The notes under the pieces are model-generated. The model was not told where the DNA came from. It made no database searches and saw only the letters and a list, made by a program, of their open reading frames with translations. This document shows, one piece after another, positions 1 to 64,000 of a stretch of DNA of 64,000 nt. Position numbers and translations under genes: made by a program. How positions within the stretch are numbered: position 1 is the first letter of the stretch; every line of letters starts with the position of its first letter. The stretch is taken from positions 4,855,346 to 4,919,345 of the forward strand of contig CM074761.1 of assembly GCA_037355855.1 (NCBI GenBank). The letters run 5' to 3'. Source of the DNA: Pseudo-nitzschia pungens (Eukaryota > Bacillariophyta > Bacillariophyceae > Bacillariales > Bacillariaceae).

Positions 1-836
1 TACTTCTACTGGAACATGAAATACATACGAAGTACGTAAGTCTTACTGTACTTCTAATGACAATATTACTTTTTCGTACTAAGGTTACGGTAAACCTTAT
101 GGTACAAAGGAGACGAAAATATTTTTGGCGCGGTAAACCTCAACTCTCTGAACAATAACATCGCGGAATTTACGAGGCAAGATTACTGAGGGTAAAAGAA
201 CCTACCGTTCCGGTGACACGTTTCTTTTCTACTGTACAGATCAAGGACGAAAAAATAAAAAGTAAGATTCTACTGTGGCAGTTACGGAACTTGTAGTTGT
301 GCTTGTACGGTAAATCTTACGCCTAACATTGAACATGCTGCAGAACAAGTGGTTAGCCCACTCGTACGATATTTGCATCCAAGCTTACTTTGTACTTGTA
401 TTTCTGTACAAGAGCGGTAACCTTACAGAGTTAACGATAACGATGGCTTCTGTGGAAGGAGACACAATTGGATTACTACTTCGTAATACGGTAGATTACC
501 AAACAAACAAACCCCAACAATCGTAACCTTACTTTTTCGTCAAAAAAGTAACCTTTCCTAAATTAATCGTCTAAGGTTACGGTACAACTGCAGAACAACA
601 TCAAACCTCAACCCTAACTCTCGGTTAAGACTTTTCCTTGGGAACAAACAAGACGACGAAGCTCACACCCTTCTTCTGGATTGTCAAACGTTGCAATACG
701 GGTAAGTTATTTCGTCACCGAGTTCGAGGATATAATATCCGAACTTGCATCAAGACAAAAAGAATCAAAAGAGGAAAGACGTCAATTCCTCTCTGTGACC
801 TCCTGTCGAGTACGCCACAAGAATCGTATTGCAACG
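1..836. other. Intergenic, 5' flank of the first gene
   Basis: I see no supported gene here. The stretch is AT-rich and carries short motifs built on GTAAG, CTTAC and GTAC, including one exact GTAACCTTAC at 523-532 that recurs in other intergenic regions of the window. The open frames present lack family features and codon bias. The last part is probably the promoter and 5' leader of the helicase-associated-domain gene. Confidence 0.5.
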
Positions 837-2704
837 ATGGAAAGTCGCAAACGCAAAGAGATCCCTGAAGGAGTGACCGAAGATGAACTAGATCGACGCA
901 CCAAGAGTCGAGAAATAAAGGACGAGGAAGTCGCTGTTCATCATGCAGCTGCGAGCATCGAAGATCCTACTCTAACAACGGCTGGGGAGATGGTAACAGA
1001 GACAACCGCTGTAGCGGCGAGTACTGTCGATGCTTCGGTTTTGCCCAGCGGTACCGAAAGCATTCCAACTCCGAACGAGCCAGCTACCGTGGATACAGCG
1101 GTGCCGGAGATGGGGAACCAGGACTTTACGGTCACAATCAAAGAAGATGCGGGCCCGAAGCCTCCGCCGAAACCGTACACTGCCGAGGAGCTTTCCCATT
1201 GGAATCAAATGTTTTTCGAGTTGATGGTGAGCAGACCTGATGTATGCGTCATTTTTTGTTGGGCCTGTATCGTGTTGGATTATGTTAGGTTAGGTCAGGT
1301 TCCTCTTGTTGATAGCCAACCTTTTCGTTCGATTTGCGGATGATTCTCATCCATGTTTCGTTGTCACTTCGAACCGCACCTGATTCAAAATGAATTGAAA
1401 TGAAATCGAATCGAATCGAATCGATTGGGCTGTTGCGACATAATTACCATTGTATTGTATAGCTCTATCGAATCGGGCATGGCAATGTGAACGTCAAGTC
1501 CACGGATAGGAAACACGAAGAGTTGTACAAATGGATTGTTCAATTGCGGAAAGACTACAAAACTCGCGAACGAGATCCCTCGGACTCGCCCCTCACGGAG
1601 GACCAGATCAAGGTGCTCGAAAGCGTGCGCTTTGCTTTCACAACTCGAGGAGAAGAGCATTGGCAGAAAAGTTACGAAAAGTTGAAGGAGTACAAGCGGG
1701 ATCACGGACACGTCTTGGTTCCTCGGCAATGTGAGATTCCTGGACTAGGAGATTGGGTAAGGAAGCAATAGCATTGACGCATTGAGAATAACTACAACGG
1801 GCAAAACGTCTCCGATCGACTTGGTATCGAAGGGTATCTAATTGATTTTGGCTATTTTTGTGTCTGTCTCATTCTACAGGTAACAAGTCAACGTCAGCAA
1901 TACCAAGAGTACAGGAAAGGAAGACCAACGCCACTCACAAAACAACGAAAAGAGTTGCTGGATGCAATTGGATTCCAGTTTCGGATCAGAAATCGCCCCG
2001 AATGGAGTTCGAAATACGAGGAACTGTTGGAGTACAAAGAAAAGCACGGTGATACTCGTGTCCCCCAGCATTTCAAAGAAAACAAAGCCCTGGGAAAGGT
2101 GAGAACTTGCAACCCTGATTGGATAGTGAACATCCGCGTGGTCGTGCTGACGAAACAATAAAACGCGTTTGTCGGTGCAAAATTTGTCTCTGGTCGCATC
2201 TGTCGCTCTGCCAACTACCCTAATACACCGTCTTTCGCTGCACAACATCGACACTGAAGTGGGTTGCGAAACAACGGGAGCAGTTCAAGCTACACAATAA
2301 GGGAAAACAGTAAGTCATTCTCCTTTTTGACTGTTTTTGAAAGACTTTGGTTTCGTTTGATCGTCACGGGAATCTTGTCGTTCGTTTTGGGAAGACACTC
2401 AACGTCGCGCGTTCCGACCGTCCTGTATTGTTTTCCCCGGAACACTCGCATTTTTAGTTCGTTTTTGACTCCCGACCGATTGGAAAAACTCAACAGTATT
2501 GGCTTTGTATGGAGTGTACGAGGCGAAAGTGATAAGAATGTACCCGGTCCGTTACTTGATGAAAAGACCACAACCATCTCGGTCGTCGATGCCGCTCTCC
2601 CAAAAAACGAAGAGGAAGATAAAGCGATAACGGTCGAAAAAGATAGCGAAGTCAACGCTGAGGTGCCAGTTGTCGAGGAAGTCAAAGTGACCATCGATGT
2701 CTAA
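837..2704 (+). CDS. Helicase-associated (HA) domain protein, five exons
   Basis: Exons inferred from splice signals and frame: 837-1226, 1463-1756, 1880-2098, 2260-2309 and 2458-2704, giving 399 aa. The start is the first in-frame ATG; upstream there are only non-ATG openings. Residues 1-130 are acidic, Pro/Thr-rich and disordered. The rest holds HA repeats (PF03457 type): aromatic-YEKLKEYKRDHGHVLVP, then YEELLEYKEKHGDTRVP, each followed by LG-x-W-V, a QR...Y helix and an L-T-x-x-R...L-x-x-I-G-F turn. The C-terminal 60 residues are acidic and Val-rich. HA domains are helical, thought to bind nucleic acid, and are much expanded in diatoms, often without the helicase; none is present here. The function is therefore inferred only as nucleic-acid binding. 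Introns 2 and 3 cut at equivalent points of successive repeats, suggesting exon duplication. Confidence 0.85.
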
Positions 2705-3003
2705 TGCTTTATGGAGTTGTCAACTATAACGCAGTACAAAGTAAGCGTTCAAATGCGTACGAAAATTTTTCATTTGAAAATTTCGAAACACTGTAAATAT
2801 ACGGTATTAGAAGTATTACGAAAAAATATTATTTACTTCTATTAATATCATTATTTTTTTAAAGAGACGAGTGAATGTAGCGATTGTCGACTTTATGCGT
2901 GTTTTCCATGTGACTGAACTGGCGTATCTTGGATGACATTGATGGATAAGTCGAGTGGGGAGAGAATGCACAACAGTAATAGTTGACCGCTGCATGCATA
3001 AAA
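2705..3003. other. Intergenic between convergent genes
   Basis: This is the short AT-rich space between the 3' ends of the HA-domain gene (+) and the SDR gene (-). No coding signal is visible; it probably carries both polyadenylation regions. Confidence 0.5.
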
Positions 3004-4086
3004 TTATAGCTGGGAAGCTCCTTTGATTTTGTCATATGTATCGAGGACTTCACTAACAACCTTTCCGGTCGCTGCATTGCAAGCTGCGGCAGAGACCGCA
3101 TCGACTGAAACTGGAGGTTCCAAGGCAATTTTGATGAATCCTGAGGATATGTTTGTGATGCCTCGAATAGGACCGGAAGATAAGAGGCTCTCGATGAATT
3201 CACCATAGAAGCTCGCAACCCTCGGAGGATTTACAGAAAACGAGTCCCCGCCATAAATGAAGGTTCTAGCGAGCATATGAGATGAGAGGAATCGAAGAGG
3301 ATAGGTGTGAGAACTAATGCCAAGACCGGTCAACTATAATGCGACATCATGACATTGATTGCAGCATCCAACTTACGGTTCGATGAACACGTGACTTCCG
3401 CCAGGAAAGTTGGCCTCGACAGCATTTTGTGAGAAAGATTTTCCGTTCATGTATTCTTTGAGGAAATCAATGCCCTCTGCGAATTCTTTGACTTCTGGTG
3501 CGACGGAGATGTACACAAAACGCTCAACGCCAGCACTTTTTGCTCCTTTGGCAGCTAAGCCTGTTGCTGCATTGACAACATTGTCGTTTTGTGTTCCAAT
3601 AGACCCGATGCACGAGATGACAGCGGTGCATCCCTTGCAAAGTGATTCGATTTCCTTCGCGACGTCGATTCCATCTTTGGTAGCATCGAAAGCAATTGTT
3701 CCATCACGTCCGTTTGTAGACGTCGAGATAACATCGATACCTTGACTCTTCAAATTCTCAACGACACGGCTACCGACGAATCCAGAGCCACCCAATACCA
3801 AAACTTTCGTCGGTTTTGGAGAAGGATCCACGGCAATCTCGTCATCGGCATTGGCAACCAAAGGGGATCCTACCAAAGTCGTCGTTCCCGCTAACCCAGA
3901 AACGATCAACGGGAGCGCAGCGGCAGAAAAAGATTCTTGGAAGAATGCTCTTCGAGAGGAACCCTCAACTTTTGAGTTGGTGTCATGCTGCAATGTTGGA
4001 GCCTTCTGTCGTGACGGAGAAGAGAGCCCGGAAACGTCCGCGATAACTAAAGCCAAGATTGCAAATGCCAACTGCTGGAACTTCAT
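3004..4086 (-). CDS. Plastid (thylakoid) atypical SDR, NAD(P)-binding
   Basis: Two exons on the minus strand, 4086-3377 and 3265-3004, joined across a GTAAGT donor; 323 aa. Residues 1-20 form a signal peptide ending near SGL-SSP, a plastid-entry-like site. A second targeting element follows: RRAFF, a hydrophobic stretch and A-N-A before DDE, which reads as a Tat-type thylakoid signal. The mature part opens with a beta strand and the dinucleotide-binding motif VLGGSGFVGS, then a CIGSIG strand, an NVVNAA helix and the ERFVYIS strand of atypical short-chain dehydrogenases. It resembles the NDUFA9/COQ11/At1g32220 group, which binds NAD(P) without a proven reaction. The classical YxxxK pair is not evident. 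Location is inferred from the presequence; substrate unknown. Confidence 0.8.
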
Positions 4087-4419
4087 TGTCTTTTGGGTTT
4101 CGGATTGCTTCCCATCAACTGGTCGGGTGACTCCGATGGGATTTCGTATTTTGTATCGTTATGACATCAAAAGGATTCAACTTGCACCGCACACAACAGT
4201 CAGCAAGCAATTTTTGAAATCTTTCGTTTCACAAAATCCGTCACAGTCAAAGTGTAAGTGCGTAATTTACTCCAGCTGTTGTTGCATGGCGATCTACGAA
4301 TGGTACCTAATGTAATAACTAAGAAAATGGGGCTAAGGTTATAGTTATAGTTAGGGTTGAGGTTGAGCTTACAAAACCAGTTAGTTCTTTGTTTCGTGGG
4401 TTGCAACGAATCAGATTTT

Positions 4420-7083
4420 TCAAAGCGGTTGCTCGATGGAATCCATGACGGGAAACGTGTTCGGCACCCGACCGGGCACGTCCCATTCCCAGTCGCGACG
4501 ACAGTCAAGAAGTGCCCGTTGTCCGAGTCGAACGGTACCCGCTCGGTCGAAAATGCCACTGTCCAAGCGTATGGTTGCGGCGGAGCAAGCTGGTGTGGAT
4601 CGGGATTGGGATTGGGATTGCGATTGCGAGTTGGTCGTCCCGCCATCGTCATCGTCATCGTCATCGTCATCGCACGAAGCGTGCACGGACACAGAAAGAG
4701 GATCGAAACGACCCTGTTGCCGAGTCTCCGGAGCGTTGCTTGGTTCGCCGCCAAGACCGTCGATTTGTTCCGCCCTAGAAAAACCCGTCTCTGTGTCGAT
4801 ATTGTCATTCGCGAGCGTCTCTCGTTCCCCGACTAGTCCCGGAAGGCACAGGAGGGCATCGGGACAATCTATTGCCGGTATAGATCGCAGCAGTCGAATC
4901 AAGGCCTTCCAATGGTCCAGGGGACCGCTCTCCTCGTTCGGTGAACGAGAGCTTTGCGACGAGGATTCCGCAAAGGCGTGAGCGATGCTGGTTGTGTCCC
5001 ACCCCAGAATCTTGCACGTCGTGGGATCGATGCGATATTGGAGGCAGAAAGCCTGGTGACCAAACAGGATTTGATCCAGTATCCACAAGCTTTTTTCGTA
5101 GCTGTTCGGGATTTCTCGGTGGCTTCGACCGGTGGCATTGACGGGAGTGTGAAAGTACTCGGCACGTGCGCGCAAACGAACCGGAACTTTGGATACCGAG
5201 TCCTTCAGTCTGACCAATGTGCGAATGATTACCCTTGTTGGGTTTTTGGAGACGTTGCCGCCGACGCTCTTGCTCGGCAGAGTCCACAGACTGTAAAAAA
5301 ACTGGGTGCTCGGAGGGGCGGTGGCTTTCGTTTGCGTTCCTGCGGTTTTCTCTGCGGCGGTGTCCGTTGTCGCTTGGTCGTGCGATGTCCGTTGCCGTTG
5401 CGCCTGCTGGAAGAGTTGGTAGAGCCCTTCCCGAAAACCCGTCTCGAGACACGCGCGAGGCGAAGAAAAAGCCTGGCCAATGGGCAAATCTAGAATGGTG
5501 ACGGAAAAATCGGTCGACGATTTGGAATTGGAATTGGAATTGGAATTGGAATTGGATGTTTTCGGTATCCGTATCTTGGTGCAAAGAAGCATCCACGCGG
5601 AGGAATAATGACCCGGAAGCCTCAGCAGAGTCTCCAGGGTTTCGGAGGTAGTGACTATCGCGGCCGAATGCCGGGCCGCTAGTTCGAGGGCCTTTGCGTC
5701 GTCTCGAAGCAATCGCACTCTCGGGGCAAACTCCTTGGCGGGTGGAGGGACTTTTGGACTCGCGCCGCCATCGGTGTCGGCACGGACGGCGTCGGGTGAA
5801 AATTCCGGAACCCTCGGCGGTAGCGCGGGTGGCGTTGGCGACGACGACGACGACGACGACGACGATGGTGACGGCCGAAGCAACGGCACCGGTCGCGACT
5901 CGTGTACCACGGAACACGTTAGGTCCTGGACATCCAGGAGCATTTGGTGCGCCCTCGGGGCCACACCCAGGGTCTGTCGCACCCTCCCGTAACGGTTCGG
6001 CAATGGTCGAAGGACGTCCCCGTTGTCCTCTCGATCGGAGCGGCCGCTGGCTTCGTCGTCGGGTTGTTCTCGATCCCCATCCTCCACCGCCAGTGTTTTC
6101 TTCCATTCGCGATTGATCGATTGCGCTCGGGAGCAGGCCCATCGACAAAAAGCATTGGCATCCTCGTTCTTTTTTGCTGCAGCAGCAGCAGCAGCAGCAG
6201 CGTTGGCGTTTTTGGTTCCGTTGGAAGGCCCGGCCCCAACCCCAATCAGGTATCGAGACGCGTATCGATGATGAAACTTGTCCAGGGCCAACCGATACGA
6301 CGCCTGTTCTTCGAAAATGATCGCTCGCAATTTTTTCAATTCTTTTTGTTGCGAGTGATTTTGCCTGGCGTTTTGCTGCTGCTGTTGCTGCTGCTGGGAA
6401 TTCTTTGTGAGGTTGAGGTATCGCTTGTGGTGTCCAATCTTGATTGTGGAGAAGGAGGGATCGTCGATCTCGTCCGTCGCTTGTTGCGTCTGTTTCGGAG
6501 AATCGGCGGTTGCGGCATCCTTATTCGTGTCCGCAACCGAAAGGTGATCTTTCATTCCGATCGATTCGTAGAATTTTTTCATCAGCAGTGATGGACCGGA
6601 TGTGCGAGAACCACTCGCTCCATTTGCGGTTGTGCCTGTGCCTGTGCCTGTGCTAGTGGTTGTATTCGCATTCGCATTCGTGCGCGTGTCCACCGCCTCG
6701 TGCATCATGGACATCAAAATTTGATTCGGTGGCAACGGACGGCGACGGATTTGCTGGGACGACGAGGCAAGGGTGTCCACCATTGGCAGCGAGGAATCAT
6801 CCCACCGACGCTTCTTCTTCTTCTGCATCCCGTGCCCATCGTGGTTGCAGTCGTAGTCGTAGTCGTAGTCGTAGTCGTAGTCGTAGTCCGAGTACGCGTC
6901 CTCCAGGTTCGCAAGATCCTCTTCCGTATCGGGAACCACCAGATAACGACGAGGTCTGCGTCGTTTTTTTCGAGACGAATGGGTGAGTTGCCGCAACAAG
7001 GGTCCGGGGAGGCTCCGCGCTCTTTCTAGTGGTACCTCGCTGCTGCTGGCGTTTCGCTGCGAACCGGGAGAATCTTGGCTCAT
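4420..7083 (-). CDS. Large low-complexity protein of unknown function
   Basis: Single uninterrupted frame, 887 aa, starting at the ATG that opens MSQDSPGSQ. I do not recognise a family. From the N-terminus: a basic SRKKRRRPRR stretch near residue 40 (possible nuclear signal), an alternating Asp-Tyr run, a KKKKRR cluster, Thr/Gly and Gln runs, an Ala run, a Ser run, an Asn-Ser run and an Asp run near the C-terminus. Between them are ordered-looking blocks, notably the middle and the last 250 residues (for example LDQILFGHQAFCLQYRIDP). Most runs come from hexanucleotide or triplet repeats in the DNA. The basic motifs suggest a nuclear protein, but this is inference. It faces the MutS2 gene across a 1.6-kb spacer. 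Confidence 0.65.
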   Translation of the reverse strand: MSQDSPGSQRNASSSEVPLERARSLPGPLLRQLTHSSRKKRRRPRRYLVVPDTEEDLANLEDAYSDYDYDYDYDYDYDCNHDGHGMQKKKKRRWDDSSLPMVDTLASSSQQIRRRPLPPNQILMSMMHEAVDTRTNANANTTTSTGTGTGTTANGASGSRTSGPSLLMKKFYESIGMKDHLSVADTNKDAATADSPKQTQQATDEIDDPSFSTIKIGHHKRYLNLTKNSQQQQQQQQNARQNHSQQKELKKLRAIIFEEQASYRLALDKFHHRYASRYLIGVGAGPSNGTKNANAAAAAAAAAKKNEDANAFCRWACSRAQSINREWKKTLAVEDGDREQPDDEASGRSDREDNGDVLRPLPNRYGRVRQTLGVAPRAHQMLLDVQDLTCSVVHESRPVPLLRPSPSSSSSSSSSPTPPALPPRVPEFSPDAVRADTDGGASPKVPPPAKEFAPRVRLLRDDAKALELAARHSAAIVTTSETLETLLRLPGHYSSAWMLLCTKIRIPKTSNSNSNSNSNSKSSTDFSVTILDLPIGQAFSSPRACLETGFREGLYQLFQQAQRQRTSHDQATTDTAAEKTAGTQTKATAPPSTQFFYSLWTLPSKSVGGNVSKNPTRVIIRTLVRLKDSVSKVPVRLRARAEYFHTPVNATGRSHREIPNSYEKSLWILDQILFGHQAFCLQYRIDPTTCKILGWDTTSIAHAFAESSSQSSRSPNEESGPLDHWKALIRLLRSIPAIDCPDALLCLPGLVGERETLANDNIDTETGFSRAEQIDGLGGEPSNAPETRQQGRFDPLSVSVHASCDDDDDDDDDGGTTNSQSQSQSQSRSTPACSAATIRLDSGIFDRAGTVRLGQRALLDCRRDWEWDVPGRVPNTFPVMDSIEQPL

Positions 7084-8705
7084 CGTCGTCGTCCCATTAC
7101 GTCCCGATTGCTGTGGGATTGGTTGACTCCGTCGCCGACGACCAGAAATGAGAAATTGTTTGGACGAACGGTGTCTCTTGCTTCATTCCGCGGTCCTTGC
7201 TTTCATTGTTATTTTGATGAGGGACGGAGTGAGAGGAGTGAGAGTGAATGGAATCATCAAAAAATCATCAAAAAATCATCCACCATCAATCATCCATCAT
7301 CGCCCGTTGAAACTCAAACCGGCATCAAATCACTGGTGCGTGATTCAACCGACCAGGAGTCTTGCGACCGGTACCGAATCGCAGATGAAAGCAAAGGTTG
7401 AGGGAGAGGAAAGGACTTGTGTGTGATTGCCGAATACTACTAGTACTAACCTTACTTGTTGTACGGTACCGTTGGAATCTATTCGTCATTGAACTAGTAG
7501 TATTCTAGAGGGGTAAGATCTTGCTGGTAGATGATCTATTTTGATACAATGGGATCAGCACCACGCAACAGGATAAGATGGGAATTCTGTAGCAGCAGCA
7601 ACAACAGCGGCATGAGGAGGAGTACTATCTGAAATGGGAGAAACAACCCTCCTGGTGTGGATTCTGTTCTTAAGAGGAGTGCACTGTTCAAGCAACAGAG
7701 CATAATGTAGTAGATATCAGTCATACTACTACTAGTAGTATGTTGACTCCTTGATGAAACCACAATTGTTGTTCCAGCACTAGTCTCATACTTGAATAAA
7801 TCCAGCAATGCACTTTTAGTGGTTACAACAAGGGCAGCCGAGATTAATTGATTCTTCTTGTTGCACCTAGTAACTGAGTATGTGTATACTACTAATAAGA
7901 ATATTTGAATGTAGCAGTCGAGAATGAGGAACAAGGACAGGTAGAAGATATTGATTTGAATAGGACTTTGTTCTTGAAAAATGCTGTTTTATGGTACTAG
8001 TACTAGATCAGTTGGTGGTGGTGGTGTTGCTTTCTTCCACTACGAGTGTACATACTACTACTACTAGTAGTAGTAGTACTACTAGTGGTGGTACTACTAC
8101 ATCATGCAAATGTGATCTCCTTTTGAGATGTTGATTGAACAATAATCACCACAGCGTCCATCATTCCTCGGTGCATGACTCTACCTGGACTCGGAGTCAG
8201 CTGACAGTGATTGTCTACTCCTAGACTAATAGTAGTATGAAAGTTCGGACATTGTATGGCTTCTTCTTCTTCTTGCTGCTTCTCCGCACGTTCATCTCAA
8301 TCAACCAAAAATAATGAGAGATACAGTACTAATTCAACCTAGAGCTCTTAGGACTATTTCATGTCGAATACTTGTTCTTCGGTGGTTCCACATTGCACCC
8401 AACTCGGACGAAATCACATCATCATGTGGATCAATCGCGTCACAGAATCACACATCAGACATCAACGTGAAACGAAACGAAACGAAACGAAAATCGGCAG
8501 TTTTCGCAGGTTGCAGAATCCTCGTTGGATGTCCCGTCGTTGGATGTGTAACCTTACCGTACGTCATGACAACCCAACCAAAGCTTCGTTTTCTTTTCTT
8601 CTCATTATTTTGATTGATTGATGAATAATCTTACTTGTGGCGAAACAAGAAAGGCGCACACAAAGTACTAGTCTCCACCCCGCCCGGAACGAAAAACCGT
8701 TTGCC
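7084..8705. other. Divergent intergenic spacer with TAG/CTA triplet runs
   Basis: No supported gene. It lies between the divergent starts of the low-complexity protein (-) and the MutS2 gene (+), so it should hold both promoters. It is rich in CTA/TAG triplets; 8049-8099 is a long partly palindromic run of ACT/AGT triplets able to fold on itself. One exact GTAACCTTAC lies at 8548-8557. An open frame at 7536-7934 (-) has no protein-like features. Confidence 0.5.
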
Positions 8706-11537
8706 ATGCCCAGCCCAGCCCGCGTCGCTCTTCTCTCCGTTCTGAATCTCTCGCTCTCGCTCTCGCTCTCGCTCTACTCGCACACGGCGTTGGGATTTTC
8801 GCCCGGCGGCTCGTTTCCGAAGAATTCCGCTCTCCTCTCGGTCGGCGACCCTTCTCGTCGACCGCTCGATTCGCCACCGGCATTCCGGATATCGGGGCAT
8901 TGCCCGGATCGACGACGACCGCGAACACTATCGTTGCTTTCGGGTGCAAAGGATGGAACCGCAAGTGCCGGTGCCAGTGCCGGTGCCCAGGACGAGTTCC
9001 CGCGCCACCTGATCGATTCGCTGGACCTGACCCAAATCATCGAGGAGATCGCAAGACACACTGCCACAAGGAGAGGGTACGACGCACTGTTATCAACCGT
9101 TCAGCGCAAACCCGCGAGGAGGGAACGAAACTCGGACAGGCTGTCGCTCTTCTCGAATCTACAACGGGAACGGTACGGTGTGACTGCTACTTCTTACGCG
9201 GGGCAACACGGACCTTCGTCGCTGGCACCCATTGCAAAATCCTTTCGCGACGTTCGATCCGAGTACGCGCTGGTTGAAGAGGCGACTCTGACGCTGTCGT
9301 CGACGAACAAAGCAGGCCTCGGTGATGATGATGATGACAACGATGCCTCGTACAACGATCTGACCTACCCTCCTCTGTACGGAGAACACAGCGGTCCTCA
9401 CGACATCGATACGATTCCCCAAACAGACGACGACGAATGGCTGTACCTTTCACCGGAAGAGTACACGGCGGAAAACCTTCTCCAGGCGGAGCAGGTGATA
9501 AAGAGGCTTCTCGAAATCCGCGAGTGGAGTCGACGGGAAGCAACACGGACCTGGGCACCAACACTGGCGCGGATGGGGTCGACCATCGACCGGGAGGAAA
9601 ACGTTCTCCAGCAGGTGTACGACGACGTGGCCGGAAACATCGAGATCGTCCGGGTCAAGTCCATTGCCGACCCCTCGGGGAAGGCCTCGTACTCGGTCCG
9701 GGTCAGGGAAGACCGGTTCCCGATTCTTCGCTCGCTCCGAGAAAAGGAACGGAAACTGGTGGCGAAAGGCGGAAAGGAATTCGACAAGGATCTCGTCGCG
9801 ATCCGCGCCGAGATCGAGGAAACCACGGCGCAGATCGTTGCCGGCCTGGCGCAAAAGGTGGTGGGTGCCTCCAAGAGTCTCGACCGCGGCCTGGGGATCG
9901 CGGCGCGCCTCGATGTGCTCCTGGCGAAGGCCGCGTACGCCCTTTCGATGAACGGAGTCGTCCCGTTCGTCGACGAGAAACGCGGGGAAATCTCCGTCGA
10001 GAATTTTCTCCATCCGGTCCTGCTCCGAACCATGGAAGACCGAGATCGCGTGGTCCCGATCGACCTGCGTCTGTCTTCCGTGGACAGCGAAGAGCGCGCG
10101 CTCGTCATCAGCGGACCCAACGGTGGCGGAAAGACCTTGTCGATGAAGTCGTTCGGATTGGTTTCTGTACTGACAAAGCTGGGGGTTCCCATCCCCGTGA
10201 AGGAGGGAAGCGGCCGACCCAGGGTGGATTACTTCGACGAAATCTTTGTCAATGTGGGCGATCAGCAGAGTGTTCTCGATGGAGAGTCCACGTGGACATC
10301 GATATTGAATTCGTGCGCTTCGATGATCCAAATCATTGAGGACCAACGGAGGGAAAGCAGCATCGAACCTTCCCACCTCGTGCTCCTGGACGAACTCGGC
10401 ACCGGCACCGATCCCGAATCGGGGGGCGCGGTCGCCCAGGCCGTCTTGGAAGAATTGATCGCAAAGTCCTGCCGGGTCGTTGTCACGACCCATTTGCCAC
10501 GACTCAAGGCATTGTCGTACGACGACGACAACATAGGCTGCGCAGCCGTCCTTCTGGACTACAGCGATCAGTCAACGTTTCAGAGACCGAGTTTCCGATT
10601 GGAATACGGTCTCATCGGAGAATCGCACGCTCTCGGGGCAGCCTCGAGGTGTGTCCCCTCCCTTCCCGAATCGGTCTTGTCCAGGGCCTCGGATCTGATG
10701 GACGATATCGACGAAACCGAACAGGACGGAACCCACAAGAGCTACATTCGGGCTCTGACCAGTTCTATGGAAGAGCAGCTGGAGCGTTCAAAGGTTGCAA
10801 CAATGTCGTTGGAAAACGATGCCGCCGATTCAACGAGATGCCGACGAGCCATGGTGTCGCTGGCACGATCCTACGAATGTCATCTGGATCGGAGATTGGA
10901 AAGCCTCGAATCTACCTTTCAGAAACTGAAAGCGAACGGAGAGTCGAGCGACTACGAGTTGGTCGGACAAATGCTATGGGAATTGAAAGCGGTGAGGAAA
11001 AAAGTTGTCAGCCAGGAGGAGGAGCTGGCCGCCAAGGGACTCCGAGTCTTGCCATTGAACTACGCGTTGAGTCCCGGGGAATCGGTTGTCATCATCTCGC
11101 AAGGAGAATGGGAAGGCATGACGGCCAAGGTTGTATCCGATGGATCCAGCGGTGATTCCTCTCTGGATCCGAACCAAGTCTTGGTCAGACCTTCCTTTTC
11201 GCTCCACGCGTGGGATGATGTCGTGCTGACCGATATCGACCCGATGGCAGATCGAGCACTCATTTTTCAGCGCCAAGAAATCGCAATATGGTCCATGGAC
11301 AGCATCTACGACGACAATGCTACCTTCCAATCCAAACCCGCAACGAGCATCTCGAATTCAAAGCAAAGGATCAACTCTCTGCTTTCCACTATCGATTCCG
11401 TGTCGAAGAAAGCCGATTCTCAAAAAGCCACCAATACCACGAAAGGGGGGAAAAAGTCCGGGAAAGGGAAAGGTTCTGGGAAAACTTTCACGTCCTCGAG
11501 ACAACGAAAAGCTGCAAACAAGGCGAAGAAGCGATAG
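8706..11537 (+). CDS. MUTS2: Plastid-targeted MutS2-type ATPase without Smr domain
   Basis: Intronless, 943 aa from the ATG at 8706; the frame opens earlier only at GTG. The N-terminus is a Leu/Ser-rich signal peptide ending ALGF-SPG, a diatom plastid-entry site. The body follows MutS2: coiled helical core with a clamp-like middle, then the ATPase with Walker A GPNGGGKT (residues 470-477), Walker B LVLLDELGTGTD (Asp at about 562) and the TTHLPRLKAL switch. After a charged coiled coil comes a KOW-like strand-rich segment (GESVVIISQGEWEGM...). Bacterial and plant MutS2 proteins usually end in an Smr endonuclease domain; here the C-terminus is instead a Lys/Gly-rich basic tail. MutS2 ATPases bind branched DNA or stalled ribosomes. 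I infer a plastid role in DNA maintenance or ribosome rescue. Confidence 0.85.
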   Translation: MPSPARVALLSVLNLSLSLSLSLYSHTALGFSPGGSFPKNSALLSVGDPSRRPLDSPPAFRISGHCPDRRRPRTLSLLSGAKDGTASAGASAGAQDEFPRHLIDSLDLTQIIEEIARHTATRRGYDALLSTVQRKPARRERNSDRLSLFSNLQRERYGVTATSYAGQHGPSSLAPIAKSFRDVRSEYALVEEATLTLSSTNKAGLGDDDDDNDASYNDLTYPPLYGEHSGPHDIDTIPQTDDDEWLYLSPEEYTAENLLQAEQVIKRLLEIREWSRREATRTWAPTLARMGSTIDREENVLQQVYDDVAGNIEIVRVKSIADPSGKASYSVRVREDRFPILRSLREKERKLVAKGGKEFDKDLVAIRAEIEETTAQIVAGLAQKVVGASKSLDRGLGIAARLDVLLAKAAYALSMNGVVPFVDEKRGEISVENFLHPVLLRTMEDRDRVVPIDLRLSSVDSEERALVISGPNGGGKTLSMKSFGLVSVLTKLGVPIPVKEGSGRPRVDYFDEIFVNVGDQQSVLDGESTWTSILNSCASMIQIIEDQRRESSIEPSHLVLLDELGTGTDPESGGAVAQAVLEELIAKSCRVVVTTHLPRLKALSYDDDNIGCAAVLLDYSDQSTFQRPSFRLEYGLIGESHALGAASRCVPSLPESVLSRASDLMDDIDETEQDGTHKSYIRALTSSMEEQLERSKVATMSLENDAADSTRCRRAMVSLARSYECHLDRRLESLESTFQKLKANGESSDYELVGQMLWELKAVRKKVVSQEEELAAKGLRVLPLNYALSPGESVVIISQGEWEGMTAKVVSDGSSGDSSLDPNQVLVRPSFSLHAWDDVVLTDIDPMADRALIFQRQEIAIWSMDSIYDDNATFQSKPATSISNSKQRINSLLSTIDSVSKKADSQKATNTTKGGKKSGKGKGSGKTFTSSRQRKAANKAKKR

Positions 11538-13083
11538 TACGGTAGTATTTCTTAGAATCTATCATCAATTCACAATAGCAAAATCCTTTCAATATTACTT
11601 ATGCTCGCCATCACAACTCGTAAGGGTAGTACGTCCAAAATCTATTAGTAGTAGTATTAGTAATAATCACAGGGGATCTTTTTGAAATATGCAATGGATC
11701 GTTTATTTCTTTCAGCTCATCAGCCTAGTACTACAAAATCAGCGCAGACAAGGTTTTTTTTTGTGTCTTTCAGATTCAAATGGATGGATGTTTCAACCAT
11801 TCATGTCATCAGACTAACATTATATTGCTCTACTAGTATAATCAACCAATAACAACAATTACTATTTGAATCAATTGCGATTCAAGAAACACATACCCGC
11901 AGAACAGGACTGGAATTGAATAAATTACAAAGGGCATTCTTCCACTGCCCTCAAAAAGTTCATTCACTCTGATTGACTTTCCAACAGTACCATAACGGTC
12001 ACCTTTGCAGCCCCAAACGGATTCATCATTCGTCACTATTTGAATGCACAATGAAATTGTCAGAGTTATCTTTTTGATTGTAGCACCCTGCTGTTTTCCT
12101 GTAATAATAATAATAATATACGGATTTAAATAACTTTAATCACCAAAGGTGAGACTAAATTACTCAGTCTGTAACCAGACTTTAACGTCGCCTCCATCAG
12201 AGAGTCAGGACCCCAAGTGGTAGAACGACAAATTGTCAAACAAACCTTGAACATCAGACAGGGAAAGAAACAGAACAAGTCCCACAAAATAGGGACTTGC
12301 GAGAAAGTGAGATGGGAGGGAAGATTGAGGGAGAAGACCCAGTATCAAAAGGTAGAGGACATGATGAGAAGCAGGAAAAGAGAACAAAAACCAAGGTACA
12401 AAGTGGAATCAACCCTAAGAGCCAGTAAGCCAGGCTCGTAGGAGAGCCTGCCCCCCCGGTGCAGCCATACCAACAAGAGGCTGCTCCCCTGCTGTTTTCC
12501 TGTAATTATCTTTTTGATTGCAGTACCCTGTTTTCCTGTCTCAACGCTGGAGTCATATTCAGATCAATCTAGTCTTTCATCTGCTGTATCATATCCACTC
12601 TGTCTAGTATTCCCAAGACATGGCCAATTTGTCAGACTTCTAACTACTCTAACACAAACCCATACCATGTATTTGATCAGAACTCTGCATGATACCTTTC
12701 ATACCTTTATGACCCTGCCTTTGACGCCACTCTGAGGTCTGAGGTTTTGATGGGATGAACGATTGACGCCAAAACGCGCGGCTGTTCACTCCAACAATCA
12801 GTTGACAGTTAGGTTTACCGGTAGAAAGGCTTCCTCTCCTTATTCTTCCTCATTTCGACGACGCATCGAACTTCGAAAGATGAAGTTGATGCTGCATGGT
12901 CCATGGTCCATGGTGCAAGCTCCATAGTCCAGAGTCCATGGGTGTACGGTGTGGTGCACAGGAGAGTGCAGCGCAGTCAAGCGACGGAATTCGGGCAGCA
13001 CTCTAACATCATCGGCCACCGGGCCATCAACCATCCTCCGGACGGGACCAAGCGGAGATGCTCGTTTGTGAAAGGGAACAACA
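11538..13083. other. Intergenic, AT-rich, with a repeat-flanked segment
   Basis: No supported gene. The first part is AT-rich 3' flank of the MutS2 gene. Positions 12107-12487 form a purine-rich block bounded by direct repeats (see separate entry). The last 300 bases before 13084 contain CCATGGTCCATGGT-like short repeats and probably the 5' leader of the next gene. Confidence 0.45.
12087..12539. repeat. About 381-bp segment between 19-bp direct repeats
   Basis: CCTGCTGTTTTCCTGTAAT occurs at 12087-12105 and again at 12488-12506. A neighbouring block reading TTATCTTTTTGATTG followed by an AG and ACCCTG is also duplicated (from 12066 and from 12506). The enclosed 381 bases are purine-rich on this strand with no similarity I recognise. 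This may be a transposon or retroelement remnant, or a local duplication; evidence is limited to the repeats. Confidence 0.45.
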
Positions 13084-16000
13084 ATGCTGCCCTATCACCT
13101 TCGAGAGATTCGCAAGATTGACAAAAAAGGAAATGCGAAACGACGACGAGGCGATGAGCCATCGGAAGCAAACGCAAACAATGCCGCGGACCGCGGCGGA
13201 CCGGTTCAGAGAGCAATCACGAGTGATCTGCTGAACCTTCGGAAAACATTCAGAGAGCGACTATCGGTGGACCGTGTTGCGATCCAGAGGGACGATTTCT
13301 CGACCCACCGGGAAGCCGGTACCGCATTCTCGATCTTCAAGACGGTTTTTGGATCCTCGAAAATGGCCGCGCTCCATCTCCTACCACCGGCCCGCTGTGA
13401 CAGAGAAGCTTACTCCCAATTGATTTATGCCGCGTGCTTTGCCCTTTTCAAGGACTCGTTCTCAAAAATCGGAGGAACGCTCGCGGAGTGCGCTACGGAC
13501 GGGAGAAGCAACGATGGCATCGGTAGTGACAATCACTACGACGATGCGTGTTTTGCCGTCTTTTGCTTGTTCGCCTTGTTCGAAACCAATCCCCTGCCCA
13601 AGCAATTCGAGAGCGACAACCCGCTTCGACTGTTATCGGTCAGTTTGCGATCCTCGGACGATCCGGACACTTCTCACCGGAGGTGCTTTTCGAAAAACAT
13701 TCGCATCGATCGCGAGCATTATGCTCTCTTGCTGCAACTGAAAGAGCTATCTCTGGCCAAAAAATGCGACTGCGAACGAGCGTTCTACGAGCGCCAAAGA
13801 TTTCTCCTGCAAGATTCCAAACGCGCCGAACAAGGAAGGCATCCTTCCCCCACCAGAGAAGGAGATCGTCCCCGGAAATGTTGTTGCGGATTGTCCACCG
13901 ACGTTTTAGAAATTTTGGATCGAGTCTTTGATCGATTGGAACTCTGCGAGTACACGGGACCACTTGGCGCGGAAGCGTTCGCTGGTCACGCCGAATATCC
14001 CCACGGCAGATTGACGAAACGCCCGGAGTGCAGCAACCAGAACGGTGACGCAACCCCCCAGCGCCGTATTTTACACGAAGCTCGGACAGATAGAGACTCC
14101 GTTTCCGCGGAACCCAAAACGGATTACGCGAACGAAATTAATGCTTTGATTGGGAACTATGAGAACAAAGTTGCTGCAATACGGGTGCCGTCACATAAAT
14201 CGAATGGAGTACAACATCTACGGGGCAAACTCGAAGCTCTCTTCTCAAAAGACGGCTCCCGATCGCAATCGACCGATCCATCCACACAATCCGTGGGAAA
14301 CCAGAACGAAACCCAAGAGCCATTGGAGCCGTCGGTACACCCAGATATTTCGCGAAGGTATCGGATCACTTTCCGCGGTAAAATCAACAAACATCTCAGA
14401 AAACAATTGCATGCTACCGTGACGAGTCTTCTCGGAAGAGAAGAACCGATTCCACCACCGTCCCAATTCAAGAATGATGCGACGAAATCGTTATTGGACA
14501 GAGACGATGTTTCATCGATTGGTTTGGGTGGAATATCCGTCAGAACCGGTCGAGGGGGAGCCGGCATCCAAAAAGATCCATCAAGCCTTGGCAGAAACGC
14601 TTCGTCTCGAAACTCTCGATCAAACAATGAGGTGAAAGTGATAACGAATCCAAACCTGGCAAACATGTTCTTGACTACAAATGATAACAATAACGAAAAA
14701 AACGATTCGGCGTGTTCCTCCGACAACAGCAGTGTTGATTCAGAAATTTCCATGCTATCTTCGACCGATGGGGACGAGATCGACGATGGAATATCGGTTG
14801 CAACCTCTGCATTCGGGAAGAGAGCTCTGGATGACTTGCTGCAAAAAGTGGCACAAGAAGGGGATGGCGTCAACAGCAGGAGAAGAACGAACCAACGGGC
14901 AAGAACAACAAAGGAAAGGAAACGAAAAAAGCAAGAAAACGCTACGAAACAAAAATCTTCCGTTCCAAAGGGCGTCACGAAAGAGGACGAGATGTCAGTA
15001 GCAACGTCTACGTACGGGAAGAAAGCTCTCGATGACCTATTACGGAGAGTAACGGAAGAAGGGATCGGGGTTGATAAGGAAGGAGTTAGTAGCAGAAGAA
15101 GAAAGAACCAACTACCTGGATCGACAAAGAGAAATGAAGAGGAGAACGAAGAGGAAACTACTGGATTCCCGGGTTTCGATAGTTTGGAGGACGAGGAGGA
15201 GATATCAGTGGCGACATCCGCTTTCGGAAAAAGAGCTCTAGACGATCTACTACAAACTGCCGCTCGAGAAGGAGATGTGGTGAATAAAAGAAGCAGAAAG
15301 AACCAAACGGCAGGCTCCAGGAACAGGAGTAAACAGAAAAAGGATGAACATGGAGTCCGGTCGACTTCTGTTAGTAAGGAGAAGGAAGACAATGAAGAGA
15401 TATCAGTGGCGACATCCGCTTTCGGAAAAAGAGCCCTTGATGATCTACTACAAAGTGCCACTCAACAAGAGGCGGATGCAGTAAATAAAAAAAGAACAAA
15501 GAATCAAAAGGCACGCTCTAGGACGAGTAATAAGCGGAAAGAGGATGAACATGGAGTCAGGTCGACTTCTGTCAGTAAGGAGAAGGATGACGATGAAGAG
15601 ATATCAGTGGCGACATCTGCATTCGGGAAAAGAGCCCTTGATGATCTACTACAAAGTGCCACTCAACAAGAGGCGGATGCAGTGAATAACAAAAGAACAA
15701 AGAATCAAAAGGCACGCTCTAGGACGAGTAATAAACGGAAAGAGGATGAAACTGCCACTAAATTGACCTCCTCTGTTAGTAAGGAGAAGGATAACGATGA
15801 AGAGATATCAGTGGCGACATCTGCATTCGGGAAAAGAGCCCTTGAGGATCTACTACAGAGTGCCACTCAACAAGAGGTGGCTGTAGTGAATAAAAAAAGA
15901 ACAAAGAATCAAAAGGCACGCTCGAGGACGAGTAATAAACGGAAAGAGGATGAAGCTGCCGCCGGATTGACCTCCTCTGTTAGTAAGGAGAAGGATGACG

Positions 16001-17251
16001 ATGAAGAGATATCAGGTGGCGACATCTGCATTCGGGAAAAGAGCCCTTGAGGATCTACTACAAAGTGCCACTCAACAAGAGGCGGATGCAGTGAATAACA
16101 AAAGAACAAAGAATCAAAAGGCACGCTCTAGGACGAGTAATAAACGGAAAGAGGATGAAACTGCCACTAAATTGACCTCCTCTGTTAGTAAGGAGAAGGA
16201 TAACGATGAAGAGATATCAGTGGCGACATCTGCATTCGGGAAAAGAGCCCTTGAGGATCTATTACAAAGTGCCGCTCAAGAAGGGGATGCAGTGAATAAC
16301 AAAAGAACAAAGAATCAAAAGGCACGCTCTAGGACGAGTAATAAACGGAAAGAGGATGAAACTGCCACTAAATTGACTTCCTCTGTTAGTAAGGAGAAGG
16401 ATGACGATGAAGAGATATCAGTGGCGACATCTGCATTCGGGAAAAGAGCCCTTGAAGATCTATTACAAAGTGCCGCTCAAGAAGGGGATGCAGTGAATAA
16501 CAAAAGAACAAAGAATCAAAAGGCACGCTCTAGGACGAGTAATAAACGGAAAGAGGACGAAACCGCGATCAGGTCAATTTCTGTCAGTAAGGAGAAGGAT
16601 GACGATGAAGAGATATCAGTGGCGACATCTGCATTCGGGAAAAGAGCCCTTGACGACCTATTACAAAGGGCCGCTCAAGAAGGGGATGCAGTAAACAAAA
16701 AACAACAAAGGATCAACCGGTAGGATCCACTCAACCCTCTTCCACTACTGATGGCACGACGGACAACAATGACGAGACATCCACAGCAACTTCTGCGCAC
16801 GGAAAAAGGACCCTCCAAGAGCTCCCGCAAACTGCCGCTACCGAAGATCCAGTCAAAATTGCGCACGAAGACGCTGGTGATTCTCACGAAGAAGGAGTGA
16901 CGAAAAAAGACATCACCATCGACGGCCAGTCGTCGAAGGGAAGGGGCGATGGGTTGGACGAAGCATCAGTGGCGGCGTCCGCATTCGGGGAGAAATTCCC
17001 GGTCGAGCTATAGCAAACTGTTTTCACGCGAGGGACAAAGATTGGCGGGAGAGATGACAGTCGTCCAAAACGGAAGCAAAAAAGCAGAGAGGGAAAACGT
17101 CCAATCACCGAGCCCACCTGCACTGAACGATGGGGAGAAAAAAGGCGATGACGATGAAGATCAAGAGGAGGAGCTATCGGTAGCGACATCGGAATTTGGG
17201 GAAAGGGCTCGAAATGATTTGTCGAACAGTGCTACGCAAGAAGCTAAATAA
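13084..17251 (+). CDS. SNAP43-like (SNAPc subunit 1) protein with long tandem-repeat tail; frame interrupted
   Basis: The first uninterrupted frame runs 13084-16050 (988 aa). Residues about 40-250 are helical and resemble SNAPc subunit 1: an FSIFKTVFGSS-like segment, ACFALFKDSF, then ACFAVFCLFALFETNPLPKQ and a long helix. SNAPc recruits polymerase to snRNA genes. A Ser/Asp-rich linker leads into about 13 repeats of roughly 66 aa, each starting with an acidic block, then ISVATSAFGKRALDDLLQ and a basic KKRTKNQKARSR-type stretch. The inner repeats are nearly identical in DNA; the outer ones are diverged. Repeat reading requires three one-base corrections: an extra G near 16016, a missing A in the A-run near 16694, and an extra base near 16996. 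With these the coding region ends at 17251. The SNAP43 assignment is from pattern only. Confidence 0.6.
14790..17230 (+). repeat. Intragenic tandem array, about 195-204 bp unit
   Basis: About 13 coding repeats. Units 4 to 9 (about 15400-16600) are almost identical and units 1-3 and 10-13 progressively diverged. This is the pattern expected from unequal exchange or gene conversion in the middle of an array. Each unit encodes an acidic patch, the 18-residue core ISVATSAFGKRALDDLLQ with small variants, and a Lys/Arg-rich spacer. Confidence 0.9.
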
Positions 17252-17462
17252 ATAAATAATAATCCAATCAGGTTGCGCACGCGGTGCATTTTGTCGCAGC
17301 CAGTACTAGCTAGATTGGAAACTCGAAGCGAAAAATTATGCGGTTTCGATGCGCCGGTTTTCCATTAGGTTCAATCACTTGGCACGGAAGTATTGTTGGG
17401 ATGCCAAACGTGTCCATGACCCGTTAACATGAACATGTCAGTCATTCGTTTCGTTCGTCATT

Positions 17463-20400
17463 CTACTTTTTCCGACGGGACTTCTTCTTCGAAGAAGAAG
17501 AAGAAGAACCGTCCGACGACCTCGATTTTCGTTTGCTCGGCGATTCTTGCGCAAATGCGGGACCGAGCAGCTCGATCACCAGTTCGCGCTGATACGCTTG
17601 GATTTCTCGAACCCAGATTTTTACCCGGACCTTGTCAAACACCTGGATCGAAACGTCGCCGTCGTACACAATCTTGTTTTCTTTCGGGAAACGACCCAGT
17701 TTCGGATCGTCCGAGGAAACGGGAAGCTTCACCTGTCCCTCGATGCCGTATTGAGGAATCATGACGCGGATGGAAGGGTCGCTCTTCTCGGCGGTTTCAA
17801 CGTCCAGGACGTACGCGTCTTCTTCTTTCGAACCGTTCGCAAAGAAGATGAGCGTGTGGAGCTGCACGCTCGCCCGTCCCGCCAGTTGCGCGGCTCTGTG
17901 TCTTCGATTCATGTTGGAGCATAAATCGTGGAGGTACGATTTGGAAGACAAATGGGGCGGAAGCGGAGCGACGTTGATTGCTGCCGCGAGCAAACGATGA
18001 ACGCAGACGTCCGCGTATCTGGAACGTTGAGGATCGAGACGACAAACGATGTGAGGAGACCGCGGTTGCGCAAGAGCCGACATCTACCCCTTCCCCCCAC
18101 AACAAAAAAAAAAGACAGCGACAGCGACAACGTACCTCCGAATGGGCGAAGTGAAATGGGTGTACACGGGTGCCGCGAGACCGTAGTGGTGCCAATCCAT
18201 CGGTCTGAATTCACCGGAGCAAAAGTACTGGGCCGGCGACATGCACCGCGTCGACAAGATCCGGAGCAATTTGTTGAAATACGGTTCGCTCTCGATCGTG
18301 GCCGCGTCGAGCGAATCCGCGAGCCTCTTGGAGTTTTCGATGTCGATCTCGAATCCCCGGCACCTCGCCTTGCCGATGAGTCCCTCGAACATGGCTCGGT
18401 TCGGCGACGGATGCCTTCTCAGCACCGACAGGGTCGGGTAGTGGCGAAGGATTTTCTTCGCGACGGTGATGTTCGCCAGGAGCATGAATTCCTCCACGAG
18501 CGCGTTGGCCTCCAGCAGGGCGTAGGCTTGCACGTCGGTCGGATTCAGGGATTCGCTGTCCAGGACGAATTTCACCTCCGGCGACGCGAGCGTCAGCGCG
18601 CCCGCGTCGATTCGTTTCTTCCGGAATTTCCGGGCGAGCGAGGCGAGTCTCTTGACCGCGCCCACCTGGGGATCGTTGCCGTCGTTTTCGGGCTGGTCGA
18701 TGAAGCTCTGGGCCTGCTGATAGGTGAGAGCGGCGATGGAGTGGATGATGGTCTTTTTGAAATCCACGTTCAGTATCTCGGCGTCGGGCGTCACCTCCCA
18801 GATCACGGAGAACGCGTATCGGTCGACGTCCGCCCTCAGACTGCACAGATCCGTCGTCAGGAGCGCGGGCAACATGTCGAGACGCTTGTTGACGAGATAC
18901 GTCGAGGTCGACCGGTTGGCGGCTTCCAGGTCCATGGCGCTCCCCGGCGAGACGTAGTGGGTCACGTCGGCGATCGAGACCCCGACCTGGTAGTTCCCGT
19001 TCGGAAGAACGATGCAGTGGAGAGCGTCGTCGATATCCTTGCAGCCCGGCGGATCGATGGACAGAACGGGCAAATGCCGGAGATCGAGGCGATCGGGAAC
19101 CATGGTGATCTCGTAGTCCTTCGGCGGAAGACACGCCAGCACCTGTGCCGGAAAGGGTTCGTGCGCGATCTTGAACTGCCGCAGGAGGACCTCGGTTTCC
19201 ACGTCCTTCGATCCGGCCCTGCCGATGGTTTCGACGTAGTGACCGAGCGGAAGGGACGAGTGGGAGGGCCACGAGTCCATGGTGACAACGATGCGCTGCC
19301 CCAGCAAGCGCTCGCGCTGCGACGTCCGGATCAGAATGGGCGGAATCTTGTCGTCCGTCGGAAAAAACACGCACGCGACGCTTCCGTCGGCGTGCTCTCG
19401 CTCGTTTTCGAGGGCGATTTTTTCGCGTTCCGTCGGTGTTTCGTTTCCGGACCCGGTCGCCTCGCTCTCGTAGATCGAACCGCTGTAGCTGGCAAAGTTT
19501 CGTCGCAGTATTCCGACAACCCTGCCGGTTGGTTTCAGGTTGTTGCTGTTGTTGCTGCTGCTGCTGTTGCTGCTATTTTTGGAAGCATCGTCGTCCGCGT
19601 TCATGGCAATCGTGTCGGGAACGTTTGTGAGCTCGCTCTGGGTGGGCTCCGCGGTTTCGCTCGCTATTCCCGTTGCCGCGTTCTCCCCTTCCGCTTCCGG
19701 TTCCGCGTCGCGCCGAACCGAGATCCATTTTTCGAGCGCGTGCAACTCGATCGCGACAATGTCCCCGTCGATGGCTCGATTCCGATCGATCGACCCCCGG
19801 ATCGTGACGGCGATCCGTTCCTCGCCCCTCCGAATGGTAACGTACGCCGATTTCGCGTCTCTCTCGGATCGGAGGGTCCCCCTGTAGTACCGACCCGACT
19901 TGACGCCCAGCGAGAGGTCGGCTTGCCCGACGTGGGGAGGGAAGATGTCCTCTCGGCGGTTGTTGTTTTTGTTTCCGCTTCCGCTTCCGCCCGATTCCCC
20001 ATTGGCAGTCGTTGGTGCGCCGCTTCCGCCGTACTGAGCCACCAAATCCGTCAGCGAGAGACCCGGGTTGAGATCGTCGAGTTCCCTCGCCCAGCTCCGG
20101 ACCGACACGGCCTCGTAGAGGTGTTTGTCTCGGGCCGCTGCCTCGCGGGATGCCTTATCGTCGGTCAGGAGAATGACCCGAAAGTTGGACCCCCGCAGGT
20201 GCTCCCCGAAGAGCGCGGCAACGTTTCGAATCCTGGCATCGTTCTCGTCGTTGATGCTCTCAATATTTGCGCTCGCGTTAGTGTGCGCCGTTTGGGAATG
20301 GTGCATGTCGGGAAAGAATACGCAGCACCGATCGCGGTGCCCGTGCCCGTCCCCGACCTCCCTCAGCAATTCCACGGCCCGATCGTAGGCGACCGCGCGG

Positions 20401-20858
20401 TTCGATCGGCACTCGAGCAGCGCCGTTTGCGGAAAGACCAGGTTGGGCATCACCGCTCGGCTCCGCTCCAGAACGTCGAGGTTGTGCAGGAGGACGTTGG
20501 TGTCGCAAACGACGAGGGCCTTCGGCTCGCTCGTCGCCTTTAGCAGCGACAGGAGGTGGTTCGCGTTCTCGATGGTTCGGGGCCTGGCGACCGTCGCTTC
20601 CTTCGCGCGCCGATTGCTCGCGCTCACGCCGCCCTCGTCGGCGTCGACGAAGTAACAACCCAGTCCGAGATCGTCCCGGAGGTATCGCTCCGACACCTGC
20701 TTGATGATCTTGCCCTTCTTGCGGGTCTGCCTGAAAAACGCCGGGCGGAGATACAGCGATGGGGCCGCGAGAATGTCGCACCCATTGGTTTCCTGGTCGT
20801 CTTCGTCTTCGTCTTCGTGGTCGAGGTCGCTCTCCTCTCCGTCTCCTTCCTGCATCAT
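17463..20858 (-). CDS. DIS3: RRP44/DIS3 exosome ribonuclease
   Basis: Two exons on the minus strand, 20858-18136 and 18018-17463, with a 117-nt intron (GTACGT donor) inside the codon before YADVCVHR; 1092 aa, near the usual 950-1050. An acidic N-terminus precedes the family's KxxKxxxxRYLRDDLGLG segment. The PIN endonuclease domain shows D119 (VVCDTN), E149 (ALLEC), D207 and D233/D234. Cold-shock-like domains follow. The RNB exonuclease domain carries DPPGCKDIDD, with D602, D608, D610 and D611 in place for two metals. An S1-like domain ends in an SSSSSKKKSRRKK tail. It is the catalytic subunit of the nuclear and cytoplasmic exosome; both active sites look intact. A long Asn run lies in a linker near residue 430. 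A divergent promoter is shared with the FUN14-like gene. Confidence 0.95.
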
Positions 20859-21535
20859 TGTAATGCTGTGTGTTGTTGTTTGTCGGATTGGATGCGAGTG
20901 ATGAGTGATGAGTGATGAGTGATGCGATGATGGATTGGTGGCCGTTTTGGTCGTCCCCGGATCCCTTGGAAAATAATATCAAACTTTCTCTGTGTTCGAT
21001 GAAAAATCTCGAATAGTACAACTAATCCAATCCAATCTGTGGGCTGTGTGGGGGAATGGTAAAATCGAAAATCGGTTGGCGGTGAGCGACATCCATGACT
21101 GAATAAGTCGTGATTCAACGGTTCCCGTCTCTGAGTCGTTACGCGTGTTACCGTACAATCACGATTGCTCGTACGAGTAACTTGCTGTAAGGTTACCCGG
21201 TACCGCTATGGATTGGTTAAGGCCTACGGCACGATACGGTAAGGTTTACGTAAGTTATCTTAACTTACTCGCATGCGAACTCACGGGATGTTTTCGGTTT
21301 TCTCGCGATCTTCATGTTCATCAACCGGAGGACCGGAGGTGAGGAGGTCAACGAGACACGACAGCATCATCATTCAATATTCAATATTCAATATTCAATA
21401 TTCAATATTCAATCCGCAATCAACAATCAATCAAAAATCCCAATTGAATTAGACGATCCAAACGGAGCAAGTGAAGTGTGTCGAAACGACAGCAACCAGC
21501 AACCAACAACCAGCAACCAGCAACCAGCAAACACA
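20859..21535. promoter_or_regulatory. Divergent spacer between DIS3 and FUN14-like genes
   Basis: This 677-bp spacer must hold both promoters and leaders. It has a (GATGAGT)n-type run at about 20890-20925, an exact GTAAGGTTAC at 21187-21196, an (ATTCA)n/AATATTCA run at about 21374-21415 and a CAACCAG run just before the FUN14-like ATG. No TATA-like element is convincing. Confidence 0.4.
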
Positions 21536-22033
21536 ATGAACTTTTTGTGGAAGCGCCGACTGATACCCTTCCTCCTCTCGGTCTTGCTCGCGGGGATGAT
21601 TCCGGGGGGCGTTGCCGCTAGCGGCGGCGGCGGCGGCGACGCGGATCCGAAGGAGATTCTCGAAAAATGGGTGTCCGCCGCGCGCTCCGGATACGAGACC
21701 CTCCCGGACCAGGGAAAATTCGCCACCGGCGCCGCGCTGGGATTCGCGACGTCCAAGGTGGCGGTCCATTCCGCGGTGAAATTCGTCAAGATCGCCGGGG
21801 CGGCCTTTGTCGCCACCGAGGTCCTCGAGGCGGCCGGGATCCTGGACAAGGAAGCACTGGCGGAATCGGAATCGTCGGAGGGCGTCAAGCGAAAGGCGAT
21901 CGCCAAGATCGGGGAGATTCGGTCGTCGATTCGCAGGCGACTGGACGGAAAGAACATCAAGAGGTGGATGGAGACGGACCGGATGGGTTCGCTCGGCGCG
22001 GCCACCGGAGCCTTTTTTGGTTTTCTTCTGTAA
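21536..22033 (+). CDS. FUN14-like small membrane protein
   Basis: 165 aa from the ATG at 21536. The first 27 residues are a hydrophobic signal or anchor (KRRLIPFLLSVLLAGMIPGG) followed by a Gly run. The body has the Gly-spaced amphipathic helices of FUN14 proteins: KFATGAALGFATSKV, a second helix with KIAGAAFVATEV, and at the C-terminus GAATGAFFGFLL. FUN14/FUNDC proteins sit in outer mitochondrial, ER or plastid membranes and act in mitophagy in animals; the family role here is unknown. The presequence suggests entry to the endomembrane system or a complex plastid. No LC3-interacting tyrosine motif is visible at the N-terminus. Assignment rests on helix pattern and length. Confidence 0.6.
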   Translation: MNFLWKRRLIPFLLSVLLAGMIPGGVAASGGGGGDADPKEILEKWVSAARSGYETLPDQGKFATGAALGFATSKVAVHSAVKFVKIAGAAFVATEVLEAAGILDKEALAESESSEGVKRKAIAKIGEIRSSIRRRLDGKNIKRWMETDRMGSLGAATGAFFGFLL

Positions 22034-22580
22034 AAACGGAGGGAAACGGAACGGAACGGTCTGGACACGACAGGACAGGGCAGGACAGGACATCGCAGGA
22101 CACGACGGGATAGCTAGCTAGCTGCATAAACGCGTGTACCGTACGGTGCGCTAAACTAAACTATATCAGGTCTAAGCAAGCAGATGCAGTGCCGTACCAT
22201 ACCGTGCCGTACCGTACAACAAAGCACCGATTTTGCCAATGGGGACACACAGAATGTTTTTGAGATTGTGATTACTACGAAGTATTATTTACGATGCATT
22301 TCGGATTTGCCACGATCCACGACGTTCAAATTTGTTTCTTCCGACAAATCCGCCTCACAAAACTATTGCAAGTTCTTTACTAAATAATAGTATTAAAATG
22401 TAATAATATGATAATAATTGCATTATTACGCATATTGTATTGTTTTGTATTGTATCGTATTGCGTTGCGTTGCGTTGCGCGACAATGGTGTCGGTCCGTT
22501 CGGTCCTCGCCGCGACCCGAGACGTTTCCGCACCGGTGCCCACCAACCAACCGTTCCCCGGTCCGACACGACACCCGCGA
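22034..22580. other. Intergenic between convergent genes
   Basis: No gene seen. It carries a run of GGACAGGACAGG-like pentamers at about 22065-22105, repeats of GTACCGT at about 22140-22215, and TATTGTATTGCGTTGCG repeats at about 22435-22475. These are simple repeats of unclear significance in a 3'-flank region. Confidence 0.4.
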
Positions 22581-24031
22581 CTAAACGCTCGCGAAACCGC
22601 CGGTGAAACCGAGATCGATCGAGCTCGTCAGATTCCACGCCGAAGGATGGGCCTCGGCGGCTTCCGTCTTGGAAGAGCTCCGCCGATTGCCGCCGCTGGA
22701 ACGAGCTCCGCCGCCGCCGCCGCTTCCGCCCTGCCCCGAGTCCTGGCGCAAACCGATCCTTCCGGATCCGGGGGGAGGCAGCGGGGGTATTTTCGTCCGG
22801 GCGGTGTCGACGGCGTCCCTCAGGATCCGTTTCTTTTTGTTCAAAAACTCGAGAATCTCGGTGACTTCCCCGGCTTCCTTGTTCATTCTGTAGGTTTCCA
22901 CGTCCTCGGATGTTCTCGTCAGGAACAAATTGTACTTCGCGGAGCAGCGATCGCAGCAAATGAGTCCTCCGGGTCCGCCTTCCGGGCAGGATTGATCGTA
23001 CGAAGCAGCAAGCAGCATCGTCGTCGTTCTCTCCGAAGGAAAAGGGTCTCCACGCGATTTCCGTCGAAAAGATCCCCGTTGCTCGATCGTCTTGCTTTTC
23101 GTCCGGATGCGATTGCGTCGGATGCGATTGCGTCGATTGCGTCGAATGCGTCGAATCCGGATGCTCGTGCTCCTGCTCTTGGTCACCATCGTTCTTTGGT
23201 TCCTCTCGGGTCCTTTGTTTCGTTGTCCGCATCGTTCTCGGCGGGACGATCCTTGGGATCCTTCCCGCCTTTTTTCTTGCTCTTCGTTTCGTCGTCCCCC
23301 AAAACGATGTTCTTGAGATTCGTTGCGTCGATGGCCTCCTGGAGTTTCTGCTCGATTTTTTTGTCGCGGTGTTTTCCGTTGGCGAGCTTGGCTCGGCGGA
23401 CCCTCTCCCTCAGATACTTGATTTCCTTTTTCTTGATGAGGTATTCCTCCTCCGTCATGCCGAGGTGCTTCAGTTTTTGGAGCAGAATCGTGCGATTTCT
23501 CGCCCGGACGCCGGCCGCGATTTTTGCCTTGTCCGCGCTCGATCGTCGCTTTCCAAAGTTCCACGGTTTGTTCCCCTTGTTGGCCTGGGAAATCCGGCTC
23601 TTGCTCAGATTCGTGTGGGCGTAACCCCCCTTTTCGGTCTTGCGCGTATACGTCGGTCTGGCCTCCTCTTCTTCGTCGATCACAAAGACCTTTTTCTTTC
23701 TCTTTTTCCGCTTCCAGAGGGGCTGTTGCTGTTGCTGTTGCTGCTGCTGTTCCGCATCGACGTCGGAATCCTCCTGTTCCTCCTTTTTGGCGCTGTCTCC
23801 GGCATCTGCGTCCGACCTCGAAACCACCCGAGGTTTCTTGTTCTTGTTGCTTTTGTTGCGAACGGAGTCCGCCCCGGAATCTTGTTCCTCTTTGATTCTC
23901 GACTCTTCGTCGTACTCGGAGTCCGAGTCTCCTTTTTCGGGAACGTACTCCTCCTCGCTCGAATCATTCTGGGTTTCTTCGTGGTCCTTTTTTGCTCGGC
24001 CTCTGCGCTCGCGCACGCTTCGTCGGGGCAT
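22581..24031 (-). CDS. Basic NUMOD3-motif protein with CxxC C-terminal segment; frame or intron uncertain
   Basis: Starts at the minus-strand ATG 24031 (MPRRSVRERRG); the frame opens upstream only at TTG. The N-terminal third is acidic and Ser/Glu-rich with a Gln run and KRKKRKKK, typical of nuclear proteins. The middle holds GNKPWNFGKRRSSADKAKIA, close to the NUMOD3 DNA-binding motif, followed by a long basic helix. After a Thr/Gln/His-rich stretch, the C-terminus has GGLICCDRCSAKYNLFL, a possible zinc ribbon half, and a Gly/Ser tail. The three parts lie in different frames. Either an intron joins them (donor near 23186, acceptor near 23029) or there are two extra bases, near 23207 and 23008; the second reading gives a smoother protein. 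Likely DNA- or chromatin-binding by inference. Confidence 0.55.
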
Positions 24032-25277
24032 CGTTGCGGTTCGTTCGTATCGCAAGCGTTCTGCGTGTAGTCGACTAAGGTTTACAGTATTATTGTTTCA
24101 AACAATAATGATGATGATGATGATGATGATGAGCTGCGTGCTGTCCTTTCCGATCCGGATCCAGTGTTTGATGCAGAGTCATCAAGCTGTAATCTTTTCC
24201 AAAAATATGTGATTCGAGAAGGTGCGCTGTTGATAGTAACCGTTGATGATTTGCACATGGGTCGTGCTCTTCGAAGATCACAACATGATGCGTGATGATG
24301 TAATAATGTTCGTTTGTTGCGGGAAAAAGCTGTTTTGGTCTCGAGACTCGAGATACGGGTGACCTTAGGCGAGTTGCGAGTTGCGAGTTGCCGCAAGGAA
24401 ATCAAGGAGTGGTTTCAGGTTTCTTCCGTCCGAGAACCTACCGCCTGAACCTTACTCGTAGAAGTACTAGTATCTGCACTTGTACTAGTAGTTACCAGTA
24501 ATTAAGGTTACCGGGAACAGCACGAAGGTGCGATCAACATACAAAGATATAGTTGGTATGTATCTGTAGTATGAGTAAGTTGTCTGCTGTGCTGTACCGT
24601 ATGTTGAACGAACATGTTATCCGTACCGGTAGTCGTATGATTAGTCCAGACTCGCTACCGCGTGTCACGCATGTGTCATGATTTTGTTTTGATGTGCCTC
24701 ATGCCTCTTGCTTCATGGCGGGTGCCAGAACGGTATCTTTAGAGGCAAAAGCACCGTACGTGTACGGATTAACCTTACGTACAAGTTCAAAGTACTCGTA
24801 ACCTTATGTAATCCTTACCTGTACATCCAATTCGTAGGAATTACGGGTAGTAAGATTACTTCGTACGGTAACAGTACTCTTCACGAAGTAGTTTTTACAC
24901 GTACATTTTGAGTCGAATGAATCAATCACACTGAGAAGGGGAAACGAGAAAAACATCATTTGATTTTTTAGAAGAGAATACAAGAAAAGATAGCTACGTC
25001 ATTGTGAAAATACTCAGCCATCTTTTCGAAAAAAATAACGGAGCCAATCTCAGTCCACGAGTGAATGAATCAATCGGATGCGGTAAGACAGCAACGATGA
25101 CACATGCAGAGCCACCTTGACACGGAAACGACAGTAATTAGGAACGACATAGATCCGCAACAAACATCACTCGTCTGTTACCGCCGCATTCAGGCTCATT
25201 ATCCATTCATTCCTCCTGCGAAACACAATCGTAGCAATCATTATTTGATCCTGCAAGAAAAAGCGCCCGAATAGAAG
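24032..25277. other. Intergenic spacer
   Basis: No gene seen. It contains a (GAT)n microsatellite at about 24111-24134, which could still be transcribed in the leader of the preceding minus-strand gene, and stretches rich in GTAC, CTTAC and TAGTAC words at 24450-24900. Divergent promoters for the flanking genes are expected. Confidence 0.45.
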
Positions 25278-25838
25278 ATGAAGTCCTGCATTCTTTCGTT
25301 TGTCACCCTTCTGAGCCTCTCGGAATCCGTGTCGTCCTTCCGGTCGTCCTTTGTCGCTTCCTCACAAAATGGACTGCAAACGACGAGAAACGATTCCGCT
25401 TTAAAAATGGTAGACAGTGAGTGAACATGAGCCCGTGCGTGCTTTGGTATTTTCTCTCTTGATCGATTTGGATCGCTTTCTCAACGGATTTGAACACGAC
25501 CATCTCTTTCGTTTTGTGTTGCCGACGCAGCGAACATTGCCATTGGAGCAGCAATTGGTATCGGCGGTTTTGCCTTTGGAATCGGAATGGTGTCCTTCGC
25601 AGAAGCTCAGGGAGAACGATCGAAGGAACGAGGGGGAGGTTTGTCCGAGAGCATGTCGACACAGCTTACGGGAATGCTGATGGAAGACGTGGAAGTCAGC
25701 TCCGTGGAAGATCTCGGATCGCTCACGAGCCAGCTCGAAGAGGCCTTGAAGAAGTCCGGAGGTGCCAAAGAAGACGACTTCGAAATGACGGAAGAAGAAA
25801 TCAAGCGATTGGAAGAGGAAGCCGACGACGGTTGGTAG
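25278..25838 (+). CDS. Small plastid-targeted single-pass membrane protein, unknown
   Basis: Two exons, 25278-25416 and 25531-25838 (GTGAGT donor, CGCAG acceptor); 148 aa. The N-terminus MKSCILSFVTLLSLSESVSS followed by F-R is a signal peptide with the Phe expected at a diatom plastid-entry site; a Ser/Thr/Asn transit segment follows to about residue 46. Then comes one Gly-rich transmembrane helix (IAIGAAIGIGGFAFGIGMV) and a hydrophilic, strongly acidic tail ending EEEADDGW. I recognise no family. The architecture suggests a plastid or thylakoid membrane protein with an acidic stromal domain, perhaps an assembly or accessory factor, but no function can be assigned. Confidence 0.7.
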
Positions 25839-26197
25839 ACGGCAGAAAAACCCGCAATCGTTTTTTTGTCTCGCAAAACATGATTTTTTCGAGTCCAACT
25901 CGATCCACGCTACTGTAACAGTAACAGCTACACACTCGCATGTCAATTTGATGTACGAGCTGCATCATACATCCATACGCACGCTGATTTATTAAACTCC
26001 ACGATTTTATTTGCGCAAATGAGAAGCAGACGAATTGCTCTATTGGGAAATGCACTACTGTTTGCAACCTAAATGCCTGACCAATGATTACATAATGTGA
26101 ACCCAATCGAAACAAGTATGGTAAAAATTTCGGACCAGATCTAGTGTAAGCACAATTGTTACCAAATAAGTTCTGAATCTTTTGATTTGCGTTCGAA

Positions 26198-26744
26198 ATG
26201 GTTGCCCCGGTGACACAATCCAAAATGTCGATAACGTCTTTTACTGAACTACTACAAGAAGTAAGTTAGTGTTCGCTCGTGTACCGGTAGGATGGAATTC
26301 GTTCTTCTTCATGCTAATAGTGCTTGCACCCGTGGAGGAAGTTGTCCGTGAAAGTGTCATCGTTTAATTTGTTTTCCACAGTATTCAATCTCAGAATCCT
26401 GCCTCGAGGAGGAAGCAAAACATCATATCACATGGTAAGTTCTACTACTACTAGCTCCTAGCAAATTATACACTTCAGCAGTTGCATCTCTCTTACAAAG
26501 AGCTTACTTATCATCAACTAGAATGTGACATGAAATATTACCATGTTATCTGAATCACGGTGCATTTACATCCTCATAAGAATGCAGTCTCATTATTAGC
26601 TTCCGCAAACCACATTATCAATGTCATCTTACAACAATACATCCTCCGTTCATGACAAGGCAAGAACTTAGAGTAAAACTGGCCACGCAATTTGGCAATC
26701 ATTTGATGGTGTTTGCGCATACTTCTTGCAATAGCACAAAATAA
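26198..26744 (+). CDS. Candidate tiny three-exon gene
   Basis: This is a tentative model. ATG at 26198 opens 21 codons to a GTAAGT donor at 26261. A TTCCACAG acceptor restores the frame at 26382-26434 (SISESCLEEEAKHHIT), which ends at a second GTAAGT donor. A possible third exon, 26600-26744, continues in frame to TAA, giving 86 aa. The two donors are perfect consensus and the frame is kept across intron 1, which is hard to explain by chance. I recognise no family, and the third exon is the weakest part; the same stretch is also open on the other strand. Confidence 0.33.
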
Positions 26745-27815
26745 AAATCGTTGCATGAGGCTTTCTTTGTCACCTCAAGTCCCAAACAACAATTTGCTCC
26801 GTCGATTAGTATAGATGTCGGAACTCGCTCAAACAGATTTCCGAAGAGAATACCAATACCCATATTCTTTCTTATGCAATACTAGCTCGTTCCTCAGTAT
26901 GATATGTGCAAGATGCGTCCACTACGCTAGCATTTCCTAGGAGGCTCCTACCACTTCAAAGGTGCGTACTACCATGAACCGAATGGTGGTGATGTGTATT
27001 AATTCATAGTAGTAGTGGTGCATGCAGTGTGGTGCCAGGAGTTCACACGACGACGATTCTTATTTTCTTTGTCACCATCTATGGTGCTAAAATTCAATAG
27101 TGGTGATCATAGTACTACTATTACTACTAGTACCACCACTACTAGTAGTCGTCCTCACCACCAGTTCCACTGTCTTCGACACCCTAGAGGCAATCAGTAG
27201 AAGTTTTCATAATTGCTTGTTCTAGAAAGTAGTGTTCAGAAAAAAAATGATACGAAGTACATTTTACTAGTAGTGCTTCGGGGGTAATGGTACGGTAACC
27301 TTAGTAGTAGTAGTAGTACTAATAATAATAGTGATGCTGATGGTGAATTGAAGTCGAGGATCCTCTATCAGTCGACCTGACACAACATAAACCTTAATTA
27401 CTGTCAAACCTTACCGGTTCAATGACTGCAAGGGATCAAAAACAGTTGAGATTTTCGCCATGTTCCCTCCAATTCGCGCAAGATCTCGCGCATACGTCAC
27501 AGAGCCGGAGGCGCGAACGGAATTCTCGACAGATGACATCATAATGCTCAGGAGATTCGAGAACGGGCAGTAAATACTGTTTGAATTGTCACAAGGTGGG
27601 TTGTATCCGATGTTCTTTCAACAATGTCTTTGGTTTTTCTTTCTTCGGTACGCTGTAGAAGTCGAAAAACAGCATTGACATGATACGTGCATCAATCTAC
27701 CGGTAAACCTTAGGGCGTTCTGTGTTGATTTCAATTGCAACTATTGCATCGCATAAACAAACCGACAACAAATATTAAATAATAATACTACACGTATCAA
27801 ATTTTGGAAATAACA
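26745..27815. other. Intergenic, triplet-repeat rich
   Basis: No gene seen. It carries CTA/TAG/CAC triplet runs at 27100-27150 and (TAG)n with AATAATAAT at 27300-27330. The 27420-27620 segment is less AT-rich and looks more like promoter or leader sequence for the 5'-nucleotidase gene. Confidence 0.4.
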
Positions 27816-30188
27816 ATGTTCACGACGCAATTACCTGCTCTTCGCGGACTCAGGCTGTTGATGACCCAATCTGTCCTGGTGGGAATACTTCTTGGCATCG
27901 CTTCAGTTGGTGTCGGGATTTGTTGAAACAAGACCTTTTCTTCCCAGTCCTAGGCTGTCACGGATGCAAGAGGTTTGGACATCAGCCGCAATGGACAGTT
28001 TACCAAGCGCATCATCAACAAAGCTACATCAATCTTCGTCGCCAGACGGAGGAATTGTTTCTTCGGCTGATGTCGATGCTGACGAAGACGCGGAACAACG
28101 TCTGGGGGATGCATCCCAACGGCGAGAGTACCAACGGCATTGAGAATAAAGAATTCGTGGTAGAAGGCTCAGATCGCTGGGAAGGTCTACTTGCATCTAC
28201 AGGTCTGGAGGGAAAATTGAAACACGTTGGCGATCTACCCAAAGAACGGAAGGTTAGCACTTTCGATATTTTTTGCAACCGAGAACTGAAGGTTGAGAAC
28301 CTGAAAGCGATCGGCTTTCGACATGGACTATACCTTGGTTCAGTATCAACAACCAGCATTTGACAAACTCGCTTTTGATGGAGCAAAAGAAAAATTGGTA
28401 AAGAATCTTGGGTAAGCTACTGGACGCATGCATCAGAGAGCAGATATTCAATCTATGATTTTGACGGCAATGCCTTCGTGATTGACACATTTCTCTGTTT
28501 TCATTCATTAGTTATCCCGAAGAGGTCCTAGATTTCGCATACGACCATGAGGTGAGAATGTTGTTCGGAATTGCATATATGTGTTGGATTGTCTATCACA
28601 AGCATACCTGTCGTATGCGAAAAATAATGCTCACGGAGAACCGCAATCGTGGTCAAATGTCGAATCCTTGATATCGCAGAGGTGGACAAGAGGATTGATT
28701 ATCGATACAGTGCGGGGTAACTTTTTGAAAATTGATAGGCACAAGTATGTTCGTGTTGCCTACCATGGAATGGAAAAGATTGCCTCGACGACGAGGAAGG
28801 TGCTGTATTCCAAAAATTTCAATAAGGTCGAAAGTTTCTCGGAAAAATCGTACGTCAATATGGATACGCTTTTTCAATTTGTGGATGCCCATCTATTTGC
28901 GTTGCTGATCGACCTAAAGGACAATGGAGAATATGAAGCGTTGGACTTCAAAACGTATTCGGAAATCTATCGTGACATTCGGGAAAGCGTGGATCTGTGT
29001 CCATCGAGATGGAGTCATTAAGGACGAAGTGGCGCGAAATCCCGAAGAATACATTGTCCTCGACAAAGGAATGATCCCCATGCTGAGAAGATATAAGGAG
29101 GACGGAATGAAGTTGTTTTTGTTGACAAACTCATTCTGGGAATACACATCGACCGCTATGAATTACATCTAGTAAGTGTACTCGAAGTTGATGAGATTAC
29201 AACGGCAGGAAACTTTTCATCACACAGAAATTCTAACGCAGAAACATCTCTTAAAGTCACGAAAAGAAGGTTGACGAAGAGACACAAAAGAAGAACGAGT
29301 GGCTGGAATTATTTGATGTAGCGTGAGTACAAAACAGAATTGTAAAGTTCGGAACACATCGCATCGTACTGTGCCTTCTTTGATTTCTCTTGTGACCGGC
29401 GGGTTCTAGATTTCTCTGATGTGTGTTTTTCATTTCCCAAAAGTATTGCTGGATCATGCAAGCCAGCATTCCTCTTGGACCCATACCTTCAATTGTTCCG
29501 AGTGAATATGCAAGACGGTTCGTTGAAAAATACTGATGGGGTCTTTGAGATGAATGCAATGCCGAACGGAGTTAATGATTTTTTGGAGGAAGGAAAGGTT
29601 TTCCAGGGGGGAAATTGGCAGCATCTTCACAAGCTTATGGGTGTTAGAAGCGGCGATGAAATATTGTACGTCGGTGATCACTTGTATTCGGATGTTCTCC
29701 GATCGAAGCGAACGCTGGGATGGAGATCGTTGTTCATAATGCCGGAGTTGGAAGATGAAATGAGATCATTTGCGAAAGCTTTGCCACTTCGAAAAAAGAT
29801 TGAATATTTGAGAAGGCTTCGTGAGGAACTCAGTCAAAAAGCAGAAGAGGTCCGTAGAGAAGGCGACAAAAATGATCCTGTGGTTCAAAAGATTCTAGAA
29901 GAAATGGACGAAGATGAAGCATCCATAAAGTCTACTCTGTCGCCTCACGTTGAGGAATGGCATCGTTCCTTTCATCCTTTGTGGGGTGCCATGTTCAATG
30001 CTGGTTACCAAGACTCGCGATTCGCATTTTTTGTCCAAAACTACTCGTGCTTATATACTTCGCGAGCTTCCAATCTGGGTCTCGTATCAACCAAGAAGGC
30101 TTTCCGCACGGTGATGGAGTCAGTCCCAAATGATCGGCTTGTGTTCGACCCCCAAACAACGCTTGATGACGTTGATCCATGGGAGTGA
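27816..30188 (+). CDS. HAD-family purine 5'-nucleotidase (NT5C2-like), frame interrupted
   Basis: Exons: 27816-28411, 28512-28551, 28680-29171, 29257-29322, 29444-30188. The family dephosphorylates IMP/GMP-type nucleotides. HAD motif I FDMDYTLVQY begins at about 28317, motif II is LLTNS (about 29123), and motif IV is YVGDHLYSD (about 29668). Other family blocks present are NRELKVENLKAIGF, TRGLIIDTVRGNFLKIDRHKY, VHRDG and FLLDPYLQLFRV. The N-terminus reads as signal peptide plus plastid-entry site (LVSGF). Frame is kept only if four single extra bases are ignored: near 27890 (T), 28136 (C), 28317 (T, directly before motif I) and 28998 (T). All splice sites and catalytic residues are otherwise intact. 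It is either a recent pseudogene, an assembly with base errors, or, least likely, +1 frameshifting. Confidence 0.75.
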
Positions 30189-30575
30189 AAATTCCCTTTC
30201 CAGATGAAACCGACAATTGACCACAGTCCAATAGAACAGGAGAGCCAAATAGCTAACTTTGATGCCCCTAAAGAAGATTAACGCCGGTTCTACGCATTGA
30301 TTCTATCGTTTAAATTTTTTCGATCTATCATAGCTGATTCTCTTTTCAAGAATTGCACCAGTTGTCAAGTCTACGTTTACGTGTGGAACAAATGCTTGAT
30401 TCACAACGCTAAGATTCAATTTTTGATTTCAAAAGTATCGGTTTGCCATCAAATGTACCACACAGGACACAGCAAAGTTGATCTGATATTCTCTTCAACG
30501 GATGCAGTTGTGTTCTTCTATTTTACAGGATGTAATGTGATCGAGTTTGGAAACCTTTGGTCAAGCAGCGATTTT
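30189..30575. other. Intergenic between convergent genes
   Basis: AT-rich 3' flanks of the 5'-nucleotidase gene (+) and the methyltransferase-like gene (-). Nothing else seen. Confidence 0.5.
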
Positions 30576-31781
30576 TCATTCCTCTGTCGTTACTCTGCAG
30601 AGTATGTAGAGCTTCTCGCATCCTTTATCACCGGGCGGTCTCAAAACTTCCAAAATATCAACGAGAACCCATTCTCCGTTTTCCAGGCAGTCGAAAAAGG
30701 CATCGTTGGCGTTCGCTCCGCCTCTCCCTTCACCGACGTAAACGACGGTATCATTTTCAGATGATGCGCCGGTATAAGTCTCGAGCGTATTGGCGGCCAT
30801 CGAGCCTGGAGGTGGATAAACCATCAATAGAGCTCGTCCTCTGCATGCCCAGGATCGCAAGATTTTCTCAAGATGCATCGTGGATTCTATTTTTTGAACG
30901 GTTCCAAAGTGATCGTGATGCGGTTGTGTGTACTGGTTGTAGATGTGGGTGTTGAGCGGTAGATTGGAGTTGTTGTCATAAGCCAAACAGAAATCAAAGT
31001 TTCGTCCTTTCGTCTGGTTGTCGCGTTGGGTCAGAGGTTTTCCCGTTGAGGTGTTTTCTTTGTCAGGGTGTCGTTCGGCACTGTCACGATTATATGCATC
31101 TACCAATGCTTTCTGCCATTGCCCGTGCCCCGCTCCGACTTCAACGATTCCACGCGTGGCAAACAAGGTGATCAACCGATGCAAGATTTCATCATTGAAC
31201 CCGGTGCATCCATAACGGATCAAAAAGTCTTCGCGCATTTGTGCCGTAACACCCTTTCCATAAGCCAATTCAAAAATTTCTTTTCGCAATAAAGCCATTT
31301 TCGTTTCGATGTTCGGATCATCTTTCAAGTTCGGAGCGACTTCTGTAACTAGTTTTCGCATCTTTTCTTCGTCATTGTGTCTGTTTCGAAGGAATTTCGA
31401 GGGAATTTTGAAGACTGGGTCGTTGTGAGTCAGTAGTCGCGGAAGAGGAAGAGATGAAATGCCAACGGAAATTAACAACCGTTTCCATAAGGAAGACGAA
31501 TTGTTCGTCGTGTACCACAAAGCAGGTCCCGGAGTACCGCTTTTGTACCGTTGATGCTGTTTCTCGTTCTGTCGTTGCTGTGAGTGATCGGGAATTGGGG
31601 TCGAATCATCGCAGGCCGAGTACGCAAAGCCGAAGAAACTGTGGTCGAATTTCGAATAATGAGAATGAAAGGAATCGAAAGAATCTGCACTCGTCAGCGA
31701 TCCTAATGACACAGCTGAAGTTATCGTCGCGACTGCGATGCTGTTGCGACGATAGGAAAGAAATTTTCGGAAGGAATGCAT
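30576..31781 (-). CDS. Class I SAM methyltransferase-like protein
   Basis: Intronless; the first ATG in frame is at 31781 (MHSFRKF), giving 401 aa. The N-terminal 60 residues are basic then Ser-rich and may be a mitochondrial or plastid presequence. A helical part with KMRKLVTEVAPNLKDD and RKEIFELAYGKGV precedes a Rossmann-like motif, RGIVEVGAGHGQWQKAL, the motif I glycine loop that binds S-adenosylmethionine. Later ALLMVYPPPGS looks like the motif IV strand with an NPPY-like PPP loop, followed by VVYVGEGRGG and a final LVDILEVLRPPG. This combination recurs in uncharacterised eukaryotic proteins annotated as SAM-dependent methyltransferases. Substrate unknown. I am confident of the fold, less so of activity. 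Confidence 0.7.
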   Translation of the reverse strand: MHSFRKFLSYRRNSIAVATITSAVSLGSLTSADSFDSFHSHYSKFDHSFFGFAYSACDDSTPIPDHSQQRQNEKQHQRYKSGTPGPALWYTTNNSSSLWKRLLISVGISSLPLPRLLTHNDPVFKIPSKFLRNRHNDEEKMRKLVTEVAPNLKDDPNIETKMALLRKEIFELAYGKGVTAQMREDFLIRYGCTGFNDEILHRLITLFATRGIVEVGAGHGQWQKALVDAYNRDSAERHPDKENTSTGKPLTQRDNQTKGRNFDFCLAYDNNSNLPLNTHIYNQYTQPHHDHFGTVQKIESTMHLEKILRSWACRGRALLMVYPPPGSMAANTLETYTGASSENDTVVYVGEGRGGANANDAFFDCLENGEWVLVDILEVLRPPGDKGCEKLYILCRVTTEE

Positions 31782-32343
31782 TTTTAGGTTGTGCAAGGTG
31801 ACATCATTCTCCCTTTCTCGATTCCGTTCACCTTGATGATCGGTTGTGAACTGTGAACGGAGAACCGAGATTGGAGCACGGCGAATGGAATGGCTTCTCC
31901 CATTTCAACAACATCCCGAAAAGATTTCTTCGTTGTTGCTTAGTACGATGAAAATAACTCTTCGGAAAAAAGCGAAAAAGTCCGAAATCACCATCTCCCC
32001 TTTCCGAAAGAAGTTTGGGCAGGACAGGGTCTGCCGTGTTGTGTTTAGAGACAGATGGTTTCCGTGGTCGGGCATCAACCACAATTTTTCCAATTGCAGT
32101 ATTGAATGTCCAAACTAAAAGAAATAAGAACTGTACTACTTCGAAGGACAACGAAACAACTATTATTCTGAAAAGAATGGAGCCAGGATCGTCCGGAAAA
32201 CACTACATCAGATTTGAATCTGCAATACAGCTGAATTGTGCTCTGTAGGCTTCGAAATCTTTTTCTGGGCCCATAGTTTAGAGTTCTACAGATCATCTTC
32301 GGCAAGTCTAAAATCGCTCTGAACTTCAACACTTGTGCCATCT
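31782..32343. other. Intergenic spacer
   Basis: Lies between the start of the methyltransferase-like gene and the end of the Popeye-like gene, both on the minus strand. An open minus frame at 31828-32151 has only a TTG opening and no recognisable protein features, so I do not call it. Probably promoter and 3' flank. Confidence 0.45.
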
Positions 32344-33811
32344 TTACTGTTCCAATCCTTTCAGCCACTCTGACCAAGGAACTTTCGTTCGGTGGGTGCG
32401 ACTTACGGTCAGATTGATCACTTTACCAACTAAGGCACTTGACATGGCACGTGTCAGAGCCGAACGCAGGTCTGTGGAACTTTTCATTAAGTCTTCCATC
32501 TCTTCATGCGACCACGACATGATGGTGCAATCCTCTGTCGCAACAATGGAATAAATGTAGGCTTCAGAAATACCACCGTTCGAAGGTTTCGATTTCACAG
32601 TTGTAGGCAAATCATCATTTTCACTCCTCTCCTTCTTCGGCTCTGTGTTACTTGCTTTGTCGTCCTTTTGCTGAGTGATGGATCGTTGCTCCTTCTCCCA
32701 AAATTGTTTCAGGAAGGCCATCTCCCCTGCCCACGCACCACTATCTCCGCCCTCCTTTTTATCGCCCCTTGTTTCTATTGTCGTCGACGCTGCCGTTAAT
32801 CGTCTCCCCAGAATTAAAGCATTGGTTGATCCCTCGACAATCAAGTAAACACTATGCGGTTTTTCGCCTTTCTGAATCAGAAGTTCGCCTTTCTTTAAAT
32901 GAAATACTTCCGAACTCTGATTTATTCGTTCAAATTGTTTCGGCGTTACTACATTGTTTCAAACACAAGCACAAACAAAAATCACATTCGTCATGTTTTC
33001 ATTTCGCAGCAGGTGAAAAAAAAATTCCAGAAACTTCCTCCTTGCAGACTGCGTACCTCCGTGTGGCATGAAGAAATCCACGAATATCTTCTCTTCCTCT
33101 TTTGTCATCGAAACAGAAGCATTCCGTTCGTCGAGGATTTGGTAAATTTTCCAACTGTTGACAGAAGCAAACAATCCCGACCAAAAGATGTTCGGCCAAA
33201 GGACAACATTCTGGCGCAACGCGTAAGTGATGAAACACAAATTACCAGTCACGGAAAGAGTTCGGAGCTCCAAAATGTCAGAGCGAGTGAAGGCAAACAA
33301 TGTGCACATGCTTGGTAGGTATTACGAAAAAGTAAAGAACAAATGCAAAAAATAGGATCAGAGATGGGTCTTTTTTCGGAACATCTGGTCTCTCGAGGGT
33401 TTTGTCGATTGAACTGGTGTGATGTTCATCCACGCAATTCACACACCTTCCAAAGTTGAGAATCAAGACAGGAAGATTGTCCTTTAACCATTCCAGCAAA
33501 CTTGCTTTGAACCCTTTTATATCTGCCGCTGATTCAGGGCGAGTGGGAGGTGATGTGAGTGCTTTTGGAGCATTTTGCCCTTTTGGAAGCTTCGGGATAT
33601 CGGGTAATATTCTTTTTCGTGGTGGAATACTCAGACGATAATAGTTTCCGTCACGTCCGACACCCTTCAGGAAATTTGGCTGGCGCTTGACGTGTCTTTG
33701 ATAGGATCGTGGTACTATTGGTCTCACACGGAGAATATCTTGGACTGAATGCGGGAGTTTGCCGAAGTAGCCGGTTCTCAGGAACCTTTCGAGAACCTTA
33801 TTCTTTGTCAT
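32344..33811 (-). CDS. Popeye-domain-like cyclic-nucleotide-binding protein
   Basis: Three exons on the minus strand: 33811-33447, 33310-33057, 32948-32344 (donors GTGTGT and GTACGC); 407 aa. Residues 1-120 are basic and Pro-rich and may include a presequence. Residues about 122-200 form hydrophobic helices (LRTLSVTGNLCFITYALRQN, then VVLWPNIFWSGLFASVNSW), the membrane part typical of Popeye proteins. Next come the Popeye-type KEEEKIFVDFFMPHG segment and a beta-rich fold with LKKGELLIQKGEKPHSVYLIVEG, the entry to a CRP/cNMP-binding domain. The phosphate-binding cassette itself is not classical, as in Popeye proteins. Animal POPDC proteins bind cAMP at membranes. A long acidic/Lys insertion lies in the nucleotide-binding domain. 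I infer a membrane cAMP effector. Confidence 0.7.
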
Positions 33812-34589
33812 TGTGGCTATCTTTGTCTCTGTAGTCAGCGAAGTGTTACACCGAGTTTAGTTTCTCACTAAGCGTTCAGCATCTCTATCTCAGCAGGTCC
33901 TTGGCAATGTTCCTAGTTCATAATCGTAATTTAGTTCGTAACTTACTCGTGGTTCGTAACCTTACTCTATCGAAAGTTCAAAACAAAAAGGCAAGACTTC
34001 CCCGGTTAAGTTGTTTTTTTTTTAACGCACAACGGTAAGGAAAATTCACCACGATTGGCATCAACTGTACCGTAACCTTACGGTAAGGCTTAGTCCAATC
34101 GTACAAAGGATGATTCAAAACGCAATTGACTATTCCGACCACTTTTCCACTCCCTCCCTTTCCCCCCGCTGACGTTTGTCGGATTTGATTTTGATTGATT
34201 AATTCCGTTTTTAACGTGATTATTGCATCAATCGAGAAGCTTGGATTGAGAATGTCGGTTGTACCGTACGGTACATACGTTACATCCAGTTGTCATACAT
34301 GGTGGTCTTAGTCTCGACAGTAATACGAAGTACTTGTACCCAGTGATGCTTCCATGATCGATGCTAGACGCACCAATTACCATTACGTGTAGCTTACAGC
34401 GAGAATCATACTCTCAATATCTTTTGAATTGTTGGATCGGAACTATTGTCAGCTGCAAACATTATAACGCTACTCGAGCACTATTTTCGTTCTCTGTACC
34501 TTCTTCGTCCTGACACTATCCAGATAGGATTTTGCGTAGTAAACAAAGTCTATCCAACAAATCTCATCGCGGGATCTATTGTCAACACC
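33812..34589. other. Divergent intergenic spacer
   Basis: No gene seen. Promoter region for the Popeye-like (-) and DUF1499 (+) genes. It holds two exact copies of GTAACCTTAC at 33956-33965 and 34072-34081, the second within a larger palindrome-like block (ACCGTAACCTTACGGTAAGG). Confidence 0.5.
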
Positions 34590-35264
34590 ATGAAGTTCTA
34601 CTCCCCCACCCTTTTCCTCGTCGCGACCCTATCCTCGGCTGCCGCATACAGCTTAAAGCCACAAAATACGGTTGGCAGACGTGAAATGTTCCAGAAAGTT
34701 GGAGCTGTTGCATTCGTTGCTGCTGCTAATCCGGCAAACGCATTGGATGCCTGCCCTAAGGGGTCTAACAACTGTTTGACGACCCAGTGGACTCCCCCTT
34801 CAGGTACGATGACGACGGAGCGCATAAAGATGGAATTGTTTTCGTGGTTCTCTCTTTGCTACGTTGTCGACTATATCTAAAACCCTATTTTGATATTCCA
34901 ACTCTCAGGCACCGATGCAAGTGCTGCCGCGAGCACTTTGAAAAAGGTAATTGAAAGCTATCCCCAAGAAGGCCAAAACAAGGTCGATTTGGGAGGGTGG
35001 ACAGTTGTAGAGGATGCGTTCGCTCCGGGAAATGTCGTTAGCGTTGAGTACAAGTCTGGCATTGGCAATTTCGCCAAGTTCTTCAACGGAGGAAAGCCAT
35101 TCGTAGATGATTTGAAGCTCGCGATTGGTGCAGATGGAGTTGTCGATGTACGATCGTCGTCCCGAATCGGTGACTCGGATTTGGGAGTGAACCAAAAAAG
35201 ACTCGCTTACATCGTCGACATGTTGCGAAAGGAGGGCTGGAGTGCCCCCGACCCAAAATACTGA
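34590..35264 (+). CDS. Thylakoid-lumen DUF1499 protein
   Basis: Two exons, 34590-34803 and 34909-35264 (GTACGA donor, CTCAG acceptor); 189 aa. The precursor has a signal peptide (YSPTLFLVATLSSAAA), a plastid-entry-like AAAYS, and then GRREMFQKVGAVAFVAAANPANA, which reads as a twin-arginine thylakoid signal with A-N-A cleavage. The mature domain begins DACPKGSNNCLTTQWTPPSG, the Cys-containing opening of DUF1499, and runs through GGWTVVEDAF, VSVEYKSGIGNFAKFF and VDVRSSSRIGDSDLGVNQKR to the C-terminus. That SSSRxGxSDxGxNxxR block is the family hallmark. DUF1499 proteins occur in plastids and bacteria with no settled function. Location is inferred from the presequence. Confidence 0.88.
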
Positions 35265-36852
35265 GAGAGCGTAACAGGTTTACAAACGCACTAGTATTGA
35301 ACTGAAAGCACCGAAACAAAGAGGTTCAAAATGCAAAATAACGTTGGAAGTAACGCAACTAAATGAACAGAATGAACCGTCGAATTCAGCACCCCTTTAT
35401 CACCAAAAGCTTTGTTGGATTTGAACAATCTACAGTTTCTCGAAACAAGTCATTCGGAGAAAACCCAACATGTCTCGCAAAAAACATTTCTACTACTCGT
35501 TGTCTGTTCCATCACACAAGAATTGCTGATTCATTCATAAGAATCTGGAATTCTTTTGATTGTAGAGACTTTTGATGGTAATTCCATATTGTATGACATT
35601 GCCCTGTTTTCGTTTGAGTATAGTTCAGAGCTTAGAGCATTCAAAACTGCTGCAAATCCGATAGAAATGTGAGGAAATGAGGAAGGACTTTCTTGTATAA
35701 ATGAAAGGATGTGACTTGAAACTATCTGTGTGCAAAATCAACTACTACTACTATTTTAATTGAAAATCTTGTGGTACACTGCCTTGCCACATCTGTGGGT
35801 GGTAGATCAACATGCAATCTATTGTATGACTTGCCAGATGAGTTATATGAATAAGAATAGTAGAACCAATTTTGATAATATCTTGTGTCATATTGTTCTG
35901 GTGTAGTAGTATGATAAATAATTGAATGCTGGTGGAATGCTGGTACTACTACGACTAGTACTACTAATGTCCTTCACAAACGCATTTTGTTTGTTTCTTG
36001 TCAATCCAAAGACAGAATTCATGCTCATTTTCTGGTGCCTGGACCGACATTCGATGGCACAGGTATTGAGAAAAGAGATCAGGTGAGATACCGGTACATA
36101 TGATTTCAATAGTTATTACTGATAATTAGTAAGTTAGTACTTGTGTTTGTTTGAGTATGAGAACGGCGTAAACCTTTGTAGGTGTTTGAGTAATTCTTGC
36201 CTAAAACCTTACTTTTTCACTTCTTCATTCCTACGATTTTATTTTTTTAAAATTAAAAATGACACGTTGTAATTCGTCGTACGCTGCATTATTTGATTGA
36301 ATTTTTCGTTTTAACTCCTTATTTCTCACAAAAATATTTACTTTTCTCTGATTTTTGTTCTTTTTTAATACCGGTACGGTAGGTTTCCGAGAGGAAAAAA
36401 ATTGAATCGTGCCTGTTAGTGCTAGAGGGCCGTGGCGGATTTTCTTCGCTAAGAAGGAGAGTACCCGGTACAAGTACTCTTTGTGGGGTTGATGACATAA
36501 GCCTCCTTAATTTTTTGGCAGCACTCGGAAGCTACAGGTAATGAAGTTCCGTTTCTTGTACGCTCGATCTCTTAGGTCTGGTCCTCGTATTAATTCAGTA
36601 CCGAATTATTACTTCTTGTTCTTGCTCCGGTGATGGCGATACCTGGTACCTGGTACCTGGTACAGTACATCTCTAGAAGTGATCTATCGTGCTTCTGAAG
36701 CTTTCAATTTTGCGTCGTTCCTGCGATCCACACAAAGAACGCTCTACTGCACTACACAATTGATCACAAAAAGAAGTTGACATAGTTCAGAACGGCATCG
36801 AACCGAATAGGACCTTGGCGCAGCAGCCAGTGACAGATCCACCTTCAATACC
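35265..36852. other. Intergenic spacer, AT-rich
   Basis: No gene seen. It has CTACTACTACT and ACTACGACTAGTACTAC triplet runs at 35740-35970, and (GGTACCT)n at about 36640-36665. The last 200 bases are probably the promoter and leader of the PB1-ZZ-UBA gene. The minus frame at 36231-36473 is AT-rich with no protein-like features. Confidence 0.45.
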
Positions 36853-39802
36853 ATGACATCTTTTCTAGATCAATACAAGGACTTTGTCCTCAAGCTCAAG
36901 ATAAAAACAGCCGACGGTAAGCAACACCTCGTGTTCTGTGCTGAGTGCTCTTCGAAACCATCCTCTGGGAGTCGTGATTCCGGTTTTTGTGTATACTTTT
37001 GTCTTTGGTGCAAGCGTACGGTGCGGTATCTAGCCACCAAATGGATTCTTTCATCTCACAACTTGATGCATTTCCGCAGGACAAAGTCAAATTCGTCGGG
37101 TGGGTTTGCCCCGCATCGCGAATGCTGATGGTACGAACGTATCGTACGAGGAATTGGTCGACCTCGTGATCGTCTTTTTCTCGTTCCCCGAGGTGGAATC
37201 CTTGAAACAGGATTCTGGAAAGTACACGGTTTCTCTGACGTACTACGATGACGAGAAGGATCTGATCACTTTGGCCTCGACGGAAGAACTCATGGATGCC
37301 ATTGAATTGTTCGGTGAACAGAAATTCATGAGAATCACGGCTAGTGTCAAACCGAAGGGTTCCTATTCAGCTTCGTCGGGTTCAACTTCCACTGCACAGG
37401 TTCACGCGCGTGATGCTGCCGCATCGTCCTACAGTCGTGGTAGGTCGGTTGGAGAGGAAGATGAAGATCTAGCGCCTCCCCCCGTGAAAACGATTCTGAC
37501 GACTTTTGCCGGAATTCTGTCCAAAGCTGCCAATGAGCTGCCAGAATGCTTGGCCAATCAAGCGAAATCCAGAATTCGCAACGAGGTAGAAACTCCTTTG
37601 CCCACGGCACCCACTGAATCAAAACCAGATCTTGATGAAACTCAAGCAACGGCGTCTGATTCTTGCGACAGGAAGCCACCTCCCAAAGCAAAGTCGAGTA
37701 TGAGCAGCAGAATGCGGCAACGAAAGTCGACCAAAGCAGGGAAAGAAGAAGAACGGTCGAACGCAACGCCTTTGCGGCGTAATCTTTCGTCGTCCCCCAA
37801 TGCGAAGCTCAGCGCGAAAGCAGCAAACGAAGCGAAGTCGAATGATAACAGGGGCCGTAGTGGGTCCGTGGGCAAAGCCAAGAAGCCGAAAGATGCATCA
37901 AAGCAGCCGTTCATCCACGGAAGGCACACCTGTGATGGATGCCTCGCTACTCCCATTGTTGGAAAGCGCTATCGTGCCAAGAACATTCCCGACTGGGATT
38001 TGTGCCAGTTTTGTTTCGACAACTACCAAGGAGACGACATCAAATTCGAAGCCGTGACGCTTGCCTGTGATGTACACATGCAGACGCGCTGGCACCGCAA
38101 GTACCAACAGATTGTTGCGGAAATGAAGTTTCGAAGTCTCTATGGGCCGCGACATTCACGATCTCGTGGCAGCCAAACAGGAAGCGATGTTGATGGGCGT
38201 GGCCAATCCCGGGTCGAGAGTAGTCCTATCCAACGCCCAGTCTCCAGTGAGCCTGCTGCTTCTCGTGATGTTGGAACGGACCCCATTGCACCTTCGGCGA
38301 ATGCTGACGTCTCGACGGAATACGAAAATTCATTGAAGGAAGCGATTCGTCGAAGCTTGGAGGATGTTGCTCCGGAGGCAAATCCTTCTTCCAATACGAA
38401 CGCCGAAGACAACAGGGTCGAAATGATTGCCCATTCCGAGAAGTCGCACTCCACCGTCGAGGAGAGTGCTGTCAAGGAGAGTGCCAAGTCGCACTCCACC
38501 GGCGAGGAGAGTGCTGTCAATGAAAGTGCTACAAAGGAGAGTGCAGTCAAGGAGAGTGCTGTTGTAGATCAAGGTCCGAAGAATGAGAGCAGTGTATCCA
38601 TTGGTGGCGCCACTACTTCCGAGGTGGAAATGAAAGAGCTCAAAACCACCGCCGAAGATAATGTTGTCAGAGATGAATCGACTGGTAACGTAACGAAATG
38701 TGTAGTCGAAGATGAAGGTGCAGGGACGGGAGAAAGTGTAACGAGGGACGAGAGCACGCTTGCTCCTGTAAAAGTTTCAAAACATGAGGTGACGAAAGAC
38801 GAGCGTGCTCCTAGTGATCAATCCGGACACACCAAGTCCATTGCAGAGGACGTCACTATCCCTCGGTCGGTAGAAATTTTGGACAAGAAAACTACGAAAG
38901 AGGATGGTGATGATTGTGATGAGTCCACTTTGGATGATCCTTGCGAGAATTGCGAGCTTAAGATTGCCGAGAGTTTGGAGCGAGGAATGGACACCGATTC
39001 GGTTGATTCGGAGAAGCTTCTCAAAGAAGCCAATGGACTCCCTTCCGGCATTGATCAAACTTTGAAGGACAAGGGATCCGATACTCCGCGTTCGAGACAA
39101 AGTAGCTTTCGACATTTGCAAGACGAGTCTTTTGCTTCCGATGCCATAGGGAACGGCGATGTTGCAGAAGTTATGGGCAAAACATTTGACTTGGTGGCAG
39201 GAGTAATTTCTGAGATGCTGTCTGAATTTGACGAGCAACAGCCGGTGATCGGAGACATGACTGAGATGTTGTCGGAATCTGACGAGCAAAAGCCTAGTTC
39301 CGCAGAAAGCAGTTCCGAAATGGATTTGGAGAGGGAGAAGGGAGAGCTCATTGTGAACTCCAATGATGACACTAGTGGGGCTATTGAGGAAGAGGATGAC
39401 ACGGATTGGAGTGTTGTGAAGTCCGTTTGTACAACCGAAACAAGCGAGTCGCAAAAAATTGGTCAAGCTACTCAGATGCTTGGGTCTGCACTTTTCAACA
39501 GTGATCTCCAGACTTCGCAGAACAACGCTTCTGATATGGTCTCCAACTCTTCATTATCCATTCCTAGTTCCGTTCCTACCGAACCCGGAACCGTGAACTC
39601 ATCTTTTGTTCGGCCATCTCACTATATTCGATGGGCAACCGAGCTCGAGAAGCTTCGAGAACTGGGTTTTGACAACGAAGAGAAGTGCGTTCAGATCCTG
39701 GAAATGCTTGATGCAGCGTCAGAGCTTAAATCGGAGTCCAACGAAATCTCATCAAACATCAGCCGAGTTTTAACTGAGCTCCTTGAGTTGAAGGATGAAT
39801 AG
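36853..39802 (+). CDS. PB1-ZZ-LIR-UBA protein, p62/NBR1-type selective autophagy receptor
   Basis: Two exons, 36853-36916 and 37080-39802 (GTAAGC donor, CGCAG acceptor); 928 aa. The intron lies inside the PB1 domain (residues about 10-100). That domain has KLKIK and the basic IRRV pair on one face and the OPCA acidic motif YYDDEKDLITL on the other, so it can self-polymerise like p62. A disordered stretch follows, then a ZZ zinc finger (about 300-350) beginning HTCDGC and continuing PIVGKRYRAKNIPDWDLCQFC. A very long Ser/Glu-rich region with ESAVKESA-type repeats ends at EEEDDTDWSVV, an Atg8-interacting (LIR) motif with W798 and V801 and acidic residues before it. The C-terminal 60 residues (LEKLRELGFDNEEKC...) fit a UBA domain. 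NBR1's four-tryptophan domain is absent. Confidence 0.85.
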
Positions 39803-40338
39803 CTGGTGTCGGACAAGGCACTATATCCCCGTATGTATGAATATATTATTATTGTTATCATCTATCATACGAAGTTCATGAGTAATCTAATGATGAGGCA
39901 ATAAAGAATGGTTTAGTTGTACAAGTAAGCTGAAACTACGAGTAAGCAGTTCGAAATTCTTTCACGTCTTTCACAAAGTTTAAGATTCAACGCTTGTTTT
40001 AAAAAATAATAAGAAGAACCAAAAATAGAATTGCCACAAAAAATAGCACGGGATGGATGCTGACGCATACGTACAACATCCCCGTGAAAGTACTGCTAAG
40101 ATCTTACGTAGACTTTCGTGAAACGCATAATATTACGACTACCGTACAGGTAGGCCCTCTTTCCATTCCCTCTTTCATTGATGAAAGTTTTCTTGTGCCT
40201 AGATGAAAGACGCCATGTCTCCATTTCGCTGTTACCTTGTGTCTTCATTCACTGAATCGTTCAATTTCATTTGCAATAGCAAAGGACGCAGCAATCAAAA
40301 GTCTTGATGAAACTGTTGTGCTTTGTACCTGGTAAATC
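39803..40338. other. Intergenic spacer
   Basis: AT-rich, with nothing recognised. It probably holds the terminator of the p62-like gene and the promoter of the next gene on the same strand. Confidence 0.45.
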
Positions 40339-41553
40339 ATGATAGGATCCGAGAACTGTGACGACAGTTGCGGTTTTCTCGCTGCATTATTAGGTGCAAG
40401 TTGTTATGGATCATATGGTGTCCCTGTCAAAGCAATGTCATCGGTAAATATACATCCACTAGTAATACAGAGCTACAGTACTGTTGTGGTCTTTGTGTCC
40501 TCGTTGGTCGTTGTTTTCAACGAAGAGTGGCCGTCATGGACTTCGTATGGATTTTTGTCTGGGCTTCTGTGGGTATGTGGTGGCATTCTTGGAATCTTCG
40601 CTATTCGAAATGCCGGGATAGCTGCCTCAGTCGGAATATGGTCGAGCATTATGGTGATTATCAACTTTGTTTGGGGCATTCTTGTATTTCGCGAACCGAT
40701 ACATTCTTTCGCTAGAACATGTGGTGCATTCTTGTTTCTAGGTATCGGTTTGGTTGGGATGACAAAATTCTCGTCGCCGAGTTCAATACACAGTGACGAC
40801 AGTTCGAATGAAAACCGTACGGAAGCTAAGTCTGTCATGGATGTTGAGTTCGTCGCGAAGAAAGAAGGGGTATTGACAAGTGAGCCAGGACTGACGTTAC
40901 GAACCAAACGAGGTGCCAATAGCGACGAACCAACAAAACTTTCCGGGAGACCGACAGATGATGCCGAATACGAAAGTGACAAAAATTTTGAGAAAAAAAG
41001 TTCATCAAAAAAGAACGGAACTCTGTTAAAAGTGTTAGGTCGACCCTTGACGGGCTGGCAGGCTGGGGCAATCTGTGCTGGATTGGATGGCTTGTTGGCG
41101 GGTTCGTCTCTGGTTCCATTGCATTATGCGAAACTTGAAGGATATTCCGATTTATCATACTACATTAGCTTTACATCTGGCGCCCTTATTGTGAATGTAA
41201 GTTTGTGGGTCATATTGTACCTTTCTAAAATCACGCATTCATCAGTCGATACGTCGATGCCTCGATGGTATGTGAAGGAATTGGGATTAAGACTCCTAAT
41301 AGCGGGATCGTTATCAAACGGTGGAATGTTTGGCAGTATTTTGGCGACATCAAGTCTCGGACAAGCCGTTGGCAACAGTTTGATTCAGTTGAAGATTTTT
41401 ATTTCTGGATTATGGGGGATTTGTTATTTCCAAGAAATAAAGGATCGGCGGTCAACGATCAGCTGGTTCCTTTCTGCGACTATTTGTGTCACAAGCATTC
41501 TTTGTCTGACATATGAACGAAGAACGAATTCTCAAGAGGAAGTTGTAGAGTGA
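40339..41553 (+). CDS. TMEM144-like ten-helix membrane transporter, intronless copy
   Basis: 404 aa, single exon. About ten hydrophobic helices in two groups of five are separated by a hydrophilic loop (residues about 140-235). Family blocks are near-identical to the second copy at 46.7 kb: GASCYGSYGVPVK, HPLVIQSYSTVVVFV, IRNAGIAASVGIWSSIMVIINFVWGI, then VPLHYAK, GQAVGNSLIQLKIFISGLWGI and TISWFLSA. This is the TMEM144 family of the drug/metabolite transporter superfamily, thought to carry sugars or related solutes across internal membranes; substrate unknown. The other copy has three introns, so this one may be a retrocopy or a lineage that lost introns. No signal peptide beyond the first helix. 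Confidence 0.85.
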   Translation: MIGSENCDDSCGFLAALLGASCYGSYGVPVKAMSSVNIHPLVIQSYSTVVVFVSSLVVVFNEEWPSWTSYGFLSGLLWVCGGILGIFAIRNAGIAASVGIWSSIMVIINFVWGILVFREPIHSFARTCGAFLFLGIGLVGMTKFSSPSSIHSDDSSNENRTEAKSVMDVEFVAKKEGVLTSEPGLTLRTKRGANSDEPTKLSGRPTDDAEYESDKNFEKKSSSKKNGTLLKVLGRPLTGWQAGAICAGLDGLLAGSSLVPLHYAKLEGYSDLSYYISFTSGALIVNVSLWVILYLSKITHSSVDTSMPRWYVKELGLRLLIAGSLSNGGMFGSILATSSLGQAVGNSLIQLKIFISGLWGICYFQEIKDRRSTISWFLSATICVTSILCLTYERRTNSQEEVVE

Positions 41554-43039
41554 GGAAAAGCTATAACAACACGACTACGATTCGTCACAGACACTTTGTC
41601 TCAAGCTTGATCAAATCACAAAGCGCCAAGCATTCTAAATGGGGTAACTGGTGCAAAATATTTCGCGCGACGAATTCGGTTTTCTTCTTTCAATGACGGA
41701 CAAAGCAAAGACACAACGTTGGAGGAAATTGAAATTGAATCGAATCAGCTTTTCACTGCACGAAGTCGTTAATGAGTTACGAAGACAGTGTCGAAACAAC
41801 TTGATTAATGGTATCTCCTCCCTTCGTTTAACCGTTTCGATGAATTCACAAAACCAAAAAGTAAGGATGCTGTTTGGGGACTTCGTGTGTTATTCAAAGT
41901 ACAAATGAGAATAGTCCGTCCTTTTTTTGTTTGACTACACTAAGGCTTTCAGCCTTGTCTGCGGATGACGTTACAAACACATCCCATTAACTAGTTGCAA
42001 ACTATAACTAGTACTTATTGATCGTTGGCCATTGCTGTTCAGCACTTTACTGGATCCAATGGTGCCACCTAAGTCGTATTGTTACAGGTTCCATTTCAGC
42101 ATCATGTATTGCAATGAAGAGGCATTGTTTGCAAGTATGAAAGAACATCGCAAATCACAAATACAGAAAAAAAAAATCAAACTTGAGTCAATATTCTTTC
42201 TAATACAACTTTTGCCTTTGGAGTTATTAAGAATATCATACTGACAAAATGAAGATGATGATGTTTAAAAATGGAGAAGAGGACAATACACAAAGCATTG
42301 CATGTTCAAAGTTACAAGAGTATTGCAAAAGACTCCAAGAAAGTTCATTACTAGTTCAAAATTTAGTGTGCCCAAACCTTGATGCTTTTAATAGTGGATG
42401 GAGCTGCTCAATTTGCCAGAGGGAATTTTTACAACCTCAGACATACAATATGATGTACAGTAAGATCTTACCGTACACTGGACCAATAACGTTCATAGTT
42501 CATACTTCCACTTCAAAATAATAATTACGAAGTAAGGTTACTTCGTATTATGCACTTCGGTTGAAAATGATTGGCATGTGATGGACAAGTGGGACACTTC
42601 AGGAAAATGATGACGTTATTTTGAGTAAGAAAATACATAGACTGTTGCTTCGTGCCAGCAATTGTAGAATAGAATTAAGATAATGACGGAACCGATTTCC
42701 GCGACCAAAAAAGTGATGAACTTTCGATTCGCCATCATCGGAGTTTTCTCAGCAAGAGTTTTCATTCGCTGTCCTCTTTGCTACGCCTTCCAGCAACAAA
42801 TGAAGTAGGTAAGATCGTACGGGGCATGAGCCATCAGGAAAGTGGAATAAAAAATGGTATTACGTGGATGTTTGAATGGAAGAAGAATAAGTAGACAATA
42901 GAAAGAAATCCGGTTGTACGAGAAAGTTATCATTATCGAAAGTTCAACTGTTCTTGAAGACTGTGCGTCTCACTGGGACCCGGGTAAACGCGAGCATTAG
43001 CAGGCAATAAGTACGAAGTCCTACTTCCACAAAAAGCAA
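41554..43039. other. Intergenic spacer with small doubtful ORFs
   Basis: I call no gene. A 90-codon frame at 42249-42521 has ATG and a CSICQREF segment but AT-driven composition. A 41-codon ATG frame at 42683-42808 lies about 230 bases before the kinase ATG and could be a leader ORF. One exact GTAAGGTTAC lies at 42532-42541 inside a GAAGTAAGGTTACTTC palindrome. Confidence 0.4.
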
Positions 43040-45243
43040 ATGAATACTGGTACCTTTATCAGAACAGAACCTTTCGTGCGGGATAATAATCATCAGGGAC
43101 TCCCTATGAAGATGAAACGTCCTGTTATTATTGTGGCCGAGGAAGAAGATTCTGGGTCGGAATCCGAAGACGTGATGGGTGAAAACGGGCGTTCCTTTAC
43201 GGCTAGGACCGTGGACGATTCTCAATATTCCACCGACGTGAGCAATGGTGCAGGAGACTCCCCTAGCATGAAAGATCGTTTGGCTTTTCGAAGAGATTTG
43301 AACATGCCAGCGAACGAATTTGCGGAAGGATGCAAGCTACTACAAGCAGCTGCCTTGGGCAAGAAAATGACCATGGACGCAATACTAAAAAACCGACCTC
43401 GATTGGTTAACTTCAGAGATTATGATCGAAGAACAGCTATTCACGTTGCTGCAAGCGAGGGTCATCTCGATATTGTAAGGTACTTGGTGCAACGCGGGGC
43501 CAGAATCAACAGAAGCGATCGATGGGGTGGGAGTCCACTAGACGACGCTTCGAGACACCGTCACAGGCCCGTGATACAATATCTGCGTTCATTGGGCGCC
43601 ACAACAGGCAGTGCCAGCAAGGCCACGAATTTCATTAAGGCTGCTGCGGAAGGTGATTTCGACGAAGTCGAAATGCTCTTGATATCTGGAGATGTTGATG
43701 TAAACGAAGGTGATTACGACAAAAGAACGGCACTGCACCTCGCAGCTGGAGAGGGGAATATTGACATAGTTCAACTTTTGTGCTTGCACAAAGCAAACGT
43801 AAACATAGAGGACCGATGGGGAAACCGTCCTCTTGATGACGCAGAGAGAAGCAACAGTGAGGAAAGCGCAAAGGTTTTGAGAGAATATGGTGCAGTCAAG
43901 GGGGTCGGAAAGGGGAATTTCATTGACGATTCTACTAATAGGCGTCGGGAGATTGCGAATTTGGAAGTCAAGTTTGATGAACTCGAAATGGTGGATAAGA
44001 TTGGAAAAGGATCATTCGGAGAAATTTATAGGTAGGATGAAGTGAATGTGTGTGCGGACGGAGGAAAGTAATCAATTGACGTATCCATCCGTAGATCTTT
44101 AGAAAACCAAGTCTCACCTATCCCTTCCCCCTTTTCGTCTTACAATTCATACAGGTGCCGGTACGTTTCAAGAATGCTGACTACTTAGCGACCATCCATC
44201 GAAAGCGAATTTTTTCCCTCACGTGCTTTTTTCACTGCGTTCTCTTGTTTCCCCTTGCGACTCTAGATGGAGAGACATCATGGTCGCTGGTAAGTCACAT
44301 GCTGAAATATATTGAAATGGTAGTAATTCGTAGAAGTTACTGCATTTGCCCTGACTGACAGAATGCTCGTTTAGCTAAATGCATTAGAACGGCCAAAGTT
44401 CAGAAAGACTGGGCAATAAAACAAGCGCTAAACAATTTGGAACATGGCGACGATGTAAGTGGTGTCATGGAGGAGATTGATGCTGCCGAGATATCGGAGC
44501 TCGACAAGCAAAAAGCTGTGGCAGATTTTCGGACGGAAATTTCGATCCTGAAATCACTGCGCCATCCGAACATTGTCTTGATGTTGGCATACTCAACAAC
44601 GAAAGACCTTGAGGTGATGATAAGCGAACTTATGAAATGCAGTTTGTTAGACGTTTTCAAAGCCCACATCATCAATGGCACGAAGATGAAAATGAAGGAT
44701 AAAATCGCATACGCGATGCAATTAGCCCAGGGCATGTTGTATTTACACACCTGCAAACCGGTTATCATTCATCGTGATTTGAAACCGGCCAACTTGCTGA
44801 TTGACAATTCTGGCGTCTTGAAAGTTGCTGACTTTGGTCTATCCAAGATTCGCCCCGACCCAAAACGTAACGAAAAAGATACGTTTATGATGACTGGCGA
44901 GACAGGAAGTTATCGTTTCATGGCTCCCGAGATCTTTTTGCATCTGAGCTATAACGAAACCGTTGATGTCTATTCCTATGCAATGATTCTGTTTTTTCTT
45001 CTCGACGGAAAACCTCCTTGGCCAACGGAGAATGGACTGATTGCAGCCCAAAAAGCAGCAGAGGAGGGTGACCGTCCTACCATACCTCGAAACTGGGACA
45101 TTAGACTTCAGGGATTGCTTCGAAACTGTTGGGATGAAAATCCCTCTAGTCGACCATCTTTCCATCTCATCCTACAAGTTCTCCGTCAGCATTCTAGTGA
45201 GTACAAACGATGCCTATTTGCCATGGAGTATGTTACTCCATGA
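43040..45243 (+). CDS. Ankyrin-repeat TKL (Raf/ILK-like) protein kinase with 6-nt micro-exon
   Basis: Exons 43040-44031, 44155-44160 (GTGCCG, only 6 nt), 44267-44289 and 44375-45243; 629 aa. Residues 1-90 are acidic and Ser-rich. Ankyrin repeats span about 95-290 (RTAIHVAASEGHLDIVRYLV, RTALHLAAGEGNIDIVQLL, each followed by an RWG-PLDDA helix). The kinase domain runs about 318-615: glycine loop GKGSFG (322-327), catalytic Lys in VAAK (K342), HRDLKPANLL (D475), ADFGLSKI (D493) and MAPEIF. It should be active. Organisation and sequence match plant ankyrin-Raf-like/ILK kinases. The micro-exon supplies residues C-R in IYRCRWRD, the length expected by the family (VYxGRWRG); skipping it keeps frame but shortens the strand by two residues. 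Residues 410-430 include a DAAEISELDKQ insertion before the alpha-C helix. Confidence 0.9.
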
Positions 45244-46671
45244 TTTGAACCCACAACCTAACTCAGAGAACCAATCCATGCTTCTTTTTTTGCGTTTCAA
45301 GGGACAATATTTCCATCAGAATCAGAATACATCCATGCTTCAAGCCCAGGGCCTTTAGTGGACAAGGATGCCGGCCGTTGTCGATGTGTTCTGATGTGAT
45401 GTAGTTTATGTACTGCTATTTTTGTGGAAGTAACAAACAACTCAAGCTGTTTGCTGTTGCTTCTGGCGATATTCTATTATTTGGTGTACAGCACAAGCAA
45501 ACACGACACGTGGTACAATGCTTGTGATATCTTTGTCCTTCCTCGAACCAGTGGAGAAATTGGAACCACACTATGTCGAATGTTTTTGTGTCGTAATCTT
45601 ACTCCCTACGTGTATTAAGATATTATGATGATTAAAAAAATAATGATTTAACTGTAGTAGGGAGAAGGACCAATACCGGTTAGCATGAATCCCCAATCAT
45701 TAGTGGAGAACCCCGCTCTTGTTGTAAACCATTCCTTAAACAGGCCAAACAAGTAGGTGCAGGCTATGAGCACCTGAAGACTGTTACCTCTACGAGTATT
45801 CAGTAACCTTAATCACACTTGATTGATTGAGAATAAAACATCATCAACTGCAAACTGATGTAAGGTTACTTGCTTCATTAACCAATGAGTTTCGTTTGAA
45901 ATCTATCATTTTGTTTTTAAAGACTTCGTCGATAACCTTACCTTGCTCATCTGTCAAACTAATTTGACGATTAAAAAATGAAATTGGGTAATCTTATCGG
46001 TCTATTGTTTTGTTGAGGAGTTGAAAAATACGGTAATCTTAACTTACTGTCAACTGTTCACAAAGGTTATCTAAACGTTACGTACTATTATTACCACTTG
46101 TACATGTACATACCGGCATGCAGAAAATAGAATTTAGAATCCAGAACGCTCAAAGAATCTTCCATTTCTCGAAGTGTCCCATGTGCCAGTATCACTTTGA
46201 GAGCAATTTTCGCAACAACGAAGTGATTGGTGATTACGAAGTACAGTAAGACTTCAGTTACTCGTACCTGGTACCAAGTAACCGACCGTACGCGTATAAA
46301 TTTCAGACGGCTGTGTCAAAATTGATACTTCGTATTCCGTACGATCGTCGAAGCGAAGTAACTTTCACGTCGTGATGATAATTAAGGTTTTACTACTGCT
46401 ACGTACTCGTAACGTATTTTGAATACGTATTCATACCAGTACCGTGTTATCTTGATGGCGAACGGAATTGTTCATGCCATGGACTCGAGCACTGCTTTTC
46501 AACGCACTATTTATTTTTCGTATCGCGTCGCAATTTTCAATTTCCCTTTTGGCATCGAACGCCTTGGCTGTAGCTAGACTTGCGGTTCCGATCGCCCGCT
46601 GTTTCGGTTGATCGATTGCTTGCTTGCTTGATTGATTGATACCGCGTTTGGTCAATCGAAGAAACCACCAG
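45244..46671. other. Intergenic spacer
   Basis: No gene seen. AT-rich, with scattered GTAAC/CTTAC words and one exact GTAAGGTTAC at 45862-45871. The end of the region (46440-46671) is less AT-rich and is probably the promoter and leader of the second TMEM144-like gene. Confidence 0.45.
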
Positions 46672-48166
46672 ATGAGTGCATTTGATTCCTGTACCGATGC
46701 GTGTGGATGGGTAAGTTTGCGCGATGTTTGTTCCGTTTCCTCCCGCACTGGCGACACATTTTTCCGACGAAGCTTCCTCCAACCCGCTGTTCTTCCCAGG
46801 TTGCCGCGTTTGTCGCGGCGACATCCTACGGCAGTTATGGCGTCCCCATCAAACACACGAAACACTTGGACATACACCCTTTGATTTTTCAATCGTACAA
46901 AACTGTTGTGATGTTTGTGACGTGTTGGGGCGTAAAGTTCCTCGGAGAAGAAATCGCATTTACCCGATGGGGTCTCTTGAGTGGATTCATGTGGGTCGTT
47001 GGAGGATGCGGAGGTATTTACGGTGCGTCTTTGGAATGTGAAGAAACAAAGAATGGTGGCGGGAAAGACGCTTTTCTGACACTCCCGTGTGCCGTCAATT
47101 GTCCCGAATGCAATCACGTGTTTCCGTATTCCATATGCCAGGAATCCGAATGGCAGGGATGGCGATCGCCGTTGGGTACGTATCGCGACGAAACACACCG
47201 CTGCAACGATGAAACCGTCGGCGGCATGCTGCCCCAGAGAAGGGTATATCGATCGCATCGGCACTGACCATCACTTCTTCGTTCCGATCGTTCCCCCCGT
47301 GAAGCACCTGGGCGAGCATCATGATAATGATCAACTTTTTCTTTGGTATCCTGATGTTTCACGAGCCCGTGTACGACGTCTGGGGCACTGTTTGTTCCTT
47401 TTTGTTGCTCATGTTGGGTCTGGTTGGCATGAGTCATTATTCCAGTCCGGAACAAAGCAAACAGCGATGCAACGGAGAGTTGGTACCGTTGGACGAAGAG
47501 TCAAGCGAGGCAGAGCCAAACCTAAACGCCGGAGATGAGATGAACTACCAATCAATGGAAACAACGCGGAGGGAAGAAGATCCAACTCCACAGCAAACCG
47601 AATGCCACGTTTCTTTGTTTGGGGGACTCGTATCGTTGACAAAACGGCAGTGCGGGATTGCGGGTGCAGTGATGAATGGTTTCTTTACGGGTGGTTCCTT
47701 GGTGCCACTTCACTACGCCGGAAAGGAAGGTTTTGGTGGCGCGAGATACTTTCCCTCCTACGGCGTGGGCGCGATGATTGCCAACGTCTTGTTGTGGGTG
47801 CTGTTTTACGCTGTTTGCGTCTGCAGAAACAGCCTTGGCGGAAAGTCGTGGAAGGAAACTCTTTCGGAAATGCCACGGTGGCATTTCCGTGCATTGTGGT
47901 TGCCCGGGCTGCTAGCCGGGTTGATGTTGTCTCTGGCAATGTTTTCTACCATCATTGCGATCACGTACCTAGGCCAGGGGGTCGGAAACAGCATCGTGCA
48001 ATCCAAAATCTTGGTGAGCGGCCTGTGGGGTATATTTTGGTACAAAGAAGTGGTGGGAGCAAACACGATAACCAAGTGGTTCGCTTCCGCTGGTGTTTGT
48101 ATGATTGCTATCATTTGGTTGAGCTTGGAGCGACTCGAAGCCAAAGCCAAACATGGTGGCGATTGA
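46672..48166 (+). CDS. TMEM144-like ten-helix membrane transporter, intron-containing copy
   Basis: Exons 46672-46710, 46800-47022, 47142-47175 and 47305-48166 (donors GTAAGT, GTGCGT, GTACGT); 385 aa. Splicing restores the paralogue's order without gaps: CTDACGW, VAAFVAATSYGSYGVPIK, HPLIFQSYKTVVMFV, then exon 3 giving IRMAGMAIAVG, then TWASIMIMINFFFGILMFHEP. The second half has TGGSLVPLHYAGKEG, GQGVGNSIVQSKILVSGLWGI and TITKWFASAGVCMIAI. About ten transmembrane helices are expected, with a shorter hydrophilic loop than the other copy. Same family, TMEM144-type drug/metabolite transporter; substrate unknown. The two paralogues are 5 kb apart in the same orientation with the kinase between them, so a tandem duplication is plausible. 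Confidence 0.85.
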
Positions 48167-48705
48167 TTAGGTCCAAGTCACTATGGAACCAGGTTTTTCC
48201 GTGCACTCTGCTACATTGAACCGAACCGAACCGAACCGAACCGAAGGACCCCTCGAATGAATCCATTCCGTATCGCATTTTTGATCCCTGGCGCGCCGTC
48301 CTTGTAGTGGAGTATCGGATTGGTCCAAGCCGTGCATTCAGCAAAATGACAATGATTCCAGACTCTCTTTTCTTCTTGACCTCTGGAACTACAAGTACCA
48401 GTACGTCGTACTGTACTTCGAAGCTCACCGTTTTGATCTGGCTCTTGTTCCCCCCTCTGCACGGAACGAGTGCCAACGGAGTGAGGCAAACTCCCCTATT
48501 TTAGTGTTATATCTTACAGCCCTTAGCTTTTAGAAGAACCAAGTATTAGCATACAACATAGTTATGGTATGCATCTGGTCAAGTCTTCAACAAAAGATGG
48601 ACCAATTTTTCATGCATCTTCCTCCATTTTAAGTTTCTCGCTTGCGATGTTCTGTATCTACATACCCATGATTGAAACCTATCCAAGATACGGGTATCGT
48701 ACAAC
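48167..48705. other. Intergenic spacer
   Basis: No gene seen. It has a short (CCGAA)n run at 48219-48245 just after the TMEM144-like gene and then AT-rich sequence up to the minisatellite. Confidence 0.45.
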
Positions 48706-49769
48706 GATCGGCACCTCTATTGCAATCCGATCCGCACCTCTATTGAAATCCGCACCTCTATTGCGATCCGATCCGCACCTCTATTGTGATCCGATCTGCA
48801 CCTCTATTGCGATCAGTTCCGCACCTCTATTGCGATCCGATCCGCACCTCTATTGAAATCCGCACCTCTATTGCGATCTGATCTGCACCTCTATTGCGAT
48901 CCGATCCACACCTCTATTGCAATCCAATCCGCACCTCTATTGCAATCCGCACCTCTATTGCGATCCGATCCGCTCCTCTATTGCAATCCGATCCGCACCT
49001 CTATTGCGATCCGATCCGCACCTCTATTGAAATCCGCACCTCTGTTGCGATCCGATCCGCACCTCTATTGCAATCCGATCCGCACCTCTATTGCAATCCG
49101 ATCCGCACCTCTATTGCAATCCGCACCTGTATTGCGATCCGATCCGCTCCTCTATTGCAATCCGATCCGCACCTCTATTGCGATACGATCCGCACCTCTA
49201 TTGCGATCCGATCCGCACCTCTATTGAAATCCGCACCTCTGTTGCGATCCGATCCGCACCTCTATTGCAATCCGATCCGCACCTCTATTGCAATCCGCAC
49301 CTCTATTGAAATCCGCACCTCTGTTGCGATCCGATCCGCACCTCTATTGCAATCCGATCCGCACCTCTGTTGCAATCCGATCCGCACCTCTATTGCGATC
49401 CGATCCGCACCTCTATTGCGATCCGATCCGCACCTCTATTGCGATCCGATCCGCACCTCTGTTGCGATCCGATCCGCACCTCTGTTGCAATCCAATCCGC
49501 ACCTCTATTGAAATCCGCACCTCTATTGCGATCCGATCCGCTCCTCTATTGCAATCCGATCCGCACCTCTATTGCGATCCGATCCGCACCTCTATTGCAC
49601 TCTGCACCTCTGTTGCGATCCGATCCGCACCTCTGTTGAGATCAGATCCGCACCTCTATTGCGATCGGATCTGCACCTCTGTTGCAATCCGATCCGCACC
49701 TCTATTGCAATCCGATCCGCACCTCTATTGCGATCCGATCGGCACCTCTATCGCAATCCGATCTGTACG
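48706..49769. repeat. Minisatellite of mixed 23-bp and 18-bp units
   Basis: About 1.06 kb of tandem units. The main unit is GCACCTCTATTG followed by CGATCCGATCC or CAATCCGATCC (23 bp). A shorter 18-bp version, GCACCTCTATTGAAATCC, lacks one GATCC-type step. Point variants (CTGTTG, ATCTGC) are scattered. The plus strand is stop-free over long stretches in all frames, producing apparent Leu/Tyr/Ser/Pro-rich proteins (APLLRSDPHLYCD). I regard these as by-products of the repeat. Confidence 0.95.
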
Positions 49770-50374
49770 GTATATTGTGAATGGATAGTTAATTATTTGT
49801 TTCGAAGTAAGGTACTTCTAATGAATTTTAAGTCGTGGCTGGGTCTTGGAGGAATTGAGGAGGACAATGAAGAGGAGGAGAAGGGAATTTGTTTTTTCTG
49901 TTTCAAGTACACGCACTGTATTGCGGTGTATCGTGTATTTTGTATCTGTAAGCCCTGCTCCAAGTAACGTAACCTTACTTAGCCCATTCTGTCTCCCGTG
50001 TCACCCTCAGTTGATAGGGCGCGTTTGACTGGAATGCAACGCTCTGTTCGTGCCGGAAGCTAAGTTTTGGGATCGTCGCAGCTGATTATGCGCCGGAGAC
50101 TGCAGGAATCAACCCGACTTCGCAGGGAAACTCTGGGATGCAACTTTTGACAACACGACGAATAACGATTACTGTAAAGTATTGGTACCGTAGCAAAGTC
50201 ATAGTCAACGTACTTTATTCCCGCTGAGAGATACGAGTCCACTTCTGACAACGAATCCTCTCCACACCGAAATACTCTACCATTCTCAAAGACTACGGCA
50301 ACAAACAAAGTTGTAAAATCAAATCTTAATTAATCGACGGAGGGATCCATCGGGGAGATAGATATAAGATCGCA
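49770..50374. other. Intergenic spacer
   Basis: No supported gene. It has one exact GTAACCTTAC at 49969-49978. A 48-codon Cys-rich frame starting near 49821 is too weak to call. The end is the likely promoter of the ubinuclein-like gene. Confidence 0.4.
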
Positions 50375-52456
50375 ATGCTGGACGAAGAAGGTCCGGAAGT
50401 AAGGGTAAAAAGGGAGTTTGATATTGATGGGGATAGGGACGAAGAAATGAACGACAATGACAGTAACAACGGCAACGACGACGATGAAAACAACGATGAA
50501 AACAACGATGAAAACAGTCGCGTTGAAGAGGAAGAAGAAGCGGAAGAGAAGGAATCGGACAGAAACGGTAGCATCGATAACAACAACAACGACGACGACG
50601 ACGACGACGACAACGACAAGGGAAGCGTGGGAAATCTTCGCAACACCACGACCGCAAAACGGCGCTACCACACCCCCAAAATATTCCAGGACGCAATCAC
50701 CGTCCTCATCCCGCTGGAAGTAACAGCAGACCTAAAGATCGCCATAAAAAACACACGAGTCAAGAGAATCGCGTCGATTTACAAGCGATTTCCGTCGCTG
50801 CAAAACGAAGCCAAAAGAACCGTCGACGAGAAAAACAGTCTGAAGGACGACGACGATCCGATGATCGATGGCGACGACGAAGACAATGCGAAAGAAAAAG
50901 AAGAAAAACAGCCGCCCAAGAAACGGAAAAGGCTGGATCACGTACCGCAGCCCGAACAGTACGGAAACATTATTGATTACATCGAAGCCAAATACGCAAA
51001 GGGGGTGATGCTGGAGGAAGAGGACGATGCCCCGATCCTGGATGACAAATCAGAGGGGCAGGGATCTGTTTATTCGAAGGACAGCTTTTTGGACGACACC
51101 GATCTGCAACGAGATGTAGCAGAGCAGGTCATGGCCAGTACAACCTTTACAAAACTAGAGCTGGAACACGAAGACGGAGACTTTTTTGTAAACGTCGGAG
51201 CCTTGGAGGTCGAGAACGATGACTACGGCGAGAATTACGATCCCCTCCAGGACAAGGAGAACAAAACGACCAAGAAGAGAAAGAAGTCATCGAGCACCGT
51301 CGCTACCACGAAATCCAGCGATGTCAAAACCCCCGCTCCGAAAAGCAAAAAGGCGAAGACGGAACAGCAGACGAAGAAAAAGGAGCCAACCTCTGCGAAG
51401 TCGAAAAAGTCTACCGCTTCGGTTTCGTCCACAAAATCCAAAAAGACGACGGAAGACAAGGCCCTAAAGTTGGCAGCGAAAAAGTTGAAAACGTACGCGG
51501 ATTCTCTTTGCAAAAAGGCCATTGCAATGATCAAGAAGCTGACACCCGAAGAACTCCCAAGAATGAAAACAAAGATGAAGGTGGCCCTCAAATGTCCCAA
51601 GAACAAGAAACCGGGAGACGACATTACATTTGCGTAAGTTTCATTTTGTTCTGTTCGACTCGGGGTTCATGTCTTGTGACAGAACCGCACTGACGTACGC
51701 GTACCGTATCTTGCTTCTGACTTGATTTCTTTCGTTGCGTGGCTTCCATTTCAATCATCTCCCCAACAGCAACCCGCACAATCCAGGTATGTATAAACTT
51801 TTTTTGCTTTTGTTTCGATTGTTTCGATGGTATACATTCTTGTTCGCACGTTGAAAAGCGCGAGACTCACATTTTGTGATTCCGAAACAGGCCAGAAACT
51901 GCGTGTCAAAGTACCAAAGGATTGTTTTCCGGGAGGAACCTTCAAGGTGACCGTTCCGGTGAAACACCGACCGGGAGACGCGGACAACGAGAAGGATCGC
52001 AACAAACTCCCACGAGATCTGCAGGAAGCCCTGGATGTTTATGGCAAGGCATACGACGAGTGGTGCACGGCGCAATCCAAGGTAGATAGTTCTTTCGAGA
52101 CATTCAAGGAAAAACAAGCGAAATTCGACAAGCTCGCCAAGCTGTTCCCGAAAGATTTGATCAGTCCCATCGATTCGCACTACCTGAAGCAAGTGGTGCG
52201 TCGAGCTCGTCAAAACAAGTACAAGCGCTCCAAGACCGCCGCCGCGGCAGCCGCGAGGAACGAACGAGAAGCCAACAAGGAGGAAGAGAAAGCGGTCGCC
52301 AAGGATGCGGAAGAAGAAGAATCGGCGAAGGAAGAAAGCGAAGACGAGGAGGAACTTCCTCCGCAGAAGCAGCATAGGGTGGTTGACATACCAACAACGG
52401 GGTTGCAATACTCAAAAAGGACCTTTTCGACGTCGGACTTTATCGTGAACAGCTAA
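50375..52456 (+). CDS. Ubinuclein/HPC2-like histone-chaperone subunit
   Basis: Exons 50375-51633, 51770-51786 (17 nt) and 51891-52456; 613 aa. The first 90 residues are a highly acidic Asp/Glu/Asn run. After a basic segment (PPKKRKRLDHVPQ), residues about 195-285 hold the Hpc2-related domain: YIEAKYAKGV, then KDSFLDDTDLQ and DGDFFVNVGALEVE, the SFIDD...FFVNxGxLE signature by which ubinucleins join HIRA. HIRA-ubinuclein deposits histone H3.3 independently of replication. A Lys/Ser-rich tract follows, then a small domain formed across the micro-exon (GDDITFANPHNPGQKLRVKV, then PGGTFKVTVPV) of a type common in stramenopile proteins. The C-terminus is a charged coiled coil. The combination with the second domain appears lineage-specific. 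Confidence 0.8.
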
Positions 52457-52682
52457 CTTTCCGAATTCTCCTTTCAAACGCCCCCATCGTGCTCGAAATG
52501 TGCTCGAAAACATGTCGATGGAAACGAAGAAGGATCTCAAACACTCGAAACCGACGAACCGAATTTATGGTTCATGTACATTCATCCCGAAGCCTATTTC
52601 TATGACATGATTATTCATTGGTCTGATATAATATTGTAATGATAATTATAATTGGTAGGCACAATCATTTCTCGAACGCGAT

Positions 52683-53897
52683 TCATGACTCCAGCGTGTA
52701 AATCTGTAACCCTCCATTTTCACTGCCGGAGATGAGTCGCGACTGCGTCTGCGCAAAATTCGCCGTGCCTTTCCCCGCGGTCGTCAGGGCATCGATCGTC
52801 CAGACGACGTCGTCGCTGGTGAAACTGTGCGCGGCTTCGTCCATTTGGCAAGCGCCCCAGACACGAATTCGTCGATCCGCGCCGCACGAGACGAATCGCC
52901 GGGAGTCGCTCAGCCACGCCGAGTCGAGGACCCAGGTAGCGTGCGCTTGCACAACGTGTTGCACCAGAGCCGGAACCGACCGCGAACTGTCCCACATGCA
53001 GATCATCCCGTCGTCGCTCGAGGTGACCAGCAGATTTCCATCGGGAGCGAACCCCACGCTTCGAACCGGAGTCTCGTGTTGAATCAACCGATGGGAGCGA
53101 TCTCCCAATATCTCTACCAGGCCGTCCTGTCTTCCAACCGCAAAACATTTTTTCGACGGATGCCAGGCTCCGCTGAGGGCAATCGAACTCGCTGCCTTGG
53201 ACCAGCGGTCCACGAGCACTCCGGCCGCGGTGGGGTCGTTTTTGGATTTCGGAGTCGACACACCGGTGGCTGCGATGGCAATCGTCCCGTCCAAGCAGGG
53301 GACCGCGAGGAGGACATCACCGACACCGGAAACATTGGGTGGAACTATTTTTACGCAGGTTCCGGTAGCATTCTCCACGGTAAATTCCTGGGCAACTGGA
53401 GGGGTATCGGGGAGGTTGTTGCTTTCATTGTTGTTGTTGTCTTTTCCCAATTCGTTGTCCATGTCCTCTGGCAACACCCATATCCTGATTTTGCCAGACA
53501 AATCGGAGGAAACCACAATCAGATCTCCGGCCGTGTCGTCTTCGCCGACGTAATTGCGCGCTACTTGGACCTGGGAACACCCCAGAGCGGTCGATATTTG
53601 ACTGTCTCCTTCTTCTTTGGTGATCGGGTTCTCCTGCGACGACCCCAGCAAAACATGTGTCAGGACGCATTTGCAATTGGCGGCATCCAGTGCGTCTTTT
53701 TGTGTTTCCAACGTCTTTTCCACTACCCGATATCCTCGCACCACGCCATCTCCACACGCCACCCAGACTCTCCACGAGGCACCGGATTGGTTCGCAGCAA
53801 GGCTGTTGCTGCCGGTTTTCAGCACGGGGCTGCCAGCCACCTGCCAAATGGGAAAGGACCCGAGACTTTCCCGATGAAAACTTCGATAGCCACTCAT
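52683..53897 (-). CDS. WD40 protein, SKI8/WDR61-like
   Basis: Intronless; the ATG at 53897 (MSGYRSFHRES) is the first in frame, giving 404 aa. It forms a seven-bladed WD40 propeller: RVWVACGDGVVRGY, DLSGKIRIWVLP, DGTIAIAA, GRQDGLVEIL, SSDDGMICMWD, GADRRIRVWG and SENGGLQIYTLES. The last blades (HATWVLDSAWLSDSRRFVSCGADRR and DDVVWTIDAL) resemble SKI8/WDR61, a subunit of the SKI complex that feeds RNA to the cytoplasmic exosome and, in animals, of PAF1C. The Asn run in blade 3 is a low-complexity insertion. The SKI8 assignment is tentative because WD40 families are hard to separate by eye. DIS3, the exosome nuclease, is in the same window but not adjacent. Confidence 0.7.
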   Translation of the reverse strand: MSGYRSFHRESLGSFPIWQVAGSPVLKTGSNSLAANQSGASWRVWVACGDGVVRGYRVVEKTLETQKDALDAANCKCVLTHVLLGSSQENPITKEEGDSQISTALGCSQVQVARNYVGEDDTAGDLIVVSSDLSGKIRIWVLPEDMDNELGKDNNNNESNNLPDTPPVAQEFTVENATGTCVKIVPPNVSGVGDVLLAVPCLDGTIAIAATGVSTPKSKNDPTAAGVLVDRWSKAASSIALSGAWHPSKKCFAVGRQDGLVEILGDRSHRLIQHETPVRSVGFAPDGNLLVTSSDDGMICMWDSSRSVPALVQHVVQAHATWVLDSAWLSDSRRFVSCGADRRIRVWGACQMDEAAHSFTSDDVVWTIDALTTAGKGTANFAQTQSRLISGSENGGLQIYTLES

Positions 53898-54481
53898 GCG
53901 ATACGTGCAGTGTACGTACGGTGAGGTACTTGTACGAACCGACAACGATGGAAGTCACTCACTCGCTCACGCACTCGCTCACTCACTCGGCTTGCGTTGC
54001 GGTTCCCTGGGCAAGCGCGTTTCCGGTAAGAAATTCTGTGATTGTCTGGTGTCCACGACGCTACGTGCACTAACTCTTCGACGAACGTTGCGCCAGGGTG
54101 TGTTCGTTCGTTCGAAACCAACGAGCTCGATAAGGCAATGGCAATAAAGGTATTCCTCACACCGGGTCAGCCCTCTTTTGTTTTGAGATGCTTGGAGGTT
54201 GATGCTGGCAATTGGCAATTGTAATTACGAACTACTCGTATTTCTGCTTGGAGTGAGGACCAAGTCGTCCGTCAATTGAGAGAGAGAGGAGTCGTCGGGA
54301 AATCAGTCAACGATCAGTTTTAATCGGACGCAACGACGACCTGATCAAAGATCGCGCGAAGCTAAACGCGCGACACAAGATTTTCGGATTGGAGGCTGGA
54401 ACGCAGATACCGGTACGACAATCGAAGTCGAAGGGAACGCAGATGGGGTATTTCGAGTCGAAATTCTTTGGTGGGTACGCT
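53898..54481. other. Intergenic spacer
   Basis: No gene seen. It carries a (CACT)n-rich run of CTCACTCGCTCACGCACTCG at about 53955-53990 and ends at the target-site duplication of the Harbinger element. The promoter of the WD40 gene should be in the first part. Confidence 0.4.
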
Positions 54482-54593
54482 AATGAGTGATTCCTGAAAA
54501 CATTAATTGCATTAAAAGTTTATATAATAACGGTCGGTTTAGGTTTTCGGGAGACGATTTAGTCCTAATTAATGCAAATAATGCAAAATCAAA

Positions 54594-54636
54594 ATCAGAT
54601 TATGAATGGGCCGAACCTCCTCCTTCATAATCTGAT
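54594..54636. repeat. Perfect 13-bp hairpin in the left subterminal region of the transposon
   Basis: ATCAGATTATGAA at 54594-54606 pairs with TTCATAATCTGAT at 54624-54636 across a 17-nt loop. It lies between the left terminal repeat and the DNA-binding gene; it could be a transposase or Myb-partner binding site or a transcript structure. Function not known. Confidence 0.7.
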
Positions 54637-54894
54637 ACTCTGAAAAAATTCCCAACGGAATCTAAAAATCGAAAAACTTATCCAAATTTTAGTCGGGGAA
54701 GGGATGTCAGTCATTGAAAAAATTTATAGCATGTGTTTTGTAAATCGAACATGCGTTTTGACATGCGTTTTGTAAATCGTCAACTTGTGTTTCAAATTTG
54801 ATAACATGTGTACCTATTGCATTCGGTTAATTGTTTCCCTGAACTGCTTATCGATCACTCGTTTTGGAACTGCTGTTCAACCTTGCAGAGCAAA

Positions 54895-55893
54895 ATGCCT
54901 GGAAAAGGAAGAAAACATGGTGCTGGCAACTATGGCAATGATGAGCTGACTCACATGTTTGCTTGTTTGGAAGAAGTCTTACCCATCGGACCCGACGAGT
55001 GGCAGACAGTGGTTGATAAACATTCGGAAAAGTTCCCCGGAAGAGACGTGGATTCGATTAGAAGAAAATTCGCAACATACCATCGAAAAACTATACCCAC
55101 TGGAGATCCAAAGTGTCCCTGGTATGTCAAAGAGGCAAAGAGGATCAAGTATTTGATTGGTCAGAAGGCAGAGTTTGGAGATGGCCAAGACGTGTTTGAT
55201 ATCGAGACCGGAGACTTTAATAACACGCGTACTGAAACCATGGAAAATGGAATAATTGATACTGGTGAACAGCAAGAAGCAATGGGAGCAACAACAACCC
55301 AACAACAATTTGAAGCTGGTCCCCCTCTTCGACAACCATCACAGTATTCACAACAACGTTCACAACTCATGATGGACGGCGAAGACGCCGATGACGACGC
55401 GTCATCTGAAGTTGCAATACCAAGAGGAGCAGCGAGAGGAGCAGCGAGAGGAGCAGCGAGAGGAGCAACACCAATCCCTATGTCTGTTTCAACAACTGGC
55501 GCGACGCCTACAAAACAGCAAAGAGCATCAAGCCCTTCTACTTCTACTCCATCGACGTCTTCAAAGAGATCGTATAGAACGATGAGATCAATTGCTGCTG
55601 AAGATCCAATTGTTCAAGTCTTCCAAAGGCAAATGGAAGAATCGCGCGCTGACAGACTAGAGGCCAGGCTTGACAGACTAGCTCGCGCTGAAGAAGCAAA
55701 CAAAGCAAGGGAAGCACAAAGAGAAGAGAGGGAGGCGGCCAGGTTAGAAGCACGAGAAGACAGACGTTTGTTGTTAGAAGCGTTTCGGATTGCCGTAACT
55801 CAGCAAGGAACTCAGGGACGAAATACGAGTAAGAGGAAGAAACATAAACATAAGCGCTCCAGCAGTAGTAGTAGTAGTAGCGACAGTGAATAA
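54895..55893 (+). CDS. Harbinger accessory Myb/DUF6818-like DNA-binding protein
   Basis: 332 aa from the ATG at 54895 (MPGKGRKHGAGNYG); the frame is open further upstream, but this start opens the conserved part. Residues about 15-85 form the trihelix/Myb-like fold of DUF6818: DELTHMFACLEEVLPIG, EWQTVVDKH, RDVDSIRRKFATYHRK and PTGDPKCPWYVKEAKRIK. The middle is Gln/Thr-rich with a short GAARGAARGAARG repeat. The C-terminal third is a long Arg/Glu helix (RLEARLDRLARAEEANKARE), probably a coiled coil, ending in HKHKRSSSSSSSSDSE. In Harbinger elements the Myb-like partner binds subterminal DNA and brings the transposase to the nucleus. Its convergent placement with the transposase inside the same terminal repeats supports this. 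Confidence 0.88.
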   Translation: MPGKGRKHGAGNYGNDELTHMFACLEEVLPIGPDEWQTVVDKHSEKFPGRDVDSIRRKFATYHRKTIPTGDPKCPWYVKEAKRIKYLIGQKAEFGDGQDVFDIETGDFNNTRTETMENGIIDTGEQQEAMGATTTQQQFEAGPPLRQPSQYSQQRSQLMMDGEDADDDASSEVAIPRGAARGAARGAARGATPIPMSVSTTGATPTKQQRASSPSTSTPSTSSKRSYRTMRSIAAEDPIVQVFQRQMEESRADRLEARLDRLARAEEANKAREAQREEREAARLEAREDRRLLLEAFRIAVTQQGTQGRNTSKRKKHKHKRSSSSSSSSDSE

Positions 55894-56193
55894 GGAACGA
55901 CCAAAGGAATCGTAATGAATCGAATCGATATATCCGGAATCGATATATCCGGATAAATCCATTGAGGAGGAACGTTATATCCGGTTCGAACGTTAGAAAG
56001 AATCGATATTATGATTAATATTTGGATTAATTTAAGTGCATTAAATGAATTTGTCAATTATTTAACTCCAGAGCACCTCTCTTCGGTTTGTTTATCGATC
56101 TTAAGGCTCTCTTCGGTTTGTTTATGGATCTTAAGGGGGTATTTTTTTGTCAAGAGACGTGTTTGCCTCGTTGTTGACGCTATTAGCGCTTGT

Positions 56194-57387
56194 TTATTCC
56201 TCCGAGGACGATGGATCGAAAAAATTGTTGGCAGTAACAGTGGGTATAATGTTGTAAGAAAAGAATCCAGGTGTATCACTCACGAAAGTGTTCCGAATAG
56301 TGTTGATCCCTATCTTGCTCGTCTGATAATTGTACAAGTGAATTACAAGGAAGAGTATCACTTTCCTTTCTTCTATTTGCATCCGGTCTTTTAACCGGGG
56401 GAATCCTCCTTGTATCTGACGCATCCCCCACTCAGATAATTGTCGACAGCTTGTTGCAGCTCGGTTCAGTGCAACTCCAGCCGGTGTGTCTGGATCTCTT
56501 TGAGAACTTTTAATTAGGAAATCCTTGGATCCTACATTGAACGCAGAGTCAACTACCACTCTGGCTTTGAACCGGTCATAGATGTGCTCCATTTTTCCAT
56601 ATAAGCCATAATCAGCTTGTGTACTATCGTGCCAACTGCCGGGACAATTAAGCGTACAGGCCCTGATCAAACCGTCAGGACCGAAGATAATAACAGAGTT
56701 GACGTGTGTGTTTGATGTCCAACCATTGTGGTATCGGTTTTGAATCCTCCAATTACAAGACCTCTGCAAATCAAGTTTAAGTCCATCACAAGCTGCCCAG
56801 ACTCGATGCTGTCCTAATAGTGGATACTTGGCACCGATAACTTTGATATAATTTTCGATTTCGTCTTTATCTGGCAATCGAACGCGGGCAGAAGGATCCT
56901 TTTGTATTGCAAAAAGAAGTACTCTCCTGCCAAATATAAGCCATTTATACATAGGAGTGGCAGTTAATCCAAAGGCTAGACTAATCGATCTTGCTGCTGA
57001 TCCACGCGTTCGAAACCAGTACAACACTAGCCCAAGACAACCCACAGCATCCATGTCGCGTCTTCGACCTTTCATCTTTTCGGGTTTCCGAACAATGCAT
57101 CTTGTTGTCTCATTGTATGTATACATGTCAAAATAGGGTTCAAAGATAGCAAGCAGTTCGTGAAAGACTTTATGATCCATTCCACAACAGTTGAGAAGGG
57201 CTTGATCGTCCCCAGATCCAAACATGTAAGCGAATGGGGATGATGTGTATCTACGGATGGAGATTCGAGGATTTCTTCGGTCTCGTCTTCTTTTATCTTC
57301 AGGGGATAACTGCCTATAATTGTAATCAGGCATTCTATATTTCTTATAGTAGTAATAGAAAAAAATCATTTCGAGTGTTGACACCAT
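56194..57387 (-). CDS. Harbinger DDE transposase
   Basis: 397 aa, intronless, starting at the minus-strand ATG 57387. The N-terminal half is helical with a helix-turn-helix-like DMDAVGCLGLVLYWFRTRG and SAARSISLAFGLTATPMYKW. The DDE_Tnp_4 nuclease domain has D201 in VWAACDGLKLDLQ, the NGWTSNTHVNSVIIFGPDG strand pair, PGSWHDS, D280 in ARVVVDSAF and E319 in LSEWGMRQIQG. These acids are in the right order and spacing to hold the metal ions. The C-terminus has the FLVIHLYNYQTSKIGINTIRN helix and an acidic end. No stop or frameshift is present. It is coded opposite to its DNA-binding partner, with 300 bases between the two stops. Confidence 0.93.
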   Translation of the reverse strand: MVSTLEMIFFYYYYKKYRMPDYNYRQLSPEDKRRRDRRNPRISIRRYTSSPFAYMFGSGDDQALLNCCGMDHKVFHELLAIFEPYFDMYTYNETTRCIVRKPEKMKGRRRDMDAVGCLGLVLYWFRTRGSAARSISLAFGLTATPMYKWLIFGRRVLLFAIQKDPSARVRLPDKDEIENYIKVIGAKYPLLGQHRVWAACDGLKLDLQRSCNWRIQNRYHNGWTSNTHVNSVIIFGPDGLIRACTLNCPGSWHDSTQADYGLYGKMEHIYDRFKARVVVDSAFNVGSKDFLIKSSQRDPDTPAGVALNRAATSCRQLSEWGMRQIQGGFPRLKDRMQIEERKVILFLVIHLYNYQTSKIGINTIRNTFVSDTPGFFSYNIIPTVTANNFFDPSSSEE

Positions 57388-57777
57388 TGTACTAGTTCTA
57401 ATTCAGCAAGAGAAGAGGCTGTCGATTCGATTGTGGATTTGTCGATCGATTCGGTTGTTCGAAAAAGATTAAATTAATTTGCCAGAGTACATCCCCCCCC
57501 CTGTTGTTAAGGATGCAAAATCAAGTAAAAAAGTTGATCTTTTTTTCGTGTTCCGAACAGAGCCGGCCTGCTATAGAGGTTCGGCTAATGACTTTTTTGT
57601 TTTTGGAAAGAGAATTCCAAATTCCAAAATGCCCAAAATAGGCACGAACGGAATCGACCGTTAAACTCTCATTCTTTAGCGTCCGTTGGGTGCGCAAAAA
57701 AATAAACGTTGTTTAATGCGATTTAATACTTTAGGTAATTTGTGTTTTCAGGAATCACTCAATACGGTAGGGTAAAA

Positions 57778-58204
57778 AACCAAAATGGGGATAAATTTGG
57801 TACGCAAATCTGGTAATGAAAACAGATGATACTTCCCGCTCTATCCTCATATACAGTAATGTAATATTTTAATGATGCTCAACATGCACGATAAGTGTTA
57901 TTGTGCTTGTTGTATTGTATCGTGCATGTTATCGTGCATGTTATCGTGCATGTTATTGTGCATGTTATTGTGCATGTTATTGTGCATGTTATTGTGCATG
58001 TTATTGTGCATGTTATTGTGCATGTTATTGTGCATGTTATTGTGCATGTTATTTGTTATTGTGCGTGCAATGTTACAGTGCGTGTTTTTCTCCCTATTCA
58101 CGCAATAGTATTGCCCTACTGTTAAACACTGTCAAGCATATAGTGCAAAATATCATCTGTTTTCATCACCAGACTTGCGTACCGAATTTATCCCCATTTT
58201 GGTT
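57778..58204. repeat. Fold-back element: 54-bp inverted arms around a 12-bp satellite
   Basis: Left arm 57778-57831 and right arm 58151-58204 are inverted copies with three mismatches in 54 positions (sequence around CCAAAATGGGGATAAATTTG). Between them are about a dozen copies of TGCATGTTATTG (57910-58050). The arms can pair to form a large hairpin. It starts about 18 bp from the right end of the Harbinger transposon. The right arm is repeated at about 58610-58663 and 59069-59122. Confidence 0.85.
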
Positions 58205-59372
58205 TTCGGAAAGATTTCGACCAGAAATACCCTAACTTACGGTATCTGCGTTCCCTTCGACTTCGTTTGTCGTATCTGCGTTCCGAGCACCTTTTCGGAT
58301 TGTTGTAAAACTCACATAAGGTTAAGTTACCGTAAACCTTACGAAGTGGTACGAAGTACTTTTTAGTTCATATGAATATAAGTATTATAAGGTATGTAAT
58401 AGGTACTTACTCGTACGTACGAACATCATTATTTTTCTCAACAATTTTTTTTCTGCATGTTATTGTGCATGTTATTGTGCATGTTATTGTGCATGTTATT
58501 GTGCATGTTATTTGTTATTGTGCGTGTAATGTTACCGTGCGTGTTTTTCTCCCTATTCACGCAATAGTATTGCCCTACTGTTAAACACTGTCAAGCATAT
58601 AGTGCAAAATATCATCTGTTTTCATCACCAGACTTGCGTACCGAATTTATCCCCATTTTGGTTTTCGGAAAGATTTCAACCAGAAATACCCTAACTTACG
58701 GTATCTGCGTTCCCTTCGACTTCGTTTGTCGTATCTGCGTTCCGAGCACCTTTTCGGATTGTTGTAAAACTCACATAAGGTTAAGTTACCGTAAACCTTA
58801 CGAAGTGGTACGAAGTACTTTTTAGTTCATATGAATATAAGTATTATAAGGTATGTAATAGGTACTTACTCGTACGTACGAACATCATTATTTTTCTCAA
58901 CAATTTTTTTTCTGCATGTTATTGTGCATGTTATTGTGCATGTTATTGTGCATGTTATTGTGCATGTTATTTGTTATTGTGCGTGCAATGTTACCGTGCG
59001 TGTTTTTCTCCCTATTCACGCAATAGTATTGCCCTACTGTTAAACACTGTCAAGCATATAGTGCAAAATATCATCTGTTTTCATCACCAGACTTGCGTAC
59101 CGAATTTATCCCCATTTTGGTTTTCGGAAAGATTTCAACCAGAAATACCCTAACTTACGGTATCTGCGTTCCCTTCGACTTCGTTTGTCGTATCTGCGTT
59201 CCGAGCACCTTTTCGGATTGTTGTAAAACTCACATAAGGTTAAGTTACCGTAAACCTTACGAAGTGGTACGAAGTACTTTTTAGTTCATATGAATATAAG
59301 TATTATAAGGTATGTAATAGGTACTTACTCGTACGTACGAACATCATTATTTTTCTCAACAATTTTTTTTCA
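57996..59372. repeat. Three tandem copies of a 459-bp unit
   Basis: Copies start at about 57996, 58455 and 58914 and are almost identical (a handful of single-base differences, for example GTGCGTGCAATG versus GTGCGTGTAATG). Each contains four TGCATGTTATTG units, the fold-back right arm, a GTTACCGTAAACCTTACG block and a poly-T end. Identical 63-codon frames in each copy are repeat by-products. The near-identity implies recent amplification. Confidence 0.95.
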
Positions 59373-59580
59373 ATTTTTCAAAAATCAAAAAGCGAACTGC
59401 AAACTGCAAGAAAGAAGCCGAAACGGAGTTGTTGACTGACGAGAGAACACGAAAGCACATCAGTGTCAATCACAGAGAAGAGCGACCGCTTGCCTTGTGT
59501 ATTGTGTGCACATTGCGTGACCGGGCCATTTCTTTGAAGGATGCAATATCATCGGGAGGCTCGACATCAAGAAGAATGAA

Positions 59581-62022
59581 ATGCTCGCAACGTTTGGGAC
59601 GGGACTGCGGAGAATCCGCGGTGCAACAGGCGGTGTTCCCGGTTTGTCACTGTCGATGTTCCTGTCCACGCGGGCGGCACCATGGAAACCAATGGCAAAG
59701 GATTTGCTGAAGCGCACCAAGGACTTTGATGCAAAAATCCATCGATTCGGATCCGGATTCGAAACCGGATTCGCCGTCAACGGGCAGATGGGAGCGGAGA
59801 ATCACGCACTTTTGAACGACTGGCGACACCTGCTGTTCCAAATACCACAGGACGAAACGAAATTCCTTTCCCAAAGCGCGACTTCCATCGACAAAATCCT
59901 TCGCATCAACCTGGACCAGCTCTCAGAGAAAGACGAGGACACCAGGAATGAATCCGAACACAAGAATGGTTTTCAGCCATCACCGACGCTCCGAGAGGAT
60001 ATAGCGACTGGGATCTATGCCTGGGGTAGAGCAGCACGGGAGGATTCGAATGCTCCGTTGAGAGCGGAAGCGTTGGCGGAACAATTTGACAAAATCGACG
60101 ACGACGACAAGTCCGAGGACGAAACCTCGGTTTTGCGTCACAATCGCGACATTTACTCGGCTCTGGTCTACTGCTGGTCACAGGCTCCTGCGAACGAAAT
60201 AGCGTCGGAAAAATCTCTCTTTTGGTTTCGAAAGATGCTCGACCGTCAGCCCACGGCCGTTACTCCCGAAGCTTGGAATGCGCTTCTCCGAATCCACGTC
60301 AAGCAAGGAAAATTCTCGTGGATCGAAAAGAATCTGCTGGAACAACACTCTTCCCTCAACAACGGCTACTCGTATGTCAGTCTCGTCGAAGGTTGGATGG
60401 ACTCGAACGATCCGGATGGCGTGAGAAAAGCTAACCAAGCACTGCAACGCGGCATTGCCTACTGTATCGACAAACGGGATCGGACTCCCGCGCTGCAGCA
60501 GCTCCTTTATCGGTACCTGATGAAAAGCATCGAAAAAAATCTTGCCGTTGACTACGAGCGCGTGATGAACCAGGCACTCGTGCTCCAGCAAGACAACCCG
60601 GAGCTCGAAATCCTGGATGCAAAGCACTTTATTGTGGTGATGAACGCCATGATTGCCACCGGAGACTCCGACAAGGTCGTCGAACTGTTCCAAAGAATGC
60701 AAGTGGCCTACGAACGAGGCTCCGAACGATTGAAGCCCGACGACTACCAGGTTCTAGTGGCGGTTTTGTTGGCCTTGTCGAAGACAAAAAATTCTCAGAG
60801 TGTCGAAGACTGCGAGGGTCTGCTGTCGATGATAGAGTCCTATGTAATGACAGATCAATCATCGGCCAGTGAAATTTCCAATCATGCTTACAACATAGTC
60901 ATAGATTGTTTTGTTCGATTTCGGCATGTCGAGGACAGGAGCAAACGCGTGGAGATGTTGATTCGGCGCATGGAAAAGCTGTCGACCGAGCACAACAATT
61001 CACAATTACTACCCGACAAAGTCTCGTACTCCGCATTGATGAAAGCGATTGTGCTAGAAAACAAACCGGGTTGCCTTTCGGAGGTCGAAGACATACTTCA
61101 ACGAATGGAAAGTTCCGATGTTCCTTCTATGCAACCGGATCGGAATGTGTACACCGTCGTTCTAGAGGCTATTTTGAAAAATGGTGGTGATACAGCCCTT
61201 TTCCAGGCACGACGCTTGATGGACAGAATGGAACGGATCGCCAATCTTCAACCGGACAGGATAATGTACACCATTTTGATGAAATTTCATTCCGTGACCG
61301 GTGACGTCCGCCTGGCAGATGAAGTGTTGAAAACAATGATCGAAGCCTATCGGAATGGACGCACCGATTGCTGTCCTAACGAAAAAGCCTTTGTCACTGC
61401 AATCAGTGCATGGGAACGATCGGAACAGGAGGGAGTCCCGGACGAAGCGTTCAGGCTTTTTAACGATATGGTTTCTCTGTACGATAGCGGGATTGAAGAA
61501 TGCCGACCATCACGGAAAACTTTTGGAATGCTGATGGTGATTCTTGCGAAAACAGAACACGAATCGAAGCTGCAGATGGCCCAAAACCTCATCTCTCAAA
61601 TGGAAACACATGGCGTCACCCCCGACTTGACAATATTGAATTGGTACATGCGGGTTTGCACCACAATCGCTAGCAAGGATCCAATTCATCGACGAGAAAG
61701 TTGGACGGAAGCCTTGCTTGCGTTCAACATACTGCAGGAAAAGGGATTGGCAAATTCCCACAGCTACAACTCCATATTCCATGCCTGTGACAAGTTCGTT
61801 CTCGATCCACGGGAGCGATATTCCTTTTTCCGGGATACGTACTACAAGTGCAGAAGCGACGGGCGAGTCGATCGGAAAATTTTGACATCGCTCCGGCGAT
61901 TCCTTTCTCCAAAGGTTTACCGCCATCTGACCAAGTTGGACCCCAGGGACAACGGGATAAAGATGAAACTCTATCGGCAATTGAATGATTTCGATGCTGG
62001 CGACAGTGGAGCAACGCGTTAG
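59581..62022 (+). CDS. Pentatricopeptide-repeat (PPR) protein, probably mitochondrial
   Basis: 813 aa, intronless, ATG at 59581. The N-terminus is basic, hydroxylated and free of acids for 35 residues (MLATFGTGLRRIRGATGGV), suggesting a mitochondrial presequence. From about residue 200 to 780 there are repeated 35-residue helical pairs with PPR signatures: VYCWSQAP, VTPEAWNALLRIHVKQGK, HFIVVMNAMIATGDSDKVVELFQRM, VSYSALMKAIVLEN, RNVYTVVLEAILKNGGD, RIMYTILMKFHSVTGDVRLADEVLKTMIEA, KTFGMLMVILAKTE and LTILNWYMRVCT. I count at least ten. There is no SMR, DYW or E domain. PPR proteins bind single-stranded organelle RNA to process, stabilise or translate it; the RNA target cannot be read by eye. Confidence 0.9.
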   Translation: MLATFGTGLRRIRGATGGVPGLSLSMFLSTRAAPWKPMAKDLLKRTKDFDAKIHRFGSGFETGFAVNGQMGAENHALLNDWRHLLFQIPQDETKFLSQSATSIDKILRINLDQLSEKDEDTRNESEHKNGFQPSPTLREDIATGIYAWGRAAREDSNAPLRAEALAEQFDKIDDDDKSEDETSVLRHNRDIYSALVYCWSQAPANEIASEKSLFWFRKMLDRQPTAVTPEAWNALLRIHVKQGKFSWIEKNLLEQHSSLNNGYSYVSLVEGWMDSNDPDGVRKANQALQRGIAYCIDKRDRTPALQQLLYRYLMKSIEKNLAVDYERVMNQALVLQQDNPELEILDAKHFIVVMNAMIATGDSDKVVELFQRMQVAYERGSERLKPDDYQVLVAVLLALSKTKNSQSVEDCEGLLSMIESYVMTDQSSASEISNHAYNIVIDCFVRFRHVEDRSKRVEMLIRRMEKLSTEHNNSQLLPDKVSYSALMKAIVLENKPGCLSEVEDILQRMESSDVPSMQPDRNVYTVVLEAILKNGGDTALFQARRLMDRMERIANLQPDRIMYTILMKFHSVTGDVRLADEVLKTMIEAYRNGRTDCCPNEKAFVTAISAWERSEQEGVPDEAFRLFNDMVSLYDSGIEECRPSRKTFGMLMVILAKTEHESKLQMAQNLISQMETHGVTPDLTILNWYMRVCTTIASKDPIHRRESWTEALLAFNILQEKGLANSHSYNSIFHACDKFVLDPRERYSFFRDTYYKCRSDGRVDRKILTSLRRFLSPKVYRHLTKLDPRDNGIKMKLYRQLNDFDAGDSGATR

Positions 62023-62242
62023 AAGACACCAGGATCTGAATTACTACAAACTAACTGCAATAGGTGACCCTTTGTTTATTTCGTTATTTAAAAAAAAGAA
62101 CACATTTTCCACAATTGTGATTCGTCATTCAAAAAAAACACCCTGTATCGCAAACCACCGACAGATATGTACCCATTTTTACGATTCGTCATTCAAAACA
62201 AACACCCTGCATCGCACACCACCGACAGTTATGTACCCATTT

Positions 62243-63085
62243 TTACGCGCCAACTCCCATCGAAACCAACTCCTGTTGTTGCTTCATTTGCAACATTGCC
62301 AGCGCTCTTCCCACCTGAGGATTTGAGCTGTTCGCTTCGATCGACTTTTGGAACTGCATCTGGGTGATTCCTATTGCTTTCAGTGCCTCTTCACCCTTGT
62401 CGTTCGCCACACCCGCGAACTCCATCTGCAGTTGCTGCGCGACGGAGGGATCACTCAGATTTTTTCCGGCATCCTTGAAGGTTTTCACCAATTCTCGCAT
62501 CGCACCGGTCAGACTGTCGAAGTAAATTTCCGCGGCCTCGACTGTTTTCTGGGCAGAAAGTATTTCTATTGGCTCCTCCGCCTTGACTGGCTCCTTGGGG
62601 CTTCCCTTTCTCCTTCCGACGACACTCTGTCCCGATATATTTTCCCAGAGTTTCTGGAACCGCTCGACCGATTTTTTCACCTTGGGATACTCGTCTTCCT
62701 TCTCGAGGAACTCCCAGGTGGCTTCTTCGAAACAGTCGTAGTCAATGTCGGCCTCGTCGAGGGCCTGCTTTTGCTTGGCGGCAAGAGCGCGTTGGTATTC
62801 GGTGATCAGCAGCTGGCGCAACTGCTGTTCGGGAATGACCTGTCCCGACATTTGTATTTGCTGGACCGTGTGACTCAGCTGGGCCAACACCGCCTGCATC
62901 TCCATGAAGAGTCTGTCAAAGACCTTGCAAACGTCGTCCCCGGTAATGAAATCTCCCTCGTCGTAATCCTCATCGATCTCGGCGAGCTCGTGACTCTCGG
63001 GCGAGTCGCTCGACAAAAACGATTTCGCTGCTACGGCGGCCACAAGAAGGGCCGACCCGATCAATATCTTGCTGGAAGCCGACAT
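62243..63085 (-). CDS. Membrane-anchored protein of unknown function
   Basis: 280 aa, intronless. I start at the minus-strand ATG 63085 (MSASSKILIGS); the frame is open 34 codons further but without an ATG and with Pro/Ser-rich sequence. Residues 6-24 form one transmembrane helix (ILIGSALLVAAVAAKSFL), so it is a type I or II anchored protein. The acidic segment ELAEIDEDYDEGDF follows. The rest is helical: VFDRLFMEMQAVLAQLSHTVQQIQ, a 60-residue linker and a C-terminal DPSVAQQLQMEFAGV-KGEEALKAIGITQMQFQKSIEANSS block that looks like a chaperone-associated helical bundle. I recognise no family; the helical pattern is conserved-looking and the gene is likely real. Confidence 0.7.
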   Translation of the reverse strand: MSASSKILIGSALLVAAVAAKSFLSSDSPESHELAEIDEDYDEGDFITGDDVCKVFDRLFMEMQAVLAQLSHTVQQIQMSGQVIPEQQLRQLLITEYQRALAAKQKQALDEADIDYDCFEEATWEFLEKEDEYPKVKKSVERFQKLWENISGQSVVGRRKGSPKEPVKAEEPIEILSAQKTVEAAEIYFDSLTGAMRELVKTFKDAGKNLSDPSVAQQLQMEFAGVANDKGEEALKAIGITQMQFQKSIEANSSNPQVGRALAMLQMKQQQELVSMGVGA

Positions 63086-64000
63086 TTCCGAAATGATTTC
63101 TATTGTGCGAGAAGCGGAGAGTGTTCGATATACGGTGCGTGCGTGTGGTTGCTTTCTGCTCGGGGAGGGGGGGGGGGAAGACGACAAGAGATATCCAGCG
63201 TTGTGGTTTTGCTGGTGGTGTCGTTCGTCGAAAGTTCAGTAGTTTTTGGTTGCGGATCCGGGCCCCGTACATGTACCGTATATGTGTGAGCAATGGCTGC
63301 ATTTGCGCCATCACACCTCTCTCTCCAAAACGTTCGGAACGAAGAAAACGAACCAAGAACTCTTTTGGTTCGCTGCTGCGCACATTCCAATTGGTGTCAG
63401 AGGTGGACGACCGACAGGCACTTATGGATGATGAGATTCAAAGCAACAACGTTCCCTTTTAATTCATTTGGGGGACAAAAACAAATGCATAACGGACAAA
63501 TTCGGAAAGTATATAACTTTACATACCCCTTGTACCTACAACATACCGGTACCTATCATTCTTAATTAAGAGTCGCATGCCGTATGTCGCATGTCGCATG
63601 GCGATATGGTCCTCGCCAGCTCGCAGGCCATACAAGTAAGTTGAGATTACGGACCATGTGCTGGTGTTTGTACGAATAGGAACTGACGGTATGGGTCACA
63701 CGAAACGAGGATACCGTACGGTAATTAATTAAGTACCTTATGATGGGAGAGCATTAGTTTTGAAATACGGTAAGGTAACGTTTACGGGAAGTTATGTAAC
63801 TGACTTGCAGAAAACAATGATAGCGAAGAACTAAGCTAGATCCCTTCGATCGAATGGCAACATTGGCAATGGGCAGTCTCCGCCACAAGTCGTGTCGAAA
63901 CAATACTTACAGTAGGCACAACATCACGACAAAAGAAAGAATACGTACGGTGCGGCATCACAATACTATTGCAACAACCTTACTTCATCCCCCACCTTTC
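63086..64000. other. Right flank, no gene seen
   Basis: Promoter side of the membrane-anchored gene, with a G-run (about 63166-63178). Open frames at 63103-63462 and 63293-63565 lack protein-like features. The end carries GTAC/GGTAA words like other intergenic regions. Confidence 0.4.

Follow-up and report, generated by a model that had tools for sequence, protein, structure and literature searches.

The window analysed here is a stretch of 64,000 nucleotides from the genome of Pseudo-nitzschia pungens (contig CM074761.1, positions 4,855,346–4,919,345). At positions 36853–39802 it carries a forward-strand gene whose 928-residue product looks, by its sequence, like a selective-autophagy cargo receptor resembling animal p62; every feature of this gene given below lies on the forward strand. 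Exon 1 (36853–36916) begins with the start ATG at 36853 and, when the window sequence is spliced, exon 2 (37080–39802) ends with the stop codon at 39800–39802. The 163-nt intron (36917–37079) has GT...AG boundaries (GTAAGC...CCGCAG) and splits the PB1 coding region; the reading frame 37100–39802 is part of exon 2. The splice model is supported because the closest relative in a homology search, the 923-residue protein P0001 (85% identity over 100% of the query), is continuous across the junction of exons 1 and 2. The spliced protein has IRRV at residue 26, WSVV at residue 798 and tryptophans at residues 327, 359, 798 and 873 only.

Matches were obtained in five of the ten neighbouring frames scanned: MutS domain V (8637–11534, +), a Dis3-type exoribonuclease (18087–20858, −), a TMEM144 transporter (40339–41550, +), a DDE_Tnp_4 endonuclease (56197–57387, −) and a PPR protein (59581–62019, +). 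None of the neighbouring frames bears on the receptor.

The protein is laid out as a PB1 domain, a ZZ domain, a UIM-like helix, a long disordered linker, a LIR and a UBA-like domain, and the FW domain is absent. An earlier, sequence-only reading of this DNA had proposed the p62-like order PB1-ZZ-LIR-UBA. That order is right: PB1 and ZZ are recognized by Pfam (PB1, 26.8 bits with a cut-off of 23.6; ZZ, PF00569, 35.4 bits with a cut-off of 21.4), the UBA by structure model and profile, and the LIR by its conserved tryptophan, W798. A Pfam scan of the 928-residue protein up to E 10 listed only PB1 and ZZ; PF16158 was not found, in agreement with the proposal that the FW (four-tryptophan) domain is missing. 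The earlier reading did not mention the UIM-like helix, the loss of a zinc site, the conserved block that follows the LIR or two amphipathic helices.

Conserved elements of a diatom protein family

P0001–P0206, out of 221 proteins, constitute the family; P0207–P0221 were excluded from it. Only the ∼8,000 candidates with most words in common were scored in the homology searches, and because these words lie within the first 500 residues, relatives retaining the ZZ and the UIM are favoured; the LIR and UBA counts are freer of this bias in long members. Counted with family-built profiles and a loose LIR pattern, in a set that consists partly of fragments, the 206 proteins include 191 with PB1, 205 with ZZ, 190 with the UIM, 169 with the LIR and 166 with the UBA, and 131 have all five. 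All five are found in 116 of the 153 members that start with Met and have at least 560 residues. Twenty members match PB1, ZZ, UIM and LIR without a UBA match.

The legibly named members are diatoms (Pseudo-nitzschia, Cylindrotheca, Nitzschia, Seminavis, Mayamaea, Attheya, Eucampia, Ditylum, Entomoneis and others), the sole exception among legibly named family matches being one Tiarina transcriptome sequence. Tiarina is a ciliate, and we suspect that its sequence stems from algal food. Some members depart from the common plan. P0044, P0052 and P0006 have two ZZ domains, and P0162 has KH domains. In P0193 a ubiquitin/SUMO-like domain stands between PB1 and ZZ, and the UIM is not matched. P0091 has a candidate zinc finger of RanBP/NZF type (E 0.0018, below the Pfam cut-off), possibly another ubiquitin reader.

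Removal of near-copies left 148 sequences, and a further 17, mostly short, were dropped by hand to give an alignment of 131 rows. The motif regions stand out in it as conserved islands. Their mean top-residue frequencies are 0.46–0.77, compared with 0.08 and 0.11 in two linkers, and motif conservation is therefore beyond chance.

The PB1 domain (36883–37351, intron-interrupted) spans residues 11–112. It was said to carry both the basic pair (IRRV) and the acidic OPCA motif, and both are present and conserved. The basic pair R27-R28 (37094–37099) is arginine in 101 and 103 of the 131 rows, with a gap in 25 rows. The OPCA motif (37241–37303, residues 76–96) aligns to the PB1 domains of p62 and AtNBR1, and its acidic residues are kept (D77 in 128/131, D81 in 128/131 and E90 in 121/131, P0001 numbering). 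Between PB1 and ZZ lies a conserved amphipathic helix (37484–37555, residues 157–180), modelled as helix 156–173 in P0001; the hydrophobic moment of residues 157–174 is 0.49, against a 95th percentile of 0.44 for the protein.

The ZZ domain (37910–38101, residues 299–362) has an intact zinc site 1, formed by C306, C309, C330 and C333, all four of which are present in every row of two alignments (106/106 and 131/131). The second ZZ CxxC is absent: residue 321 is Ala or Ser in 105 of 106 rows and Asn in one, and at residue 324 at least 104 of the 106 rows have no Cys. Because this CxxC is missing in the aligned rows, one predicted zinc site of the ZZ is lost across the aligned diatom family. We rejected the idea that a one-zinc ZZ is a diatom-only trait, as the same CxxC is missing in four plant-type NBR1 proteins (RYKSQVKEDYDLC in P0208 and similar in the others).

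The nearest solved structures to the ZZ are the HERC2 ZZ and the p62 ZZ; the fit by VIA is 1.3 Å over 55 residues of HERC2 6ww4 (56 residues). D129, N132, R139, D147 and D149 are the residues with which the p62 ZZ binds N-terminal Arg, according to the available text of Zhang et al. 2018 (PMC6197226). Laying the p62 numbers on the alignment by hand gives D307, L310, R318, D326 and D328 as the equivalents in this N-degron pocket. The charged positions are almost invariant (D307, R318 and D328 in 131/131, D326 in 128/131), and the N132 position is Leu in 122/131. To judge from these residues, the family ZZ is likely to recognize N-terminal amines; that it is strictly specific for Arg is doubtful.

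The linker contains tandem repeats of 45 and 15 nt (38441–38562) that code for ESAVKESA-type sequence. A long linker of such repeats had been described, and the sequence ESAVKESA is there, exactly twice (residues 483 and 508). ZZ and LIR are about 430 residues apart; about 450 had been given for the linker. Further on is a second conserved helix (39128–39229, residues 705–738; mean top-residue frequency 0.60), which the P0001 model places at 710–735 with pLDDT 88–94 over residues 701–730 and 61 over 731–740.

The LIR, or ATG8-interacting motif, with its acidic lead (39386–39418, residues 791–801) has the core W798-S-V-V. The claim of a WSVV core after an acidic run holds down to the numbering of W798, with IEEEDDTD preceding WSVV. 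Whether this segment is exposed and conserved had been set as a test of the reading. It is a low-confidence, presumably exposed stretch, with pLDDT below 50 on both sides in the P0001 model, and its tryptophan is present in 131/131 aligned relatives. A conserved block, SQKIGQATQMLGSALFNSDL, follows (39449–39508, residues 812–831; mean top-residue frequency 0.70). This block, which includes MLGSALFNSD, and the helix at 705–738 are at least as conserved as the LIR region overall (0.47).

The UBA-like domain (39626–39790) spans residues 871–925. The folding of the C-terminus as a UBA was the other such test, and structure models give a UBA-like helical bundle. A profile of the region matches three UBA proteins, UBL7, Dsk2 and ubiquilin-1. 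Pfam called no UBA at the C-terminus, whether the whole protein or the fragment was scanned.

The UIM-like helix and a probable receptor function

A UIM-like helix, ENSLKEAIRRSLEDV (38324–38368, residues 437–451), lies 75 residues after the ZZ. A443 and S447 are invariant in the 131 rows, position 444 is Ile in 125 and Val in 6, Glu442 is found in 129 and Arg445 in 128. A conserved pair of Arg residues, as here, seems atypical of UIMs. The region is modelled as helix 432–448 in P0001 (pLDDT 74–76), flanked by disordered stretches. Pfam scans of the whole protein and of the fragment called no UIM, and a UIM profile found no UIM in the PDB. In the source genome assembly (66.9 Mb, 28 contigs), on which all our genome-wide profile searches are based, the Pfam UIM (PF02809) matches 12 places, none of them at this helix, although HMMER filters and candidate limits bear on a 17-residue model.

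Two motif patterns fit the helix. A classical UIM pattern fits 118/131 rows, with 0.13 matches expected. The second is the ATG8-binding UIM consensus, hydrophobic-hydrophilic-x-A-hydrophobic-x-x-S (phi-theta-x-A-phi-x-x-S), as given in the available part of a review (PMC7301642). It fits 126/131 rows at the aligned site, compared with 0.16 matches per shuffled protein, and the match of the window protein itself is L440-K-E-A-I-R-R-S447. The helix is thus UIM-shaped and strongly conserved, and it is a candidate ligand-binding site.

A genome search found one ATG8 locus, on contig C3, with a cleavable-looking STFG end. RPN10, which is not known to have a PB1 or a ZZ domain, is a known protein with which the helix can be compared. 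In the passages of the review available to us, RPN10 has a UIM of the kind described by the ATG8-binding consensus, and differs from the diatom protein in being a subunit of the proteasome that lacks a canonical AIM (PMC7301642).

Selective-autophagy receptor function is likely for the diatom protein, given its motifs. In the mechanism we propose, filaments would form by head-to-tail association of PB1 domains. Ubiquitinated cargo would be held by the UBA and probably by the UIM as well, and proteins whose free N-terminus is basic may be recognized by the ZZ. The many LIRs of a filament would bind lipidated ATG8, so that the phagophore is drawn over the cargo.

The assignment of the helix within this receptor has a rival that we regard as possible, if tentative: the helix could be a second contact to ATG8, through the UDS face, and not a ubiquitin binder. 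The fit to the ATG8-binding consensus speaks for such a contact, as does the sequence LFLF, which by eye stands at the UDS position of the ATG8 locus and fits the UDS pattern published in the same part of that review (PMC7301642). The same residues, however, fit the classical ubiquitin UIM, and the 20 members without a UBA match would, if complete, keep the UIM as their only ubiquitin reader.

It is unlikely that the protein is a ubiquitin scaffold with no special role in autophagy, acting in, for example, ESCRT endosomal sorting or proteasome delivery, with the tryptophan motif serving another partner. UIM and UBA are common to such proteins, and Nbr1 of Schizosaccharomyces pombe works with ESCRTs rather than with autophagy components, according to a review seen in part (PMC9582228). 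Nevertheless, an acidic W-x-x-V kept in 131/131 rows within disordered sequence argues against a scaffold of this type, and PB1, ZZ, LIR and UBA together are the layout of a receptor.

Relationship to NBR1 and p62

FW is missing from the family as far as it was surveyed. PF16158 is absent from the precomputed Pfam annotation of the family matches listed (105; the best 120 of 142; P0206 and better), and FW is not among the 25 Pfam families listed, of 31, for 27 scanned members. Genome searches with PF16158 and with the FW of P0214 gave no match; they had no positive control, though the same type of search found PB1, ZZ and ATG8. The five other ZZ loci of the genome were rejected as paralogues: by eye, one is sirtuin-like, one Ada2-like and three are p300/CBP-like. 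Apart from the receptor gene, PB1 matches the genome at a single locus (C3:3011600–3014836), which by eye follows CBS-like repeats and has a hydrophobic tail at its end. We rejected it as a receptor-specific membrane partner, since this locus is the final part of a gene that encodes CBS-like repeats; Chromista are reported, in the part of PMC7051960 that was available, to have CBS proteins ending in a PB1 domain.

In the third homology search the family appears at E 2e-36 or better, followed by plant and fungal proteins of NBR1 type. E values run from 3e-17 to 6e-10 for the eight best non-diatom matches, and seven of the eight carry FW. The best of them is the FW-less P0207 (E 3e-17); the best FW-bearing one is at E 7e-15. 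The p62-like protein P0219 comes at E 0.04, and only one FW-bearing fungal protein ranks lower (E 0.09). P0207, a metagenomic protein, has the FW-less order PB1-ZZ-ZZ-NBR1-type UBA (UBA_NBR1_C, 25.4 bits; cut-off 27), and, judging from it, loss of FW outside animals may have occurred repeatedly.

The metagenomic protein P0214 (640 residues) comprises PB1 (3–73), ZZ (119–162), a UIM-like DFLEEALRQSLEG (about 312–326), FW (378–476; 99 bits in Pfam), WHLL at 483 in the context EDDHG-WHLL, and UBA (584–638). It is colinear with the diatom family, sharing the element order, the UIM-like motif after the ZZ and a UBA that matches positions 3–53 of the diatom profile, except that it keeps FW, between UIM and LIR, and a single Cys of the second CxxC. 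Against the family UBA profile P0214 scores 20.6 bits, the highest value among the outgroup proteins, the four plant-type NBR1 proteins 7.5–12.3 and the p62-like protein 3.4. The PB1 profile ranks them differently (P0214 20.5 bits, p62-like 24.7, plant-type NBR1 27.2–29.7), and with the ZZ profile P0214 (35.5 bits) falls below P0207 and plant-type NBR1. The four land-plant NBR1 proteins (P0208, P0209, P0212 and P0213, two of them from named plants) resemble the family in having both PB1 motifs, a ZZ without the second CxxC, and a UBA; unlike the family they have FW, two UBA domains (by eye) and no match to the UIM pattern. In a profile–profile comparison with plant-type NBR1 only PB1 aligned.

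A tree of PB1, ZZ and UBA (27 rows, 228 columns) was built from 19 diatom proteins and 8 of the 15 others, with six multi-ZZ fungal-type proteins and P0221 left out. The diatoms form one clade (100/99), with plant-type NBR1 as weakly supported sister (79/68). The AU test rejects neither diatoms with P0214 (p 0.18) nor diatoms with the single p62-like row (p 0.30). Since the tree leaves the sister group unsure, the case for an FW-losing NBR1 rests on architecture.

The protein shares with SQSTM1/p62 of animals a PB1 with basic pair and OPCA, a ZZ, an acidic LIR, a C-terminal UBA and the absence of FW. It differs in the added UIM-like helix, the missing second ZZ CxxC, Leu in place of N132 and a UBA in which a longer loop joins helices 2 and 3. 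That it is nonetheless a true p62/SQSTM1 orthologue, the NBR1–p62 duplication predating animals and diatoms keeping the p62 copy, is very improbable: the FW-less layout is the same, the AU test leaves the grouping unrejected and the p62-like PB1 outscores that of P0214, but P0219 is a weak match beside the eight best outgroup proteins, its UBA scores far below that of P0214, and p62 is restricted to Metazoa according to Rasmussen et al. (PMC9582228). In the available text of that 2022 review, Monosiga and Capsaspora have one NBR1 and no p62 (PMC9582228).

The family is, on this comparison of architectures, most likely a receptor of the NBR1 lineage from which FW disappeared in the diatoms or before them, and it is convergent with animal p62. 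FW would formerly have stood between UIM and LIR, and its loss would have produced the p62 layout independently of animals. The sequence-only reading had offered independent FW loss or a distinct stramenopile receptor, and both fit an FW-less diatom family. The protein is p62 by resemblance rather than by demonstrated descent, with FW in seven of the eight best non-diatom matches. NBR1 in Chromista consists of multiple partial proteins in polyphyletic groups, as the available part of Mutte and Weijers 2020 describes it (PMC7051960), and the diatom family may be part of the set they counted.

A candidate receptor for diatoms

Our best explanation, which we consider probable, is a soluble selective-autophagy receptor of diatoms that belongs to the NBR1 lineage, lacks FW and is p62-like by convergence. 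It would be a receptor of the NBR1/p62 kind with one strongly conserved extra motif. Going further, and much more tentatively, diatoms could have a type of receptor that is theirs alone, a p62-like filament derived, independently of animals, from an FW-losing NBR1, with the near-invariant UIM as a second docking point (for ubiquitin or for the UDS of the one ATG8 found) and a one-zinc ZZ that still reads N-degrons. If true, one molecule would join ubiquitin, N-degron and two ATG8 surfaces.

In the part of the 2022 review by Rasmussen et al. that was available, p62 is metazoan-only, judged by FW absence, and NBR1 is defined by FW together with PB1 or ZZ (PMC9582228); the diatom protein, having no FW, falls outside this definition of NBR1. 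A diatom-wide family with the p62 layout suggests that FW absence as a criterion for p62 can catch convergence, and FW loss beside a two-faced PB1 may be a repeatable route.

In the literature covered we found no diatom or stramenopile p62/NBR1 without FW and no PB1 plus UIM receptor; as evidence of absence this partial coverage is weak. Algal genomes encode NBR1, whose receptor role in algae has still to be addressed, according to a 2024 review seen in part (PMC11449223). Diatoms would now gain a concrete candidate receptor, together with an extra testable motif not met in the p62/NBR1 literature covered.
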